Made by a program: the position numbers and the translations under genes
The notes under the pieces: generated by a model
What the model was told of the DNA's origin: nothing
Databases searched by the model: none
What the model saw: the letters and a program-made list of their open reading frames with translations, nothing else
Shown here: positions 1 through 60,305 of the stretch, in pieces
Position numbering within the stretch: the stretch's first letter is position 1
Layout of the letters: every line of letters begins with the position of its first letter
Virus record (IMG/VR): IMGVR_UViG_3300044825_003095
Span: 1-60,305 of that record
DNA from: a virus
Reading direction: 5' to 3' (one strand)
DNA: 60,305 nucleotides

Positions 1-125
1 GCAGTGCGAGCAGTCCGAGCACTCCGAGCAGCCCGAGCAGCCCGAGCAGCCCGAGCAGCGCGAGCAGCGCGAGCAGTCCGAGCAGCGCGAGCAGCGCGAG
101 CAGTCCGAGCAGCCCGAGCAGCCCG
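1..125. repeat. Exact terminal direct repeat (copy 1)
   Basis: These 125 bases are identical to 60181-60305. They lie entirely inside the 9-bp tandem repeat and inside one reading frame. The simplest reading is the assembler overlap of a circular or circularly permuted genome, giving a unique length of 60,180 bp. A true packaged terminal repeat cannot be excluded from sequence alone. Confidence 0.9.
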
Positions 126-215
126 AGCAGCCCGAGCAGCCCGAGCAGCGCGAGCAGCGCGAGCAGTCCGAGCAGCGCGAGCAGCGCGAGCAGTCCGAGC
201 AGCCCGAGCAGCCCG
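1..215 (-). repeat. 9-bp tandem repeat array (first half)
   Basis: Degenerate 9-bp units (plus strand cgagcagNN with N mostly cc, cg, tc or tg) run without interruption from the contig start to about 215. With 59969-60180 they form one array of about 425 bp, or 47 units. The period is a multiple of three, so the array is translated on the minus strand as Cys-Ser-X triplets. Confidence 0.95.
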
Positions 216-309
216 TCAGGCCGTCGAGCGCCCGCTGTGCGGCTTCCTTCGTGCCCCAGTATTCAACGGAGCACTTGTTGCCATTGGCATCTTTGATCCA
301 TGTAGTCAT
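1..309 (-). CDS. Cys-Ser-X repeat protein, N-terminal part (gene crosses the contig junction)
   Basis: The ATG at 309-307 follows GGAGGA with 7-nt spacing. The protein starts with about 33 residues (MTTWIKDANGNKCSVEYWG...) and then becomes a strict tripeptide repeat Cys-Ser-X, with X being Gly, Asp, Arg, His or Glu. The codon phase reaches position 1 at a codon boundary and continues at 60180 in the same phase, so the rest of the protein is the 59629-60180 segment. After closure the protein has 286 residues: the 33-residue head, 47 CSX triplets, and a C-terminal domain of about 112 residues beginning at Trp-Ser-Pro. No stop codon occurs in this frame. Proteins with long CSD, CSR or CSG arrays are known in phages but have no assigned function as far as I know. 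Metal binding or a disulfide-rich rod are inferences only. Repeat number may be collapsed in the assembly. Confidence 0.85.
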   Translation of the reverse strand, partial: MTTWIKDANGNKCSVEYWGTKEAAQRALDGLTGCSGCSDCSRCSRCSDCSRCSRCSGCSGCSGCSGCSDCSRCSRCSDCSRCSRCSGCSGCSGCSECSDCSHC

Positions 310-329
310 TGCATTGTCCTCCTTCAAAC

Positions 330-357
330 CCCCGCCGCACCTTCCGGCTTGGCGGGG
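330..357 (-). other. GC-rich hairpin before the repeat-protein gene
   Basis: CCCCGCC and GGCGGGG form a 7-bp stem around a 14-nt loop, just upstream of the ribosome site of the gene starting at 309. There is no U-tract, so it is more likely an mRNA structure than a terminator. The rest of 310-473 shows no gene. Confidence 0.5.
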
Positions 358-473
358 ATGATGTGCGGGCCGGAATTGGCTCACCGGCTAGGGCTTTCGT
401 TACTGATAACATCGCCAGATTACTGCCCGATGCGATGCTTGCGTGTCACTGTCCACGCCGCCGCACGTCGAAA

Positions 474-830
474 TCAATCCATCACGAACTCGCACACGTC
501 GCCGAACGTGAGCGGTGGCTTCGGCTTGCACGGCTTCTGACAGTTCCACACGCACGCCTGCGACGGTCCGACCAGCGCCACCCAGCACACCTTGCCCGGA
601 CAGTTCGCCTGCGCCTGCGCGACGCATGCGTTGTAAGCGCCGGGTCCGTTGGCCATGGCCATGATGAACTCACCGATGTCCTCGCCAGCGAGCCAGATCG
701 GGTAGCGGTCGATCGGTGCCAGCGTGGCGTTCTCGTACTCGATCACCCAGCCGTCTCGGTCGATGGCCAGGTCGACGACGACCAGCTCGGGCGGCAGCTC
801 GTCGGCGAACACGATGCCGTCGATGGTCAC
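474..830 (-). CDS. Putative secreted cysteine-containing protein, start uncertain
   Basis: Function unknown. From a GTG at 830 the product is 118 residues, with six cysteines in the C-terminal half (NCPGKVCW, ACVWNCQKPC, DVC) that could form disulfides. In the same frame upstream of 830 there is no stop for about 45 codons, and they encode a signal-peptide-like stretch (LPFLIAAVCATATAIVGAG). A good AAGGAG site sits 8 nt before an ATG at 970-968, but that ATG is one frame off and meets a stop after five codons. A one-base indel in the CCCTTT run near 960 would join that start to the hydrophobic segment and give a secreted protein of about 165 residues. I therefore keep the conservative GTG start but suspect the true gene begins at 970. 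It lies downstream of the tRNA and may be co-transcribed with it. Confidence 0.7.
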   Translation of the reverse strand: MTIDGIVFADELPPELVVVDLAIDRDGWVIEYENATLAPIDRYPIWLAGEDIGEFIMAMANGPGAYNACVAQAQANCPGKVCWVALVGPSQACVWNCQKPCKPKPPLTFGDVCEFVMD

Positions 831-1017
831 GTCGGGCGGGAGCGTGTCGAGCAGCGCCGCGACTCGCTCGGCGCGGGTCGGAGGATGCTGGTCGGCGATT
901 GGCGCCGTTCCGGCGCCGACGATTGCGGTGGCGGTCGCACAAACCGCCGCGATCAGAAAGGGCAGTGCATTGCGCAGTCTCCTTGTGTGCTCCGGCTACG
1001 GGCCGGATTCGGTTGAA

Positions 1018-1090
1018 CACCCGGCGCGGGAGTCGAACCCGCGTCCTGCGCGTTAGGACCGCGCCGCTCCATCCACTGAGCCAGCCGGGC
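1018..1090 (-). tRNA. tRNA-Arg (anticodon CCU)
   Basis: A 73-nt cloverleaf: acceptor arms GCCCGGC and GCCGGGT (one G-U pair at the end), D-arm GCTC/GAGC, anticodon stem GCGCG/CGCGC with loop GTCCTAA (anticodon CCT), variable loop AGGAC, and T-arm GCGGG-TTCGACT-CCCGC. CCA is not encoded. It should read AGG, usually a rare codon in GC-rich bacteria. It lies immediately downstream of a consensus promoter. Confidence 0.95.
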
Positions 1091-1092
1091 AA

Positions 1093-1338
1093 CTATGGGA
1101 TATTATCGACCGGACGATCCGCTGTCAACGCCCGGCGCCGCGGCTTGGACGGCCTTTCGACGCACGCCTCGACCGCCTTCGCCCAGGCCCTCGCCGCGTC
1201 GGCCGCGTTGCGCAGGTTCGTGCGCCGCATGGCCTCGTCCCCGTCCTTGGCGCAGCGGTGCGCGCAGATCAGGAACTCGAGGACGCGCACGTGCATGCCC
1301 TGGCATCGGCGCACGGCCTTGGAGTCGGCGTATCTCAT
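1093..1338 (-). CDS. Small hypothetical protein
   Basis: Unrecognised 81-residue basic protein. ATG at 1338 is preceded by GGGAGG. It starts 3 bp after the stop of the upstream gene, so it is part of the same operon. Its C-terminal codons overlap the tRNA promoter at 1100-1128, which is in the same orientation. Confidence 0.7.
   Translation of the reverse strand: MRYADSKAVRRCQGMHVRVLEFLICAHRCAKDGDEAMRRTNLRNAADAARAWAKAVEACVERPSKPRRRALTADRPVDNIP
1100..1128 (-). promoter_or_regulatory. Sigma-70 promoter for tRNA-Arg
   Basis: Reading on the minus strand: perfect -35 TTGACA (1128-1123), 17-bp spacer, -10 TAATAT (1105-1100). The expected start is about 1093, a few bases before the tRNA 5' end at 1090. 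Transcription would run on into the 474-830 gene and the Cys-Ser-X gene. Confidence 0.85.
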
Positions 1339-1341
1339 CGC

Positions 1342-1713
1342 TCACGCCTCCCCTGTCGAGCACCGTCCGACGCAGGCGTGGAACCCGGACACCCTTCGCG
1401 GCCTCGGCCGGAGAATCTCCGGGACGAGTCGTCGGACCCACGCGGGTGCGCGCATCCACCATCGCGGGTATGCGAGGCATGTGGTGTAGATCACGTCGCC
1501 CACCTGATGCATCGGGTCCGGCATGCATCCGGACGCCTTCGCACGGAATTCCTCAATGGCCTTCATGAGCGCCGCCTCGTACTGCTCCGGCGTCATGCCA
1601 TCGGACGCGATGTGGTCGCTGATCGGCTCGCGGCGCAGCGCGTCCAGCTCCTCGCGCGTGCCGATGAACAGCATGCCGTGGACCAAGCCGACCTCCCGTT
1701 CGCCTTTGCTCAT
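1342..1713 (-). CDS. Hypothetical protein
   Basis: A 123-residue protein starting MSKGEREVGLVHG. The start is chosen because ATG 1713 overlaps the upstream stop by 4 bp (ATGA), the usual coupling in this operon. It has a helical middle (EQYEAALMKAIEEFRAKASG) and a Trp- and Arg-rich C-terminus. No family recognised. Confidence 0.75.
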   Translation of the reverse strand: MSKGEREVGLVHGMLFIGTREELDALRREPISDHIASDGMTPEQYEAALMKAIEEFRAKASGCMPDPMHQVGDVIYTTCLAYPRWWMRAPAWVRRLVPEILRPRPRRVSGFHACVGRCSTGEA

Positions 1714-2048
1714 GGCTTCTCCCCTGCGGCGGCGAGGGCGGAGCGGGCGGCGGTGTCGAGCCACGCCGAAATCTCGCGCAACTTGTTGGCCATCTGGTCC
1801 GTCGTCATGTCTTCGATGAACGGCAGCGCCGGGAACGATCGCAGCGCCTCCACGAGCTTCGCGTGGCCGTTGCAGGCGGCGACGATGAAGGCGGCGTTGG
1901 CCGAGGCGTTCTTGAAGTCCTCTTCGGTCTTGCTCCAGAACTGGCACACCCATTCACCAGCAGCATCGACCACGACGCCGCTTGGCTCGTTGTGCGCCCA
2001 CGGCAGCGGGCTGTGCGTCGCGGGCGGGGGATTGGCGGGGGTGGTCAT
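1710..2048 (-). CDS. Small phage protein of a widespread uncharacterised type
   Basis: A 112-residue protein with a central NASANAAFIVAACNGHAKLV motif typical of many small phage early proteins of unknown function. The N-terminal part (PLPWAHNEPSG, then VCQFWS) is also typical. The start at 2048 overlaps the upstream stop by 4 bp. It probably acts in the cytoplasm; function unknown. Confidence 0.8.
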   Translation of the reverse strand: MTTPANPPPATHSPLPWAHNEPSGVVVDAAGEWVCQFWSKTEEDFKNASANAAFIVAACNGHAKLVEALRSFPALPFIEDMTTDQMANKLREISAWLDTAARSALAAAGEKP

Positions 2049-2260
2049 GGGGTGATCTCGTGGTAGTGCGGCGTCACGCCGTAATCGGAAGCGTCCTTGG
2101 TTTCCTGCACCATGAAGGTGCAGCAGCTTCCGTCATCGAAGGTGAACGCAACGGCGTGCGCTGGGCCGGTTCCACTGCTCACGCGGCCCCACGGACGAAG
2201 ATCAACGGACTTGATCCGCTTTCCTCGCATCGCCTTCGCGGCCTTGCTTCCAGTCAGCAT
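2045..2260 (-). CDS. Small hypothetical protein
   Basis: 71 residues starting MLTGSKAAKAMRGKRIKSVD; ATG 2260 has AGGAGACACG in front. A strand-rich C-terminal half (AVAFTFDDGSCCTFMVQE) suggests a small beta fold. Overlaps the next gene by 4 bp. No family recognised. Confidence 0.75.
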   Translation of the reverse strand: MLTGSKAAKAMRGKRIKSVDLRPWGRVSSGTGPAHAVAFTFDDGSCCTFMVQETKDASDYGVTPHYHEITP

Positions 2261-2283
2261 CGTGTCTCCTGTTTGCGTGGCTC

Positions 2284-2328
2284 TCCGCGCGCCCGCGCCC
2301 CGAATCACCGGGGCAGGGGCGGGCGGAG
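2284..2328 (-). other. Strong GC hairpin between early genes
   Basis: GCCCCG-AATCAC-CGGGGC forms a perfect 6-bp stem at 2297-2314, extended by further imperfect pairing of the flanking CTCCGC.. and ..GCGGAG arms. No U-run follows, so it may slow RNA decay or attenuate rather than terminate. It occupies most of the 81-bp gap at 2261-2341. Confidence 0.55.
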
Positions 2329-2341
2329 TGGCCCGCGTGGG

Positions 2342-2614
2342 TCATTCGATGTGCCAGTTGTCGGCCTCTTCCATGCTCCACGGCTCGATCCACACCTTCG
2401 CGGGCGGCTTGTCCTCGCCGTCGATGAACACTTCGCAATACTGGTTCAGCGCGCCGACGACGGCTTCCATGGCGCGCTCGATGTCGGCCTCGCCGATCTC
2501 CTGCGGCGCTCCGTCGGGGTTGGCGGCGTGTTCTGGAAGCTCGACGCTGATGGAGAGTCCACCGGCCTCGTAGATGAGGCGGGGAACGGCGACGTTCTTC
2601 TTGGGGGTGGTCAT
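2342..2614 (-). CDS. Small acidic hypothetical protein
   Basis: 90 residues (MTTPKKNVAVPRLIYEAGG...), acidic, with predicted strands then a helix (EIGEADIERAMEAVVGALNQ). The ribosome site is weak. Upstream, 2635-2671 holds two imperfect copies of a gtcacaa..ggtgtgg repeat. No family recognised. Confidence 0.75.
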   Translation of the reverse strand: MTTPKKNVAVPRLIYEAGGLSISVELPEHAANPDGAPQEIGEADIERAMEAVVGALNQYCEVFIDGEDKPPAKVWIEPWSMEEADNWHIE

Positions 2615-2670
2615 GTGGGTCGATTCGGGAGGGCGTCACAAGGTGTGTGGGATTGTCACAAATGGTGTGG

Positions 2671-3012
2671 TCAATCGTCGGTGAGCTTCCGCGCGATGCT
2701 GCGGTGGGATTCCAGCCACGCGAGCGCCGCGTCCTCGTCCACCGACACCTCGAATCCGATCGTCTCTCGCGTCGGGACATTGACGGCCTCGATGTACTGG
2801 AACAGCCGGCGAAGCTCGTCGTTGGATTCCGCAAGGTCGAGCGCGACCTGATCCGATCCGTAGTCGCCACGCCAGCCGCATGCGTCGAGCGCCCGGAGCT
2901 TGGCAAGGTCTGCGGTGCGCAGCCATTCGGCCGCGTCGAAGTCCACGGACACTGCGCGATCGTCGGTCCACGCCCGCGCGGGGACATCGAATTCAGTTGT
3001 CGTCTTGCTCAT
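2671..3012 (-). CDS. Hypothetical protein, paralogue of 4763-5095
   Basis: 113 residues from MSKTTTEFDV; the start is set by GGAGGAG 8 nt before ATG 3012. It aligns along its length with the product of 4763-5095. Shared features: DD..V..(V/I)(D/E)FDAA near the start, a central stretch beginning L(R/E)..GW.G, and a C-terminal (E/D).A.AWL..(H/N)R..IA. The pair looks like an old duplication. No function recognised. Confidence 0.8.
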   Translation of the reverse strand: MSKTTTEFDVPARAWTDDRAVSVDFDAAEWLRTADLAKLRALDACGWRGDYGSDQVALDLAESNDELRRLFQYIEAVNVPTRETIGFEVSVDEDAALAWLESHRSIARKLTDD

Positions 3013-3049
3013 CGTCTCGTCTCCTCCCGGCCGGGCCGGGGGTGAGGTG

Positions 3050-3376
3050 TTAGTCAATCGAAGCGAGAACGTCGCGCGCCTCGGTCTGGGCGTCGCTGAA
3101 ACAAACGGCGGTCAATGGCGGGATGTCGCTGGACAACCCGAACGAATGAATCGCCTCGGCATTGGCCAAGAGGTTGCGCAGCGCGTTGGCGAGCCGTTCG
3201 TGGTTGTTGTATCGCGTCGCCATGTTGGACGCGAACAGCTCTCGCTCGGCGTGCGTGCCGTGCGCCGGGATGTTCGCCACCGTGTCATGGTTGGCGTCCA
3301 CGATGCGCGGCCCCATGCCGACGTGACCGGCGACCTTGGATAATGGAAGCGTTGCGAAAGTTGTTGTGTCTGGCAT
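3050..3376 (-). CDS. Small hypothetical protein
   Basis: 108 residues from MPDTTTFATLPLSKV; AGGAGATTCGACC precedes ATG 3376. Contains NNHERLANALRNLLANAEAI, a helical motif common in small phage early proteins. The intergenic gap upstream carries a degenerate copy of the aatccgccc repeat (about 3395-3433). Confidence 0.75.
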   Translation of the reverse strand: MPDTTTFATLPLSKVAGHVGMGPRIVDANHDTVANIPAHGTHAERELFASNMATRYNNHERLANALRNLLANAEAIHSFGLSSDIPPLTAVCFSDAQTEARDVLASID

Positions 3377-3449
3377 GGTCGAATCTCCTGTAGGAATCCG
3401 CCCTCGGGGCCGTTGGGCCGCGCGGCGGGTGGGGTCAACGCTGCGCAAG

Positions 3450-3749
3450 TCATGCGAACAATGCCCGCAGCGCCTTTGCCTCTTTGGCCATGTCCTCGCG
3501 GGCCAGTTCCTTCGCCCACACCTTGCCACCAGCGGTGACGATGGTGAGGTACACGGGGCGTCCAAGGTCGTCGTCTCGGATCGGCTCGGATACGGCGAAT
3601 CCGCCAGCGAAGAGAACTGGCGGCAACACGTTGAGGCAGTAGTCCGCCTCTTCGGGCTTCGCGCGCACCCATGCGGGAGAGTGCTTGGCGCGATCCCAAA
3701 CCCATCCTTCGGGCTCGGCGTCGATGATGGTTGCGGTTGTCGTGGTCAT
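3450..3749 (-). CDS. Small hypothetical protein
   Basis: 99 residues from MTTTTATIIDAEPEGWVWD; AAGGAATCGC precedes ATG 3749, which overlaps the upstream gene by 4 bp. Strand-rich, with a helical C-terminus (KELAREDMAKEAKALRALFA). No family recognised. Confidence 0.75.
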   Translation of the reverse strand: MTTTTATIIDAEPEGWVWDRAKHSPAWVRAKPEEADYCLNVLPPVLFAGGFAVSEPIRDDDLGRPVYLTIVTAGGKVWAKELAREDMAKEAKALRALFA

Positions 3750-4069
3750 GCGATTCCTTCGGAAAGGTTGAGGGCTTGCCTTGCGCGCAGGATCGCGCGG
3801 CATCGTTCATCGTCGCCAAGCGGCACCCCATGGCGCTCGTGATCCTTGCGGACCATCGTGCCGTTGCCGATGTAATCGCCTAGAAGCGACATCCAGGGCA
3901 ACAACTCGCGGACGGCGTCCCGCAGGTCGAGCGCGGCGGAAATGATCTGCGCTTCGTCGCGCCGCCATGCCTTTGCCAACAGCCGATTGTCCCGCCGATT
4001 GCGGATGAGGTAGAACTCTGGATCATCGACCGCGCCGAAGCGCTGGACGATTGGCGTTGTCGTGGTCAT
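3746..4069 (-). CDS. Hypothetical protein
   Basis: 107 residues from MTTTTPIVQRFGAVDDPEFY; coupled by ATGA overlaps at both ends. Contains a basic segment (RNRRDNRLLAKAWRRDE) and a helical DLRDAVRELLPWMSLLGDYI. Function unknown. Confidence 0.75.
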   Translation of the reverse strand: MTTTTPIVQRFGAVDDPEFYLIRNRRDNRLLAKAWRRDEAQIISAALDLRDAVRELLPWMSLLGDYIGNGTMVRKDHERHGVPLGDDERCRAILRARQALNLSEGIA

Positions 4070-4467
4070 GGCGCGATCTCCGCGAGCATGGCGGCGCGGT
4101 CCTGCACGTAGGTCGTGAGCGTGCCGTCGGCGTCCAGAGTCTTGAACTCGAATCCCTCGCGGTAGAAGTCGCACAGCCGCTTGACGGCCGCGACCATCGA
4201 CGGCACATCCTCGGCGACCTCCAGCGTCCAATCGCCTTCGCAGTACGTGAGCACGAAACGCTGCGACACCGAGTGCCAGACTCCGAAGCAGTGCGCATCC
4301 TGGTCGGTGTCGAACTGCTTCCATCCTCCGCTCTTGAAGTCCGGCGCGAAGTCGATGGTGTAGCGCTCGCTCGGAAGGAACATGCGGTGAAGCACGGTGC
4401 CGCCCTTGCTCTCGCCCTTGGGATCGTTCAACAGCGCGTCCACGTACTGCTTGATCGTTCTGGCCAT
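4066..4467 (-). CDS. Hypothetical protein
   Basis: 133 residues from MARTIKQYVDALLNDPKG. ATG 4467 is preferred over an upstream in-frame ATG at 4482 because GGAGGATACGACG lies directly before it. The KSGGWKQFDTDQDAHCFGV stretch and a long C-terminal helix are the main features. No recognised family. Confidence 0.75.
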   Translation of the reverse strand: MARTIKQYVDALLNDPKGESKGGTVLHRMFLPSERYTIDFAPDFKSGGWKQFDTDQDAHCFGVWHSVSQRFVLTYCEGDWTLEVAEDVPSMVAAVKRLCDFYREGFEFKTLDADGTLTTYVQDRAAMLAEIAP

Positions 4468-4500
4468 CGTCGTATCCTCCATGCGGGCGGCATGCCCGCG

Positions 4501-4536
4501 AATCCGCCCCCGGCGCATTCCTGCGGCGGGGTGGGG
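4501..4536. repeat. 36-bp intergenic repeat, copy A
   Basis: Identical at 35 of 36 positions to 5161-5196. Each copy lies between the stop of one small early gene and the start of the next. Read on the minus strand it can fold CCCCGCCGC against GCGNCGGGG with one mismatch. Confidence 0.85.
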
Positions 4537-4539
4537 TGG

Positions 4540-4725
4540 TCAAGCTCCGGTCTTGGCCATTTTGAGCATGCTTTCAAGCTCGTAACACTTGGCGTTAGCC
4601 CGATACGACTCCGGGGAGTGTCCGCCGTTGAAGCACGAACATCGCTTGATTCCGCGTTCCTTCATCGACTGGCGAAGCTCCCGAAGCTCGGCGCGGATGT
4701 GCTTGACGTTGCTGCTGGTTTCCAT
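4540..4725 (-). CDS. Small hypothetical protein
   Basis: 61 residues from METSSNVKHIRAELRELRQ; AGGAGACGAGAC precedes ATG 4725. Highly charged N-terminal helix, then a short RCSCFNGGHSPESYRANAKC segment with three cysteines and a histidine that could bind a metal. Function unknown. Confidence 0.7.
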   Translation of the reverse strand: METSSNVKHIRAELRELRQSMKERGIKRCSCFNGGHSPESYRANAKCYELESMLKMAKTGA

Positions 4726-4762
4726 GTCTCGTCTCCTACCGGCCGGGCCGGGGGTGGGTGGG

Positions 4763-5095
4763 TCAGTGAGTCGATTCGTCCATCGCGGCGATGTCGGGCC
4801 GGTTGGCGGCAAGCCACGCTTCAGCCTCGTCGGGGTCGATCGTCACCTCGTAACAGGGGGCGTCGATCACGCGGAATGCTCCGATCCATTCGTGCAGCAC
4901 CTCAAGATCGGCGAAGAACTTGGTGATTTCCTCGCTAGTCTGCTCGGACCCGATCGCGTCGGCCTCCGAGCAGCCGGTCCACCCCTCCTCGCGGAGAGTG
5001 TCGATCGTTCCCTGAGTCGCGGTCATCAGGTGCGGCGCGGCGTCGAATTCGATGGACTTCACGCCCCAGTCGTCGGTGAGAGTTGCTTTCAGCAT
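4763..5095 (-). CDS. Hypothetical protein, paralogue of 2671-3012
   Basis: 110 acidic residues (MLKATLTDDWGVKSIEFDAA...). Related to the product of 2671-3012 over its whole length. The ribosome site GGGAGATTCGACC lies within the end of the 18-codon ORF at 5089-5145, suggesting translational coupling. Confidence 0.8.
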   Translation of the reverse strand: MLKATLTDDWGVKSIEFDAAPHLMTATQGTIDTLREEGWTGCSEADAIGSEQTSEEITKFFADLEVLHEWIGAFRVIDAPCYEVTIDPDEAEAWLAANRPDIAAMDESTH

Positions 5096-5145
5096 GGTCG
5101 AATCTCCCAGCGAACGACCTTCGGGGCTTCCTTGGTGGTTGTCAT
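5089..5145 (-). CDS. Possible 18-residue leader or micro-ORF
   Basis: ATG 5145 is preceded by GGAGACACGACCA and encodes MTTTKEAPKVVRWEIRPC before a TGA that overlaps the next gene start (5095) by 7 bp. It shares the MTTT opening of other genes here. It may be a coupled leader peptide or a remnant of a gene; coding is supported only by the ribosome site and the overlap. Confidence 0.4.
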   Translation of the reverse strand: MTTTKEAPKVVRWEIRPC

Positions 5146-5160
5146 TGGTCGTGTCTCCTC

Positions 5161-5196
5161 AATCCGCCCCCGTCGCATTCCTGCGGCGGGGTGGGG
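5161..5196. repeat. 36-bp intergenic repeat, copy B
   Basis: Second copy of the 4501-4536 element, one base different. It sits directly after the stop of the 5198-5458 gene in transcription order. Confidence 0.85.
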
Positions 5197-5197
5197 G

Positions 5198-5458
5198 TCA
5201 GCGAATGTTCCATACCGGCTTCGACTGCGCCGCCTCGGCTGCGGCCAGCGATCGCTGGTGCCTGCGCGATTCGGCCGCGAGGCGGTTGGCCGCTTCCAGC
5301 GTCGCCATGCCATCCCGCACGACGCGCCCGGATCGCCGCGCGAACACGGCGAAGCGGCCATCCGACGTGGCGACGACTTCCGCAAGCGGTTGAACGCATC
5401 CAGGCCTGATCGGCGATGCAAGGCATTCGGAAAGCACCTGCGATTGCGTGAGTGTCAT
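5198..5458 (-). CDS. Small hypothetical protein
   Basis: 86 residues from MTLTQSQVLSECLASPIRP; AGGAGACACC precedes ATG 5458. A short strand pair (DGRFAVFARRSGRVVRDG) precedes an Ala- and Arg-rich helix. Function unknown. Confidence 0.75.
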   Translation of the reverse strand: MTLTQSQVLSECLASPIRPGCVQPLAEVVATSDGRFAVFARRSGRVVRDGMATLEAANRLAAESRRHQRSLAAAEAAQSKPVWNIR

Positions 5459-5484
5459 GGTGTCTCCTGTTGGCCGGGAAGGGG

Positions 5485-5730
5485 TCAGGCGGGCGTTGCC
5501 AGCGCGGCGAAGCTCCACGCCTCGCCGAGGTCGTGCGGCCTGTCCTTCCTGACGGCGTGAAGTCCCGACTTCCCGTAGTCGCCCTCGCCGTACTCGCCGC
5601 AGCTCTCGGGATCGGAGTTGCCCTCGCGCACGATGCGCTTCGCATCCTCCGCCGACGCGGCCTCGACCTCGTGCTCGAACTTCTCCCACACGATGTACTC
5701 CTGCACTTCGTAGACGGTGAACTTCGGCAT
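5485..5730 (-). CDS. Small acidic hypothetical protein
   Basis: 81 residues from MPKFTVYEVQEYIVWEKFEH with GGAGCAACCC before ATG 5730. The beta-strand then helix pattern (VEAASAEDAKRIVREG) resembles small DpnD/PcfM-like or HicB-like phage proteins, but no diagnostic motif is present. Confidence 0.75.
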   Translation of the reverse strand: MPKFTVYEVQEYIVWEKFEHEVEAASAEDAKRIVREGNSDPESCGEYGEGDYGKSGLHAVRKDRPHDLGEAWSFAALATPA

Positions 5731-5742
5731 GGGTTGCTCCGG

Positions 5743-6018
5743 TCAATTGACGTCGATCTTGCCTGCGTCGTTGACGAACAGCGTCACGTCCCCGAAGCGC
5801 CGCGCCGCGGCTTGTAGCAGGTCGCACACCCGGCGTGGCCAGATTTCCGTTCGGTCGAAGAACCCGGCACCATGTCCGTTGCGGGACAGCCAGAAGCAGT
5901 TCGCCGCCTCGTCCTCGAGATCGCCGATCCATCGCGCGTTCGTGTGCTTGAACAGGTGCCAGTCGGCGAGCAGCGAACGCGCGGCCTCGTCGTCGGAGGT
6001 CAGTTGGTCGAGGTTCAT
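5743..6018 (-). CDS. Conserved small phage protein (SRNGHGAGFFDR type)
   Basis: 91 residues from MNLDQLTSDDEAARSLLADW. The motif FWLSRNGHGAGFFDR is characteristic of a very common uncharacterised family in tailed phages; the second half is a C-terminal strand-helix segment. ATG 6018 overlaps the upstream gene by 4 bp. Function unknown. Confidence 0.85.
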   Translation of the reverse strand: MNLDQLTSDDEAARSLLADWHLFKHTNARWIGDLEDEAANCFWLSRNGHGAGFFDRTEIWPRRVCDLLQAAARRFGDVTLFVNDAGKIDVN

Positions 6019-6461
6019 CGCTCCGCCAGCCTTTCCGCCAAGGTGTCTCCATCGTCCAGAACGCTCCGCAGGGGTTCGGGGATGGCCCCCTGCGGCTGTC
6101 CGCCGAGCAGGACGGACTTCGCACGTCGCCAGATGTAGAAGCGGCAGGCGTCGTCGTGGCGGCGCTGCGTGTTGCCGCCGCCTTGCAGCAGCGTCTCCCA
6201 CGAATCCAGCACGTCGGTAGGCGCCTTCGCGTCGAGCAGCTTCCCGGCCACGTAGTCACGCCCGTCCCCGGTCAACACCTGGCCCTCGATCAGCGCCTTG
6301 CACTCGGCGCAGTGCGCCGGGGAATCGACCTCGAACCCGCAGAACACGGCCTCGCCCCACATGCCCTTTCGATGGGCGGCGGGTCCGGTGTCGTCGCCGC
6401 AGTCGCAGCAGAGCATGTCACCGTCGTTCGTCGTGTACCCAACAACAGTCATGCTGTTCAT
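6015..6461 (-). CDS. Cysteine-containing hypothetical protein
   Basis: 148 residues from MNSMTVVGYTTNDGDMLCC. CCDCGDD near residue 18 and CAECK near residue 51 make a plausible zinc-ribbon. GGAGGACGCG precedes ATG 6461, and immediately upstream of that lies palindrome 6475-6488. Function unknown. Confidence 0.8.
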   Translation of the reverse strand: MNSMTVVGYTTNDGDMLCCDCGDDTGPAAHRKGMWGEAVFCGFEVDSPAHCAECKALIEGQVLTGDGRDYVAGKLLDAKAPTDVLDSWETLLQGGGNTQRRHDDACRFYIWRRAKSVLLGGQPQGAIPEPLRSVLDDGDTLAERLAER

Positions 6462-6474
6462 CGCGTCCTCCGTT

Positions 6475-6488
6475 GTTAGTCAACTAAC
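6475..6488. promoter_or_regulatory. Palindrome 1 (GTTAGTCAACTAAC)
   Basis: Perfect inverted repeat GTTAGT/ACTAAC with a 2-bp centre, 14 bp upstream of the 6461 start and directly before its ribosome site. First of six related sites found only between 6.4 and 8.7 kb. Confidence 0.8.
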
Positions 6489-6502
6489 GGCCTCGTGACA
6501 CA

Positions 6503-7087
6503 TCAGTCGTTGCCGCTGGCGCTGGACTCGGCCAGCTCCTCGAGTCGCGCGGCCTCCCGCTCCGCCTCTTCTTCGGCCTCCCGTTCCTCCCGCTCGTCGT
6601 CCGCCGCGATCCTCGCCGACTCCCCGGCGGCGATCGCCGCGTCCTCCTCCGAGCCGTGGACGGCGCCGCAGTCGATCCATCCGCCGCCGAAGGCGAACGT
6701 CCCCTTCGACATGCTCTGGATCTCGCCCCACTCGACGCCGGCCAGCCACCCGCGGCCGTGCGGCAGTGACGCGACGACGCCGCGGTACACGGTGAACCCG
6801 TGCTCGTCGGCCCAATGTTCGCATCGCTCGGCGCACAACCGACGGCCGGCGCCTTGCAGCACGTACTCGGCGCGTCGCACGCGCAGGTCGGGGCGGCAGC
6901 GCTCCGCGGACGGCCCGCCGATCCCGCCGCCGTAGTGGAGCTTCGCCCCGCGTTCGTCGCGCACCATCGTGTGCTCGTCGACGCACTTGAACCAGTTCGG
7001 CGGCAGCGGGCCGTCGGCGGGGCACGAGCCACGATGCGGATACGCCCGCCACGCGGCGAGCCGGTCCCTCGATCTCATGGTGTACAT
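6503..7087 (-). CDS. Hypothetical protein with acidic coiled-coil tail
   Basis: 194 residues from MYTMRSRDRLAAWRAYPHRG. The middle holds scattered cysteines (CVDEH, CRPDL, LCAERCEHW); the C-terminal 50 residues are almost only Glu, Ala and Arg (EEREAEEEAEREAARLEEL), a likely charged helix. CGGAGCGACC precedes ATG 7087, and palindrome 2 lies just upstream. Function unknown. Confidence 0.8.
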   Translation of the reverse strand: MYTMRSRDRLAAWRAYPHRGSCPADGPLPPNWFKCVDEHTMVRDERGAKLHYGGGIGGPSAERCRPDLRVRRAEYVLQGAGRRLCAERCEHWADEHGFTVYRGVVASLPHGRGWLAGVEWGEIQSMSKGTFAFGGGWIDCGAVHGSEEDAAIAAGESARIAADDEREEREAEEEAEREAARLEELAESSASGND

Positions 7088-7099
7088 GGTCGCTCCGTT

Positions 7100-7113
7100 G
7101 TTAGTGAACTAAC
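7100..7113. promoter_or_regulatory. Palindrome 2 (GTTAGTGAACTAAC)
   Basis: Perfect inverted repeat 12 bp upstream of the 7087 start. It also supplies the TAG stop of the upstream gene (7109-7111). Confidence 0.8.
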
Positions 7114-7624
7114 ACTTCCCGACGGCCCTGGCGCAGGCGCCGGCCCAGCGCTCGCCGAACGCCTGCGCCATGAGCCGGTTGATCGATTCGAGCACGTCGT
7201 CGGAGAAGAAGTCCTCCGCCTCGCGCTCGACGCACCACGCGATCTTGTCGATGTCGTCCGCGGGGTCGTAGTTGGCCGTCGCCGGGTCGACGAGCGCCGC
7301 GTTGTCCTCGACGATCTTCTCGAACGCGAGGGCACACTCGTCGGCGCGCGGCGGTCGCCCATGATCCCGAAGATGCCCGCGCAGCCAGGCGGCGGCGCTT
7401 GTCAGCACGTCGTACCACGACTCCAGATGCCGGTTGTTGCCGACCGACGCGCAGACTTCGTAATGCAGCGACGCCCCGATCTCGCAGATCATGCCGACGT
7501 AGCAATCCCACGTCGGCTCGTGCAGCCCGATCACCGCGTAGTCGACGGTCTTGCCAACGTCGGGGTCGGCGAACCACTCGGCCACGAAGTCGGCGATAGC
7601 CTTGGTCTGGTTGTCGATTGTCAT
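7109..7624 (-). CDS. Acidic hypothetical protein
   Basis: 171 residues from MTIDNQTKAIADFVAEWFAD, acidic and helix-rich; AAGGAACGACACA precedes ATG 7624, which overlaps the upstream gene by 4 bp. Its stop codon lies within palindrome 2. No family recognised. Confidence 0.8.
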   Translation of the reverse strand: MTIDNQTKAIADFVAEWFADPDVGKTVDYAVIGLHEPTWDCYVGMICEIGASLHYEVCASVGNNRHLESWYDVLTSAAAWLRGHLRDHGRPPRADECALAFEKIVEDNAALVDPATANYDPADDIDKIAWCVEREAEDFFSDDVLESINRLMAQAFGERWAGACARAVGKC

Positions 7625-7827
7625 TGTGTCGTTCCTTGGGGGTTCGTTGGCGGATCGAAGCGCGTGGCCGGACCCGTGCCGGACCAAGAGCGCTCGGTGT
7701 GCGCCTCGCGCCATCGTTCCGAGTTCCAGTTGCCGGATGTATCCGAGAACACGGCCCACGGAACCTTGAAGTACGCCGCGTTGGCGCGTGCGTTGGCGGC
7801 GGCCCCATCGAATGTTCTGTGCCTCAT
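7621..7827 (-). CDS. Small hypothetical protein
   Basis: 68 residues from MRHRTFDGAAANARANAAYF; the start is chosen because ATG 7827 overlaps the upstream stop by 4 bp. Basic, Trp- and Arg-containing, Pro-rich tail. Function unknown. Confidence 0.7.
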   Translation of the reverse strand: MRHRTFDGAAANARANAAYFKVPWAVFSDTSGNWNSERWREAHTERSWSGTGPATRFDPPTNPQGTTQ

Positions 7828-8120
7828 CGCGTGGCCCCTTCGGACATGATCCGGGCGACGATGCGCTCGGCGATTTCGGCCGCGGGCCACGTTGTCACAA
7901 GCCGGTTGGCTCGCTTCGCGGCCTTGTGCCTGGCGGGGTTGCCCGCGCACCAGCCGCGCATTTCCTTGTCGTTCGCGGCGTTGTGCAGGCAGCAGCCGCA
8001 TCGTGGTATTCCGACCGATACGGCCAGCTTCCATCCGCGATCGTTCCGCATGGCGTCGCATCGCCCGGCGCGCTCCAAGATCTCGCGGCATCGGGCCATC
8101 CGAAGTGCGTGAAAGTCCAT
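7824..8120 (-). CDS. Small basic cysteine-containing protein
   Basis: 98 residues from MDFHALRMARCREILERAGR. C-G-C-C with a later W-C and a basic KRANRLVTT segment could bind metal or nucleic acid. GAGGATTCGACCC precedes ATG 8120; palindrome 3 lies 18 bp upstream. Function unknown. Confidence 0.75.
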   Translation of the reverse strand: MDFHALRMARCREILERAGRCDAMRNDRGWKLAVSVGIPRCGCCLHNAANDKEMRGWCAGNPARHKAAKRANRLVTTWPAAEIAERIVARIMSEGATR

Positions 8121-8138
8121 GGGTCGAATCCTCGTCGC

Positions 8139-8152
8139 GTTAGTTGACTAAC
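8139..8152. promoter_or_regulatory. Palindrome 3 (GTTAGTTGACTAAC)
   Basis: Perfect inverted repeat with 2-bp centre in the 47-bp gap between the genes at 7824-8120 and 8168-8425, upstream of the 8120 ribosome site. Confidence 0.8.
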
Positions 8153-8167
8153 AAACTGGTTGTGTGT

Positions 8168-8425
8168 TCAAAACATGGCGCGATCCCGGCGGACATACAC
8201 GCCGGCGTCGTGGCCGCCCCGGCGGATCTCCAGAACCACCGGCCCGGTTCGGTCGCCGATCCTGAACGTCTCCCACGTGCGATGCGCCGGCGAGCCCATC
8301 GACTCGATGGTTCGCGTCAGCGCTCGATGGGGTGCGACGCGGGACAGCGACGCCAAGTAACTCATCGCCGCCGCTCGATCGACGCGCTCTAGGGGTTCGC
8401 CGTTGTTTTCGTCGTCCAGCGACAT
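8168..8425 (-). CDS. Small hypothetical protein
   Basis: 85 residues from MSLDDENNGEPLERVDRAAA; AAGGTGACAGA precedes ATG 8425 and palindrome 4 lies 13 bp upstream. It is the first gene after the terminator at 8509-8545 and so heads the early small-gene operon. No promoter with recognisable -35/-10 boxes was found in front of it. Function unknown. Confidence 0.75.
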   Translation of the reverse strand: MSLDDENNGEPLERVDRAAAMSYLASLSRVAPHRALTRTIESMGSPAHRTWETFRIGDRTGPVVLEIRRGGHDAGVYVRRDRAMF

Positions 8426-8438
8426 TCTGTCACCTTGT

Positions 8439-8452
8439 GTTAGTTCACTAAC
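8439..8452. promoter_or_regulatory. Palindrome 4 (GTTAGTTCACTAAC)
   Basis: Perfect inverted repeat immediately upstream of the ribosome site of the 8168-8425 gene, the first gene of the early operon. Confidence 0.8.
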
Positions 8453-8508
8453 AGCGCCCCGTCCGGCGCCCGGCGCAACAAGCGAGCGGGCGCGGGAACG
8501 GGGCGCAA

Positions 8509-8545
8509 GGGAAAACCGGATGCGCGATCTTCTCGCGTCATCCGG
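8509..8545 (-). terminator. Rho-independent terminator after the 8633-9352 gene
   Basis: On the minus strand an imperfect 12-bp stem (CCGGATGACGCGA and TCGCGCATCCGG, one bulged base) with a GAAGA loop is followed by TTTTCCC. It lies about 90 bp downstream of the stop at 8633 and should separate that gene from the early operon. Confidence 0.75.
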
Positions 8546-8570
8546 CCTGGAAAGGGAATCTCCGTCGCCC

Positions 8571-8584
8571 GTTAGTCCACTAAC
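8571..8584. promoter_or_regulatory. Palindrome 5 (GTTAGTCCACTAAC)
   Basis: Perfect inverted repeat in the 3' region of the 8633-9352 gene, 11 bp from palindrome 6, making a closely spaced pair. Confidence 0.8.
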
Positions 8585-8594
8585 ACCCGAAGGC

Positions 8595-8609
8595 GTTAGT
8601 TGGACTAAC
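8595..8609. promoter_or_regulatory. Palindrome 6 (GTTAGTTGGACTAAC)
   Basis: Same half-sites with a 3-bp centre. Forms a tandem pair with 8571-8584 between the end of the putative regulator gene and its terminator. Confidence 0.75.
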
Positions 8610-8632
8610 GGGCCTGTTCGGTGGCCGGTCGG

Positions 8633-9352
8633 TCATGCGGCAACGGCCATGTTGGAAAGGTCGGCGAGGAGCGCGACGGGCTGGACCGACTCGACGACAT
8701 CCCCGCACGTGACTTCGACGGTTGCCGCTTCCGCCGCTGCCGCGGCATCCTCGGCGTGCACCCGCTCGCGGTGGCGCAAGGCATGCGACACGTCCGACCA
8801 TCCGTAGACCGACTCGACGCACGCCAGCACGTCGATTGCGCCGTATCCGTCCGCCAGCATTGCCGCGAGCACCTTGGCCAGCGTCGCCAGCCGATCCGTC
8901 ACGCTCCGGCTCGCGCCCGTCGCACCCGCGACAGAAGCCGCGGCAGCCTCACCCGCTTCCTTCGCATCCTTCGCCCGCTGCGCCGCATTCTCCGATGCTT
9001 CCCATCGCGAGAGATTCCCCCCGCAGATCGCGACGAACCGTTCCTTGTCCCGAACGGTCGAAGGCGCGACGGGATACGCAGCGACCGCTCGCAGGTAGTG
9101 CGACACCTGAGTGCGATGGATGCAAGCCGCGTTGGCGACCGCACCCTTCGCATTGCCGGCGGCAACGGCTTCGGCGATCGCCTTCGCCAGCGACCAATGG
9201 CCGTTGAGAATCTGATTCCTCGCCTCACCCGCCAAGGTCGCAACCTTGTCGAGAAGAGCCGACTTGATCCCGTCCTCACGCACCTTGGCCTCACGCTCCG
9301 CAGCAGCCTTGCGGAGTCGGGTGGACGGGGAAGCGGTAGCAGTAGCGGACAT
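8633..9352 (-). CDS. Putative DNA-binding regulatory protein
   Basis: 239 residues from MSATATASPSTRLRKAAAER; AAAGGAACAATCACA precedes ATG 9352. Residues about 68-92 (AVANAACIHRTQVSHYLRAV) resemble a helix-turn-helix; flanking regions are Ala-rich helices. Two long Ala, Glu and Lys-rich stretches may be coiled coil. It has its own promoter (9431-9459) and terminator (8509-8545), unlike the polycistronic neighbours, and a pair of palindromes lies at its 3' end. A role as the regulator that binds the GTTAGTNNACTAAC sites is an inference from position. It could instead be a ParB-like or nucleoid protein. Confidence 0.75.
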   Translation of the reverse strand: MSATATASPSTRLRKAAAEREAKVREDGIKSALLDKVATLAGEARNQILNGHWSLAKAIAEAVAAGNAKGAVANAACIHRTQVSHYLRAVAAYPVAPSTVRDKERFVAICGGNLSRWEASENAAQRAKDAKEAGEAAAASVAGATGASRSVTDRLATLAKVLAAMLADGYGAIDVLACVESVYGWSDVSHALRHRERVHAEDAAAAAEAATVEVTCGDVVESVQPVALLADLSNMAVAA

Positions 9353-10368
9353 TGTGATTGTTCCTTTCCGAGGATTCACACGAACCGTCCCGCGCCCAGC
9401 CGAACGGCCGGAATCACGCGAGACAACACGAATGTACCCCGCGTTCAACCGGCATGCAAGGGATAATATTCGCTACATGCAGAAATATCTTTGGGTTGTT
9501 CGCTCGCCACGAACGCACGGCGCGAGTCGTTCGGGATGGACGCATGGGACGCACGCACCAGCGCCAATCGCCAGCGACGCACCACGAACCCCAACGGTTG
9601 ACCGCGCAGCACGAACCGCATAACCACGCGCGCGACGCACGCGCACGAGCGGATGAGGCGACGCGACGCGACCGAGCGCCGCAGATGGTGGCATGGGTGG
9701 GGGGATATGGATGCGTTGACAACTCCCAGCGCCCCTCATGGATGCCGCGCACGCATCATCATCGGTGATGGTGGCGGCGCTTGGGGTGTACCCACACGCC
9801 CCATTGCTCGCACGCCCCGACGGTCGCGCACGCACGGTGCGGCCGTGGCAATCGCGGCGTTGCCGCGATGGCCGCGCGGTACGCACGCGACGCGAGGCCG
9901 ACCGCGAAACCCCTGACGGCGGGGGTGTGAAGTGTTATGACACACCCCCTTCAAATACCCATATTTTGGGACACCCCTGGGGTTTGCTCGCCGCGGCGGA
10001 TGTCTGCGGTTGGTTGCCGGTGGCTGGGCGTGGCTGGTTGTCTGGTGGTGAACCATCCCTCAGTCCCCCCAGCCCCCCTTCTCCCTTCGTCGAGGCCGTC
10101 GCGGTTGTTGTTCCGGGCGGGAGACGGGGGAGTTGGGGGGTGTGGTCGTGTCGCCGGAATCCGTTGTGGGCGGACAAGCGACGATCGGCTACGGGCCGAC
10201 GGGGGTTGTGTTGGGTTGGCTGGTGGGATGGCGCCGGGGACTTTTCATCCGGGCGTCGTTCGTCCCCTGGGGCGCTGGTGGCTTGGCCTGGGGGTCCGCA
10301 AGTTGGTTGGCCGGGCTCGGCTGCGGGGGTGCCGCGACGCCGACAGTTGACGGCCGTTGCCTGGGCGG
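9353..10368. other. Region of about 1 kb without a convincing gene
   Basis: Apart from the promoter at 9431-9459, no reading frame has a ribosome site plus protein-like composition. Long open frames on the minus strand in 9.4-10.9 kb come from the strand being very poor in T (plus strand G- and T-rich from about 9990), which removes stop codons in all three frames. An AT-richer island at 9930-9985 contains CCCATATTTTGGG. The region separates the replication operon from the putative regulator and may hold control signals or an origin. Confidence 0.6.
9431..9459 (-). promoter_or_regulatory. Candidate promoter for the 8633-9352 gene
   Basis: Minus strand: TTGCAT (9459-9454), 17-bp spacer, TACATT (9436-9431), followed by a leader of about 70 nt with a ribosome site before ATG 9352. 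Each box has two mismatches to consensus; spacing is ideal. Confidence 0.5.
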
Positions 10369-10650
10369 TTAGATTCCGCCCGGCTGGATGATGTGCCGGG
10401 TACTTGCGGTTCTCCGGCACGTTGTCTGGACGTTTGGACCTGGGACGGCCCGCTCACCGCGGGTCGTCTCGTTTTTGGGGTCCATGTCGGGGGTTGGGGC
10501 CTGGCGCCAGGTGAGGGGTTGGCAGCGCATGCACTCCAGTCGGAGGGCGTGGAAGCGTTGCCATGTGCGGCCGCAGCGCGACCACGCCCGCGACAGTGCT
10601 CCCGGAGGGAGGATCTGCGCGGGGTGGGCGTTGGGTGGGGCGATCGGCAC
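10369..10650 (-). CDS. Doubtful small protein
   Basis: 93 residues with a SRCGRTW...LECMRCQ segment that resembles a zinc-ribbon, which is the only reason to list it. No ribosome site is evident, and the local T-poor strand makes open frames likely by chance. Could be spurious. Confidence 0.25.
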   Translation of the reverse strand: MPIAPPNAHPAQILPPGALSRAWSRCGRTWQRFHALRLECMRCQPLTWRQAPTPDMDPKNETTRGERAVPGPNVQTTCRRTASTRHIIQPGGI

Positions 10651-10693
10651 CGTGCCGGGAACGTACGCCGGGCGGGGGGGGATTGCAAGCCGG

Positions 10694-10906
10694 TCAGTCG
10701 ACGGCGCGGAGCTCGAACAGGAAGTGCCGGGTCGTCTCGTGGTCGACGCTGCCGGACGGGGTGACCCAGCGGACGCGGGCGAAGCGTTCGGAGCCCTCGA
10801 TGCTCTCGAACGTCTCGAGGCAGGTGACGACGCCGACGTGCGTGTCGTGGTCCTTGGCGCCGTGCAGGATGTGGCGGACCCTCGAACCGGGTGCGATGTC
10901 GGTCAT
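10694..10906 (-). CDS. Small SH3-like hypothetical protein
   Basis: 70 residues from MTDIAPGSRVRHILHGAKDH; GAGGAGACGAC precedes ATG 10906, overlapping the methyltransferase stop by 4 bp. The start (PGSRVRHI..DHDTHVGVV) and strand pattern resemble small SH3 or KOW-like folds. Last gene of the replication operon. Confidence 0.75.
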   Translation of the reverse strand: MTDIAPGSRVRHILHGAKDHDTHVGVVTCLETFESIEGSERFARVRWVTPSGSVDHETTRHFLFELRAVD

Positions 10907-12138
10907 GTCGTCTCCTCAAGGACGTTCCGTGGCCTGGCCAGTTCGTCAGACGGGAACACGGTCCCGCGTCGCTGGATGTCGTCCCGGATCCGCCGGCGGG
11001 CCATCGCGGCGTAGTCCGGATTGAGCTCGATGCCGATGCCGTTGCGGCCGAGGCGGTCGGCGACCATCACGGTCGTCCCGGCGCCGCTGAACGGGTCGAG
11101 CACGGTGCAGGGCACCACGTCGGGCGGTTTCCCCGCGTCGATCATCGCCCGGCACGCGCGCCCATCGCACGTCGGCTCCCAGCCCACTGTCTCCCGGCTC
11201 ACGCCGGCGACGGTGTTGGCGCAGGAGTTGCCCGTGCCCGCCTCGCCCGTCCGCTTCACCAGGTCGTTCGGCCGCGGTCGCTTCACCAGCCGCTTCTCGA
11301 CCTTGCGCCGCCACGGAGCGCCGCACGCCGCGCAGCAACCGTGCTCGCTCGTGCCGGCGCTGATGCACAGCCGCGGCAGCTCGGGCGGGAACGTGGCGAA
11401 ATGGGCCTCCTTGAAGCCGGCCGGCGCGATCCTCCACACCGACCGCCTGTTCCTGGAGGCCCGCGTCCACTCGGGCCTGTTGCCGCTGTAGGTCGTGTGC
11501 TCGCCGCCGTGGAAGCCGTTGGCCGCGTGCTTGATGCCGCCGATCGGCGGCATGCGCCCGACCGCCTTCATCGTCCCGTTCGTCTTGCCTGGGACGCGGT
11601 CCGAGCCGCGCTGCGCGTCGACGTCCTGCGACAGACGGTCGACGCTCGACTCGGCCAGCGGCTCCGCGATCGCGTCCGGATTGAAGTAGTAGCTCGGCCG
11701 CTTCGTGAGCAGGAAGATGTACTCGTGCGCCTTGGTGCAGCGGTCGCGCACGCTCTCGGGCATCGGGCTTGGCTTGTGCCACACGATGTCCTGGCGAAGT
11801 ATCCAGCCGTCGGCCTGCAACGCGAGGGCGAGCCGCCATGGGATGCCGAGCAGCGACTTTGGACGGATGCCGCAGCGGCGTCTCTCGTCCGGCCGCTCTC
11901 CGCGCCCCGTCGCGCCGTCGCTGCTTCCCGTCCGGTCGTCTCCGCCCGCGGTCGCGTACGAGTCGCCCATGTTGAGCCAGAGCGTGCCGTCGTCGCGGAG
12001 CACGCGCCGCACCTCGCGGAACACCTTCACCATCCGCGCGATGTAGGCGTCGGGCGTCGCCTCGAGGCCGATCTGCGGAGGAGGCCGGAAGAATCGCCTC
12101 AGATCCTCCGGAATGTCATCTTCGTGATAGAAGTTCAT
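10903..12138 (-). CDS. DNA methyltransferase, C-terminal fragment (N6-adenine/N4-cytosine, beta class)
   Basis: 411 residues carrying most of a SAM-dependent DNA methyltransferase. LRDDGTLWLNMGDSYA lies near residue 50. The zinc-finger-like CCAACGAPW is at about residue 270. The SAM-binding motif LDPFSGAGTTVMVADRLG with GIELNPDYAAMA lies at about 350-380. The catalytic (S/D)PPY motif that normally precedes these is missing here and is found in the separate frame 12609-12884. An HNH endonuclease gene lies between the two pieces. ATG 12138 has only a weak ribosome site and overlaps the HNH stop by 23 bp. The fragments may assemble as a split enzyme, be joined by intron removal, or be inactive. 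Expected role is modification of phage DNA against host restriction. Confidence 0.9.
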   Translation of the reverse strand: MNFYHEDDIPEDLRRFFRPPPQIGLEATPDAYIARMVKVFREVRRVLRDDGTLWLNMGDSYATAGGDDRTGSSDGATGRGERPDERRRCGIRPKSLLGIPWRLALALQADGWILRQDIVWHKPSPMPESVRDRCTKAHEYIFLLTKRPSYYFNPDAIAEPLAESSVDRLSQDVDAQRGSDRVPGKTNGTMKAVGRMPPIGGIKHAANGFHGGEHTTYSGNRPEWTRASRNRRSVWRIAPAGFKEAHFATFPPELPRLCISAGTSEHGCCAACGAPWRRKVEKRLVKRPRPNDLVKRTGEAGTGNSCANTVAGVSRETVGWEPTCDGRACRAMIDAGKPPDVVPCTVLDPFSGAGTTVMVADRLGRNGIGIELNPDYAAMARRRIRDDIQRRGTVFPSDELARPRNVLEETT

Positions 12139-12724
12139 TGGCGACGTTCCGCTTGCTGTGAATCCACCTGTGGCACGCCTCGCAGACGGAGACGATGTTC
12201 GAGAGCGAGAACCTAGACTCGGGGTTGCCTGCCCACGGCCGGATGTGGTGCGCGTGAATCCTCGTCGTCACGCTGCGCGGCGCGTGGCACCGAACGCACC
12301 TGTGGCCGTCGCGATCGAGGACCGCCCTGGCGATCTCCTTCCAGAAGCATCTCGCATACGCCGACTGCCTCTCTGGACTTGAGCCGTCGACCCACCGCGG
12401 GTTTCGGCTCCCGAAGCAGCCGTACATTGGGTTGTCGGCTCCTCGCAGTCCCCACCGCTTCGCCTTGCGGCACTCGGCGGTGGTCCGCCTCTTGATCCCA
12501 TGCTTCGACAGCCAGTGAAGGATCGCGTTCTCGTGAACGCCATGGTCCCCGGCTATGTCTCGGCACGATCTGAGCTTGACGACGTACTCGTCGACCAGGT
12601 ATCCGCGCTCACGGAAGATCGCGTGCGGGCGCCAGTGCGACCCCGCCATGAATCGACCCGTCTGCGCGTCTTGGAACGATGCCGCGGCGAGAGAGTTCCT
12701 TGTCGAGCCACGCCCCTTCGTCAT
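12116..12724 (-). CDS. HNH homing-type endonuclease inserted in the methyltransferase gene
   Basis: 202 residues. The N-terminal part (GRFMAGSHWRPHAIFRERGY) and a helix-turn-helix-like block (SCRDIAGDHGVHENAILHWL) are typical of phage HNH proteins. They are followed by the HNH domain with CVRCHAPRS, IHAHHIRPW, NIVSVCEACHRWIHS (two CxxC pairs and the HH catalytic pair). The start is uncertain; ATG 12724 is used, and a later ATG at 12649 is possible. Coding overlaps the methyltransferase N-fragment by 116 bp and the C-fragment by 23 bp in other frames. The gene interrupts the host gene between the SPPY and SAM-binding parts, as expected of a mobile homing endonuclease. Confidence 0.9.
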   Translation of the reverse strand: MTKGRGSTRNSLAAASFQDAQTGRFMAGSHWRPHAIFRERGYLVDEYVVKLRSCRDIAGDHGVHENAILHWLSKHGIKRRTTAECRKAKRWGLRGADNPMYGCFGSRNPRWVDGSSPERQSAYARCFWKEIARAVLDRDGHRCVRCHAPRSVTTRIHAHHIRPWAGNPESRFSLSNIVSVCEACHRWIHSKRNVANELLSRR

Positions 12725-12884
12725 GGGACAGATCGTCCCGAACAACTGTGGCCTTGTCAAACAAATATTGCCGCAGTCCCCAATAGGGAGGCGACGTGAC
12801 GACGCAGTGAACCGACTCGGGCGCCATCGCCCGAAGCGAGTCCGACACGTCTCCGACGACGATCGACCACCACGGAGCGGTCAA
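12609..12884 (-). CDS. DNA methyltransferase, N-terminal fragment
   Basis: 91 residues starting at a TTG (12884) with GGGAGGACGG in front. SIVVGDVSDSLRAMAPESV followed by VVTSPPYWGLRQY is the catalytic N-terminus of beta-class methyltransferases. Residues up to about SRRGI look like methyltransferase; the last 20 are read-through into HNH-gene DNA. It pairs with 10903-12138, which resumes with FYHEDDIPEDLRRFF and QIGLEATPDAY. Confidence 0.85.
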   Translation of the reverse strand: MTAPWWSIVVGDVSDSLRAMAPESVHCVVTSPPYWGLRQYLFDKATVVRDDLSHDEGAWLDKELSRRGIVPRRADGSIHGGVALAPARDLP

Positions 12885-13021
12885 CCGTCCTCCCCGCCGC
12901 GTTCGCGCAGCGTCTCGAGCTCCGAGAGCTCGTCGGCGGTGATGGTTCCTTCGGCCTCGCGCTCCTCGAGCTGCCGGAGGCGCATGCGGTCCTCGAGCGA
13001 CGGTCGTCGTGGGTTGGTCAT
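12881..13021 (-). CDS. Small charged protein
   Basis: 46 residues (MTNPRRPSLEDRMRLRQLEE...), one highly charged helix ending in an acidic ITADELSELETLRERGG segment. It sits between two operon genes and its TGA overlaps the TTG of the methyltransferase fragment. No ribosome site but close coupling. Function unknown. Confidence 0.6.
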   Translation of the reverse strand: MTNPRRPSLEDRMRLRQLEEREAEGTITADELSELETLRERGGEDG

Positions 13022-13029
13022 GGGTGGTT

Positions 13030-13398
13030 CTACGGCCAGAGGGTGTCGGGGTCGAGGTCGGCGAGGATCCTCGCGGTCCGCTTCCCGATGCCCTTCTCCG
13101 ACGTCTTGCCGGTCCGGCGCCACTCGTCGTAGTGCGCCAGCTCGTGCGCGAGGTACTCGATCGACTTCGCGTACGAGTGGCCCTTCATGGCGACGTGGAT
13201 CACGACGCACGAGTCTCCTGGAGCCGGCTCGGAGAACACCGCCTTCGCGTCGTACTCCGATCGGGCCGGGTAGCTGATCCTGGCGCAGTCGTGGAACCAG
13301 ACGTGGATCTGGTGCTTCGGCCGCAGGAGGGGCAAGATCCTCGCCGGAAGGAGATGGGCGGCCATGCTGAACGCCGACTCGTTCGCCGGCCACGTCAC
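13030..13398 (-). CDS. Zinc metallopeptidase-like protein (HELAH motif)
   Basis: 122 residues. IEYLAHELAHYDEWRRTGKT at about 80-99 contains HExxH (residues 85-89), the zinc-binding and catalytic motif of zincin metallopeptidases; WFHD and VVIHVAMKG are preceding strands of a minimal zincin-like fold. GTG 13398 is chosen because it overlaps the upstream TGA (GTGA); an internal ATG at 13365 is an alternative. Substrate unknown. The location in the replication operon suggests an early role, perhaps SprT-like or in cleavage of a host protein, but this is inference. Confidence 0.75.
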   Translation of the reverse strand: MTWPANESAFSMAAHLLPARILPLLRPKHQIHVWFHDCARISYPARSEYDAKAVFSEPAPGDSCVVIHVAMKGHSYAKSIEYLAHELAHYDEWRRTGKTSEKGIGKRTARILADLDPDTLWP

Positions 13399-13619
13399 CG
13401 ACACGACGGAAGTGCATCCGCCAGGGCCACCTGGAACCTCGACACCAGCGAGGAGCACGGCGCGCGGCCCAAGGCCCGAAGGATCACCTTGTCGTCCACC
13501 GCGACGCACTCGAACCGGAACAGCTTCCCCCCGCACACCACGAGCGGCTCCGGCCTTTTTGCCGCGAGCTCTCGCTCGAGCACGAACTCCACGTCGTCCA
13601 CCGTCGCGGTTCTTCGCAT
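13395..13619 (-). CDS. Small hypothetical protein
   Basis: 74 residues from MRRTATVDDVEFVLERELAA; TAGGAGCGACA precedes ATG 13619. Strand-rich centre (PLVVCGGKLFRFECVAVDDK). Overlaps the metallopeptidase-like gene by 4 bp. Function unknown. Confidence 0.75.
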   Translation of the reverse strand: MRRTATVDDVEFVLERELAAKRPEPLVVCGGKLFRFECVAVDDKVILRALGRAPCSSLVSRFQVALADALPSCR

Positions 13620-13627
13620 TGTCGCTC

Positions 13628-14395
13628 CTAGGCATGTGATTCCTGTGTCCTGTTCGATCGACGGCGCCTGCTGGCGGTCGAGAGTTCCTGCCAGAACGTC
13701 TGTGGGTTTCCGCTCGCCGCGGTCGCGGCGAACACGATCAGCACCCTCGCCGGCCGCTGCCAGGTCGAGGGCGGCTTGTCGATGTCGTCGACGTACTTGT
13801 TCACGAAGCCGCGCCCGCCGGCGGCGCGGAGCACGAGGTCCGTGGCGCGGTCGATCTGCTCGCCGGTCAGACCCTCGATGACCCGCCTCTCCACCTCGTC
13901 GTCCTGCCTGCACAGGCGACCGACCGCCTCCGGGTCGGCGCCGCACGGCTCGACGAGCCGGTCGCCCTCGACCTCGAGCTGGAACCCGCCGGGGCGGTCC
14001 GGAGTCCTGCCGACGATCCGCAGGCGGCTCTGGAAGTGCTCGGGCACCGAGCAGGCGAACGCGACGGCGTCCTTCTCGCTCGTGAAGCGGTGCGCCGTGC
14101 TGTAGAACGTGTCGCGCTTGTCGGGCACCAGGACGTCGTACGTCGCCGATCCGGGGCCGGCGGATGCCGCGACCCTCAGCTTCTCGTACCGCTCGAGCAC
14201 GTCGGCGATCGGGGCGTCGTCTCCCCTGCGGGCGTTCCGCGAGTCCGTCACGGCCTTCCGGAACATCGCGGCGTCGCGGGCGGTGATCTCGTCCACCCAG
14301 TGCTGGAGCGCCACGGCGTCGGTCCTCGACTTCCACCGCGGGAACAGCGAGACGACGAACTGCACGATCTCCTCCGCCTCGCGCCTGCTGGTCAT
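13628..14395 (-). CDS. Hypothetical protein of the replication operon
   Basis: 255 residues from MTSRREAEEIVQFVVSLFPR; GAGGGGAGC precedes ATG 14395, which overlaps the replisome-organiser gene by 4 bp. The helical N-terminus (FPRWKSRTDAVALQHWVDEI) recalls phage helicase-loader N-domains, and the position directly after the initiator-like gene fits, but no loader motif can be pointed out. The C-terminal tail is Arg- and Ser-rich. Confidence 0.75.
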   Translation of the reverse strand: MTSRREAEEIVQFVVSLFPRWKSRTDAVALQHWVDEITARDAAMFRKAVTDSRNARRGDDAPIADVLERYEKLRVAASAGPGSATYDVLVPDKRDTFYSTAHRFTSEKDAVAFACSVPEHFQSRLRIVGRTPDRPGGFQLEVEGDRLVEPCGADPEAVGRLCRQDDEVERRVIEGLTGEQIDRATDLVLRAAGGRGFVNKYVDDIDKPPSTWQRPARVLIVFAATAASGNPQTFWQELSTASRRRRSNRTQESHA

Positions 14396-15351
14396 GCTCC
14401 CCTCGCCTTCGACAAGATCTCGCTCACGTTCACCTGCGGCTCCTCGGCCGCCTGCTTCCTGCCGCCCCACGCCTCCCTCGGCTCGGTCCAGAAGTCGTTG
14501 GCCAGCAGGGTCGTCGGTGCCCGGAAGTAGGCGCCGGAACCCTCCGGGCTGGCGAAGTACGCCCTGAACGCCTCGACGAGCCCCTGCTGGGACGCGCCGC
14601 GTCCCATGGCAGCGATGCACTCGCTCAGGAAGTCCATCCGGTTCCGCTGCTGCGCCGCCGGGAGCGACTGGAAGATCGGGAACACCGTCGAACGCATCGC
14701 GAACTGGTCGGATGCCGTCACGTCGGCCGCTCGCGTCGGGAGCTGCTCCGCCCGCAAGGGGGTAGGGGGTTTGTATTTCCCTGTTGTTCCTTCTGCTTCT
14801 GCTTCTGCTTCTGCTTGCGTGATGTCACGCGCTCGCGTCACGCTTTTGGCGCTCGCGTCACAGAGAGAACCAGAAACCAAAGGCTCAGAGTCAGATGCAG
14901 ATACAGATACATACTGCATGGGCTTATTCTGCTTACTCTCAGCAGAATCAGCAGAATCAGCCGCGGAAGATGACGCAGCCGCTCGCCTCCGCTCCTTGTA
15001 GTTCCTCTGCGCCACCCGGTTCTGCTCTCGCCGGTCCTCCTCGTTCTTGATCCGGCGGTACTTCCCGTGGTTGACGATCTGCCACCCCCAGTTGCGGTGC
15101 TCGTCGAGCCGGACGATCCGCCTGCCGCCCATCTCCTGCGACCTCGATTCGATGTCCGGCGCCTCGAGATTGGCGATCGCCGCCCATACCTCGTCGACCG
15201 TCAGGCCCGTCTCGTCGGCCATCGTCCTCGGGTGTCGATCGACGGTCCCGTCCTTGGACGCGAATGCCAGCATGTTCGTGAACACGAGGATCTCGTGGGC
15301 ACGACCTCGCATGGTCCCCTCATACAACGATGCAAAGAGCTTACCGTACAT
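14392..15351 (-). CDS. Phage replisome organiser / replication initiator-like protein
   Basis: 319 residues. The N-terminal part of about 120 residues (MYGKLFASLYEGTMRG, then a winged-helix-like DRHPRTMADETGLTVDEVWA and WGWQIVNHGKYRRI) matches DnaD-like or phage-initiator DNA-binding domains. A long low-complexity linker follows (SAADSADSAESK, then QAEAEAEAEG). The C-terminal 100 residues are helical and may bind the helicase loader. ATG 15351 is preferred to 15363 because a consensus promoter places its -10 box over the upstream ATGs, with transcription starting at or next to ATG 15351 (leaderless). The linker-coding DNA carries iteron-like repeats, as in phage origins located inside the initiator gene. 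Confidence 0.8.
   Translation of the reverse strand: MYGKLFASLYEGTMRGRAHEILVFTNMLAFASKDGTVDRHPRTMADETGLTVDEVWAAIANLEAPDIESRSQEMGGRRIVRLDEHRNWGWQIVNHGKYRRIKNEEDRREQNRVAQRNYKERRRAAASSSAADSADSAESKQNKPMQYVSVSASDSEPLVSGSLCDASAKSVTRARDITQAEAEAEAEGTTGKYKPPTPLRAEQLPTRAADVTASDQFAMRSTVFPIFQSLPAAQQRNRMDFLSECIAAMGRGASQQGLVEAFRAYFASPEGSGAYFRAPTTLLANDFWTEPREAWGGRKQAAEEPQVNVSEILSKARGA
14791..14960. other. Candidate replication origin inside the initiator gene
   Basis: Within the linker-coding part lie four tandem TTCTGC hexamers (14791-14814). The inverted repeat GCGTGA-TG-TCACGC follows (14817-14830). Two copies of CGCTCGCGTCAC are exactly 20 bp apart (14830 and 14850). An AT-richer stretch with CAGATA-type hexamers (about 14892-14911) and a doubled CAGAATCAG (14943-14960) complete the set. 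Phased repeats next to an AT-rich element inside the initiator gene resemble lambda-type origins. Confidence 0.5.
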
Positions 15352-15358
15352 GAGAATC

Positions 15359-15387
15359 ATCATACATGCTGATAGTCAGCGTGTCAA
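15359..15387 (-). promoter_or_regulatory. Consensus promoter of the replication operon
   Basis: Minus strand: TTGACA (15387-15382), 17-bp spacer, TATGAT (15364-15359). Seven nucleotides separate the -10 box from ATG 15351, so the transcript should begin on or next to the start codon. Confidence 0.85.
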
Positions 15388-15388
15388 G

Positions 15389-15679
15389 CTAAAACAGCTT
15401 TGGCGTCGCCTTCGCCGCGTTCTTGATCCCGACGTTCTCCTCGTCCTTGTGCCGGAACGACGAGCAGATCGGGCGGCCGTTCTCGGTGTGGCGGAGCTGC
15501 GGCGGCGTCCGCTGGGCGGTGCCGGCCAACACGGGCTTGGCGATGATGCACTCGCCGCCGGCCCAATACCGGCAGGTGGGGCACTTCTCGGCCAGCCCCT
15601 TGAGGAGCTCCGGACGATCGATGATCGGGAGCCCCTGTCGGTCCTCCCGGACGGGAACGTGCGGGATCGTTCTGGACAT
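15389..15679 (-). CDS. Cysteine-containing small protein
   Basis: 96 residues from MSRTIPHVPVREDRQGLPII. CPTCRYW...GEC...CSSF resembles a small metal-binding knuckle. The ribosome site is weak. It ends just upstream of the replication promoter. The preceding 157 bp (15680-15836) carry no gene. Confidence 0.7.
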   Translation of the reverse strand: MSRTIPHVPVREDRQGLPIIDRPELLKGLAEKCPTCRYWAGGECIIAKPVLAGTAQRTPPQLRHTENGRPICSSFRHKDEENVGIKNAAKATPKLF

Positions 15680-15836
15680 GGCGGGTTCCACGGGGAACCG
15701 CCGGACGCGGTCCTCACCAATACCGGCCAAGGAGTCGGGAGGACCGCGGTCGCGGCGGGGGGGCTGGAATGTGAATGGTCCCTTGGCCGGGAGACGCAGG
15801 ATACCACGAAGGCACGTGGGTTCAAGCCCGATCGAA

Positions 15837-16622
15837 TCAGATCTCCACCCGCATCGCGCCTTTCTCCATCGCGCGGCCGAGCGGGCTCCGGTCCTTCCAG
15901 CCGGCGGCCTCGACCTCGTCCGAGGTCATGCCTTGCGGCAGGATCGGGTTGGCGGGGCGACGGCCGGTGCGGGCGAACTTCACCACGCGGTCCGGGGCGA
16001 TGCCGCGGGCTCGGAGGTTCTGCCCGAGCACCGCGATGTAGAACCGAAGCGCCCGCTCGATCGTCATGGGCAGCCGGGTCCGCGCCTCCGCGATCGCCGA
16101 GGCGCCGACGTTCAGCTCCGGGTCGGCGTCGCAGAACAGCCAGATCAGGGCGTACTCGAGGGAGCACGCCGCCCACGCCAGATCCTCCCGCCTCCGGTCG
16201 AGGTTCCGCTCCACGTTCGCGGCGTACTTGCGCCTCCACTTGGCCATCGGGACGTCGTCGGAAAGCCCGAGCGCCGCGAGCGCCATCATCTCGTCGAGCG
16301 ACAGGATCCCGTTCGCCTGGTCCCATTCGTTGCACACGCGGCGCAGCCGGTCCCTCGCCTCGTCCCTCGCGGTGCGGGACTTCTGCCACTTGCGGTCGGA
16401 CTGCGTGTCCGGCTCGAGGAACCTGGAGATCCGCGAGCGGACCCCGGTGCTCCTGGCGGTCAGCCCGGACGGCATGATCCGCTTCGCCGACAGCAGGTGG
16501 TCGACCATCGTCAGGCGGGCGTTCCTCTCGGCGCGGGACATGCGCACCCCCGCCGGCGGCGCGATCGCGCTCTCCTTGACCGCCTGCAACCTTCGCGTCC
16601 CGGCCCTGCTCAGCTTCGGCAT
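15837..16622 (-). CDS. Hypothetical protein, divergent to the head operon
   Basis: 261 basic residues from MPKLSRAGTRRLQAVKESA, helix-rich (RTARDEARDRLRRVCNEWDQ; WAACSLEYALIWLFCDADPE). Only 20 bp separate its start from the divergent GroES-like gene; a TAGCAT box lies 6 nt upstream of the ATG and no ribosome site is present. Position before the terminase operon would suit a small terminase or regulator, but no motif supports either. Confidence 0.75.
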   Translation of the reverse strand: MPKLSRAGTRRLQAVKESAIAPPAGVRMSRAERNARLTMVDHLLSAKRIMPSGLTARSTGVRSRISRFLEPDTQSDRKWQKSRTARDEARDRLRRVCNEWDQANGILSLDEMMALAALGLSDDVPMAKWRRKYAANVERNLDRRREDLAWAACSLEYALIWLFCDADPELNVGASAIAEARTRLPMTIERALRFYIAVLGQNLRARGIAPDRVVKFARTGRRPANPILPQGMTSDEVEAAGWKDRSPLGRAMEKGAMRVEI

Positions 16623-16642
16623 CGTGTTATGCTAACGACCGA

Positions 16643-16984
16643 ATGCCAACAGCAGAACTCAACGGAGAGTCCACGATCGCCCGCGCCGACCGATGCGCCC
16701 GCGACGTGAACCGCGTCGTCCTCCCGCGCGGCATCGCGATCTACGCGCTGCGCGACCCCGCCGACGAGATGCAGGGCGTGATCCACCTGCCCAACCAGGC
16801 GCAGCGGATCAAGACGACCGCGACCATCGTCGCCGTCGGCCCCGACGCGAAGGGCGTCTCGATCGGCCAGCGCGTGATCCTGCTGGGCGGCTACAAGGTC
16901 GAGCTCGTCGTCTCCGGATGGAAGCTCGAGATCGTGTCCGAGGACGACATCGGCGGCGTCATCGTGCCCGGCGCCGAGCTCTAG
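16643..16984 (+). CDS. GroES-like co-chaperonin
   Basis: 113 residues. GIAIYALRDPADEMQGVIHL followed by TTATIVAVGPDAKGVSIGQR and VILLGGYKVELVVSGWKLEI follow the GroES beta-barrel pattern. The segment EMQGVIHLPNQAQR corresponds to the mobile loop that contacts GroEL, and WKLEIVSEDDIGGVI matches the C-terminal strand. The protein is slightly longer than bacterial GroES (about 95). It is the first gene of the plus-strand head block, so a role with host GroEL in folding the capsid protein, like T4 gp31, is likely. No ribosome site; TATGCT lies 9 nt before the ATG. Its stop shares bases with the convergent SGNH gene stop (CTAG). Confidence 0.85.
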   Translation: MPTAELNGESTIARADRCARDVNRVVLPRGIAIYALRDPADEMQGVIHLPNQAQRIKTTATIVAVGPDAKGVSIGQRVILLGGYKVELVVSGWKLEIVSEDDIGGVIVPGAEL

Positions 16985-18651
16985 GCCGGCCACCGCTGCC
17001 CGCCACCGCCACCGGCGGCAGCCGCCGCGGCGTAGCCGTCGGCGTACCCGCTCGCCACGCCCATCATCTGCCGCAGCGCCTTGATGAACTCGTCGACGAT
17101 CAGGCGGGCGCCGTTCGCGTTCGGATGCACGCGCTCGTACTGGCCGTACAGCGGGCACTCGATCCAGTTCTGGTGCACGCCGGGCTCCTGCCCCGCGGCG
17201 CTGGCGACGAGCCCGAGGTGGGCGAAGTTGCGGCCGGCGTAGGTGACGCCGTGCCCGCGCTCGTAGTCTGTCTTGGCGGGGTCGTACGCCAGGTCGAGGG
17301 TGAGCCACTTCGCCGCGTGACTCACCGGGGTCTGTCCAGCGGAGGTTGCCGTCTTGCACCGATACCAGTGGGTGTCGGTGTACCCCATCACGTCGCCGAC
17401 GGCGTATGCGACTCCAGCCCCGTATGCCCCGGTGTAGTTTCCGTCCGGCACCCAGTTCAGCGTCGCCTCGAACCACTGGTGCACGTTGATCGAGGTGTTG
17501 GCGACGACGACGTTGGTCTTGGCGTTGGCGACGACCTTGGCGACGCCCGCGGCCTGCCGCCAGTTGGTCGAGTACGTCGCCTCGGCGCTGCCGAACACGG
17601 GCTCGTGCGCAATCCAGATGATGACGGGAACCTCGGTGCCGACGCCCATCTGTGCGCGGTGATAGTCGACGCCGTCGCCGAGATAGGTCTCCCACTGGGC
17701 CGCGGTGTGCTGGCCCGCCGCGAGGTCGTTGACGTCGAAGGCGAGGACGATCAGATTGCACGGCTTGGCCGCGTGCATGGCCTGGAGCCACGGACTGCAA
17801 TCCGGGTTCACCGTCTGCATCGACTCGATGCGGGCGCTGCCGCGCCCGATGCCGACGAACCCGATGCCCTTCGTCTCGCTGGACTCGATCCAGCAGCCCC
17901 CGACCTCGCATGCGTCGACGTCGCTGCAATTGACCTTGATGATGTAGAACTCGTCCGTGTCCCCGGCCTGGTAATCCGAGACGTAGGACGTGACGAGATA
18001 GGTCGACGTCTCGAGCAGCGCGTTCACGCCGCTGTAGATCTCGGTCTGGCGCACCGTGGTGCCGGTTTCGCTGACGGCCCCGGATGCCTTGCCGAGGACG
18101 TAGACGTACAGGTCCGTCGTCGTGACCGGGTTGCTGCAAACGAACACGCGGCCACGGAAGGTCTTCGTGCGGTCCCACTTGTTGAGTCCGCGGACGCCCG
18201 CCACCGGATCGACGTCGCGCGCCTCCGGGTCGAAGCCGAACCAGCAAGCGCCGGGCGTCGAGAACAGCGGCGCGCGAAGCGTCCCGACGAACGTGCCGGT
18301 GTTGGTCGGATCGTGGAGCGGAAGCTGCCTCGCGTACGTCGTGGCGAGCCCGGTGTTGAGCGCGTTCGAGTAGTTGCCCAGCATGAACGGGCTGCGGACC
18401 GACGTGAACGGGTACGGCGGGCAGAACTCCGTGAACGGAATGTTCCGGTGCGTCGTGAGCGTCGGCAGCAGCAGGCGCAGGCACGCCAGCCGCACGAGCC
18501 CGGCGCCGCCGGGAGCCGTTCCGCGCGAGTCGAAGAACCCGTAGATCGCCACGCCCTCCGTCTCCGCGAGGTTGAGCGCGTCGCCCACCGCGCGGATCGA
18601 TGCGTCGGGTCCGTCGACCAGCGGGACGGCCAGGAAGTCGTCGTATGCCAT
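16981..18651 (-). CDS. SGNH-hydrolase-type virion protein
   Basis: 556 residues from MAYDDFLAVPLVDGPDASIR. The C-terminal half fits the SGNH/GDSL hydrolase fold: GIGRGSARI as a possible block I, LAFDVNDLAAG as the Asn-containing oxyanion block, and ERVHPNANGARLIVDEF as the catalytic His block. Inserted at about 430-475 is a small aromatic domain (AYAVGDVMGYTDTHWYRC) like a chitin-binding module. The N-terminal half is probably virion-attached. Likely an esterase acting on a surface polysaccharide. It is the only minus-strand gene inside the plus block. No ribosome site; TATCAT lies 8 nt before the ATG, a possible leaderless start. Start choice is moderate. Confidence 0.75.
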   Translation of the reverse strand: MAYDDFLAVPLVDGPDASIRAVGDALNLAETEGVAIYGFFDSRGTAPGGAGLVRLACLRLLLPTLTTHRNIPFTEFCPPYPFTSVRSPFMLGNYSNALNTGLATTYARQLPLHDPTNTGTFVGTLRAPLFSTPGACWFGFDPEARDVDPVAGVRGLNKWDRTKTFRGRVFVCSNPVTTTDLYVYVLGKASGAVSETGTTVRQTEIYSGVNALLETSTYLVTSYVSDYQAGDTDEFYIIKVNCSDVDACEVGGCWIESSETKGIGFVGIGRGSARIESMQTVNPDCSPWLQAMHAAKPCNLIVLAFDVNDLAAGQHTAAQWETYLGDGVDYHRAQMGVGTEVPVIIWIAHEPVFGSAEATYSTNWRQAAGVAKVVANAKTNVVVANTSINVHQWFEATLNWVPDGNYTGAYGAGVAYAVGDVMGYTDTHWYRCKTATSAGQTPVSHAAKWLTLDLAYDPAKTDYERGHGVTYAGRNFAHLGLVASAAGQEPGVHQNWIECPLYGQYERVHPNANGARLIVDEFIKALRQMMGVASGYADGYAAAAAAGGGGGQRWPA

Positions 18652-18729
18652 GGAGCCCGATGATAACCCCGCTTGGCGCGCAGACGCTTCGACGTAGACT
18701 ACGGCCGAGCACGCACACGGAGACAGCGC

Positions 18730-19182
18730 ATGGCACTCAAGCCCTCGGCCCCGACAGCAGCCGCCCCGTACATCTACCTGTGGACGGCGGCGAGCATGGA
18801 CCTGACATCCACCACCGCGAACACGGCGCCAGCGCTGCTCGGGACGCTGCCGGCCGGCGACAACTCGGCGTGGGCGCCGATCATCGCGTGCGACAGCTCC
18901 ACGGCCAACGACGTCGAGATGACGCTGTGCCTCGTGGACAACGCGGCCTACGCGGGCGCGGTGATCTGGGCGCAGCCGATCGTGTTCGCCTCGTCGAAGA
19001 AGCGGCAGGCGGCGGGAAACGGGAGCGGCCTGTACCTCATGTATCCGTCCGGCACGTACTACGCGGCCGACCTGCGGGGGGTCAACGCGAAGGACCGCGC
19101 CTGGTACCTCTGCTGCTCGGCGCTCGGCGCAACCGCCACGCAGGTCGCGCTGGTCCAGCACATCACGCTGAGGGCCGTCTAG
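18730..19182 (+). CDS. Hypothetical protein upstream of terminase
   Basis: 150 residues from MALKPSAPTAAAPYIYLWTA; ACGGAGACAGCGC precedes ATG 18730. Small and strand-rich, with an AVIWAQPIVFASSKKRQAAG segment. Possibly a decoration or minor virion protein. A weak promoter (TTGGCG, 16 bp, TAGACT) may lie at about 18673-18700. Stop directly abuts the terminase start. Confidence 0.75.
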   Translation: MALKPSAPTAAAPYIYLWTAASMDLTSTTANTAPALLGTLPAGDNSAWAPIIACDSSTANDVEMTLCLVDNAAYAGAVIWAQPIVFASSKKRQAAGNGSGLYLMYPSGTYYAADLRGVNAKDRAWYLCCSALGATATQVALVQHITLRAV

Positions 19183-21429
19183 TTGCCGAGGAGCCGCAAG
19201 CTGGACTCGTCGGCGGCCGTCGCCGACAAGCACGCCAAGGGCGCCGGCTTCGAGCCGCCGTTTGTCGCGGGGTCGCCGCCGCCTCAGATGCGCGCGCCGT
19301 CGTCGACGCCGATGTCCGGCGACAAGTTCAACGTCGAGTGGTTCGCCGAGTCGCTCGCGCTGCTCAACAGGTTCCAGGTCGACTACTGGAACTGGTGGGG
19401 CCGCGCGTGGCCAGAGTACCGCGAGCAGATCCAGACGCTCATGGCGATGGCCGAGGCGTGCGGCGTCGACCTCCAGCGCTACGCGCCCGAGACGCTGAGC
19501 ATCACGGACCTCTCCCGCATCGACGACGCGCTCTCGCTCTCCGACGAGCAGATCTCGGCGATGATCAGGCAGATCAACGACAGCGCCGCGACCGCGCTCC
19601 GGATGCTGCCGGACGTAAAAAAAAAATCGTGGCTCTCGTCGCTCGCTCGGATCAGGGCGATGCAGGAGATCTGCCGCGACCCGATCCCGCGGGCGGCGAT
19701 CAAGGCGGGGCTTGACGACGCGCTCCTGGAGGCGTGGGAGCTGACGCACCCGCTGCGGTTCATGCTCTACTGCTGGCGCTCCGACCTCAACCAGTCCGGC
19801 GGCCAGAAGGTGCTGCCGGACACGCCGGACCACATCGTCGAGGCGTGCCTCACGGTCGAGCTCGCGCAGCGTGCGCGAGACCAGCGGCACGACGTGAAGG
19901 GCGCGATCGTCACGATCCCGCCGAGGCACGGCAAGACGTCGTTCGTGCAGGCGCGGCGAGCGCTGCGCATCTCCCGCAACCCGTGGTCGCCGTTCGGCAT
20001 CGTGCACGCGAACGACGAGATCGCCGCCGACCGCGTCGCCGGCGTGAAGGAGTGGTTCGACGACGACCACCCGACCGGCAGGCGCCGCGCGGCGCTGTAT
20101 CCCCGCGTGCGGCTGCACCTCCGCAGGTCGAAGGCGAAGGACACCATCGTCGTCACGCTCGACGGCGAGATCGTGTGCTCGGCGAAGGAGGGCAACTACC
20201 GCGGCCACGGCGTGCACGCATCGGTGCAGGGCATCACGCTGCACGAGATCGACTTCGACGACCCGGTCGAGGAGCGCGAGCGCCGGGAGCGCGGTTCCCG
20301 CGAGCGCACGAACGCCGCGTTCCACCAGACCTGGCTGTCGCGCCTCACCGGCAAGACGTCGTTCTTCACGCTCATCTCGACGTGCTGGCACCCCGACGAC
20401 GTGACCGGCGGCTTGACGAAGATGGCCCGCAGCGGCGCGATGAACGTCGCGATGTGCAACCTCCCGTGCGGCGGGGCGCCGGACTTCAAGCCGCTGTGGC
20501 CCGGCGCCGGATACGACTCGGCGTTCCTGCGCGGCAAGTTCCGCACGCTCACGCCGCCGGTGTATGCGTGCATCTACCAGAACAACCCCGACGACATCTC
20601 GGGCCGCAAGATCAGCCGGCTGCACTACTACCCGTCCCGCATGTGGACGCACCCGGACGAGCGCGACGAGGCGTGGTCGCAGTTCTTCTCCGACCCGGCG
20701 ACGCTGTTCTACCTGTCGCTCGACCCCTCGGGCAGCTCGAACGTGAACAGCAACCGCGCCGGCATGCTCTACAGCGCGTTCGGCCGCCTGCTGCGGTACA
20801 GGCCCGACGGCATCGGCGTGCGCGTCCCGACGCTCGTGTTCCTGCGCTGCTGGTCGCTCACGCTCAGCCAGCACGGCCTGGCCGACGAGGTGCTCGCGTT
20901 CGTGGGCACCGGCGCCAAGGTCGACCGCGTGCTCGTCGAGACGACCAGCGGCTTCCACGCGACCGCCGAGGAGCTCGTCCGCCGCGGCATCCCCGCGAAC
21001 AAGGTGCTGTCGCTGGTCCCCGGCACGGGAACGAAGGTGTCGCGCCTGCTGCGGTACGCGCTCTACATCGAGGCCGGCGACGCGATGTTCCCCGGCGAGC
21101 CGACCGCCGACGAGGGCGGCAACGCGGTGCTGTCGTACGGGACCGACTGGGAGCGCACGGTCGACCAGCTCCTCCTGGCCGGCATGTCCGACGACGACGA
21201 GATGATCGACGTGATCCGGCAGCAGCTCGGCGAGGTGGCGCACGAGCTCGTGGCCGCGCACGGGTGGGACAAGCTGGACAAGGCGCTGCCCGCGAAGGCC
21301 GATGCGCAGGTGCGCGCGCTCGACAAGTTCTATCGTTCGCTGACGAAGGCGAGGCAGGAGCGCCCCCGTCGCACGCCGGGCTCCGCGTTCGGTTCGTTCT
21401 CAACAAGCAGGGTTCTCAATGCCAACTGA
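19183..21429 (+). CDS. terL: Terminase large subunit
   Basis: 748 residues. Motor domain: Walker A TIPPRHGKTSF at about 244-254 (Lys 251), Walker B ITLHEIDFDD at about 351-360, and a coupling-type TLISTCWHPDD motif. Nuclease domain: YLSLDPSGSS and VLVETTSGFH with acidic residues. The enzyme pumps DNA into the prohead and cuts it. It is long for the family because of a charged N-terminal extension of about 190 residues. The start is a TTG directly after the upstream TAG; a later start is possible. Codons 146-148 lie in a run of ten A (19617-19626), striking in such GC-rich DNA and a possible site of transcriptional slippage. Confidence 0.92.
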   Translation: MPRSRKLDSSAAVADKHAKGAGFEPPFVAGSPPPQMRAPSSTPMSGDKFNVEWFAESLALLNRFQVDYWNWWGRAWPEYREQIQTLMAMAEACGVDLQRYAPETLSITDLSRIDDALSLSDEQISAMIRQINDSAATALRMLPDVKKKSWLSSLARIRAMQEICRDPIPRAAIKAGLDDALLEAWELTHPLRFMLYCWRSDLNQSGGQKVLPDTPDHIVEACLTVELAQRARDQRHDVKGAIVTIPPRHGKTSFVQARRALRISRNPWSPFGIVHANDEIAADRVAGVKEWFDDDHPTGRRRAALYPRVRLHLRRSKAKDTIVVTLDGEIVCSAKEGNYRGHGVHASVQGITLHEIDFDDPVEERERRERGSRERTNAAFHQTWLSRLTGKTSFFTLISTCWHPDDVTGGLTKMARSGAMNVAMCNLPCGGAPDFKPLWPGAGYDSAFLRGKFRTLTPPVYACIYQNNPDDISGRKISRLHYYPSRMWTHPDERDEAWSQFFSDPATLFYLSLDPSGSSNVNSNRAGMLYSAFGRLLRYRPDGIGVRVPTLVFLRCWSLTLSQHGLADEVLAFVGTGAKVDRVLVETTSGFHATAEELVRRGIPANKVLSLVPGTGTKVSRLLRYALYIEAGDAMFPGEPTADEGGNAVLSYGTDWERTVDQLLLAGMSDDDEMIDVIRQQLGEVAHELVAAHGWDKLDKALPAKADAQVRALDKFYRSLTKARQERPRRTPGSAFGSFSTSRVLNAN

Positions 21430-21781
21430 CCTGTCGACCGCGGCCGTCGTCGCCGCAATCCTCGTGTTCTCGTCCGGCATCGTCGTCGCGCTCGCCGCCA
21501 TGCGGTCGGCGGCGCTCGCGCAGCGCGACCTCCGCTCGATCGCCCGCGAGCAGCACGAGTCGCTCATGCACTTCCACCGCGCGGGCCAGTCGCTCGCGTC
21601 GCACAACCTCGAGATGCAGCGCGTCGACCTGGCGATGAGGATCGAGGAGAACCGCAAGAAGGGGCTGGAAATTCGCGCGATGGAGATGGCCCGCGAGCCG
21701 GAGGCCGGCGCGGCGCAGGAGGCGCGGACGAGGTTCGGGCCGAACGGCAAGGTTGTCGGGATCGACGACGATCGACTCTGA
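21419..21781 (+). CDS. Small membrane protein
   Basis: 120 residues with an N-terminal membrane segment (AAVVAAILVFSSGIVVALAA) then a charged helical body (REQHESLMHFHRAGQSLASH). Starts inside the terminase end (11-bp overlap) and ends 12 bp before the portal. It could be an anchoring or accessory head-assembly protein; no family recognised. Confidence 0.75.
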   Translation: MPTDLSTAAVVAAILVFSSGIVVALAAMRSAALAQRDLRSIAREQHESLMHFHRAGQSLASHNLEMQRVDLAMRIEENRKKGLEIRAMEMAREPEAGAAQEARTRFGPNGKVVGIDDDRL

Positions 21782-21793
21782 GGAGTGTGACGG

Positions 21794-23908
21794 ATGTCCC
21801 GCTACGCAACACCACGCGAGCTGCTCGAGCACGTCGCCACCGTCCGCCGCGAGGCGAACGTGCTGCGCGCGAGCTGCGCGCTGCGGCAGTGCATGTCGAT
21901 GGCGTACTGCAACGGCCGCCACTGGCAGGACGCCCGCGTCGAGCGCGGGTCGAACGCCACGTCGGTCGTGTCGTGGGACGACGACTGGAACCTCCGCTCG
22001 AACGAGATGCGCGTCACGGACAACCGCATCGGCCCGCTGTTCCGGCAGATCCGCGCATCGACCAACGCGGCCGGCGTCGTGGCCAGCGTGCAGCGGCAGG
22101 AGTGGGACCGCGGGTTCGAGAAGGACGAGATCGCCCGGAGCGCGAAGCTGCTGCTCGACGGGCTCTCGCAGTCCGCGGCCATGACCATCGCGTACCGCGG
22201 CGCCTCGTCGCTGCGGTGGACCGCCGGGTCGTCGCTCATCGTCATGCGCACGGTGCGCCGCACGTCGCGCGTTCCCGCCGACGTGGCGACGCACCCCGAC
22301 GGCTCGCCGGTCGTCGTGGACGACTCGTGGGTGCGGTGGCGCAGGGCGCCGACGACGGACCTCCTGTGGGATCCGGCCAACATCAGCGCCGACCTGGACG
22401 AGCACGAGATCCTGATCCTCGAGCAGGCGATGACGGCGCGGGCGTTCGAGCGCGAGTTCGGGCCGCTGTCGCAGTGGGGCCTGGACGCCAAGATGCTCCC
22501 GAGGATGAGCGCGATCGCGCCGCACTACGTGACGGCCGCGAACGTCGCCGGCAGCTCGATGTACGGCGCGTACGCGGCGCAGTCGAGCACGCCGGCGCTG
22601 CGGGTGCTCACGGTGTGCGAGCAGTCCGTCGACGGCGCGCCCGGCCGCTTCCCGTGCTGCTGGCACATCATCGACACCTCGCCGTCGAGCTCCGCCAACG
22701 TGGAGTCGACCGGGATCGTCGTCAACTGGGACAACCCGTACGGGCAGTGGGGCGGCTGCGGCCGTCCGTTCGCGAAGCTGGACGCCTTCCGCCGCGACGA
22801 CCGCGTGGACGGCGACGGCATCCCGTCGATCCTCGCGCCGGCGAACGACATGCTCAACATCGCGAGGAGCATCCAGTTCCAGCAGATGGTCGCGGTCGTG
22901 CACGGGCACTGGATCGTCGACGGCCGATCGGTCGGGTCGAAGGAGGATTTCCTGGCGCAGCTCTCCGACGGCGTCGGCGGGGTGCTCACGTACAACTCGC
23001 GCGACGGGCAGGCGCCTGCGCCGCAGTTCGTGCACCCTCAGCCGCCCGACCAGACGTGGCCGATCATCGCGTCGGACATCGTGCAGGGCATGATGGCGTC
23101 GGTGCACCAGACGCAGCAGTCGCTCGGCATCGCCAAGACGCACGTGCCCGGCGACGTGCAGATGCAGCTCCTCGAGAACAGCGGCGCGGTCGTGGACCAG
23201 GTGGTCGGCGACGACGTTGAGGAGCTGTCGTCGCTGCTGGCCGTGACGCTCGGGACGATGCGCAGGAAGTTCGAGCAGCCGAACATGGCGCTCGCGCACC
23301 TCCGCGACCAGCACGGCTTCGACAAGGACGACCTGCTGAACGTGCTCGAGATCGACCCCGACTCGCTGGGGCTGGTCGTTCGCGCGGAGATGTCGTCGAT
23401 CGCCGGACGGTCCGTGGCCGAGCGGAGGAACGAGATCATCGGCGCGATGCAGGTCGGGCAGATCACGCCGATGCAGGCGTCGCTCGCGCTGGCCGACGAG
23501 CTCGGTCGCCCGATCATCCGAGAGCACAAGGAGGCGGCGGAGTTCGCGCGGGCCGGCGTCCGGTTCGTCGTGGACGGACACGACTGGCCCGGCGTCCCGT
23601 CGCTGGACGCGAAGGTGTTCGAGTCGATGGCCAAGAGCGCCACGTACCGCCTTCGCCTGAACGATCCCGACGACGTCGCGGTCATCCAGCGGCTCGAGAC
23701 GGCGGTCCAGGTCCAGAACCGCGTCGCGGCGGAGAACGCCGGAATGCAGGCGCCGCTGCTGGCGACCGCAGGCGGCGCGCCTAACAATCGTCAGACGGCT
23801 CAGGGTGCGGGCGGGGCGCAGGGCGCGCCCGGCTCGATCGACCCGACAAGCAGTCCGGTAGGCGCGGCGGGCGGTCTGCCGCTCGGTCTGCCGCCGTCGA
23901 TGGCCTAG
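21794..23908 (+). CDS. Portal protein (P22-like)
   Basis: 704 residues; AGGAGTGTGACGG precedes ATG 21794. Location between terminase and scaffold, size, and features such as DNRIGPLFRQIRA near the start, WDPANISADLDEHEILI, DRVDGDGIPSILAPANDMLN and the following stem-like helices fit the large P22-type portal. Forms the dodecameric DNA entry ring at the head vertex. The C-terminal 60 residues are Ala- and Gly-rich and probably disordered. Confidence 0.85.
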   Translation: MSRYATPRELLEHVATVRREANVLRASCALRQCMSMAYCNGRHWQDARVERGSNATSVVSWDDDWNLRSNEMRVTDNRIGPLFRQIRASTNAAGVVASVQRQEWDRGFEKDEIARSAKLLLDGLSQSAAMTIAYRGASSLRWTAGSSLIVMRTVRRTSRVPADVATHPDGSPVVVDDSWVRWRRAPTTDLLWDPANISADLDEHEILILEQAMTARAFEREFGPLSQWGLDAKMLPRMSAIAPHYVTAANVAGSSMYGAYAAQSSTPALRVLTVCEQSVDGAPGRFPCCWHIIDTSPSSSANVESTGIVVNWDNPYGQWGGCGRPFAKLDAFRRDDRVDGDGIPSILAPANDMLNIARSIQFQQMVAVVHGHWIVDGRSVGSKEDFLAQLSDGVGGVLTYNSRDGQAPAPQFVHPQPPDQTWPIIASDIVQGMMASVHQTQQSLGIAKTHVPGDVQMQLLENSGAVVDQVVGDDVEELSSLLAVTLGTMRRKFEQPNMALAHLRDQHGFDKDDLLNVLEIDPDSLGLVVRAEMSSIAGRSVAERRNEIIGAMQVGQITPMQASLALADELGRPIIREHKEAAEFARAGVRFVVDGHDWPGVPSLDAKVFESMAKSATYRLRLNDPDDVAVIQRLETAVQVQNRVAAENAGMQAPLLATAGGAPNNRQTAQGAGGAQGAPGSIDPTSSPVGAAGGLPLGLPPSMA

Positions 23909-23918
23909 GAGAAGAAGC

Positions 23919-24845
23919 GTGTGGATCAACACCAACAAGATGCGCTCCCCCGAGGGCGCGGACGGAGGCGGCGCGTCGGCTTCGGCCGGCGCTGCGTCTC
24001 CCACTCCGTCGTCGAGCGGGGCCGCGTCGAGCGGTCAGCAGCCGGGCACGCCGAGCGCGTCACCCCAGCAGCATGCCGCGGGAGGCGATCGACAGGCGGA
24101 TGAACGGGCAAGGCAGCAGCAGGCGCAGCACACCCAGCTCTGGCAGAAGCTCAACAGCCAAGGCGTCAAGTCGGAATCCGACTTGCTACAGCGGCTCGAG
24201 ATCGCCAGCAGGTTCGCTCCGCTCGCAACCGACCCGCGCGCGAGCAAGGTGCTCGAGGCGCTGGCGGCGCCGCCGGCCCCCGATCCGGCCACCCTGCCGC
24301 TCACGCCGGCGACCATCGCACAGGTGGTCGACCAGCGGTTCGCGGCGCACGACCGACAGGTGCAGGAACGGGATGCGCGGGCGCAGCTCGAGCGCGCGAT
24401 CGCCGACGAGCAGCGGCTCGTCGACCAGGCGTTCGGCGACCAGCGGTTCGCGAAGCTGACCGGAGGCAAGACGTTCGAGCAGTGCCGCAACGGAGAGGCC
24501 GGAGTCCCGGCGCTCATGGCGGCGCTGCTCGTCGACGAGATGGTGTTCAAGGCGACCACCCGCGCCGACGGCGGCAGGGTTCCGCTGACCGACGCCAACG
24601 CCATGAAGTCGGTGGCGGACTCCGTGTTCAAGGAGCTCTCGTCGTTCCGGGCCGAACTGCTGCTCGCCGCATCCGGCGGACAGCAGGCGAACGGGACTCC
24701 TGCGGGCATTCCCGCGGGAGCCGCGGTCGTCGGCCAGCCGAGCGGGCAGTCCCCGCAGTCCGAGCGAGAGGCGCGGCAGCGCGCGGCGCAGGACACGTTC
24801 CGCAAGGAGTTCGAGCGCATGAGCGGGCAAGGGGTAGTCGCCTAG
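23919..24845 (+). CDS. Capsid scaffolding protein
   Basis: 308 residues, GTG start with AGGAGAAG in front. Composition is typical of scaffolds: low-complexity Ser, Ala and Gly N-terminus, a Gln-rich helical section (QADERARQQQAQHTQLWQKL), long charged helices, Ala-, Gly- and Gln-rich linker, and a short basic helical C-terminus (RKEFERMSGQG). It lies directly before the major capsid gene. No protease motif is visible. Confidence 0.75.
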   Translation: MWINTNKMRSPEGADGGGASASAGAASPTPSSSGAASSGQQPGTPSASPQQHAAGGDRQADERARQQQAQHTQLWQKLNSQGVKSESDLLQRLEIASRFAPLATDPRASKVLEALAAPPAPDPATLPLTPATIAQVVDQRFAAHDRQVQERDARAQLERAIADEQRLVDQAFGDQRFAKLTGGKTFEQCRNGEAGVPALMAALLVDEMVFKATTRADGGRVPLTDANAMKSVADSVFKELSSFRAELLLAASGGQQANGTPAGIPAGAAVVGQPSGQSPQSEREARQRAAQDTFRKEFERMSGQGVVA

Positions 24846-24861
24846 CAACGAAGGAGACAGC

Positions 24862-26310
24862 ATGCCCATCAATCCAATCGACGAGGTCACGTCGCTCATG
24901 GCGGCGTGGTACTCGACGTTCAAGATCCACTACGCCCCGCAGGTCATCGACCGGGCCAAGCGCCACGGCCAGACGACCCGGATGTGGCAGTCGAAGTCCA
25001 TGCAGCTCGACGGCACGCGCATGGAGATCGAGATGAAGCGGTACCACAACCGCGGCGCGCAGGTGAGCAACAACCTCATGGCTCCGCAGCCTGCGCACAA
25101 GCCGGGCAAGTTCGACCGGCTGCGCATCCACTTCGACCACACCGACCCGACGAACAACGACTTCCTGCTCGTGCAGGGAGGGCTCACCACGACCTTCTAC
25201 GACATGCTCAAGCTCAAGGACAGCATGTTCAAGCCCGGCTCGAACGGGATCACGAAGGACATGGACGAGCTGGTCGACGACGTCGGCGAGACGATCAAGA
25301 AGCTGCCGCACCTCCCGAGCGACGGCCGCTTCGGCGTCATCGCCACGGGCGGCAAGGTCAACGACGACCACAACGTGTTCGCGTCGATGACCGCGTACAC
25401 GAGCGGATCCACGCACTGCGCCCTCAAGCTCACGGCGGGCTCGATCGCGCTGATCGGCGAGGGCGAGAACCTCGAGATCCGCAACTCGAGCGGCGTGCTG
25501 CTCGCGAACAACGTGAAGGTGGAGCGCGTGTTCCCGTACGAGAAGGTGCTCAACATCAGCCTGACGAGCGACTCGGCGAACCAGGCCGGCGCGCTGGTCA
25601 CCACGCTCGACGCGCTCGCGGCGACGGACGTGCTCTACAAGAACGGCTGCTACAACCAGTCGGTCAAGGGCTCGCTGTCGCACCTGTTCACGATCTCGGA
25701 GACGTGGTTCCGCGACGAGAACGGCAACGCGATCGACCGCCTGAGCACGCTGCACAAGCAGCTCCTCCCGCACACGATCCAGGCGGACACGTCGGAGACG
25801 GACCTCAACGAGAACCACCTGCGCGCGGTCGGGGAGACGGTGGCCCACACCGTCGCCGACGGCAACGCGGAGGTGTCGCGCATGGTCGTGATGGCGCGCG
25901 ACGGCTACAACGGGCTGACGCGGCTCCAGCGCGACGAGCGCATCCGCCTCATCCCGGCCCTCGAGTCCGAGGTCGGCCGCAAGCTGAACCTCGCGTACGG
26001 CTTCAACGGCTACGTGTTCCACGACCCGAACCTCGGGACGCTGGCCGCGGTCGTCGACGACTTCGCGCAGTACGGCCGCATGCGGTTCCTCGACCGCAAC
26101 GACTGGGCGCTCGTGTCGCCCACCGGCGTCGGCGACTTCCAGTTCCTCCCCGGCGGAACCGTCGGCAACATCTGGTTCGTCCTGCCCGAGTCCGACGGGA
26201 CGCAGACCCCGTCGTTCCGGTACGCGGCCCGCGGCTTCGCGGTCGTGTGCCAGATCTGCGACTTCCCCGCGAACCAGGTCGAGCTGACCAACCTGAACAC
26301 CGCCGCGTAG
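24862..26310 (+). CDS. Major capsid protein
   Basis: 482 residues; AAGGAGACAGC precedes ATG 24862. Follows scaffold; codon use is highly biased as in abundant proteins. SMQLDGTRMEIEMKRYHNR and later RDGYNGLTRLQRDERIRLIP fit the large HK97-fold capsid proteins of P22/N4-like podoviruses. Followed by a strong hairpin at 26341. Confidence 0.85.
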   Translation: MPINPIDEVTSLMAAWYSTFKIHYAPQVIDRAKRHGQTTRMWQSKSMQLDGTRMEIEMKRYHNRGAQVSNNLMAPQPAHKPGKFDRLRIHFDHTDPTNNDFLLVQGGLTTTFYDMLKLKDSMFKPGSNGITKDMDELVDDVGETIKKLPHLPSDGRFGVIATGGKVNDDHNVFASMTAYTSGSTHCALKLTAGSIALIGEGENLEIRNSSGVLLANNVKVERVFPYEKVLNISLTSDSANQAGALVTTLDALAATDVLYKNGCYNQSVKGSLSHLFTISETWFRDENGNAIDRLSTLHKQLLPHTIQADTSETDLNENHLRAVGETVAHTVADGNAEVSRMVVMARDGYNGLTRLQRDERIRLIPALESEVGRKLNLAYGFNGYVFHDPNLGTLAAVVDDFAQYGRMRFLDRNDWALVSPTGVGDFQFLPGGTVGNIWFVLPESDGTQTPSFRYAARGFAVVCQICDFPANQVELTNLNTAA

Positions 26311-26340
26311 TCCGCGGCGCAACATCCTCTTTTCTCTCAA

Positions 26341-26374
26341 GCGACAGGCCGGGTATGTTTCCCCGGCCTGTCGC
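26341..26374 (+). other. Perfect 13-bp hairpin after the capsid gene
   Basis: GCGACAGGCCGGG and CCCGGCCTGTCGC flank an 8-nt loop. No U-tract follows on either strand, so it may be an attenuator or 3'-end protector that sets capsid mRNA above downstream genes. Confidence 0.75.
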
Positions 26375-26396
26375 GCATTCACAAGGAGAACATGGC

Positions 26397-26780
26397 ATGG
26401 CACAGAAGGCACGATTGGTCCTCGAGACTTCGGAGATCGGCGACCAGGACGCGATCTTCCGCTTCGAGTGCAAGCGTCGCGGGAGGATCCAGCTCCACAT
26501 GGACCTCCGCAGCCAGTGCATCGAGGTCGTCGACGACGAGGTCGCCGCCCCGGTCGTCGATCCGGTTCCTGCGGGCGCGACGAAGGTCGCCGAGGCGATG
26601 GAGTCGGCGAAGCTCCCCGACAGCACGTGGTCGTACGACGACGTGCTCCAGTTCATCGTGGCGAACGACGTCCCGACTCCGGATTCGCCGAACCGCCGCC
26701 AGCTCTCGAAGGCGCGGCTGCTGCTCGCGATCCAGACGTGGGACGAGGGACGCAAGGCCCCGGCGGGTCCGTCCGCGTGA
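26397..26780 (+). CDS. Hypothetical head-region protein
   Basis: 127 residues from MAQKARLVLETSEIGDQDAI; ACAAGGAGAACATGGC precedes. Strand-rich N-terminus, Pro- and Val-rich linker, helical C-terminus (SPNRRQLSKARLLLAIQTWD). Probably a decoration or head-completion protein, by position only. Confidence 0.75.
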   Translation: MAQKARLVLETSEIGDQDAIFRFECKRRGRIQLHMDLRSQCIEVVDDEVAAPVVDPVPAGATKVAEAMESAKLPDSTWSYDDVLQFIVANDVPTPDSPNRRQLSKARLLLAIQTWDEGRKAPAGPSA

Positions 26781-27241
26781 ACCGCCTCGCTCCCTGGAAC
26801 CTCGACGAGCGCATCGTCGGCCGCGGCATCCCGTCCGTCGGGCAGGAGCGCCTCGCGGCGCGGCTGCGTCCGCACGGGATCCGTCTCGCGTGGCATCCGA
26901 GGCGGGAGGTGTTCGTCACGTGGCGCGACCGCGGACCGACGACGTCCCCGCTGTGGTATCCGCTCGAGATGGGTCGGTCGTTCTGGCCGTTCACGCACGG
27001 CGTCTCGGGCCTGATCCTCGATGGCGTGCGCCTCGCCGACGCGCACGCGAAGGACGACCGCGCCGCCGCGCTCGACGTGTGGGAGCGCCGGGCGCGGGAC
27101 GTAATCAAGCGCGAGCAGCGCGACTGGATCGAGGAGCGCATGCCCGACTTCATGGCCGACATGCACAGGGCGTACGATCTGCTCAAGGACGGGCCGCGAG
27201 CGTCGCGCCCCGTGTTCGCCGACCTCGGTTCCCCTCGATAG
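26777..27241 (+). CDS. Hypothetical head-region protein
   Basis: 154 basic residues; GTG start overlaps the upstream TGA. Contains RLRPHGIRLAWHPRREVFVT and a long charged helix (AALDVWERRARDVIKREQRD). Position suggests a virion or assembly factor; no family recognised. Confidence 0.75.
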   Translation: MNRLAPWNLDERIVGRGIPSVGQERLAARLRPHGIRLAWHPRREVFVTWRDRGPTTSPLWYPLEMGRSFWPFTHGVSGLILDGVRLADAHAKDDRAAALDVWERRARDVIKREQRDWIEERMPDFMADMHRAYDLLKDGPRASRPVFADLGSPR

Positions 27242-27251
27242 GAGCCCTCAG

Positions 27252-28139
27252 ATGCCCGTCGCACCCAGCACCCGCAACAAGATCCCGCAGCCGCTCCGCG
27301 GCTCGGGTCCGATCCCGTTCCCCGCGCTGATGTCGTTCGATCCCCGCTACGTCGGCCTGTGGGAGCGGTTCGACCGTCTCGCCGGACTCAAGACGGTGTG
27401 GGACTACAACGCGACCGAGGACAACACCGAGGTCGAGGTCACGAACACGCTGACGCTGGACTGGCAGCTCGCCGGCACCGGCACGCCGACGTGCACGCGG
27501 TCCACGGCCGGCGGCGTCATCCTAACCACGACCAACTCGTCCGGCGACGATGCGTACCTCATCCCCAACGCGGCCAGCGGCGCGGCGACCAACGCCACGC
27601 AGTTCAACCAGCTCGTGTGGGACTTCGACCTCCAGAACGTGTTCTTCTGCGAGTTCGTCACCGGCGCCAGCGTCACGTCGATCAGCATGTTCGTCGGCTT
27701 CAAGGTCGACAACGACTGGGGCGTCGACGACGCCGACCTGTTCGGGCTGTCGCTGGTGTCGGCGAGCGACACGTCGTTCGCGATCGCGGCCCGGCGCAAC
27801 AGCACGGACCTCTTCGACAGCAACAGCTACGGCGGCAGCGCGCAGACCCGCGTGTACGACACCGGCGTCGTGGCGGCGGTGAGCACGCGGTACATGGTCG
27901 CCGGCTTCGTCGACGCCCAGGGCTACATCACGTTCTTCCTCACCGGCGCCAACAGGGATCTGCCGTACGTCACGACCATCGACTCGCCCGGCATCCTCTC
28001 GGCGACGGCCGGCTCCTCGACCGGCGGGCTTCGCGGCGGCACGTCGAGCGTCCATCCGTTCATCGGCATCGAGACGAACTCGGCCAACGCGCGGACGATG
28101 CGCGTCCTCCAGGCCGGCTTCTGGCAGATGTACGAGTAA
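27252..28139 (+). CDS. Virion protein with lectin-like composition
   Basis: 295 residues from MPVAPSTRNKIPQPLRGSGP; TAGGAGCCCTCAG precedes. Thr-, Ser-, Asp- and Val-rich strands (TNTLTLDWQLAGTGTPTCTR; TRYMVAGFVDAQGYITFFLT) suggest a beta-sandwich. Likely a capsid fibre or decoration protein; inference from composition and place. Confidence 0.75.
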   Translation: MPVAPSTRNKIPQPLRGSGPIPFPALMSFDPRYVGLWERFDRLAGLKTVWDYNATEDNTEVEVTNTLTLDWQLAGTGTPTCTRSTAGGVILTTTNSSGDDAYLIPNAASGAATNATQFNQLVWDFDLQNVFFCEFVTGASVTSISMFVGFKVDNDWGVDDADLFGLSLVSASDTSFAIAARRNSTDLFDSNSYGGSAQTRVYDTGVVAAVSTRYMVAGFVDAQGYITFFLTGANRDLPYVTTIDSPGILSATAGSSTGGLRGGTSSVHPFIGIETNSANARTMRVLQAGFWQMYE

Positions 28140-28175
28140 TCGTCTGGACCGCCCGCACCCACAGGAGATCCAGAC

Positions 28176-28616
28176 ATGCCCACGGACATCCGATACGACC
28201 CCGCAGGCAAGCGGAATTCGGTCACGAACAGGCACGATCCCAAGCTCGCGACGGAGGCCGTGCGCCTCGCGTCGATGGTCGGCGACTGCACCGTGACCAT
28301 CAGCGGAACGACGCTGACGATCCAGTTCTACGACATGAAGGGCCGGCCGTACAAGGGCTTCGTGCGCTTCCTGCTCGAGCAGCATGCGACCGTGCTCGGC
28401 AGCGCGCCGGTCACCAACACCAGCGGCGTGCTTCCGGCCGCGTCGAGCGCGCAGACCAAAGGCATCACGCTGCTGGCGCTGAGCGCCAACGACGCGGTGT
28501 TCTGCCTCACCGACGCCAACGGCCTGTTCGTCGGCACGCTCGGCGGCGCGGTGAGCAGCAACAACGTCATCACCGCCACCCCGTTCACGTCCATCTACAG
28601 CAGCGTGGCCCAGTAG
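28176..28616 (+). CDS. Virion-associated hypothetical protein
   Basis: 146 residues from MPTDIRYDPAGKRNSVTNRH; AGGAGATCCAGAC precedes. Small beta-rich protein with VTISGTTLTIQFYDMKGRPY and a Ser- and Thr-rich end; resembles small fibre-associated proteins. Function unknown. Confidence 0.75.
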   Translation: MPTDIRYDPAGKRNSVTNRHDPKLATEAVRLASMVGDCTVTISGTTLTIQFYDMKGRPYKGFVRFLLEQHATVLGSAPVTNTSGVLPAASSAQTKGITLLALSANDAVFCLTDANGLFVGTLGGAVSSNNVITATPFTSIYSSVAQ

Positions 28617-28619
28617 GCG

Positions 28620-28925
28620 ATGATCTTCGGCCAGATCGACCTCGGCGCCGCGGCGGAGACGGAAGCTGCAAAGTTTCCGTACCGCTGCGACGCCGAGGTC
28701 CACTTTTGCAACCGCAACGGCGCGACCGCCACGGTGCGACTCAGGGTGGTCCCGGCCGACGGCGCCGTCGGGAACGAGCAGTATCTCTGGTACGGGTTCA
28801 CGATCGCGGCGGGCCGGACCTCGACGTGGGCGACGGCCCGCTACGAGAAGTCCGAGCGGGTCATGGTCTACTCGGACCTCGCCAACGTGAGCGTCAGCGT
28901 GTTCGGCAAGCAGGTGTCGCAGTGA
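28620..28925 (+). CDS. Small beta-rich virion protein
   Basis: 101 residues from MIFGQIDLGAAAETEAAKFP. Alternating strands (ATATVRLRVVPADGAVGNEQ; YLWYGFTIAAGRTSTWATAR) suggest an Ig-like or jelly-roll fold. Starts 4 bp after the previous stop and overlaps the next gene. Confidence 0.75.
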   Translation: MIFGQIDLGAAAETEAAKFPYRCDAEVHFCNRNGATATVRLRVVPADGAVGNEQYLWYGFTIAAGRTSTWATARYEKSERVMVYSDLANVSVSVFGKQVSQ

Positions 28926-29506
28926 GCTACGCCACGGAGATCAACACCGCGTCGGGCGATCCGCGCGCGCATCGCGACAACTTCGCGGCGCTGGTGACGC
29001 TGCTGGGGACCACGCCGCCGCTGGCGCACGCATCGACGCACGCGCCGACCGGGACGGACCCGCTGAACGTCCCGCTCATCGCGTACAAGTCGAGCGACCA
29101 GACGGCCATCGGGACGTCGTTCGCCGACGTGAGCGGCACCGGCCTCGCGGTGGAGGCGTCGAAGTCCTACCGCTTCGAGTTCTGGCTGCTCATGGACAGC
29201 GACGCCACCACCACCGGAATCGACGTCTCGGTCAACGGCCCGGCGTCCCCGACCGCGATCCACTACGAGGTGACCGCCTGGTCGTCGGCGTCGGCCCAGC
29301 GCGTCGCCGGCGAGAGCGCGTACGACACCGTCACCACCCCGAACGTCAACTCCAACGGCGCGACCACGCGCCTGTTCCGCATCCTCGGCGTCCTCGTCAA
29401 CGGCGCCAACGCCGGGACGCTCGTCGCCCGCGCGAAGCGGGAGGCGGTCGGCAGCGGGCCAAACGCCCGCGCAGGCAGCTTCGGCATCGCGTGGAAGCTC
29501 AACTGA
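28922..29506 (+). CDS. Virion fibre-type protein
   Basis: 194 residues from a GTG that overlaps the previous TGA. The opening NTASGDPRAHRDNFAALVTL then ASTHAPTGTDPLN is typical of phage fibre or appendage proteins; the rest is a beta-sandwich-like domain (KSYRFEFWLLMDSDATTTGI). Probably a surface or tail appendage. Confidence 0.75.
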   Translation: MSYATEINTASGDPRAHRDNFAALVTLLGTTPPLAHASTHAPTGTDPLNVPLIAYKSSDQTAIGTSFADVSGTGLAVEASKSYRFEFWLLMDSDATTTGIDVSVNGPASPTAIHYEVTAWSSASAQRVAGESAYDTVTTPNVNSNGATTRLFRILGVLVNGANAGTLVARAKREAVGSGPNARAGSFGIAWKLN

Positions 29507-29518
29507 TAGGATCACGGC

Positions 29519-30796
29519 ATGACGCAGCAGCTCGCCCTCCACGGCTACAAGACGAACACCGCGGCGGTCATCTACGTCACGCTGCCGCATCCAACGGACG
29601 CCGACCTGTTCGTCACGAACCCGACGCTCGCCGCCGGCGACGCGAAGGTGTCGATCGACGGCGCGGCCTTCGCGAACCTCGGCACGCTCCCGGCCGTCAC
29701 GCCCGCCGGCGGCGTCGGTGTGAAGATCGTGCTGTCGGCGGCGGAGATGAACGGCACCAACATCCTGATCTGCCTCAAGGACCAGACGGCGCCGGAGGAG
29801 TGGAGCGCCGTCACGATCCTGATCGCGTGCACGACCGTCTCGTTCGACGACCTCGTGCGCAGCACCACGCCAGCCAATTCGCTCACGGTCGACGCGAGCG
29901 GTCGCGTGGACGTCGGCAAGTGGCTCGGCACCGCCGTCACGACCGACGCGACGACCTCGCTGCCCGACGTCCACGTGGACGCGATCGGCAGCAGCACGGC
30001 CAAGGCGACCTCGCTCGGGACGGCGATCGACACGAGCAACAACGTCGTCAAGGCGGACGTGACCTACGTCTCGGGCGACAGCGCCGCCGCCGACAACCTC
30101 GAGGCCGCGCACGACGGGACCGGCTACGTCGGCGGCTCGATTCTCCAGAAGGTCGATGTTCGCCAGTGGGTCGGCACGACGACGACACTGGACGCAACCA
30201 GCAGCCTGCCCGACGTGAACGTGAAGTCGCTGGCCACGAGCACCGCGAAGGCGACGGCGCTGGCGGCGGCCGTGGACAGCGGCAACAACCGGATCGACGC
30301 CGACATCGAGGCGATCTCCGGCAGCACCGCCGCGGTCGCCAACATGCAGGACGACTACGACGGCACCGGCTACGCGGGCGGGACGATCCCCCGCAACGTG
30401 GACGTCCAGAAGATCAGCGGGGACGCCACCGCGGCGGACAACCTCGAGAGCTACTGCGACGGGACCACGCCCGCCCCGGTCAACGTCACGCAGATCAGCG
30501 GCGACGCGACGGCCGCCGACAACGCAGAGAGCGCCTTCGACGGCACCGGCTGGGCGTTCACCGCGTGCGTCATGCCGGTCACCACCTCGATCACCAACAG
30601 CGTCGTGCTCAACCTCACGTCCGCGATCGACGAGACGCCCGTCAGCAACTCGATCGGCGACTACATCTACAAGGCGGGCGCGTACGTCCGGAACCGCGTC
30701 GAGGTGAGCGGCGGCGTGCAGACCGTGTACGCCAGCGACTCCGTCACGCCCGTCAGCCAGCGCACGCAGAGCGCAACCGCGCTCGTGCCGGTGTAG
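29519..30796 (+). CDS. Repeat-containing virion appendage protein
   Basis: 425 residues; AGGATCACGGC precedes ATG 29519. The N-terminal 110 residues (TLAAGDAKVSIDGAAFANLG; LSAAEMNGTNILICL) match an attachment domain common to phage structural proteins. The rest repeats a motif of the form SGDATAADNLE...DGTGYAGG with LPDVHVDAIG spacers about four times, suggesting a fibrous shaft. Last plus-strand gene; only 3 bp separate it from the convergent giant gene, with no terminator visible. Confidence 0.8.
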   Translation: MTQQLALHGYKTNTAAVIYVTLPHPTDADLFVTNPTLAAGDAKVSIDGAAFANLGTLPAVTPAGGVGVKIVLSAAEMNGTNILICLKDQTAPEEWSAVTILIACTTVSFDDLVRSTTPANSLTVDASGRVDVGKWLGTAVTTDATTSLPDVHVDAIGSSTAKATSLGTAIDTSNNVVKADVTYVSGDSAAADNLEAAHDGTGYVGGSILQKVDVRQWVGTTTTLDATSSLPDVNVKSLATSTAKATALAAAVDSGNNRIDADIEAISGSTAAVANMQDDYDGTGYAGGTIPRNVDVQKISGDATAADNLESYCDGTTPAPVNVTQISGDATAADNAESAFDGTGWAFTACVMPVTTSITNSVVLNLTSAIDETPVSNSIGDYIYKAGAYVRNRVEVSGGVQTVYASDSVTPVSQRTQSATALVPV

Positions 30797-30799
30797 TCG

Positions 30800-33700
30800 T
30801 CACGCCTCGGCGCCGATCTCCCGCCGCCTCGCCGTCTCCTCGCGGAAGCGTGGCCGGAAGCTGCGCGGCACCATGTCCACGTACCCGAGCTCCCACAGGC
30901 GCCGGTAGTGGTCCACCATCTCGCCCGCGAGCCGCGTGGCGTCCTCGGTGTCGCCTCGCCGCCGCGCCGACTTGATGCGCGACCGCAGCGAGTCGCCCGC
31001 CTCGACGGCGTTGAACTCGAACTGCCGCGACACGTCCTCGGGCGTGGTGATGTGCAGGCGCGAGCCGCCGAGCGCGATGCGGGCGATCTCCGCCGGCCAG
31101 TCGTTGATGCCTCGGTTCACGCGGTCGGCGATCGACGCGCCGCGGCGCCACGGCCCGAGCTGGTTGAGCAGGTAGTCGGCCCACGGGATCCCGCCGGGCA
31201 CGTCGTTGCCGAGCGGCCGTCCCGAGTAGATCTCCCGCTGCGTCGCGATCTCGGGCAGCGCCTTGAGCAGCGGGTTGGCGCTCGACGTGACGTACTTGAG
31301 GAACTCGAAGAAGCCGTCGCCGCCCATCGTCGCCACGCCCGCCTCGAAGAGTTCCTGCGCAGGCGTGAGCGTCTTGAGCAGCGCGAACCGCATCGACGGA
31401 TGCGCCCCGATCTGCACGCCGACGTTGTCCCGCAGCCACGTGGGCTGGAGCTCCAGCGGCAGCTCGTCCTCGGACTGGATGGCCTCGTCGATCGCGTGCC
31501 GCAGCTTCGGGAACGCGGCGCCGTACGAGGGATTGTCCAGGAAGTGCCGAACCTGGAGGCTCATGTTCCCCTTCATCCATCGGTAGAAGGGCCACACGAG
31601 CGTTCCCCACTTCTGCTCGGCGTAGGAGAAGTCGGAGAAGTCCACGTGCGCCCGGCGCGCCATGTCGACGGCGTGGTCGAGCGAGTTGCCCTGCTCGATC
31701 AGGTCGAGCGCCGTCATCACGCGCCACAGGTCGTCGGTACTCGCGTTGAACTGGAACCAGCCGCCGTAGAACTTGCCGAGCCGGCTCCCCTGCATCAGCT
31801 TGCCGAGCAGGCCGCTCGAGTCGGCGCCGGTGCGCAGGATGTTGGGGATCTCCATCATCGAACGCCCGGCGCTGGCCACGCCGCCGAGCACAAGCAGCTC
31901 CTTGAGGTCGCGCCCGGAGATCATCGTGCCCTTGAGGTCGAACATCCGGCGGTCGATCCTCGTCCCGCCACGCTTCACGTCGTTCACGATCGACATGGCC
32001 AGCGGCGCCAGCGCGGGCCAGCGGCTCGGGCGGGAGCCGCCGATGAGCCAGCTCATCAGGCCGCCGGAGATCATGTTGCTCGTCCACCACGCGGGCGACG
32101 CGAACAACTGCGCCGCCTTCCACCAGTTCTGGACGACCTGGATGCCGCGGAACATCCCCGTGAGGTCGGCGTCGCTCGATAGCTTGCGCGCCATGTCCTC
32201 CACGTCGTCGGCGAGCGCGACCGGCCAGTAGTAGTGGTCGATCACGTCCTCGGAGATCGGGAACCTGAGCCGCATCTTCGAGATCAGTTCCCGCTTCACC
32301 GGGCGGTACTCGAGGCCGTCGATCACGACGGTCCCCTTGCTCGCGCCGCGCTGCATGGCCGCGACCTCGTCCCGCGTCCGCAGCTTCACGTACGGCGCGA
32401 TCTCCTCGGCGAAGCGCGCGCTGGCGCGGGCCTCGAGGTGCTGGCCCATGCGGCGGGCGAAGTTCGTCAGGATGTCCTCCTCGAACACCGTCTCGGCGAG
32501 GATCGACGCGCCGGACTTGAGGAAGTCGTCCCGCATGTAGTTGAGCATCTGCGGCGACGTCGGGAACTCCTCCGGCATCCACGGCGCGACCGATGCGTCG
32601 CCGCCGGGCAGGCCGAGCAGGTGTCGGTCGCCTGCGGTCATCAGGTCGTTGCCGGCGTTGCGCTGCCGCCGCAGGAAGTCCCGGCGCCAGCGCTCGAACG
32701 CCCACGAGTCGTCGTTGACGTTGTGCGCGTTGAGCTCGCCCGACCAGACCCAGTGGTCGCGGTCCACGTGCGCCCTCGCGAGGAGCTCCTGGATGGCCGG
32801 GGACAGGGCGCCCTTGTCGGCCCGCGTCGCCAGCTTGAGGATCAGCTCCTCGTTCTCCGGTCCCCACAGGATGCGGTTGGTGGCGCGCCGCAGTCCGAAG
32901 CGCGGGTTCGTCGAGAGCCGCCCGGTGGCGCCGGCGGGAACGGCCTCGCCGAGTCGCCGCAGCGAATCGACGTGGCTGGCGCGTGCGCCCTCGGTGAAGC
33001 CGATGGGGATGTACGCCAGCCGCGGCAGGTCGTCGGGCAGCAGCCCGAGCCCCGTCTCGATCTGCTGCCAGTCGTTGAACGTGCGCCAGATGTGCTGCGC
33101 AACCTGCTCGAAGCCGGGATCGCTCCGCAGCTTCGCGAAGGCGTCGGAGTTCTCGGCGGCGATGCGGTGCAGGATGTCGTCGCGCAGCGGTCCGACCACC
33201 CCGCGCTCGTCCTGCGCCACGGCGATCTCGAACACGCGGTGCGTCAGCGCCTGCTTGAGCGACTTCGGCTCGACGCCCGTCTCCTTGATCGAGGCGACGA
33301 CCATCTTGTTGATGTGGTTGACGGCCCTCGCCTTCGCGATGCGCGCCTGGTCCTCCGACTCGAAGCCGTAGCGGCGGGCGAGTTGCTTCATGCGCCGGTC
33401 GCTGTTGAGGTTGAACGCCGTGCGGGATCGCCGCATCGTCTCGTTGAGCGACTGGAGCCAGCGGAACGGCCGCTTCTCCTCGATCGCGCGGATCTCGTCG
33501 TCGATCGGCTTGAGGAGCGCCGCCGCGGTCGCGGCCGATTCCTCGGCGGCGGCGCGGCCCTTCGCCACCGTCTCCGCCAGGTGGGCGACCGACTCGGCCT
33601 CGGCGCCGGCGAAGCTCGCCTGGTCGGCGATGCCCTCGGAGATGCGCGTCATGTACGCGAGGTTCTCCCGACTTCGCCGCGTCATGTCCCACGGCAGCAT

Positions 33701-36700
33701 CGAGCCCGGCTGCGACGCCTTGTACTCGAACCGGAGCCCCGACGCGGCGGCGATCCGCTTTCGCGCCCAGCGGCTCGTGCCGACGACGAAGTGCCGGTCG
33801 CCCTCCATGTGGCCGACCGAGCGGCCGAACGTGCCGGCGGCGAGGCCGTCCCTCGTGCGGGGCGCCTGCACCCGCGCCGGCTGGATCACGACGTAGTCCG
33901 ATGGCGTCAGCAGTTGGGGGACGAGCTCGGCCTCGCTCGGGTTCACGCCTGCGGCGCGGAGGTCGTTGGCCGACACGAGGTCGCCGCCGTGCAGGTAGAC
34001 GCGGCGGTCGCCGGCCGGGCTCGCCCGCCGCACCGCCGCCTCGAGCGTCGGGCTGAACCCGAACACCTGCCGCTCGATGTCCCCGATCAGCGACCTTCCC
34101 TGCCGCCGCGCCTGCCTGGCGTTGATTCCGAGCTGGCGACGCAGGTAGTCCACCGCCGACTGCTGTCGCGCCAGGCCCTCGGTGTCCTTCGCCGGGATGC
34201 GGCGGCCGGCCTCGTACAGCGCCCGGTCCACGTCGTTCGTGAACTGGAGGTCCATCGATGTGCTGCGCCCCTTGTTGGAGACGCGACGGTCGCGGGCCTT
34301 GGGAAGGTCGATCGATCCGAACAGCGGCGGCTCGGGCCGCAGCGCCGCCGACCGGCCCTCCGGAACCCGGATCGTGTGCCGGACGACGCTGCCCATGTCC
34401 TCGCCGGCCCGGCGGATGCCGGTGCTCGTCAGGGACATCGAGCCGCCGACCAGCGACACCGGGTCGCCGTGGACGCGGACGAACCCGGCAAGCTGCCCGC
34501 CAGCCGGGTCGATGCCCCCGGCCCGGTGAAGCTCCTGCCATGTGTCGCCGACCGATGCGATCAGGCGCCGGAGCACGGCGTCGATCGCCGGGGTTCCGGT
34601 TTCCGGGTCGGTCCCGGAGGCCACGGCCCGCCCGACCCATGCCCCGATGCCCTCGGCCAGCCGGTCGGTGTTGCCGACGGGGATGCGCAGGGTCGCGCCG
34701 ATCTGGTGGATGCGGCGCCGATGGGAGCCCATCGTCTGCCGGACCAGCTCCGTTGCGACCGTCTCGGCGAACCCCTCGTAGGTCGGCGCCGTCGAAGCCG
34801 CCCCCATGGCGCGTGCCGCCTGGTCAAGCAGGACGCCGCCTGGGGCGTTCGCCCGATCGAACCACTCGTCCGGCCTTCCGCCGGTGAACGTGCCCCAGCC
34901 GGCAGCGACGGCCCTGAGCAGTGGCGTCTGAGAGGCGTCCCGCCCGGACATGGCCCGGCGCTCGTTGACCCGAGGCGGGACAACCTGCCGGTCCGACGAC
35001 GTTACGTACGACGGGATCGGCTCCAGCGGGAGCTCGACGGCGGTGGACAGGCTGTTGCCGGCCTTCCAGTCGTCGATGGCCTGCCGATGGACGGCGCGGA
35101 TCTGGTTGGCCACGTCCCTCGGGGTGCCCTTCGGGATGGACAGCACGGGTCGCGGGGTGACCGTCGTCGGCAGCGAACCCTCGAACGACCGGAGCTGGTC
35201 GATGGCGTCGGCCGCCCGCCCGGCGGCGACCCGCATGGACAGCGCCTCCGCCTCCCTGGCGTCGGCCACGGCCTCGCCCGCGAACCTGCCGCCCGCGGCC
35301 AGCCGCGCGGCGAGGCGCTGGTTCTCGATGTCGAGCAGGCGCTGGGCGAAGGCGTTCGCGTCCGCGATCTTCGACCGCTGCATCTCCAGGTCGCGATACC
35401 GCTGCGGACCGTGCCGGCCGAACAGCCGCTCGGCTCCCTTGCGCACGGCGGCGTACGGCCCGACCGCCGCCAGCGCCGCGTCGCCTTCCTTGAACGAGGC
35501 GTGCATCGAGTCGAGCGAGTCCTCGATGGCCAGCTTCGGCGCCGTCGCCACGTCCGCCAGTTGCTCCTCGGCGCGGGAGCGGGCCACGTGCGCGGCGCGG
35601 AGCTCGTCCTGCGCCTTCTGCACGATCGAGTCCGGCGCCACCGCCGCCGAGATGTCCACCTGGAACCGGGCCTCGTCGAACGCCTCGGCGGCGGCCTGCT
35701 CCCTCGCCTTGAGCGACCGGACCTTCTCCGTCAGCGACACGCGCTTCGACTCGCGGCGCACGTGGTCCACGCGGTCGAGCTCCCGCTGGACCGCCGCCCA
35801 GTGATGCACGGGGAGGTTCGGCCGGTTGAGCTTCCAGCCCTCGCGCACGAGCGACTCGACGCGGTGCGGATCGTCGATCGCCCGCAGCGGGACATGGATC
35901 ATGCCCGAGGCGTCGGTCACCGCGGCGGACCGCATGGCCTCGTCCATCGTCGGGACCGCGCTCGCCGGAATGGACAGCCGCCCGCCGCGAGACAGCGTCC
36001 GGCTCGCGTCGCGGAGCTCCTTCACCGCCTTCGCGTACTGCGCGTCGCGGGCGCCCACCAGCTCCGCCTCGCTGCCCCGCAGGAAGCGATGCAGGCGCCC
36101 CGGCTCGCCGAAGCCGCCGAACGGGAGGTTGCCGGAGCGGTAGCCCGGCAGCCGGTCCACGACCAGCGACGAGAACGGGAGCATCGCCTGGTGGGACGAC
36201 CGCGCCGCGTACTCGCGTGCGAAGTCGCGGGCGACCTGGCCACGGAACCGCTCGACGGGGCCGATGGTCGGGTCGGTCGTCAGCAGGTCGACGATCTCGC
36301 GGTCCATCGTCGCCTTGAGGCGGCGGCGGGCGAGGTTCAGGTCGTCGGTGACCTGCGCCACCTCCTCGGGCGACAGCGCCGAGTTGCGCAGCTTGTCGAT
36401 GCCGGACGCGATCGCCTCCCGGTACGTGCCGAGGTCCGCCGCCGTCCCCTTCACGACGTGCATCTCGTCGCCGATCTTGATCGACGTCTCGAACAGGTGG
36501 TTGAGCCGCGAGAGCTGCGGGTCGACCGGAAGCGCCCCGGTCTGCTGCACGTGGCGCACGATCTGCGACACCATCCGCGCGCCGCCCTTGTTGAACACGG
36601 CGCGCGAGCCGTCGCTGCCGATCTTGGTCACGACGTTGCCGCCGCCGGAGAGGTACGTCGTCGGATCGAGCAGCACGTCGCCGGCGAACCCGAGCACGGC

Positions 36701-37291
36701 GCGCGTCACGTTGTTCTCGACGCCCAGCCGCTCGAGCACGTCCGACGAGTAGACCTGCGGCGCACCGAACGTCCCCTGCCTCGCGCGGGCGACGATCCTC
36801 CGCCGGTCGGACTCGCTCGTCAGCAGCGGCCGGGCCGCCGCGCCTGCACCATACATCGCCGCCGCGCCGCCTCCGGCCCACGCCGCCCCCTCGAGCGCGC
36901 CCGCGATCGTTCCGGCTGGACCCAGCGCCGTGCCCGCGATGCCGCCGAACAGCGCGCCCCACGCGGCGGCGCTTCCGAGCCCGCCCGCGATCGTCGGCGC
37001 ATCGGGCTCGCCGAAAGCGATGTTCGCCATCGCGTTCCGCGGCAGGTCGAGGATGTCGAGGAACCGCTCCGTCGGCGTGCGAAGGTCGTGCACCGACGGC
37101 GCGCGCATGCCGCTGGCGACGGCCTGCTCGTCCATCTGGTTGATCTCGGACGACGTCAGCCGGTCGCGGTCGCGGCGCTGCAAGTAGACCTGTGGCACAG
37201 GGTTGGCGGCGCGGTTGAGGGCGATCAACCCGTCGACATATGCGGCGCGCGGATTGTGGACCTCCGGCGCTCCGGCGGCGAACTGCGTCAT
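30800..37291 (-). CDS. Giant internal virion / ejection protein
   Basis: 2163 residues from MTQFAAGAPEVHNPRAAYVD; AAGGTCATGGC precedes. Gly- and Ala-rich hydrophobic stretches at about 105-150 (AWGALFGGIAGTALGPAGTI) and GFAGDVLLDPTTYLSGGG near 200 could insert in a membrane; long Arg-, Glu- and Ala-rich helices fill 500-850. The C-terminal third (WWKAAQLFASPAWWTSNMIS; FYRWMKGNMSLQVRHFLDN) resembles the ends of large polyvalent or ejection proteins of podoviruses. No RNA-polymerase motif was seen. Its size (11% of the genome) and its place among tail genes suggest a protein packaged in the head and injected with DNA. Confidence 0.8.
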   Translation of the reverse strand: MTQFAAGAPEVHNPRAAYVDGLIALNRAANPVPQVYLQRRDRDRLTSSEINQMDEQAVASGMRAPSVHDLRTPTERFLDILDLPRNAMANIAFGEPDAPTIAGGLGSAAAWGALFGGIAGTALGPAGTIAGALEGAAWAGGGAAAMYGAGAAARPLLTSESDRRRIVARARQGTFGAPQVYSSDVLERLGVENNVTRAVLGFAGDVLLDPTTYLSGGGNVVTKIGSDGSRAVFNKGGARMVSQIVRHVQQTGALPVDPQLSRLNHLFETSIKIGDEMHVVKGTAADLGTYREAIASGIDKLRNSALSPEEVAQVTDDLNLARRRLKATMDREIVDLLTTDPTIGPVERFRGQVARDFAREYAARSSHQAMLPFSSLVVDRLPGYRSGNLPFGGFGEPGRLHRFLRGSEAELVGARDAQYAKAVKELRDASRTLSRGGRLSIPASAVPTMDEAMRSAAVTDASGMIHVPLRAIDDPHRVESLVREGWKLNRPNLPVHHWAAVQRELDRVDHVRRESKRVSLTEKVRSLKAREQAAAEAFDEARFQVDISAAVAPDSIVQKAQDELRAAHVARSRAEEQLADVATAPKLAIEDSLDSMHASFKEGDAALAAVGPYAAVRKGAERLFGRHGPQRYRDLEMQRSKIADANAFAQRLLDIENQRLAARLAAGGRFAGEAVADAREAEALSMRVAAGRAADAIDQLRSFEGSLPTTVTPRPVLSIPKGTPRDVANQIRAVHRQAIDDWKAGNSLSTAVELPLEPIPSYVTSSDRQVVPPRVNERRAMSGRDASQTPLLRAVAAGWGTFTGGRPDEWFDRANAPGGVLLDQAARAMGAASTAPTYEGFAETVATELVRQTMGSHRRRIHQIGATLRIPVGNTDRLAEGIGAWVGRAVASGTDPETGTPAIDAVLRRLIASVGDTWQELHRAGGIDPAGGQLAGFVRVHGDPVSLVGGSMSLTSTGIRRAGEDMGSVVRHTIRVPEGRSAALRPEPPLFGSIDLPKARDRRVSNKGRSTSMDLQFTNDVDRALYEAGRRIPAKDTEGLARQQSAVDYLRRQLGINARQARRQGRSLIGDIERQVFGFSPTLEAAVRRASPAGDRRVYLHGGDLVSANDLRAAGVNPSEAELVPQLLTPSDYVVIQPARVQAPRTRDGLAAGTFGRSVGHMEGDRHFVVGTSRWARKRIAAASGLRFEYKASQPGSMLPWDMTRRSRENLAYMTRISEGIADQASFAGAEAESVAHLAETVAKGRAAAEESAATAAALLKPIDDEIRAIEEKRPFRWLQSLNETMRRSRTAFNLNSDRRMKQLARRYGFESEDQARIAKARAVNHINKMVVASIKETGVEPKSLKQALTHRVFEIAVAQDERGVVGPLRDDILHRIAAENSDAFAKLRSDPGFEQVAQHIWRTFNDWQQIETGLGLLPDDLPRLAYIPIGFTEGARASHVDSLRRLGEAVPAGATGRLSTNPRFGLRRATNRILWGPENEELILKLATRADKGALSPAIQELLARAHVDRDHWVWSGELNAHNVNDDSWAFERWRRDFLRRQRNAGNDLMTAGDRHLLGLPGGDASVAPWMPEEFPTSPQMLNYMRDDFLKSGASILAETVFEEDILTNFARRMGQHLEARASARFAEEIAPYVKLRTRDEVAAMQRGASKGTVVIDGLEYRPVKRELISKMRLRFPISEDVIDHYYWPVALADDVEDMARKLSSDADLTGMFRGIQVVQNWWKAAQLFASPAWWTSNMISGGLMSWLIGGSRPSRWPALAPLAMSIVNDVKRGGTRIDRRMFDLKGTMISGRDLKELLVLGGVASAGRSMMEIPNILRTGADSSGLLGKLMQGSRLGKFYGGWFQFNASTDDLWRVMTALDLIEQGNSLDHAVDMARRAHVDFSDFSYAEQKWGTLVWPFYRWMKGNMSLQVRHFLDNPSYGAAFPKLRHAIDEAIQSEDELPLELQPTWLRDNVGVQIGAHPSMRFALLKTLTPAQELFEAGVATMGGDGFFEFLKYVTSSANPLLKALPEIATQREIYSGRPLGNDVPGGIPWADYLLNQLGPWRRGASIADRVNRGINDWPAEIARIALGGSRLHITTPEDVSRQFEFNAVEAGDSLRSRIKSARRRGDTEDATRLAGEMVDHYRRLWELGYVDMVPRSFRPRFREETARRREIGAEA

Positions 37292-37300
37292 GCCATGACC

Positions 37301-39301
37301 TTATCGCCCGCCGGTCAGATGCCTGAGCTGCGAGAACTCGAACTCGCTCACGGGTCCGCCCGCCATCTGCGACAGGATCTCCTGCGCCCGGCGCTTCGCC
37401 TTCACGATCCTGTCGAAGCCCGACTCCTTCGTGCCGGGGATGTGGACGTTGGCCCAGTCCGTCTTGCCCCAGCCGTGCCGCTGGAACTCCTGCGCCAGCA
37501 TGTCGACGGCCGCGGCGCGGGCCTCGCCCTCGAGGCCGTTGATCTGCTTCATCGTGTCGGCGACGCGGGACATCGACGAGCGGTAGAGCCCGAGCTTCGT
37601 CGGGTTGTCGGAGAAGTACCAGTCGTTCTCGATGTTCGAGAGATCCTGGAAGTCCTGGTTGATCGGGAACTCCCACCGCGCGCCGTTGGGGTTGTCGGGG
37701 TTCGCGACGGGGCGCAGCCGCAGCTTGTTGACCACCTCCGTCCGGACGTCGCCGGGCGCGTTGCGGAGCACGGCCGGGAGCGGGGCCGGGGACGTCGGCT
37801 CGCCGTTCGGCTGGGCGCCGCCCTGCGCGGCTCCGCCTGCGCCGCCGGCGAGGATCGATCGCGCGATCGCCTTGTCCTCGGGGCTGGTGTCGGGGCTCGA
37901 CAGCGCCCGCCCGGCCGCCGAGATGCGGGCCGCGTCGACCGCCGCCTCGCCCCGGCCGGTGCCACGGTTCGCGGCGGCGATGAGCTGCGCCTGCGACTGG
38001 GCTCGAGACGCCGCGACCTGCTCGGTGCGCGCGCGGCGCCCGATCTGCGCGTCGAGCGGCGTTGCGCCGGAAGGCATCTGCGACGCGGCCCGGCGGTTGC
38101 GAGCCCGCTCGAACAGGACGTCGTTGATCGTGGCGCTGCCGGGCTCGATGCCGGCGCCGCTGCGCACGTCCTCCAGCGGGGCGTCGGCGACGAGCGCCTC
38201 GCGGCGCAGCGCGCGGTCGCGGCTGTCGATCGACCGCTGCTGCACGTCGCGGACCCGCGCCGCCATGTCGGACTGCTCGCGACGGAGATCCCGCGCGGAA
38301 CGATCCTCCGGCGAGAGCGCCGCCTCGCGGGCCTGCGACTCCGCCTTGAACTGCGCGGCCGCAGCCTCCTGCTCGGCGATCGGCCGCTGCGGGTTCGCCT
38401 GCGTCCGCCACTGCGACTGCACCTGCCTCGCCCATCGCGGATCCTGCTGCATCCGCTGCATGAACGCCGACCGCACCTCGGGCGACGCCTGGTCGGGGTG
38501 CAGCGAGCCGTTGAGGATGCCCTCCATCTGCGCGTCGTGTGGCGCAAGGCCGCCGCCGCCCTGTCCGCTCGGGGAATAGGAGTCGCGGCCGGCGACATCG
38601 CGGAAGCGTCCGAGTCCGACCGGCTGGCTTGCGGCGAGCCTCGCGGACCTCCGCGCGTCGTACTCGCTGGACAGTCGCGCCGTCATCTGCTCCGGCGTCT
38701 CACCCTGCGGCGCAGCCACCGCTGGCGCTGCCATCGGCGCCGTCGCCGGCTGGTTGCCTGGAAGCCCCATCGCCATGTCGTGAAACTGGCGACCGACCTC
38801 CTGCGTGGTGATCGGGTCGACGACCTGCACGCCGCCGTCGCCGGTCGGCTGCACCATCTCGCCGGCGTGGACGCGCACCGGGCCGCGGAAGTATCCGCCG
38901 CGCGCCGCCGAGGGAACGCCGCGACCGCCGAGCTGCGCCTCGAGCGCCCGGAGATTGGCGAGCGACTGCGCCGTCGCCGTCGATCCGGCCGCCGCGAGCG
39001 CCTGCTGCTGCGCAAGCCGCTGCGCAGCGCGGGCGCGGTTGCGAGGGTCGATGCCCGCGAGCCGCGGGTCGATGTAGCCCTCGCGCGGGTCCGGACCCGG
39101 AGGCGTGTACGGATCGGAGCCGGGATGGTTGAGGTAGCCGCCGTACGGCGTCGGCGCGCCCGGCACGGCCACGAAGTTCACGCCGCCGAAGTCCGGGGCG
39201 CTGCGGAACGGCGCCGTCACCCCGAGGCGGTCGCGCATCGTCCGCCCTCCGCTTGGCATGAACACGGGGCCGGTGTTGAGCGTGCGTCGTCCGATGGCCA
39301 T
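37301..39301 (-). CDS. Second internal virion protein, low complexity
   Basis: 666 residues from MAIGRRTLNTGPVFMPSGGR. Rich in Ala, Arg and Gln with long unstructured-looking stretches (RAAQRLAQQQALAAAGSTAT; QPNGEPTSPAPLPAVL). Adjacent to the giant protein and probably a partner ejection protein. No ribosome site; TTGGCG, 16 bp and TGATAT end 8 nt before the ATG, a possible leaderless promoter. Confidence 0.75.
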   Translation of the reverse strand: MAIGRRTLNTGPVFMPSGGRTMRDRLGVTAPFRSAPDFGGVNFVAVPGAPTPYGGYLNHPGSDPYTPPGPDPREGYIDPRLAGIDPRNRARAAQRLAQQQALAAAGSTATAQSLANLRALEAQLGGRGVPSAARGGYFRGPVRVHAGEMVQPTGDGGVQVVDPITTQEVGRQFHDMAMGLPGNQPATAPMAAPAVAAPQGETPEQMTARLSSEYDARRSARLAASQPVGLGRFRDVAGRDSYSPSGQGGGGLAPHDAQMEGILNGSLHPDQASPEVRSAFMQRMQQDPRWARQVQSQWRTQANPQRPIAEQEAAAAQFKAESQAREAALSPEDRSARDLRREQSDMAARVRDVQQRSIDSRDRALRREALVADAPLEDVRSGAGIEPGSATINDVLFERARNRRAASQMPSGATPLDAQIGRRARTEQVAASRAQSQAQLIAAANRGTGRGEAAVDAARISAAGRALSSPDTSPEDKAIARSILAGGAGGAAQGGAQPNGEPTSPAPLPAVLRNAPGDVRTEVVNKLRLRPVANPDNPNGARWEFPINQDFQDLSNIENDWYFSDNPTKLGLYRSSMSRVADTMKQINGLEGEARAAAVDMLAQEFQRHGWGKTDWANVHIPGTKESGFDRIVKAKRRAQEILSQMAGGPVSEFEFSQLRHLTGGR

Positions 39302-39312
39302 GCCGAAGGATA

Positions 39313-39630
39313 TCACGCCCTGCGCACGTCTCGCCAAAGGCGCGCGAGCCCGCTGGTCGTCGCCTTGAGCTTCACGATGCACCCGCACCCGCGCCAGTCG
39401 GCGGGCGTGTCGAGGCCGAACCAGTGCAGCAGGTGCCGCCTCGGAAGCGGCGTGCCGTGCCATCGCACGCCGCACCAGGCGACGACGATCGACGGCCCCT
39501 CGCACCCCTTGCACTCGCGTCGCTCGAGATCCCCGACGCGCCTCGGGACGCCGTCGTCGTCGATGTGGAATCGGGCCGTCCGCTGCCGGCCGTCCGCGCC
39601 TGTCCAGGGAAACACGAAGTCTGCTGGCAT
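39313..39630 (-). CDS. Small cysteine-containing structural-region protein
   Basis: 105 residues from MPADFVFPWTGADGRQRTAR. Paired cysteines (RRECKGCEGPS; DWRGCGCIVKLKA) could bind metal. A similar CGC(I/L)V(K/R)LK ending occurs in some phage tail-region proteins of unknown role. Overlaps the upstream gene by 1 bp. Confidence 0.75.
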   Translation of the reverse strand: MPADFVFPWTGADGRQRTARFHIDDDGVPRRVGDLERRECKGCEGPSIVVAWCGVRWHGTPLPRRHLLHWFGLDTPADWRGCGCIVKLKATTSGLARLWRDVRRA

Positions 39631-40751
39631 CACGCACCGATGAAGCCGACGACGGACGCCGACTGGAGGTTGAGGAACGTCTCGACGATGGTGAACTGCG
39701 ATCCCTGCGGGCACGTTCCCGGCGGGAGATCGGGAGTTCGCACGAGGTAGGTGTGGTCCGCCGGACACGGATCGACGCACGTCTGGAGGCCGGGGAACGT
39801 GTATCCGCAGGCGCCGCAGTCCGGATCGTTCGGCCCGATCGTCGCGGCCGACTTGAAGGTGATGCCCGTGCGGTAGTAGATCGCCACGACGTTGCCGCCG
39901 CCGTCGGTCACGAAGTTGCAGGCGAACGTGACCTCGTAGCGCAGCTTGCACCCGTTGTCCGACACGGCCGTCTGCCCGTTGCAGGAGAAGGCGCCCTGGA
40001 AGTTCCCGACCAGCCACGCCTGCGGGTTCTGCGGCTTGTCGCACGGGCATCCTCCGGACGAGTCGTCCGTCGGGACGATGTCGAAGATCACGTGCGTCGG
40101 GTGCGAGCACTGCGCCGGGCACGGTTCGCCCGGCGGCGCCGGGCAGCACTGGTCGTCCTCGCACGACTCGAACGCCGGCTGGCCCTCGATCGATCCGAGC
40201 ACCGTCGCGTCGGCGGGCAGCTCCGAAACCGTGTCGCCGTCGATCGTGTAGCAGGCGACGCACTGCTCGGGAAGCAGGCTCGCGAGCGACGTCGGCTTGA
40301 ACGTGTACGGGAACGAAACCGACCCCGACTCCACGAACGGATCGATGTCGGCGCAGTCGATGTAGAGCACGTCGGGCGGATGCAGGCCGAGGTCGCACGA
40401 CGGCAGCGTGACGGTGCAGCACCGTATGGCGACGTACCAGCAGCCGGGCACGCGCGAATGGCAGCACGCCTCGGGATCGCCGGGGAACTCCTCCTGGCAG
40501 TGGTCGTACGTCGCGCGGATGGCGCCGACGATCTCGTCGCCGACGATCAGCGCGCCGGCGGGCGGCCTGGTCCCGACGATCGCCTCGACCTCCCAACAGT
40601 TCTCGTTCCACAGGAACGCGCCGGTCGCCGGGATGCCCGCGCGGTTGGCGATCGTGCACGGCACGTAGACCTGGTCGAAGAACACGCCGCAGCACTGCCG
40701 GATCTTCACCCAGCACGCGGCGTCGCAGCAGCAGACGTTCGTCTTGGCCAT
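39630..40751 (-). CDS. Cysteine-rich protein (33 Cys in 373 residues)
   Basis: Starts MAKTNVCCCDAACW. Cysteines are spread along the whole protein, often as CC or CxC (CPAQCSHPTH, GGCPCDKP), with little Lys and many Gly, Pro and Asp. No signal peptide. Such density suggests disulfide-stapled or metal-binding beta domains exposed on the virion. It lies between the ejection-protein genes and tail genes. No family recognised. Confidence 0.8.
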   Translation of the reverse strand: MAKTNVCCCDAACWVKIRQCCGVFFDQVYVPCTIANRAGIPATGAFLWNENCWEVEAIVGTRPPAGALIVGDEIVGAIRATYDHCQEEFPGDPEACCHSRVPGCWYVAIRCCTVTLPSCDLGLHPPDVLYIDCADIDPFVESGSVSFPYTFKPTSLASLLPEQCVACYTIDGDTVSELPADATVLGSIEGQPAFESCEDDQCCPAPPGEPCPAQCSHPTHVIFDIVPTDDSSGGCPCDKPQNPQAWLVGNFQGAFSCNGQTAVSDNGCKLRYEVTFACNFVTDGGGNVVAIYYRTGITFKSAATIGPNDPDCGACGYTFPGLQTCVDPCPADHTYLVRTPDLPPGTCPQGSQFTIVETFLNLQSASVVGFIGA

Positions 40752-41371
40752 CAGGGCTTCTCGTGGTCGTTCGTGGCGTGGAACCACACGCGCAGCTCGC
40801 CGCCGGTGAGCAGCCAGCGGCTCGCCGGGTACACGCCGATCTTCACGGGAAGCATCCCGAGGTTGCACGACACGTAGTTGGGGTTGTCGACGTCGATGCC
40901 CGCCTGCTCGATACCCTCGCCGTCGTTGTCGAACTCCGCCGCGTTGTACGCGAGCGGGACTTCGGGCGGGTCGTCCTGGTTGGGCACCGTGTCCTGCGTG
41001 TAGAAGCCGACGTCGGTCGGGTGCGGCACGACGCGGTATCCGGCGTACGACCAGCGGTTCGCGCCGACCGACGAGTACGAGGTCGGCTTGAAGTAGAACC
41101 GCGAGATGATGCGCGGCAGCGGCAGCGCCTCCTCGGGCGGCACCAGCTCGAAGCCCGACAGCGACAGCTCGAAGCCGAGGTTCCGCAGGCCCGCGACGAT
41201 CGGCTTGTACGCCGTCGGCTGGAGCTGCGCGACCTGGTACCGCTGCTCGACCTCGCGGTGCCCGGCGCGCCACGCCTCGAGGTCGAACCGCGATCGGTCG
41301 GACATCTCCGATGCCGGCGGCGACGGGAGCGTCGTCGCGTCGCGGAAGATTTCGTCAAACGGAGCGGGCAT
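40751..41371 (-). CDS. Tail-region hypothetical protein
   Basis: 206 residues from MPAPFDEIFRDATTLPSPPA. Beta-rich C-terminus (YAGYRVVPHPTDVGFYTQDT; SRWLLTGGELRVWFHATNDH). Overlaps the nozzle gene by 17 bp upstream. Position suggests a tail component; no motif. Confidence 0.8.
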   Translation of the reverse strand: MPAPFDEIFRDATTLPSPPASEMSDRSRFDLEAWRAGHREVEQRYQVAQLQPTAYKPIVAGLRNLGFELSLSGFELVPPEEALPLPRIISRFYFKPTSYSSVGANRWSYAGYRVVPHPTDVGFYTQDTVPNQDDPPEVPLAYNAAEFDNDGEGIEQAGIDVDNPNYVSCNLGMLPVKIGVYPASRWLLTGGELRVWFHATNDHEKP

Positions 41372-43466
41372 CGCTGTCGGCGTCGCTCTTGTACGAGGCG
41401 ATCGCGCGGGAGATCGACCACGACGTCGCCGCGCCGACGCCGCTCGACTTGACCGTGAACCGGAACAGCCGGCCACGCATGCCGATGAACGTCGGGACGG
41501 TCAGCCGGCGCGCGCCGCCGGCCTGGACCGTGTACGTCTCCGACCTCGTGCCGACGAACGGCGCCGTCACCTCCGGGTGCTCGTATGCGTCGCACGTCAC
41601 CGTCAGCAGGCCGTTGCTCGGCCCGAGGTGCAGCACGAGCTCCTGCATCGTCTTGGGGTACAGCGCGTTCTCCGTGACCCACATCTCGATGAACGAGTCG
41701 TAGAACACGCCGCCGTCGGTCGTGCCCTCGGGGTATGCGTACATCGATCCCGCGCTCACGAACGCGAGCAGCCGCGACGCGCCGCCGCGGTGGTACGCCC
41801 AGCGGTACGGCTGGCCGATCGCGAGGCGCAGCTCCGACTGCACGCCACGCTCCCAGTCGAACACCATGCCCCGGTGCGCGCCCGGCCCGGTCCCGTCGGC
41901 GTCGGCCGCGTACGCGAACAACTGGCTCGTGCGCTCGCACGCCCCGATCGACGCCTGCGACCGCTGCGCGTCGTTCAGGCCGTCGAACCAGTCGCCGAAG
42001 CCGAGCCGCTTGTCGAGCATCGTGATGGCGCCGCCGCGCAGCGCCGCCACGCCCTCGTCGGCGATCCAGAAGATGCCGGCGCTGGAGACGCAGATCGAGT
42101 CCGGCGCCGAGATGCCGCGGCCGTTCGTCGCGTCCTGGAGCACGGCGCCGCGGCCGTCGAAGCCCACCTGGTACACGGTCTGCCGCGTGAGGATGAGCGA
42201 GCGGTCGCCGTCGGACACCGTGTAGAGGAGCTCGGCCTTGACGTTCGCGATCGGACCCTTCGTGTCGCGGTTGTTCTCGGTGAGGCGGCCCACCTGCTCG
42301 GGATGGTCGACGCTCCACTCCGCGTAGTTGCCGATCGGGCTCGAGACGCTTTCGGCGTCGGAGCGCGGGTAGAAGTACAGCGCCGTCCCGTTCGCGAGGA
42401 TGACCAGCAGCTTCGCCGGCGCCGGTCGCCCGTAGGCGTCCACGTACTGACCGCTGCGGAACAGCGCCGCCTGGTCCTTCGTCGCGACGACCGTCGATCC
42501 GGGATCGGCGATCTGCTCGAGGAACAGCACGCTGGTCATGCGCGGCGACATGCCCGGAGCGTTCTGGTCGAAGAAGAACAGCCAGCCGGAGAAGATCGTC
42601 GCGGCCTTGTTGGTGATGATCTCCTGCCCGAGCGTGAACCACACCGCGACGCGGTGACCCGCCGGGATGAACGTCGAGCCCGGCGTGCGGACCTGCTTCG
42701 CGTACTGCACGCGCTCGTCGACGAGGATCGCGTCCTCGCTGTGCGGGTTCGGCGGGCCGAACACGTACGGCAGCGCGCACACCTCGCTGCGCCGCCCGTA
42801 GATGTTCCGCTTCGGGTCGTACACCGAGAAGCAGAACCCGGTGTTGAGCACCTTCTCGCCCTGGAACAGCACGAGCCCCGGATCGGTGCCGTCGGCCGCC
42901 AGCGGCGAGTCGTCGACGGCCCGGAAGTCGTCGAGCAGGTCGACGAGCGTCGCGTTGCCGACGCCCTCGACCTTCGCGAGGTTGAACGACGGCTTGCCGC
43001 CGTCCTTGTAGTACAGGTACCCGGCCAGCGACTTCACGCCGGGACGGCGGAGCTGGTTGGACGTGAGGCCGTCGTACGCCGCGATGTTGAGCGAGTCGCA
43101 GATGTAGACCTCGCCGGCGTGGATCTCGAGCGACCCGCGCTCGGACGTGCTCCACGCGGCGTTGCCGACGGGCTTGTCCGTCGGGTCGACGAACCCGGCC
43201 AGGGTCGTCCACGCCGTCCCGTTCCAGTACCGCACGCTGCCGTCGGAGCACTTGGCGACGACCATCGACACGCCGCCGAGCTCGCAGGAGATGTGGTTGA
43301 GCACCGTCGCGCCGGGGCCGGCGCGCGAGCCGAAGCCGGCGCGTCGGCGCCACAGGCCGTTGCCCGCGTACACCATGTTCACCGTGCGCGTGACCGGGTT
43401 GTCCACCTGCGTCGGGTGGACCGGCCGCATCGAGAAGTCGGTCCAGTCGACGGTCTGCGATGGCAT
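41355..43466 (-). CDS. Tail nozzle / tail tubular protein B-like
   Basis: 703 residues from MPSQTVDWTDFSMRPVHPTQ. Long strand-rich protein with repeated blade-like segments (VRYWNGTAWTTLAGFVDPTD; SICVSSAGIFWIADEGVAAL; MVFDWERGVQSELRLAIGQP), as in the beta-propeller nozzle proteins of podoviral tails. Follows an adaptor-like gene. Likely forms the hexameric tail nozzle. Confidence 0.75.
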   Translation of the reverse strand: MPSQTVDWTDFSMRPVHPTQVDNPVTRTVNMVYAGNGLWRRRAGFGSRAGPGATVLNHISCELGGVSMVVAKCSDGSVRYWNGTAWTTLAGFVDPTDKPVGNAAWSTSERGSLEIHAGEVYICDSLNIAAYDGLTSNQLRRPGVKSLAGYLYYKDGGKPSFNLAKVEGVGNATLVDLLDDFRAVDDSPLAADGTDPGLVLFQGEKVLNTGFCFSVYDPKRNIYGRRSEVCALPYVFGPPNPHSEDAILVDERVQYAKQVRTPGSTFIPAGHRVAVWFTLGQEIITNKAATIFSGWLFFFDQNAPGMSPRMTSVLFLEQIADPGSTVVATKDQAALFRSGQYVDAYGRPAPAKLLVILANGTALYFYPRSDAESVSSPIGNYAEWSVDHPEQVGRLTENNRDTKGPIANVKAELLYTVSDGDRSLILTRQTVYQVGFDGRGAVLQDATNGRGISAPDSICVSSAGIFWIADEGVAALRGGAITMLDKRLGFGDWFDGLNDAQRSQASIGACERTSQLFAYAADADGTGPGAHRGMVFDWERGVQSELRLAIGQPYRWAYHRGGASRLLAFVSAGSMYAYPEGTTDGGVFYDSFIEMWVTENALYPKTMQELVLHLGPSNGLLTVTCDAYEHPEVTAPFVGTRSETYTVQAGGARRLTVPTFIGMRGRLFRFTVKSSGVGAATSWSISRAIASYKSDADSDARSV

Positions 43467-43467
43467 T

Positions 43468-44595
43468 TCAGAACTGTTGTAGGGTGTTGCCGCCCCGGAA
43501 CGAAGTCATTCGCTCCGGCCACGTCCTCGCGACCAGCGGGGACGCCTGCTCGGACGGACCGCCGGAATCGTACTGCGGGGCGAGCAGCTCGAAGTCCCGC
43601 GACACCTTCGCCATCTTGCGGGCGGCGTCCGTGTCCTCGGTGCCCGCGTCGGACAGGAGGCGGGCGACGATCCGGTCCCGCAGCAGCACGCGGAACTGCG
43701 GCGGGAGCTGCCGCAGCCCGTCGTCGCTCCCGCTGCCGCTCGTGAACGCCGGCGGCGCGATGTAGAACACGACCCACGCCGAGTAGTCCTGGTCGGGCGT
43801 CGGCATCAGGAGCACCTGCTGCTGCCCGCCGACCATCGTGTCGTAGAAGTACCGCGGCCGTCCGGTGGCGCCGTCGAACTGCGCCGCGATCTCGGCGGCG
43901 CGCGTGGCGTCGACCCACCGGACCGGCGTGGTCCATGCGTTCGCCGACTGGTCGTCGGTGGCTCGGATCACGAAGTAGCGCGAGCACAGCGACGACACGA
44001 TGTCGCTGTTGGCGCTCACGATCGATCCGTCCGTCTTGAACGTCACCTTCTGCGGACCGCGGCGGCGGAACCGCCACCACCGCGCCGACCACAGCGTCAC
44101 GAACTCGTCCCGCGCCGCGACGTCGACGTCCCGCGGCTGGATGAACACCGGCGTCCGCTGTCGCACGAGGACCGCCAGCACCGACCGGCGGAGCGTCGAG
44201 ATCGTGACCTCGTCCGACGAGAGCGGCGTCGTCGACTGCCACGCCGCCGCGTACTGCCGCTCGATCGCCTCGAACAGCGGATCGACGTACACCGTCCAGT
44301 GCGCGTGGAAGTCGTTCGGGCTGCGGAACTCCCGCTTGAGCTTCGCGACGGCGATGGCGTGGAACAGCTCGTTCCACTCGGTCGGCAAGTCCTGCGTCGC
44401 CGGGTCGATCTCCGCGTACCACTTCGCGCGGTTCGTGACGTCGGTGAACGCGAACGCGATCTGCGCGTCGACGCTCGCCTTCTGCGTGGTGGACAGGTCG
44501 CCGTACACGACGCTGTTGCCGAACACCTCCGCCACGACGCGCGGCTGGATCGAGGTGACCGTCTCGGCTGTCAGCACCGGCTTCTGCCCGGCCAT
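43468..44595 (-). CDS. Tail tubular protein A-like / head-tail adaptor
   Basis: 375 residues from MAGQKPVLTAETVTSIQPRV; GAGGAGATGAGCG precedes ATG 44595. Helical N-terminal half and strand-rich C-terminal half (RPRYFYDTMVGGQQQVLLMP; PPQFRVLLRDRIVARLL) fit the adaptor that connects portal and nozzle. Assigned mainly from its pairing with the nozzle gene. Confidence 0.65.
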   Translation of the reverse strand: MAGQKPVLTAETVTSIQPRVVAEVFGNSVVYGDLSTTQKASVDAQIAFAFTDVTNRAKWYAEIDPATQDLPTEWNELFHAIAVAKLKREFRSPNDFHAHWTVYVDPLFEAIERQYAAAWQSTTPLSSDEVTISTLRRSVLAVLVRQRTPVFIQPRDVDVAARDEFVTLWSARWWRFRRRGPQKVTFKTDGSIVSANSDIVSSLCSRYFVIRATDDQSANAWTTPVRWVDATRAAEIAAQFDGATGRPRYFYDTMVGGQQQVLLMPTPDQDYSAWVVFYIAPPAFTSGSGSDDGLRQLPPQFRVLLRDRIVARLLSDAGTEDTDAARKMAKVSRDFELLAPQYDSGGPSEQASPLVARTWPERMTSFRGGNTLQQF

Positions 44596-44609
44596 CGCTC
44601 ATCTCCTCG

Positions 44610-45392
44610 TCACGGGTCGGGGGTCTGCGTCGCCTGGTGCGACCTCGCGTCGCCGATCGGAAGGTCCACCCATCCGGCCGTCGTCGCGACGTCGCGGTTC
44701 TCCTCGGCGTCGTCCGGCGGATCGGCGACCGGGGTCGCGCCGGCGGCTGCGGGAAGATAGACGACGATCAGCCGCGGGCGGTCGGAGATCGGCTGGTACG
44801 GCGTCTCGCTCGACGCCACGTTCCATGCCTGGTTCGACGTGTCCTCGGTCGAGTACCGCAGGATCAGGTTGCAGACCCGGTCGTTGTCGTCGAGCGCGTC
44901 CTGCACCGCGTTCACCAGGCCGGAGATGTCGAAGAACCCCTCGACGATCGGCGCCAGGAACGTCGCGGACGCCGTCCGCTCGTAGTCGCCGCCCGGAACG
45001 ATCCACGGGACGCCGGTGTGCTGCGAGTTCCACGTCGTCTCCAGCGACACGACCTCGACGCCGCTCTTGAGCAGGTGGACCGAGCACGACGACGCGGCCG
45101 GCGCGGCGGACGAGCAGTTGAGCCGCAGCGTGGCGGAGATGATCTTCGAGCCGGCCGGGATGCCGTCCTGCCCGTACATCGCTCCGGACAGGTCGAACCC
45201 GATGATGGTCCTGTAGTGCCCGAACTCGCTGCGAGCGACCGACAGGGCCACGCTTGGGCCGAACGCGGTGTCGGGGTCCGACTGGACGATCGTCGAGTCG
45301 AGCCCCTGGCCGCTGAGCGGTGCGAATTCGATGGTCTGCGACATGGGAAGGTTGGCGGCGAGCGAGAGAACCAGTTGGGCGAGCCAGGTCAT
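44610..45392 (-). CDS. Secreted or virion protein with DNRLRE-like beta domain
   Basis: 260 residues. A hydrophobic N-terminus (MTWLAQLVLSLAANLPM) is followed by RTIIGFDLSGAMYGQDGIPA and GSKIISATLRLNCSS, the pattern of DNRLRE/CBM-like domains, with W(N/D)S and VNAVQDALDDNDRVCNLILR later. Pro-rich C-terminus. AAGGAG lies 11 nt before ATG 45392; MSQTIEF at 45344 is an alternative start without a leader. Confidence 0.75.
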   Translation of the reverse strand: MTWLAQLVLSLAANLPMSQTIEFAPLSGQGLDSTIVQSDPDTAFGPSVALSVARSEFGHYRTIIGFDLSGAMYGQDGIPAGSKIISATLRLNCSSAAPAASSCSVHLLKSGVEVVSLETTWNSQHTGVPWIVPGGDYERTASATFLAPIVEGFFDISGLVNAVQDALDDNDRVCNLILRYSTEDTSNQAWNVASSETPYQPISDRPRLIVVYLPAAAGATPVADPPDDAEENRDVATTAGWVDLPIGDARSHQATQTPDP

Positions 45393-45829
45393 TTTCCGAG
45401 GATCTCCTTGTCGTATGTCTGGTCGGAGGCGACGCCCTTCGCCTTGATCGCGGCGATCTCCTCGGGCGTCAGCTTCCAGGAATTCGTGACGATGGTGGCC
45501 ACCTCCACGCCGTCGAACACGAGCGGGACGTAGCCGATGTAGTCGAGAAGGTCGGACCAGTTCGCCGCCGCGGTCGCGTCGAGCCGGGCGCGCTGCTTCG
45601 CGATCAGCGGCACGACGAGGTTCTTGACCGGCTGCGTGAGGTCGCCGCCCTCCTTCATCTGGACGACGGTGTCCTGCTCGAGCGTGACGACGGCGCGGAG
45701 CGTGGCCCAGTTCTGCTGCGGCGTCGACTTCGGGTTGTCGACGACCGGACCGCCCGTGCTGCACGCCAGCGGGATCAGCAGCAGCGAGACGAGGGCGGTG
45801 GTGACGATGGCGGGGATCAGGCGGTGCAT
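45389..45829 (-). CDS. Lipoprotein
   Basis: 146 residues. MHRLIPAIVTTALVSLLLIP is a signal sequence ending in a lipobox L-A-C. The mature part is helical and acidic. AAGGAGACTCCGCC precedes ATG 45829. Outer-membrane spanin subunits are lipoproteins of similar layout but usually shorter; a role in lysis or superinfection exclusion is possible. Confidence 0.8.
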   Translation of the reverse strand: MHRLIPAIVTTALVSLLLIPLACSTGGPVVDNPKSTPQQNWATLRAVVTLEQDTVVQMKEGGDLTQPVKNLVVPLIAKQRARLDATAAANWSDLLDYIGYVPLVFDGVEVATIVTNSWKLTPEEIAAIKAKGVASDQTYDKEILGK

Positions 45830-46089
45830 GGCGGAGTCTCCTTGGTTGCGGGGTCGCGCGCCTCGTGGCGGGCGATCGCGGCGTTGAACAGCATCATGGC
45901 CTCGTCCAGCTTCTCGAGCGCCCGCTCCTGCTCGCGCGACGCGGGCGTCCGGTCGATGCAGTAGTCGGCGCACGTGCGGATCATGTGGCGCACCTGGCCG
46001 TATCGCTCGGCCTGGTCCGCGACCGGCGGGTGATGGTTGAACCGATGGACCAGCTCGTCGGTGGTTGGCTTCGGAATCTTGGGGCTCAT
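45817..46089 (-). CDS. Acb2-like anti-CBASS cyclic-nucleotide sponge
   Basis: 90 residues. RFNHHPPVADQAERYGQVRH, then RTPASREQERALEKLDEAMM and FNAAIARHE, follow the conserved pattern of the Acb2 (Acb2/Tad1-domain) family: F..H.P..DQ..RY..(I/V)R, then P.SREQ..AL..L.EA....NAAIAR. Members of the family bind cyclic di- and trinucleotides and block CBASS signalling. Length fits. It overlaps genes on both sides in a small late cassette. The call is from motif recall, not a search. Confidence 0.8.
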   Translation of the reverse strand: MSPKIPKPTTDELVHRFNHHPPVADQAERYGQVRHMIRTCADYCIDRTPASREQERALEKLDEAMMLFNAAIARHEARDPATKETPPCTA

Positions 46090-46244
46090 CGTTTACACCG
46101 GCTCCTTGCCTGGAGGTCCGCCTTCCCCGACCTGCGCCTGAGCCACACCCAGGCGACCGTCAGGAGGAACGCGACGGCCTCGAACAGGTGATCCTTCGCG
46201 TACATCAGCCATTCGAGGACGAGGATCGCCGTGTCGATGGCCAC
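46086..46244 (-). CDS. Small one-pass membrane protein, holin candidate
   Basis: 52 residues from a GTG at 46244: AIDTAILVLEWLMYAKDHLF, then one membrane segment (EAVAFLLTVAWVWLRRR) and a basic tail. It fills the gap between two genes and its TGA overlaps the Acb2-like ATG (ATGA). No ribosome site; coupling to the gene ending 9 bp upstream is likely. Holin function is inferred from size and place only. Confidence 0.5.
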   Translation of the reverse strand: MAIDTAILVLEWLMYAKDHLFEAVAFLLTVAWVWLRRRSGKADLQARSRCKR

Positions 46245-46253
46245 ATGGCGATG

Positions 46254-46796
46254 CTACGGCTTCGGCGCCGCGCCGAACTGCACCGACCGGAGGAGCGACT
46301 CGATCTGGTCGAGCCGCCGCGTGGACTCCGCGAGCGTCGCGATGATGGTCCGCATCTCGGAGATCGACTGCGCCTGCGCCTCGAGCCGCGCGTTGGTCGC
46401 CGCCTGGTACGACATCGCCTGCGTGGCCGTGTAGCGGTCGCCGCTGACGGACGAGATCTGCGCCCCGAGCTTCGTCAGGTCGCTGCTCATGGCCTGGAGC
46501 GTCGCCTCGACCCTGGCGCCGAGCTCGAGGAACTTCTCCGTGCGGGACTCGAGCTTGTCCGTCCGCTCCTTGAGCAGCGACGTGTCCTTCGCCACGTTCG
46601 CGGCGAGGTCGGCGATCGCCTTGTCGTGGGCGTCCACCTTCCCACGCACGGTGAAGATCGCGACCACGCCGCTGAGCATCGCCGCGCCGATCACGGTCGC
46701 GAGCGGGCTCATCATCTTCGACCAAGGGCTCTCCGGCCGCTCGGTGACGACGAGCTGGTTGCTGTTGGCGACGTCGTCCTGTTGTCGGTGTGGCAT
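46254..46796 (-). CDS. Membrane-anchored coiled-coil protein
   Basis: 180 residues; AGGAGGCACTGAC precedes ATG 46796. One membrane segment at about 28-50 (PLATVIGAAMLSGVVAIFTV) then a long coiled coil (KERTDKLESRTEKFLELGAR and following). Layout resembles inner-membrane spanins or phage DUF-type membrane proteins next to holins. Exact role unknown. Confidence 0.75.
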   Translation of the reverse strand: MPHRQQDDVANSNQLVVTERPESPWSKMMSPLATVIGAAMLSGVVAIFTVRGKVDAHDKAIADLAANVAKDTSLLKERTDKLESRTEKFLELGARVEATLQAMSSDLTKLGAQISSVSGDRYTATQAMSYQAATNARLEAQAQSISEMRTIIATLAESTRRLDQIESLLRSVQFGAAPKP

Positions 46797-46797
46797 G

Positions 46798-47208
46798 TCA
46801 GTGCCTCCTGCCAGCCATTTCCATCGCCTGACACCACAGGGCGTCGTTCGGCTTGCCCGGCGCGTTGCTCACCGTCACCCACACGCCGTCGAAGGTGACG
46901 AGGTCGATCTCCCAGTGCGGAACTGGTTCGTCCCACACCAGCACGCTCTGGAGCGTGCCAGGAGCCCCGATTGGCGGAGGCGGAGCCGTCGGCTGCGTGG
47001 GAGGCGGGTAGCACTCGAAATGGCACGACGGGTTCAGGCCGCCCGTGAACGTGACCGATCGCACCCCGCCGGGGCACGCCCGGATCGCCTGATCGACGCA
47101 TCCTGCCAGCGTGTCGATGCCTGGGGCCGGCGCATCCGGCGGCTGGCCGCGGGCCGCAACCGTCGAGGCGGCGAAGATCAGCACGAGGGCTGGGGCTCGG
47201 GTGGTCAC
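46798..47208 (-). CDS. Secreted protein
   Basis: 136 residues, GTG start overlapping the upstream TGA. Signal peptide (PALVLIFAASTVAARG) then a Pro-rich region and cysteine-containing mature part (CVDQAIRACPGGV; CHFECYPPP). No peptidoglycan hydrolase motif. Probably exported to the periplasm; may belong to the lysis cassette. Confidence 0.75.
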   Translation of the reverse strand: MTTRAPALVLIFAASTVAARGQPPDAPAPGIDTLAGCVDQAIRACPGGVRSVTFTGGLNPSCHFECYPPPTQPTAPPPPIGAPGTLQSVLVWDEPVPHWEIDLVTFDGVWVTVSNAPGKPNDALWCQAMEMAGRRH

Positions 47209-47423
47209 GCCCCGATCCTATCGCACGGAAGGCCGCGCCGTTCGACCCAGCCCGCCAAGGCGTCCACAATCTCGGGCGGAAGCCCGTTGAACTCCACCGA
47301 CGGAACCCCGCCGTCGTCGGCGAGCTTGACCGTCAGCGTGCTGTGGCCCCGCCCTCGCGTCAGCCGTATCTCCGTGGCGTGGCCGCGGACGATCCTCGCC
47401 TCGAACCGGGTGATCTTCTTCAC
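47205..47423 (-). CDS. Small hypothetical protein
   Basis: 72 residues (GTG at 47423; KKITRFEARIVRGHATEIRL), strand-rich. Start and stop overlap both neighbours by 4 bp. Function unknown. Confidence 0.7.
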   Translation of the reverse strand: MKKITRFEARIVRGHATEIRLTRGRGHSTLTVKLADDGGVPSVEFNGLPPEIVDALAGWVERRGLPCDRIGA

Positions 47424-47977
47424 GCCGTCTCCTTGACCGCGCACCAGTCGCTCGCCGCGGCCCTGGCCAGCGTGCCGGGGTCGGTGGCCGCGACCGCGAC
47501 CGCCAGCGCCGCCCAGTGGTGCGTGGAGATGCACGACAGCGGTCCAGGCATGGCGACGATCTTCTTCGCCTTGTTGCCCTTCACGCCGAGCGCCTTGGCC
47601 TCGCCGCCCCACATCAGGATCAGCTCCTCGCGCACGCGCTTGTCGTCGGCCGCCGAAGTCCCGCAGAGGAACTCCTTCACGAAGCGGCGCCGGATTCCGA
47701 CGACCCCGATTTGGCTTGGAGCAAAGGCCAGCCGCTCGACCAGCCGTCCCGTCTCGAACACGGTCCTGAACGACGCATCGCTCAACGACTGGCCGCGCGG
47801 CTCGAACTGCTCGAACGCCACGAGCGGCCGATCGTCAGAACAGGTCGCCGATCGCAGTTGCGACAGCATGGACAATTCGTTCACGATGTCCGCGGTCCAC
47901 TTCCTCCGATCCAGCCGAACGATCGCATGCGACGTCGGACTCGGATCGACTCCGTAGATGATTCCGGAGTCGATCAT
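47420..47977 (-). CDS. RuvC-like Holliday-junction resolvase family protein
   Basis: 185 residues with an RNase-H-like pattern: GVDPSPTSHAIVRLD (Asp 11), PLVAFEQFEPRG (Glu 55), then GRLVERLAF and a VKEFLCGTSAADDKRVREEL segment like the RuvC helix before the last acidic cluster. The final motif is STHHWAALAVAV, where canonical RuvC has two aspartates; here they appear as His and Ala, so activity needs testing. It overlaps the IS110-type gene by 4 bp (ATGA), so the two products are made together. Expected to cut branched DNA during recombination-dependent replication, or to supply a RuvC domain to its partner. Confidence 0.75.
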   Translation of the reverse strand: MIDSGIIYGVDPSPTSHAIVRLDRRKWTADIVNELSMLSQLRSATCSDDRPLVAFEQFEPRGQSLSDASFRTVFETGRLVERLAFAPSQIGVVGIRRRFVKEFLCGTSAADDKRVREELILMWGGEAKALGVKGNKAKKIVAMPGPLSCISTHHWAALAVAVAATDPGTLARAAASDWCAVKETA

Positions 47978-48684
47978 CGCGTCGCGTCCTCCGTTGCCGC
48001 CGGCGCCTTGCCGTCCCCGACGAACTCCCACGGGCTGATGTGCGTCTGGTGGCCCAGGTACTCGATCGCGTACGGCGCCCGCAGCGGAAGCCCCTCGAGC
48101 TCCCGCCACACGTGCAGCAGGTGCGACAGGAACATCTTGGCGATGTACCGCAGCGCCATGTTGTTGATGCGCCCGAGCGACCACTCCGGAACCTCCTTCG
48201 GCGGCGGCGGGATCACGGCGCCGTCCGGGGCGTGCGCCACCTTCCACTTCACCCCGGCCTCCTTGCGGCCAGTCTCGTCGTCGAGGATCTCCTCGCCGGT
48301 GGCGCCGCCGGCCTTCCAGATGATGCTGCCCTTGTTCAGCTCCCGCTCGACGATGCGCGCCTTGTAGCGGTCGTACAGGTCGCGGTACGGCCCGCCGGCC
48401 TTCACGAACGACTGCGCGATCTTCCACGCCGTCACCTTGAGCTGGTCGTTCCAGTTGGACTTCGCGCCCTTGCGGCGGCGCACGCACCGGCCGTCGATCA
48501 CGTGCAGGCCCGCGTACGCCCACAGCTTCGCGGCGTTGTCGAACTTCGCCGGGCTGCCGATCAGGGCGATCAGCAGGCCGCTCAGGCGCGGTCCGATGCC
48601 GCGCACCTTTCCGAGCGCAAAGGTTCGCAAGCGTTCTTCGGGTGGCAAGTGATCCGCGGCTATCACTGGGGCTTTGGGCGTCAA
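47974..48684 (-). CDS. IS110-type transposase C-terminal domain protein
   Basis: About 236 residues. VRGIGPRLSGLLIALIGSP is a helix-hairpin-helix and FDNAAKLWAYAGLHVIDGRC followed by RRRKGAKSNWNDQLK matches the Transposase_20 (IS116/IS110/IS902) domain. Ser 76 in GAKSNWN aligns with the catalytic serine of the family motif RGxISKxGN. RYIAKMFLSHLLHVWRELEG is the conserved end. The N-terminal RuvC-like DEDD domain of real IS110 transposases is absent here but a RuvC-like protein is encoded by the overlapping next gene. The start is unusual: only a TTG at 48684 without a ribosome site. No inverted repeats were noticed around it, so it looks like a resident phage recombination protein and not an insertion sequence. 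Confidence 0.7.
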   Translation of the reverse strand: MTPKAPVIAADHLPPEERLRTFALGKVRGIGPRLSGLLIALIGSPAKFDNAAKLWAYAGLHVIDGRCVRRRKGAKSNWNDQLKVTAWKIAQSFVKAGGPYRDLYDRYKARIVERELNKGSIIWKAGGATGEEILDDETGRKEAGVKWKVAHAPDGAVIPPPPKEVPEWSLGRINNMALRYIAKMFLSHLLHVWRELEGLPLRAPYAIEYLGHQTHISPWEFVGDGKAPAATEDATR

Positions 48685-48767
48685 GTCAACAATGGATCAC
48701 AAATGGACTTCTGGTTGCATGGTTTTATTGGTTCGCAACGTCGAAACGGGAGACACTTCTTCTTTGG
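48685..48767 (-). promoter_or_regulatory. AT-rich leader of the IS110-type gene
   Basis: An 83-bp gap clearly poorer in G+C than its surroundings, with a GTTGC...GCAAC inverted repeat around AACCAATAAAACC. No clear -35/-10 pair or ribosome site. It could be a promoter, a small RNA segment or the remains of a gene N-terminus. Confidence 0.4.
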
Positions 48768-49571
48768 CTACGGCTGCGGCAGGGCGTCCCAGTCCAGCAG
48801 CCACTCGACGCACAATCGCGTCTCCGCCTCGGCAGTTCCGGGCGGCACAAGTCCGTGCGACTCGGCGTCCTGCGTCCCGGCGCTCCACAGCCACAGGCGG
48901 TCCTCGGCGTGCCGCGCCCGAGACATGAACTCCCACTGCGTGAGCAACGGCTCGTTCCACTGGCCCAGCCGGTGCTGGCACACGACGAGCACGCGGGCAA
49001 GGTCGGGAAGGTGCCTCGCGGCCCACTCCATCGCCAGGCGGTCGCGGGCGTCCTCGATCGCCGTGTTGCCGACGTACTGGTCGTAGCCGCGCACGCACAC
49101 CCACCCCTGCATGCGGGAGAGCATCATGTGCCGCGCCCACCGCTCCTCGAGCTCGAGCAGCTCGGCGACCGTGGCCGTCAGCAGCGACTTCCACACCGTC
49201 CCGTCGCCGACCGGGAAGTACATCGGCACGTCGTCGATGGACCACTGCGCCAGCTTCGCGCCGGTGCGCATGCCGTCGTTCATGGAGAACGGGAGCATGA
49301 GCTCGTACAGCGCGGGCTCGTAGCCGGCCTGCGCCTTCGCCAGCGTCTCGTCCTCGCGGTCGATGAACGCAAGTTCGCCGCACGGGATCGACGACAGCGC
49401 CTCGGCCAGCTTGCCGACCTGCACGACGCCGCCGACCTTGAGGTTGTGCCAGTAGACCGCGCGGCCGAGGCGAACATCCACGCCGGAATCCCGCAACGGG
49501 TCGAACACCGCGCTCGGAACCAGCTTCGGAAGCTGGGCCTTGTCGAGCAGGTCCACGAACAGGGTTTTCAT
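48768..49571 (-). CDS. Hypothetical protein of the recombination module
   Basis: 267 residues from MKTLFVDLLDKAQLPKLVPS; the start overlaps the SbcC-like stop by 4 bp. Acidic, with WHNLKVGGVVQVGKLAEALS, SMNDGMRTGAKLAQW and WVCVRGYDQYVGNTAIEDAR. The coupling to the SMC-type ATPase suggests a partner protein, but no Mre11 phosphoesterase motifs are present. Confidence 0.8.
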   Translation of the reverse strand: MKTLFVDLLDKAQLPKLVPSAVFDPLRDSGVDVRLGRAVYWHNLKVGGVVQVGKLAEALSSIPCGELAFIDREDETLAKAQAGYEPALYELMLPFSMNDGMRTGAKLAQWSIDDVPMYFPVGDGTVWKSLLTATVAELLELEERWARHMMLSRMQGWVCVRGYDQYVGNTAIEDARDRLAMEWAARHLPDLARVLVVCQHRLGQWNEPLLTQWEFMSRARHAEDRLWLWSAGTQDAESHGLVPPGTAEAETRLCVEWLLDWDALPQP

Positions 49572-50815
49572 GGCGCCACCTCGCCGCCGACCAGCCGGCC
49601 CTCTCGGATCGTGAACCCGACATCCTCGCCGTTGGTCACGAGCTCCCGCCAGATCTGGATCCCGTGCTCCGCGGCCAGCTTCGTCAGTTGGGCGACCGTC
49701 GCGTCGTCGCACAGCGACCCGTCGCGGATGAACATGACCTGCGCGTTCGGGTTCAGCGCCATGCCGACGGCGACGCTCACCGCGATCTGCTCCGCGGTCG
49801 AGCACTGGTCGAGCGGCGTGCCGTGCAGCGTCGGCCCGGCCTGCGAGAACGCCAACCCGTCGATGGGGAGCGCCGACTTCGCGAGCCGGCGACGCACCGA
49901 ATCCTCGAGCAGCTCCATCTCCGAGGTCATGTCCTCCGACTGCGCCTCCAGCGCAGCGACGGACTTCGCAAGCGCGTCGCGCTCGTTGTTCTGCCGCACC
50001 TTCGCGTTGTGCGCCTCGATCTCGCGCATGCGCTCCTGGATCGCCGTCGTCTCGCTGGGCGGATCGCCCTTCGCGGCCTCCGTCGCCTCGCGGAGCTTCT
50101 GCTCGTGCTCCGCCAGCTCGCGCTCGACGCCGCTCAACGCCTGCTTGAGCCGCTCGACATCCTCCCGCGACTTCGTCACCAGCCGCGACACGGTGTCGCG
50201 CTGCCGGATGCGGTCGTCGTACTCGCGACGCGCGGCAGCCGCCTTCTCGATCGCATCCCGCATCGAGTCGGCGCTGAGCTCGGCGTCGGCTCCCGGATGC
50301 CGCGGCATCGCGTCGAGCCGGGCCTTCTCCGACTTCACCCGTCGGTTCACGTCGGTCCTGCGCTCGTACAGCTCCTTCACGTCGGCCTGGTGCTTCTCCA
50401 GGTCGATGCCGCCGAGCCGGGCCAGCACGGCGTTCTGGTTGGCGGGCTTGTCCGAGATGAACGACACCGGGTTGAACGTGCGGTCGCCGAACAACCGCTC
50501 CAGCGCCTCCTGCCCGCGGCCGACGGTCGTGCCGTCGATGGTCCGCACCTTGAGGTAGTAGTTGCCCGCCTCCGTCCACTTGCCGACGGCGCGGAGGCCC
50601 GGCACGTCGAGCTCGACCTCCGCCTCCTCCGCGCCTTCGTGGATCGGCTTCGACGGATGCGACCGCTTTCCGAACACGACTGCCTCGACCGCCTTGAACG
50701 CCGACGACTTGCCGGCGCCGTTGGGGCCGCTGATCGTGACGACCGGACCCTGCGGCCTGATCTCGAGGTCCGTGAGTCCCATGAAGTTCGTGACCTTCAA
50801 CCGTTCGATTGGCAC
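49568..50815 (-). CDS. SbcC/SMC-like ATPase
   Basis: 415 residues; GTG 50815 with GGTGAG in front. N-terminal MGLTDLEIRP and Walker A SGPNGAGKSS at about 29-38, a coiled-coil middle (about 170-290), then CSTAEQIAVSVAVGMAL in place of the ABC signature, Walker B-like AQVMFIRDGSLCDD, and a C-terminal strand pair. Acts on DNA ends with a nuclease partner in SbcCD-type complexes. Sits between RecT-side genes and the RuvC/IS110 pair. Confidence 0.85.
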   Translation of the reverse strand: MPIERLKVTNFMGLTDLEIRPQGPVVTISGPNGAGKSSAFKAVEAVVFGKRSHPSKPIHEGAEEAEVELDVPGLRAVGKWTEAGNYYLKVRTIDGTTVGRGQEALERLFGDRTFNPVSFISDKPANQNAVLARLGGIDLEKHQADVKELYERRTDVNRRVKSEKARLDAMPRHPGADAELSADSMRDAIEKAAAARREYDDRIRQRDTVSRLVTKSREDVERLKQALSGVERELAEHEQKLREATEAAKGDPPSETTAIQERMREIEAHNAKVRQNNERDALAKSVAALEAQSEDMTSEMELLEDSVRRRLAKSALPIDGLAFSQAGPTLHGTPLDQCSTAEQIAVSVAVGMALNPNAQVMFIRDGSLCDDATVAQLTKLAAEHGIQIWRELVTNGEDVGFTIREGRLVGGEVAP

Positions 50816-51252
50816 GCCTCACCGCCTTTTCTCTTGGATGCCGACGCGACGACCTGCTCGGCGTCGGCGTTGGACAGGACGAAGCCGAGCTCCTGCTCGA
50901 CCAACCTCTGAAACGCCTGGCACAGCTCCGGCTCGTACATCGGCCGCAGCCGATCGAGCATCTTCCCGGCCTTGCGACCCGCAGCCGCCACGTCGGTCGC
51001 CAGCGCCGGCCTGAGGCGCGGCCTGCCGATCCACCGGACGACGGGGCTGATCCTGTAGCGTCGCCACTCCGACTCGAGGCGGTCGGCCGCCGACCTGATC
51101 GCCGAACGGCCGACCGCCCGCTTCCGCTTGCAGTCCACGCGCTGCTGCTCGGCGGCGTCCTCGTACGACGTGGCGCTCATGGCCAGCCGCGTGTAGTGGC
51201 GGCGCACCCATTCCTCGAGCGCCGACTTGTCCTCCCGCTTGATCTGCGGCAT
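50797..51252 (-). CDS. Hypothetical protein of the recombination module
   Basis: 151 basic residues from MPQIKREDKSALEEWVRRHY; GGAGGCTGTAGGA precedes ATG 51252. Helical, with EPELCQAFQRLVEQELGFVL. Overlaps the SbcC-like start by 19 bp. Possibly DNA-binding by charge; family not recognised. Confidence 0.75.
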   Translation of the reverse strand: MPQIKREDKSALEEWVRRHYTRLAMSATSYEDAAEQQRVDCKRKRAVGRSAIRSAADRLESEWRRYRISPVVRWIGRPRLRPALATDVAAAGRKAGKMLDRLRPMYEPELCQAFQRLVEQELGFVLSNADAEQVVASASKRKGGEACQSNG

Positions 51253-51254
51253 TC

Positions 51255-52511
51255 CTACAGCCTCCAGTCCGGTGCGGCGATCTTCTCGGCGAACCTCGCC
51301 CACTTGGCGTCGTCGCGCATGTCGCGCGTCTCGATCTTGTGGTCGCCGAGGTAGTCGAGCACGGCCTCCTTCGCCGCCTCCGCGTTGTCGAACTTCCGCA
51401 CCTGCATGAACCGCTCGGCGGCGACGCCCAGCCGCTCGGTGAGCGTCTTGGCCGCGAGCAGCTTCTCCGCGACCTTGTTGCCGGACTCCGGCTTCGACTC
51501 CGTCGTCGGCGGCGCCTCGTCGGGCACCTCGGGCTCGGGAGCCGGGCCGCTCGCGGCCGGCGCCTGCGTCGCCACGACCTCTCGCGCCGCCTTCGTCTCG
51601 CGCACGCGACGCACCGTGCTCTCCGTCCGCGACTTCGGCGCGGCCTCCTGCTGCCCGGCGGCGTCGTCGTTCCGGTCGTCCTCGACCGCGCCTTCCTCCA
51701 TCGCCTCTCGCCCGCCGAGATCCTTGAGGTCGGCGCCGAGCTGCGCCGCGATCATCGCCGTGTCCACGCCGTCGCCGGACTCCTCGCCGTCGGACAGCGC
51801 GACGCCGAGCGACAGGTCGGGGGTCTGCGGCAGCCAGTTGCACATGCGACGCACGCCCGACTTGAGCATCATCGCGATCTCGTCGGTCGCCCACGCGGAC
51901 TTCTCCCGCTGCCACTCGGGCATCTTGGCGACGGCGCGCGCCTTGATGCCGTCGAGCTCGGCGCGGGTCAGGACGCGGAACGCCGTGCGCCCCGTCTTGA
52001 ACGTCGCGACGCAGTAGACGTGCGTGAGCTTCTCGATCACTCGCAGCGATCCGGTCGGCTCGTGCTCGATCGTCGGGTTGGAGCCGAGCATCACGCGGAA
52101 CCTGTCGCCCTCGAACACCGCGTACGGCTGGATCGTCTCCACCGTCCCGGTGCGGTAGGCGATCTCCATCAGCCCGCGGTAGCCGGGGATGAACTGCGCC
52201 TCGAGGATCTTGATCCACTTGTCGCCGCGCTTCTCGCTGCGGTTGAACGGGACCAGGTAGCCCTGGCCACCGATCCCCGTCGGGTCGAGCCCGAGCTGCG
52301 TCGCGGCCATCACGCTCGTCAGCACCGAGATCGGCGTGCAGTCGGCCAGCTTCGGCTGGCGAGACAGCAGCGCACCGACGATGCGCACCATCCGCTCGGC
52401 CGTCAGGTGCTTGCTCGCGACGGCCGCGAACGCGCCCTGCTTGGACTGCATGTACTTCACGAGCGCCGAAACCTTGCTCGGCGCCGGCGCCATCGGGACA
52501 GTCTCGCTCAT
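51255..52511 (-). CDS. recT: RecT single-strand annealing protein
   Basis: 418 residues; AGGAGACATGGA precedes ATG 52511. The core of about 240 residues carries the RecT signature: PKLADCTPISVLTSVMAATQ, LGLDPTGIGGQGYLVPFN, then LEAQFIPGYRGLMEIAYRTG and later MMLKSGVRRMCNWLPQTPDL. Longer than usual because of an acidic, Pro-rich linker (about 260-350) and a C-terminal helical domain. Anneals the single strands made by the exonuclease encoded just upstream. Confidence 0.92.
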   Translation of the reverse strand: MSETVPMAPAPSKVSALVKYMQSKQGAFAAVASKHLTAERMVRIVGALLSRQPKLADCTPISVLTSVMAATQLGLDPTGIGGQGYLVPFNRSEKRGDKWIKILEAQFIPGYRGLMEIAYRTGTVETIQPYAVFEGDRFRVMLGSNPTIEHEPTGSLRVIEKLTHVYCVATFKTGRTAFRVLTRAELDGIKARAVAKMPEWQREKSAWATDEIAMMLKSGVRRMCNWLPQTPDLSLGVALSDGEESGDGVDTAMIAAQLGADLKDLGGREAMEEGAVEDDRNDDAAGQQEAAPKSRTESTVRRVRETKAAREVVATQAPAASGPAPEPEVPDEAPPTTESKPESGNKVAEKLLAAKTLTERLGVAAERFMQVRKFDNAEAAKEAVLDYLGDHKIETRDMRDDAKWARFAEKIAAPDWRL

Positions 52512-53419
52512 TCCATGTCTCCTGGTTGGGTGACCTCGTCCGAATCATCGAATCGCGCCGTCAGCTCCTTGCTGAAGCGCCAGTTGGCCCGCTGGTGGCT
52601 CGACGCCTTCGTCACGAACTCCTTGCGGTTCACGGTCTTGAGCGTCACGCTCCCGACCGGGCTCTCCCCGGTGGTGGCGTCGCCCAGCGCCGCGTAGATC
52701 GCGGCCTCGGCGCGGTCCTTCCGCTGCTTCGCGGCCTTCGCCAGCGCCTTCGCCTCGGCGATCTCGACCATCAGCGCCTCCGGGATCGAAACCTTCTTGC
52801 CCTCCTGCCGCACGACGCGGCGGATGAAGTCGAGTCGCGGCGGCGCTCCGGGCGGCTCGACCCGCGCCTCGACGTACCTGGTCCAGAACTCCTCGGCCTC
52901 CTCGAGGATCATCCTCGCGAGATCCTCGTCGCGGCGAAGGCGGTACATGCGGTACCCGCGACCGCCGACCAGCGACGGCACGACGACGGTGTCGATGTCC
53001 GCGCACACCATCTGGGCGTGCGCCTGCACGATCACGCGCTCGGGCACCTGGTCCGTCTCGTCGTCGCCCCAGTAGTCCTCGTCCAGCGCCGGACCGACGA
53101 TCCCGTGCGTCTTGCCCTCCACGCCGATCGCCAGCTTCCTGCACAGCCCGTCGAGGTTCGCGGCGAGAACCTGCCCGGTGTCGCAGTACACGTTGCGCTC
53201 GACATCCTCGCCGAGACGGTCCTCCGCGTACGCGACGAGAGACTCCTCGAGCGCGTTGCCGGCCCGCGTCGCGACCGTGCCCTTGTCCTCGATGTCATAG
53301 ACCTTGCTGGCCCACACCTCCCTCGGCGACACGTTCGCCATCAGGCCGAGGATCGCCGGCATGTCCGACGCCCCGATCCGAAATCTCCGCGCCGCCCGTT
53401 GTTCCGGGGTGATTGGCAT
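52508..53419 (-). CDS. YqaJ-family viral exonuclease
   Basis: 303 residues; AAGGAGCGAAGCACA precedes ATG 53419. RRFRIGASDMPAILGLMANV is the characteristic YqaJ start; ALEESL, LAANLDGL, GVEGKTHG (ExK) and VIVQAHAQM supply the PD-(D/E)xK nuclease residues. A long helical C-terminal part follows. Produces 3' tails for RecT. First gene of an operon driven by the promoter at 53449-53477. Confidence 0.92.
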   Translation of the reverse strand: MPITPEQRAARRFRIGASDMPAILGLMANVSPREVWASKVYDIEDKGTVATRAGNALEESLVAYAEDRLGEDVERNVYCDTGQVLAANLDGLCRKLAIGVEGKTHGIVGPALDEDYWGDDETDQVPERVIVQAHAQMVCADIDTVVVPSLVGGRGYRMYRLRRDEDLARMILEEAEEFWTRYVEARVEPPGAPPRLDFIRRVVRQEGKKVSIPEALMVEIAEAKALAKAAKQRKDRAEAAIYAALGDATTGESPVGSVTLKTVNRKEFVTKASSHQRANWRFSKELTARFDDSDEVTQPGDME

Positions 53420-53909
53420 TGTGCTTCGCTCCTTTGCGTGACTGTGCGATATTATCGCATAGTCGCTCGTTCGTCAAGTGGCGGCGTGGATCCACGATGG
53501 ATTCCACCGTCGCCGCCTCGAGCGACGACGGGCCGCGATACAGCCCTTCCAGCATGTCGGTGAACGCCGCGAGCTGGCCGTCGGCCATCGCCTTCGACAC
53601 CAGCATGTCCACCCGCTTGCGCCTGGCGCCGCGACGCGGCCGGCTCCCGAGCAGCGCGACGATCCGCGACACGTCCCAGCACGACAGCAGGCCGAGGTCC
53701 GGCCTCGCGTCGTCCACCGGACGCGGCACGATCGACAGGAGATCGCACGCGCCGAGCACCGTCTCGACCTTCTCTCCGACCGCCTCCGACACCTCGAGCA
53801 CCGTCCACACCCACAGCAGCGGGTTGGGTACGGACTCCTCCGTCCACGCCAGGTCGGCGTGCCGCTTCCCGGCAACCAGCCGCATCGCCCAGCGCCGGTC
53901 ACATGGCAT
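53295..53909 (-). CDS. Hypothetical protein with long overlap into the exonuclease gene
   Basis: 204 residues from MPCDRRWAMRLVAGKRHADL, helical, with a conserved-looking body to about residue 150 (RRKRVDMLVSKAMADGQLAA). The last 41 codons overlap the exonuclease gene by 125 bp in another frame, and the exonuclease promoter lies inside this gene, so the C-terminal tail is probably a later extension or the product of a frameshift. Function unknown. Confidence 0.65.
   Translation of the reverse strand: MPCDRRWAMRLVAGKRHADLAWTEESVPNPLLWVWTVLEVSEAVGEKVETVLGACDLLSIVPRPVDDARPDLGLLSCWDVSRIVALLGSRPRRGARRKRVDMLVSKAMADGQLAAFTDMLEGLYRGPSSLEAATVESIVDPRRHLTNERLCDNIAQSRKGAKHNANHPGTTGGAEISDRGVGHAGDPRPDGERVAEGGVGQQGL
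53449..53477 (-). promoter_or_regulatory. Promoter of the exonuclease/RecT operon
   Basis: Minus strand: TTGACG (53477-53472), 17-bp spacer, TAATAT (53454-53449). The -10 lies within the palindrome GCGATA-T-TATCGC, a possible operator. The same TAATAT box is used by the tRNA promoter. Confidence 0.85.
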
Positions 53910-54270
53910 ATAGAACCGGCACCCCCGCCGCCTTCGCCTTGCGGACCATGTCCTCGGTCCCGGCGCCGCCCTCGAACGCGACGACGAGATGCGGCTTGAA
54001 CGACCCGAGCATCCGCGCGTTCCGCATCGGACCCGCCGCCCTTCCGTACCTCGCCCACTCCGCGTTGAACGGCTCGCGAGGCACGTTGGCCTCCTCCGCC
54101 CACCGATCGGCCAGCGAGTCGGCGCCGTCGGCGTTGCCGTGCGCGATGCGGACGGACCGGCCCTCGTCGGCGCACTTCACCGCGATCTCCGTGAGCGTGC
54201 GGTTCAGCAGCAGCGCGTCGTTGAACCTCCGCCCGCCGCACACCAGCACTCGGTATGGATGCTGTGGCAT
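53899..54270 (-). CDS. SLOG-fold protein (YspA/DUF2493-like)
   Basis: 123 residues. YRVLVCGGRRFNDALLLNRT, AHGNADGADSLADRWAEEAN and HLVVAFEGGAGTEDMVRKAK are the nucleotide-binding signatures of the cpYpsA/YspA branch of the SLOG superfamily. Members bind ADP-ribose- or nucleotide-like ligands and are common in phages. GGAGTGACC precedes ATG 54270. A role in defence signalling is possible but unproven. Confidence 0.85.
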   Translation of the reverse strand: MPQHPYRVLVCGGRRFNDALLLNRTLTEIAVKCADEGRSVRIAHGNADGADSLADRWAEEANVPREPFNAEWARYGRAAGPMRNARMLGSFKPHLVVAFEGGAGTEDMVRKAKAAGVPVLYAM

Positions 54271-54272
54271 GG

Positions 54273-54626
54273 TCACTCCGAGCACGAGTGGCTTTCCGGG
54301 CACGCCGTGTGCCCCGCGCATCGCTTGCCGCCCATGCAGAACGTCGGGCAGTCGGTCGCCGTCCCGATCCTCGGGTTCGCTGGATACGGAAGCCGTCGAA
54401 CCGCCGTCACCTCGTTCTGGATCAGCGTCCCGGCGATCTCCTTCGCCCGCTCGGCGCTCGGCGCCTCGACGCATGCGCCCTCGCGCCCCTCGAAGTCCAC
54501 CCACCACGGCACGGGAGCCGGTGGCTTCTCCCGGACATCCTTGAGGCATCCCAGGCAGTAGTCGCGGCTCAGCATCAGCAGCCCGCCACAGCCGGGGCAA
54601 CGTCGCTCGGTCATCGTCTCAGGCAT
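54273..54626 (-). CDS. Zinc-ribbon protein
   Basis: 117 residues; GGAGGGCGCCA precedes ATG 54626. RRCPGCGGLLMLSRDYCLGC is a treble-clef zinc ribbon; the second half has TDCPTFCMGGKRCAGHTACP, another metal-binding cluster. Overlaps the sliding-clamp gene by 8 bp. Role unknown. Confidence 0.8.
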   Translation of the reverse strand: MPETMTERRCPGCGGLLMLSRDYCLGCLKDVREKPPAPVPWWVDFEGREGACVEAPSAERAKEIAGTLIQNEVTAVRRLPYPANPRIGTATDCPTFCMGGKRCAGHTACPESHSCSE

Positions 54627-55764
54627 TGGCGCCCTCCTTCGGCATCGCCATCTTCCCGATCACGTACTGCGTCCCGTTGCCGAACACCATCCGCAGCAGG
54701 TTCGGGGCGCCGCACTCGATCTTGATCTCCGCGTCGCCGGCGTCGCATGCGTTGATGGCGCCGATCAGGCTCGCCGGGTTCACCGAGAACCTGATCGGAG
54801 GCCCGTCGACCTTGGCCTCCAGCTCCACGGCCGACTCGCCGACGGCGTCTGACCGGCTCGACACCACCAGGCGTCCATCCTGGACGTCCACGATTGCGCC
54901 AGACGAGCGCGCCGGGTCGGCCATCAGCGACGCCAGCCGCATGGCCGTGTCCAGCCGGGCGGCTCCCACGGTCACCGCAGGGGCGGCCTGCGCCACGAAC
55001 AGCGACTCGATCGCCGGCACGCGCGCCGCCACCAGCGAGCTCCACAACGTCGCCCGGCCAGCCCGCATCACGAAGCCGACGTGATTCCCGCCGAACAACA
55101 CCTGCATGTCGCCGTCGCCGTCGAGCATCCGCAGCACGGCGTCCACCGCCTTCGGGGGCACGATCGCACGGTGCGATCCGCGAACGTCGCAGACGCCCTC
55201 CGCCGTCGACCGGCCGAACACCCGGCCGTTCCCGGCGGTCGCCGTCAACGCGAACCCGTGGGCGTCCAGCACCGTCCCGACGATCGTCTCCCGGCCCTCG
55301 AGGTCCGTCATCGCGACACCCGTCTCCGTCAGCAGGCGGCGCATCGACACCTGGCCGACGTCCATCGTCGCGCTGCTCGCCGCAGGAACCGCCATCGGCA
55401 CGAACCTGCTCGCCGGCTGCGCCATGAGCCGGAACGTGGCGCCGCCGCCCTTCACGGTCAGCCGCTTGTCGTCGAGCTCGATGCGCAGCGTCTCCGCCTC
55501 GAACGACTGCACGACCGACAGCAGCGTCCCCACCGGGACGAACGTCGAACCCTCGCCGAGCAGCTCGAACCGCTCGAGTTGGATGCTCGCGGCCATCTCG
55601 TTGCCCGTCGCCCGAACGACCGCCGTCTCGGATGCCTGGCTCGTCTCGAGCAGCACGCACCGCTCGTCCGCCTGCAACAGCTTCGACCGCACCACCGGCG
55701 CCATCGCCGCCAGCGCCTCCGCCAGCTCCCGCACGTCGCACTTGAGCATTCCAAGCTCGCCCAT
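54619..55764 (-). CDS. DnaN-like DNA sliding clamp
   Basis: 381 residues from MGELGMLKCDVRELAEALAA, near the length of bacterial beta clamps (about 366). Three similar domains are visible. Characteristic segments are ALAAMAPVVRSKLLQADERC near the start, GTLLSVVQSFEAETLRIELD, HRAIVPPKAVDAVLRMLDGD in the middle, LWSSLVAARVPAIESLFVAQ, and a C-terminal GAPNLLRMVFGNGTQYVIGK. The usual final M-P-(M/L)R-L is replaced by KMAMPKEGANA. ATG 55764 is chosen for AAAGGTGG 8 nt upstream. A clamp tethers DNA polymerase III; no phage polymerase is present, so it probably serves the host enzyme or competes with the host clamp. Confidence 0.85.
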   Translation of the reverse strand: MGELGMLKCDVRELAEALAAMAPVVRSKLLQADERCVLLETSQASETAVVRATGNEMAASIQLERFELLGEGSTFVPVGTLLSVVQSFEAETLRIELDDKRLTVKGGGATFRLMAQPASRFVPMAVPAASSATMDVGQVSMRRLLTETGVAMTDLEGRETIVGTVLDAHGFALTATAGNGRVFGRSTAEGVCDVRGSHRAIVPPKAVDAVLRMLDGDGDMQVLFGGNHVGFVMRAGRATLWSSLVAARVPAIESLFVAQAAPAVTVGAARLDTAMRLASLMADPARSSGAIVDVQDGRLVVSSRSDAVGESAVELEAKVDGPPIRFSVNPASLIGAINACDAGDAEIKIECGAPNLLRMVFGNGTQYVIGKMAMPKEGANA

Positions 55765-55768
55765 GCCG

Positions 55769-56005
55769 TCAACCACCTTTCTCATCTTCGGTGAACTCGA
55801 TCGTGACCTTCGCACGCAACGCGGATCCGACCGACCCCTTCGTCGATCTCTCGCATGCGTCCACGACAACCTGCGCCTGCGCCCTGGTCTGATACAGCAA
55901 CCCGAACGCGCCGCTCTTGCCGCACTGCGGCAGAATCGTTCCCCCTCCCTTCCTCAGAACCCGCGGAACCCACGCATTCACGACCACCTTCGGATACTTG
56001 CTCAA
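55769..56005 (-). CDS. Small basic protein
   Basis: 78 residues from a TTG at 56005 with AGGAGCCGAGTA in front (MSKYPKVVVNAWVPRVLRKG). Strand-rich, basic. Ends 4 bp before the clamp start; coupled expression suggests a replication role. No family recognised. Confidence 0.7.
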   Translation of the reverse strand: MSKYPKVVVNAWVPRVLRKGGGTILPQCGKSGAFGLLYQTRAQAQVVVDACERSTKGSVGSALRAKVTIEFTEDEKGG

Positions 56006-56024
56006 TACTCGGCTCCTCGTAGAT

Positions 56025-57071
56025 TCAAGCAGTCAGCTCAGCGCAGAGAACGCGGAACGCATGCGCCGCCGCCAGAGGGCAAACGCCGTTGCCGGCGAGT
56101 CGGAGAGCGTCACGACGGGCCAGCCCATGAGAAGGAAAACGAACTGCGGGTTTAGGCGCCGGCGGTCGCATGGCCTTTGCCAAGGCTGCGCGAATCTCCG
56201 GTTGCGGGCGCCCCAGTATCGAATGGTCCAGCAATCCAGCAGAAACCGCGTGCGCGGCGTAGAGATCGACGCGCGAGTGAGCCGGCGCAAGGTCCGGGCG
56301 CTCGGAAATGAGCGAGTGCCATGCGTCGACGTCTCCGGGGCCCGGAGGAAAGAGAGGCAGTGCTCCGCCTGTCCCGCCAGCAACAGCTCCCCGCTCCGCT
56401 CGTTTCCTCTGCACACCGATCCGGCCATCGCCGTTGCCGCCGCCGGCGTGCACCACTGCTGCGCTTCCCGACCAAGGCATCGGCCGCCGCCAGCCGGGTT
56501 CATCGCATTCGCTTCGGACCTCGGATTCGTGTCGTGGGACATCGGTGTCGCCCATGATTGCGAGGCAGAACAGCCGCTCTCGTCTGTGCGGCGCGCCGAC
56601 TTCCTCCGCAGTGAACAGGCCCGCCGCAACTCGATAGCCCATGCCTTGAAGCTCTCGGGCGACGACGTCGAATCCGAGTCCAAGATGGCCGGGGACGTTC
56701 TCGAGGAAAACACACTGAGCTGCCGACTCCCGAACGACACGCGCGACGTGCGGCCACAGGTGGCGAGGATCGTCCGCGCCCCTGCGCTTTCCTGCGAGGG
56801 AGAACGGCTGGCACGGGTAGCCCGCAGTGACGAGATCCACGATTCCACGCCACGGGCGGCCGTCGAAGGTTCGCAGATCGCTCCACACAGGGAAGCGATC
56901 GACGCATCCCTCGCGCATCGCCCACGCCAGGTACGCGCAGGCGCCGGCTTCCCACTCAACCCCGCAGACGACGCGAGCGCCGGGAACGGCCAGCTCGACG
57001 CCGAGGTCGAGCCCAGCGCCTCCGGTGCAGAGTGAGAGCACGTTGAAGGGGAGATGATCCACATTGTTCAC
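56025..57071 (-). CDS. C5-cytosine DNA methyltransferase
   Basis: 348 residues. Motif I LSLCTGGAGLDLGVELA, motif IV GYPCQPFSLAGKRRG with catalytic Cys 87, motif VI LENVPGHL, motif VIII APHRRERLF, and motif X LAGNGVCPLAAAHAFR. The variable target-recognition region (about 190-300) is Pro- and Gly-rich. GTG 57071 overlaps the stop of a 20-codon ORF. Expected to methylate phage DNA against host restriction. Confidence 0.92.
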   Translation of the reverse strand: MNNVDHLPFNVLSLCTGGAGLDLGVELAVPGARVVCGVEWEAGACAYLAWAMREGCVDRFPVWSDLRTFDGRPWRGIVDLVTAGYPCQPFSLAGKRRGADDPRHLWPHVARVVRESAAQCVFLENVPGHLGLGFDVVARELQGMGYRVAAGLFTAEEVGAPHRRERLFCLAIMGDTDVPRHESEVRSECDEPGWRRPMPWSGSAAVVHAGGGNGDGRIGVQRKRAERGAVAGGTGGALPLFPPGPGDVDAWHSLISERPDLAPAHSRVDLYAAHAVSAGLLDHSILGRPQPEIRAALAKAMRPPAPKPAVRFPSHGLARRDALRLAGNGVCPLAAAHAFRVLCAELTA

Positions 57072-57130
57072 TTCACCCCCAATGCGTCGAGCGAGGCGGC
57101 GAGGATGTCCGCGTAGTCGTCAGCTTGCAT
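57068..57130 (-). CDS. 20-residue coupling ORF before the methyltransferase
   Basis: ATG 57130 with AAGGAACCTACCG encodes MQADDYADILAASLDALGVK and ends in GTGA, which is also the methyltransferase start. Likely a translational-coupling peptide. Confidence 0.5.
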   Translation of the reverse strand: MQADDYADILAASLDALGVK

Positions 57131-57746
57131 CGGTAGGTTCCTTCGTGGTTTCGTCCAGCGGCGGCTTGTCGATCATCCTGATGGTCTCATCGGGGACCAT
57201 CGGGCCGCCCGTCTCCGGTTGTCGGCCGGCGGCGGCACTGTCGAGCGATCGAATCGCGTCCTGCATGGTTCTGATCTCGCCAACGGTCAGTAGATCGCCG
57301 TTGGTGCAAGTCATCACCACCACGTCATACGGGCAGTCGAAGTACGCTGGCCGTCCCATTGCCGGAATCGGCTGGCCCAGTTTCAGCAGCGGACCCATGA
57401 CGCGCGTTGCATCACGCATCGCATCCCTCGCCGCCTCGCACTCGGACCGCATCCGGTCGACGTACTTCCACAGCTTCGACTCCGGCGGCTCGCCCTCATG
57501 CCCCGTTGCGATGCCGCGACGCACGATCTCGTCGAGCATGCCTTGGAATCGCCCCCGCAACGTTCCCGGCGATGAGTCGGTGAGCTTGGCGATGCGTTCG
57601 GCCTGCTCGGCGTACGCGGAGAGGATGGGGCGGCAGCGCCGGCCGAGCAACACTGTTCGGCCTCCAAGCAGGTCGGGGTGATACGGGGGCATCGCGTCGA
57701 TCTCCGCCAGCAACTCGCGTGCGGCCTCGGGGGTGGGGTCAGCCAT
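57120..57746 (-). CDS. Hypothetical protein
   Basis: 208 residues from MADPTPEAARELLAEIDAMP; GGAAGGCAAGC precedes ATG 57746. N-terminal helices (RRCRPILSAYAEQAERIAKL) and a C-terminal TKEPTDAS tail. Neighbouring small early genes overlap. No family recognised. Confidence 0.8.
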   Translation of the reverse strand: MADPTPEAARELLAEIDAMPPYHPDLLGGRTVLLGRRCRPILSAYAEQAERIAKLTDSSPGTLRGRFQGMLDEIVRRGIATGHEGEPPESKLWKYVDRMRSECEAARDAMRDATRVMGPLLKLGQPIPAMGRPAYFDCPYDVVVMTCTNGDLLTVGEIRTMQDAIRSLDSAAAGRQPETGGPMVPDETIRMIDKPPLDETTKEPTDAS

Positions 57747-58041
57747 GCTTGCCTCCCTTCCCCGCCTTCGCCGCCGCGTGGAGGGCGTCGAGGGATTCGA
57801 AATGCTCCGCCTGCGCAGGGGGTTCCATTCGGGTGAACGATGCCGCACGGACCTTCGCCCACGCCTGCGCCGCTGCGGTGTAGATCAGGGCGGCGGCTGT
57901 CTCGTTACCGATGTCTGAACTGAACCTGCTAATAGCCCAATAACGACTTCCGTTCTCTCGCTTCATGGTGCAGCACATCGGCATGTACGCCTCGCCCAGC
58001 CAGAGGCGGAAGTCGGCGTCGTATTGGTGGAGGTCAGGCAT
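57739..58041 (-). CDS. Hypothetical protein
   Basis: 100 residues from MPDLHQYDADFRLWLGEAYM; overlaps both neighbours by 8 bp. Contains RYWAISRFSSDIGNETAAAL and a Lys- and Gly-rich tail. Function unknown. Confidence 0.75.
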   Translation of the reverse strand: MPDLHQYDADFRLWLGEAYMPMCCTMKRENGSRYWAISRFSSDIGNETAAALIYTAAAQAWAKVRAASFTRMEPPAQAEHFESLDALHAAAKAGKGGKHG

Positions 58042-58540
58042 TCGTCTTTCCCCACCGAATGAGATCGGACATGATGTCGGCCGTAAGCATCTCGCCTAGG
58101 CCATCCATGTGTGTGCGGTACAGCCGATCAACGATCTTCATGGCCAGGGCGGCACGCTCGGACGCCTTGCCGTTCGTCGTGAGCATTCCGGCACCGAGCC
58201 CGGCGCTCACGGCCTGCACGCCAAGCTCGATGGCAAGCGAGCACGTCGCGTATCCCATGCGTCCGAGCCTGTCGTAGCCGTCGATGTCAGTTGCGATCGC
58301 CACGCCGTTGAGCTGCGCGAGTCCGGCGCGGATGAAGTCGGACATCGCACCGGCCTTGTCTCTCCCGAGCTTGTGGCCAGCAGCAGCCGCAAGGGCATTG
58401 ATCCTGTCGCAGTCGAGCTTGACGTGCGCATCGTCGCGCACAAACGTCCCCCCGATCGTGTCCAGAACCTCGGCCATCTTCGCGCCGCGTTCGATCATCG
58501 CCTCCACATCTTCATGGCCGGTATCGTGGGAGCTTGTCAC
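58034..58540 (-). CDS. Hypothetical protein
   Basis: 168 residues from a GTG (58540) overlapping the upstream stop. Acidic N-terminus, then a Gly- and Ala-rich body (LAIELGVQAVSAGLGAGMLT) that is hydrophobic but interrupted; not an obvious membrane protein. Function unknown. Confidence 0.75.
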   Translation of the reverse strand: MTSSHDTGHEDVEAMIERGAKMAEVLDTIGGTFVRDDAHVKLDCDRINALAAAAGHKLGRDKAGAMSDFIRAGLAQLNGVAIATDIDGYDRLGRMGYATCSLAIELGVQAVSAGLGAGMLTTNGKASERAALAMKIVDRLYRTHMDGLGEMLTADIMSDLIRWGKTNA

Positions 58541-58869
58541 TTCTGCACCGTCCTCTTCTGCTGCGGCCTCATCATCCGCAGCGATTGAGCCGTGTCCTCC
58601 ATCGCCGCCGCCGTCCGCTGCTGCGCATCGAATGCCGACTGCACCAGGTCGCTCGCCCGGATGACCGCCGCGTCGCGGTCCGCGTATGCGGCGTCGAGCG
58701 CAGTCTGGTCACGTTCGTACTGCCAGTGCGCGCCTCGCATGAACGCGAGCCATGCGACCGCACCGGCCAGCGATGCGCCGAGCAGGATGTACATGACCAT
58801 CGAGGCGAGCGAGCGGCGGACCTGCTTGGGGGTGGCCGTGCCGGTGATTTTGGGGAAGGCGGGGTTCAC
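58537..58869 (-). CDS. Small membrane protein
   Basis: 110 residues from a GTG (58869). One membrane segment (MVMYILLGASLAGAVAWLAF) then a helical periplasmic or cytoplasmic domain (DRDAAVIRASDLVQSAFDAQ) and basic tail. Function unknown. Confidence 0.75.
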   Translation of the reverse strand: MNPAFPKITGTATPKQVRRSLASMVMYILLGASLAGAVAWLAFMRGAHWQYERDQTALDAAYADRDAAVIRASDLVQSAFDAQQRTAAAMEDTAQSLRMMRPQQKRTVQK

Positions 58870-59180
58870 TTGGCGTTCCTCCTGTTGCGTGCGGCGAGCA
58901 TGGCGTCGGCCTTGACATATCGAATCGCGGCCTCGACATCGGCGTACCATCGGACCACTTCCATCATGTCGTCCGACTTGGGCATCGGTCGTCCGGCCAT
59001 GAACTTACACGCTTCATAGTCGAAGCCGTCAACGCTGCAGTCGCTGTCGCTGACCACTCGCAGCGTTGCGGCGAACCAGTCACGCAGTGACATGCCATCG
59101 TGGTTGTTGATGTGATTCAGGATGAAGTCGTTCTGTGGGAACGCCGGTCCTCCGTCGTCATGCTTGTTCGTGTCGTTCAC
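58866..59180 (-). CDS. Common small phage protein (GPAFP...GMSLRDWFA type)
   Basis: 104 residues; GTG 59180 overlaps the upstream TGA. GGPAFPQNDFI and HDGMSLRDWFAATL are the signature of a widespread phage early protein family without known function; a helical KADAMLAARNRRNAK tail follows. Confidence 0.85.
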   Translation of the reverse strand: MNDTNKHDDGGPAFPQNDFILNHINNHDGMSLRDWFAATLRVVSDSDCSVDGFDYEACKFMAGRPMPKSDDMMEVVRWYADVEAAIRYVKADAMLAARNRRNAK

Positions 59181-59632
59181 TTGAGCACCTCCGGCGGCTC
59201 GATGCCGCAGAGCGAGTAGGCGAGCTTGAGCTTGGCGAAGAGGCGGTTGTCGCTCCTGAAATCGAACAGGATGTTGCACTCCGGGGCCAGGTACAAGTCC
59301 TTGAACTGAATGCAGTACGCCCCGCCGACTCTGGCGTACGCAATCGACGCTTGTCGTTTGTGCGTCTCTTCCTCCAGCAGTCGATCCACCCCGAACTCGA
59401 TCCGCTCGGCGGCGGTCGCGTCGTCGCAGTCGTACAGGTGCGTCTCGCCGGTGGTATTGCCGTTGGGGTACTTCCTGCGGCTTCGATATACCCACAGTGG
59501 TTCATGCGAAGAACCGACGAACGCGGGGTTGACGAACGTCAATTCGGCTTCGAGGAATCGCGGCCTGCACTCCGGCCGTTCCTGCCACAGCCGCTCCACG
59601 GCGGCGTGGATGGTTGAGGGGGTGGTGGTCAT
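59177..59632 (-). CDS. Hypothetical protein
   Basis: 151 residues from MTTTPSTIHAAVERLWQERP; the start overlaps the Cys-Ser-X gene stop by 4 bp (ATGA). Shares the MTTT opening of early genes. Contains DCDDATAAERIEFGVDRLLE and a strand-rich C-terminus. Function unknown. Confidence 0.8.
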   Translation of the reverse strand: MTTTPSTIHAAVERLWQERPECRPRFLEAELTFVNPAFVGSSHEPLWVYRSRRKYPNGNTTGETHLYDCDDATAAERIEFGVDRLLEEETHKRQASIAYARVGGAYCIQFKDLYLAPECNILFDFRSDNRLFAKLKLAYSLCGIEPPEVLK

Positions 59633-60305
59633 GGGCCGACGCTCTCCGCAATCTCGGCTTCCGCCAGCCGCTTCATGTCGGCCATCGCGGCATCGTTGGA
59701 ATCGAAGAACCGGGTCATCGGAACGGCGTGCGGAGAGCTGGCCCGGTAGATCATGCTTGCCGCGAGCGGCGTGTCGAATCGCTTCTCCAGTGCGTAGCCA
59801 GCCTCTCCAGCGAGATGCACAACGTGTCCAGCGCGGCAGTGCGTCGTGTTGCACCGATGCCATATCGACATGTCGAGCGCCCCCGGAACGCTGACCGCTT
59901 CCAACACGCGCTGATGGATGTTCTCGATCTTCGGCACTTCCACCGGGGCCTGCTGTGCTGGGCTCCAGCCCGAGCAGTCCGAGCAGCGCGAGCAGTCCGA
60001 GCAGCGCGAGCAGTGCGAGCAGTCCGAGCAGCGCGAGCAGTCCGAGCAGCGCGAGCAGTGCGAGCAGTCCGAGCAGTGCGAGCAGTCCGAGCAGTGCGAG
60101 CAGTCCGAGCACTCCGAGCAGCCCGAGCAGCCCGAGCAGCCCGAGCAGCGCGAGCAGCGCGAGCAGTGCGAGCAGTCCGAGCAGTGCGAGCAGTCCGAGC
60201 ACTCCGAGCAGCCCGAGCAGCCCGAGCAGCCCGAGCAGCGCGAGCAGCGCGAGCAGTCCGAGCAGCGCGAGCAGCGCGAGCAGTCCGAGCAGCCCGAGCA
60301 GCCCG
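59629..60305 (-). CDS. Cys-Ser-X repeat protein, repeat array and C-terminal domain (wraps to 1-309)
   Basis: The frame is open from the contig end through the repeat to the stop at 59629. On the closed genome only 59629-60180 belongs here and continues at 309-1. After the last CSG triplet come WSPAQQAPVEVPKIENIHQR and the domain MSIWHRCNTTHCRAGHVVHL, AGEAGYALEKRFDTPLAASM and IYRASSPHA. This C-terminal domain is a known small phage domain often fused to repeat regions. A separate GTG at 59943 could start the domain alone, but continuity and the ribosome site at 309 favour the fusion. The predicted product has 286 residues, half of them Cys-Ser-X. Confidence 0.85.
   Translation of the reverse strand, partial: GCSGCSDCSRCSRCSDCSRCSRCSGCSGCSGCSECSDCSHCSDCSHCSRCSRCSGCSGCSGCSECSDCSHCSDCSHCSDCSHCSRCSDCSRCSDCSHCSRCSDCSRCSDCSGWSPAQQAPVEVPKIENIHQRVLEAVSVPGALDMSIWHRCNTTHCRAGHVVHLAGEAGYALEKRFDTPLAASMIYRASSPHAVPMTRFFDSNDAAMADMKRLAEAEIAESVGP
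59969..60305 (-). repeat. 9-bp tandem repeat array (second half)
   Basis: Continuation of the array at 1-215; bases 60181-60305 duplicate 1-125. The units vary only at the two bases that encode X in Cys-Ser-X, so the Cys and Ser codons (TGC TCG) are strictly kept. Confidence 0.95.
60181..60305. repeat. Exact terminal direct repeat (copy 2)
   Basis: Identical to 1-125 at every base. If the ends were joined without trimming this copy, the reading frame of the repeat gene would shift by two; trimming restores it. Confidence 0.9.

Follow-up and report, generated by a model that had tools for sequence, protein, structure and literature searches.

The window, i.e. the whole stretch of 60,305 nucleotides analyzed here (IMG/VR virus record IMGVR_UViG_3300044825_003095), belongs to a phage, with a terminase large subunit gene at positions 19183–21429 on the plus strand. 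Its first 125 nucleotides (1–125) are identical to its last 125 (60181–60305), and no longer end overlap was found. This direct terminal repeat is an assembly overlap within a tandem array; counted once, it leaves a circle of 60,180 bp, on which a single minus-strand gene runs from an ATG at 309 to position 1, continues from 60180 to 59629 and ends with a TGA stop codon at 59629–59631. A Shine-Dalgarno-like AAGGAGG, read from the sequence, lies eight bases 5′ of the start codon (318–324, minus strand). The gene is open for 286 codons, and its product consists of a head of 33 residues (MTTWIKDANGNKCSVEYWGTKEAAQRALDGLTG; 211–309), 47 uninterrupted Cys-Ser-X (CSX) triplets, a short linker (WSPAQQAPVE; 59938–59967) and a C-terminal domain (C-domain) of about 100 residues with the WHRCNTTHCRAG motif (59629–59937). 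The 5′ part of the array (23 1/3 triplets) occupies positions 1–210 and the 3′ part (23 2/3 triplets), with a 9-bp period in TRF, positions 59968–60180. In all 47 triplets, Cys comes first, Ser second and a polar or turn-prone X third (R14, D13, G12, H6, E2), and Cys accounts for 47 of the 141 array residues (33%), exactly at every third position.

The 9-bp array is open in all six frames; openness alone therefore proves nothing, and it is the homology of the head and the C-domain that fixes the frame. When the contig ends are abutted with the overlap kept, the frame is broken, which leaves the overlap-joined reading as the one that gives the family architecture. On this joined sequence, we recovered the coordinates, the 33-residue head, the 47 triplets and the X alphabet of G, D, R, H and E that the initial annotation had described. 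Its claim that a real protein spans the contig ends also holds: the same order of head, array and C-domain recurs in dozens of contigs in which the gene is internal. Judged from these sequences, the split gene is confirmed.

The CSX gene shares its strand with the recombination and replication genes of the window, which include those for a RecT-like annealing protein (51255–52511) and a DNA polymerase processivity factor (54619–55869); a DNA methyltransferase gene (10903–12138) is also on the minus strand. Among its relatives, recurrent co-oriented neighbors encode RecT, YqaJ exonuclease, NinB and an AAA ATPase as well as, by motif, C5 methyltransferase-like and SSB-like proteins, while NinG recurs nearby on either strand. 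As far as gene content tells, the setting is that of an early gene, which is context and not function. A tRNA-Arg gene with the anticodon cct lies close to the CSX gene (1017–1091, minus strand). Elsewhere in the window, an open reading frame of 2,163 residues (30800–37291, minus strand) and several other large ones have no PHROG match.

We retrieved about 240 relatives (a redundant set) that share the CSX array and the C-domain; many also share the head, which was recovered as a conserved element in 93 viral stretches. In the window, this head is of type A (DxNGN(K/R)CSVEYxGxxEAAQxALDSL) and immediately precedes the array. The window C-domain carries the family motifs WHxCxTTHCRAG, here in the form HRCNTTHCRAG, and LAGxxGxxLE; in an alignment of 25 relatives, the residues H, C, T, H, C, R and G of the former motif are invariant. 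The C-domain might harbor a metal site or a catalytic Cys. The C-domain matches phrog_31265 (E=1.6e-31) and the array phrog_15341 (5e-11, a match that may be partly compositional), both of unknown function, in agreement with the earlier remark that such arrays are known in phages without a function. No Pfam family was found for the C-domain, and the whole protein had no match above the cut-off in Pfam, NCBIfam or PADLOC, the latter being searched for known anti-phage defense proteins at E 0.1. A sequence-profile search of the PDB gave a chance match only (E 0.36), and 25 kb of the window, searched by megablast, matched no annotated phage.

Several relatives depart from the plain arrangement. 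In stretch L093 (5407–8435), two tandem CSX paralogs with 46 and 53 triplets are followed by a third open reading frame, whose repeats are of the AGYTAxDL type and whose C-domain is a divergent version (CGTAMCTAGH). The isolated Flavobacterium phage FL-1 (L041, 3482–4201) has an array of 36 triplets; shortly past WHSCETT, the sequence as deposited departs from the frame of the C-domain, and the region is annotated as two small hypothetical proteins. Stretch L270 (3001–3477) joins a type A head to a Cys-Thr-X array (CTLCTD...) and an unrelated C-terminal region (CDLSNPSYRLPVSDPRGYTWLAIHEGGEW...) that has no Pfam match. In stretch L019 (3471–4199), a second long repeat of the 9-bp type lies about 2 kb upstream of the CSX gene; one of its frames reads as 62 CVQ/CVP triplets, but this reading was set aside, as it comes without the family head or C-domain. 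Finally, the siphovirus protein A0A8S5VD55 in BFVD, named ‘TNFR-Cys domain-containing’, gave a weak, non-significant structural match (32% identity over 178 columns) and is possibly a CSX array mis-named by automatic annotation.

The break of the window within the array is not an isolated case. Dozens of viral contigs carry head, array and C-domain without interruption, and so do the genomes of isolates, such as Kaistia, Dyadobacter and Rhizorhapis; the isolate loci, found among L099–L105, also include Bosea. Many other contigs terminate within the array. In at least three further contigs, head and C-domain sit at opposite ends: 3300027748_000001, whose ends overlap by 50 bp and allow in-frame read-through, as well as 3300033067_001247 and 3300044980_000059, neither of which shows an exact end overlap. 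The longest exact repeat within the joined window array is 98 bp. Assemblies thus often break at the array, which makes copy numbers derived from short reads uncertain; the figure of 47 triplets is therefore an assembly value and not a sequenced length. Across the family, array lengths range from 6 to more than 50 triplets, with no preference for multiples of 3 or 4, and a rotational phasing of the head against the C-domain was rejected on these grounds. Stretches L086 and L090 are 99.3% identical over 7,102 bp, with a net 45 bp (45 positions) in gaps, yet their arrays count 42 and 37 triplets, respectively. Array length thus changes by whole triplets, and the expectation that repeat number would vary between relatives proved correct. 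In two stretches (L082 and L275), the C-domain is out of frame with the array, owing either to real decay or to an assembly error in the array.

The initial annotation had also read the invariant Cys and Ser codons of the window as a sign of selection at the protein level. This argument fails for the window itself: in its array, TGC encodes each of the 47 Cys and TCG each Ser, there are only five types of unit, and these vary at just three of nine bases, making up a near-perfect tandem DNA repeat. Since the synonymous third positions are as frozen as the others, codon invariance in the window is not evidence of protein selection, and such an inference from the window codons alone was rejected; what the invariance shows is recent DNA amplification. 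The conclusion is regained from the family. The Ser codon is mostly uniform within an array and differs between phages (TCG, TCC, TCT, TCA, AGC or AGT), as does the Cys codon across arrays (TGC or TGT), so that the DNA unit changes while the Cys-Ser-X peptide is kept, which argues for protein selection. Over 142 arrays, diversity is high at the first and second bases of the X codon (0.45 and 0.47) and low at the third positions of the Cys and second codons (0.016 and 0.039). X is drawn almost wholly from NRY codons (3,768 of 3,911), and Cys, encoded by TGC or TGT, occurs at X only 4 times in these 3,911 triplets, against 148–175 expected. Among 4,843 Cys in 179 arrays, true breaks of the three-residue register number only two; at 8 positions, Cys is replaced with the register intact, by Ser (4), Ala (2), Arg (1) or Phe (1). 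As the array definition itself selects for Cys, these figures somewhat overstate its conservation. One array (L066), for example, ends in several Ser-Tyr-Asp triplets, and aromatic residues are common in the family (232 Tyr at X; 155 Tyr, Phe or Trp at position 2). The comparison of homologs that had been proposed as a check on Cys and Ser versus X gives diverse X bases, a near-perfect Cys register and a Ser that is kept despite codon switching. Taken together, these sequence comparisons show DNA amplification within each array and protein-level constraint between arrays.

Structure prediction, likewise proposed at the outset, was carried out with AlphaFold2 on two pieces of the protein, one encoded at 59629–60303 (with 64 relatives) and the other at 1–309 (with 34 relatives, in an almost gap-free alignment of 104 columns). 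The C-domain was predicted as all-helical with a pLDDT mostly above 94 and the head as a bba fold with a pLDDT of about 88, whereas the array reached only 28–45 in the first piece and about 30 in the second. Fold searches of the PDB and BFVD with the model gave no match at E 0.001, the C-domain included. As far as the model goes, the low confidence of the array counts against a solenoid. Residue spacing gives a different hint. Tyr at X is enriched at a distance of four triplets, or 12 residues (80 versus 56.6; ratio 1.41, bootstrap 1.17–1.71), and the excess persists in pairs with mismatched flanks (31 versus 20.6). It shrinks from z 5.2 to 4.2 and 3.5 upon removal of near-duplicate arrays and array ends, the strictest value of 3.5 being one among 312 tests. 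The enrichment is absent for D, G and R at X; together with its persistence in pairs with mismatched flanks, this argues against 36-bp duplications as its cause, but, like the weakening, it also counts against a solenoid. In sequence terms, the Tyr spacing is a hint of 12 residues per turn. The avoidance of adjacent Tyr-Tyr (z −4.5) and Arg-Arg (z −3.9) at X is firmer than this signal; apart from these neighbors, the order of X is near random.

A further comparison comes from the relatives of the C-domain, in which the place of the array may be taken by other repeats. As N-terminal arms on related C-domains, we counted about 240 CSX arrays (redundant), 85 pentapeptide arms, 8 hexapeptide arms and 1 HEAT arm. 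The alternatives are identified by Pfam (Pentapeptide, PF00805; Hexapep, PF00132; HEAT, PF02985), for instance the pentapeptide arm of L012 with 1.1e-24, while the CSX array matches no model; every alternative arm identified in this way is a solenoid. Hexapeptide arms, which form a left-handed β-helix, are joined to a related C-domain in L302 (1392–2306) and L322, and the HEAT arm in L313 (1425–2291). An unclassified VDLSQGASLTAPVLA repeat is joined to a related C-domain in L333 (1–426), and in L319 (IMG/VR 3300047994_000225), three genes in tandem each combine a pentapeptide arm with the same type of C-domain. In a phylogeny of 150 C-domains, the five arm states require six changes; hexapeptide arms have at least two origins, and the CSX members fall into a single clade (SH-aLRT 95). 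By this tree, the superfamily has swapped its arm repeatedly, with a single change to CSX. A frequent switching to CSX was rejected on account of this single clade, and for the same reason the argument from solenoid exchange rests, in the case of CSX, on one event.

Based on this exchange of the same slot with solenoid repeats, we favor a reading in which the CSX array is a Cys-cored solenoid arm that positions the C-domain on an early phage protein, its length being tuned by the gain and loss of triplets; we regard the chances of this proposal as evenly balanced. The protein is built from three parts, namely a small head, an arm of repeats and a C-domain that is helical and conserved. The arm itself would be a solenoid rod with one face per triplet, in which Cys, with its small thiol side chain, would point into the core at every third residue, while Ser and the turn-prone X (G, D, N, R, Y, S, H) would face outward. 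It would serve as a rigid spacer or surface of adjustable length, which places the C-domain as the conserved working part, and gain and loss of units that keep the frame would tune its length. The neighborhood of RecT, YqaJ, NinB/NinG and DNA methyltransferase suggests action early in infection, at the DNA level or on host or defense factors. More tentatively, with chances somewhat short of even, the CSX array would be a new class of short-period solenoid, with three residues to a face, 12 to a turn and an unbroken thiol core, interchangeable with pentapeptide, hexapeptide and HEAT repeats. Metal ions or disulfides may be stacked in a column within this core.

The density of Cys invites another reading, in which the array is a thiol chelator, either metallothionein-like or a CxxCxxC chain for Fe-S, zinc or copper, that folds in a metal-dependent manner and buffers or senses metal or redox state while the phage infects its host. 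One third of the array is Cys, CxxCxxC is the spacing of metal-cluster ligands, and AlphaFold2 yields no metal-free fold. Yet the spacing is strictly three, with CC and CxC avoided as seen from the rarity of Cys at X, aromatics are common in the arrays, and Cys-poor pentapeptide, hexapeptide and HEAT arms fill the same slot in relatives of the C-domain, so that metal is not a shared need; we consider a chelator rather unlikely. A similarly low probability attaches to a disordered linker of variable length or a low-complexity arm that forms condensates, perhaps with redox crosslinks, in which case the work would fall to the C-domain. The near-perfect register and retention of Cys, the restricted X alphabet and the avoided neighbors are not what a mere linker would lead one to expect, and the alternative arms in the slot are ordered solenoids, even if the pLDDT of about 30, the wide range of lengths without a preferred multiple of 3 or 4 and their ready shift among near-identical phages all speak for disorder.

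Two further readings appear highly improbable to us. The repeat could matter as DNA, as iterons, a packaging or recombination site or a slippage artefact, with the peptide as a by-product, which would agree with the open frames and the near-perfect tandem repeat of the window. This is disfavored, as the DNA unit varies between phages while the peptide is constant and as dozens of contigs maintain a common frame for head and C-domain through the array; an iteron function was rejected because the DNA unit is not conserved. No better chance is given to a recognition code, in which each X would recognize a single unit on a partner surface or polymer, and arrays would diversify by recombination to keep pace with a changing target. 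It could draw on the contrast between diverse X bases and nearly frozen synonymous sites, on the recurrence of few X types (D, G, R, Y) and on duplicated paralogs with different arrays (L093), but no shared X strings and no target were identified, and the order of X is near random outside the Tyr and Arg neighbors.

Should the Cys-cored solenoid prove true, an adjustable-length, thiol-cored rod would be a novelty in structural biology and of use to protein design. A search of the open literature found nothing relevant on tripeptide Cys repeats in phages, nor a tripeptide type of solenoid that is interchangeable with known ones. The CSX protein is not unheard of, as both of its parts already belong to PHROG families without a function. 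With this comparison, an odd array of low complexity becomes a structural question that can be tested: at least four types of repeat occupy one slot in a widespread phage family, and since three of these are solved solenoid folds, the fourth probably represents a fold that has yet to be seen. It would also offer a first functional handle on the conserved, unnamed C-domain that hundreds of phages carry with its WHxCxTTHCRAG motif.

Among known systems, PHROG 31265 and 15341, which match the C-domain and the array, record no function, fold or modular exchange of repeats. Similar in arrangement are the pentapeptide-repeat proteins (PF00805), which stand in the same slot ahead of the same C-domain in relatives such as L012. 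Their fold, exemplified by MfpA, Qnr and HetL, has four faces per turn, to be compared with the four triplets per turn suggested for the CSX array; by contrast, the CSX unit has three residues with an invariant Cys instead of A(D/N)LxX and lacks a Pfam match. DNA mimicry as in MfpA and Qnr was rejected for the CSX protein, which is near neutral (32 acidic residues versus 28 Lys/Arg in the window). Metallothioneins, with which the CSX array and its 33% Cys are on a par in density, mix CC, CxC and CxxC; they and the CxxCxxC metal proteins share Cys density and CxxC spacing with the array, which differs in its avoidance of CC and CxC, its aromatics and its very long, perfect periodicity. The His-Xaa-Ser protein HxsA is likewise a bacterial three-residue tandem repeat, with His in place of Cys; CSX proteins score 14.6–17.7 bits against its NCBIfam model, which has a cut-off of 55, and no radical-SAM partner was found among ten neighbor clusters scanned against Pfam. 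A physical likeness is offered by the β-helix of the beetle antifreeze proteins TmAFP and DhbAFP (TCTxSxNCxxAx), which has a 12-residue coil, inward residues at every third position and a small core of Cys, Ser and Ala (C2, S5, C8 and A11; PMC8038014). There is no homology, and these proteins are secreted, disulfide-bonded and ice-binding, a setting of which the CSX protein shows no sign. Their coil nevertheless makes a solenoid with Cys at every third residue physically plausible and agrees with the 12-residue hint from the Tyr spacing; unlike the beetle proteins, the CSX array would have Cys at all four inward positions.
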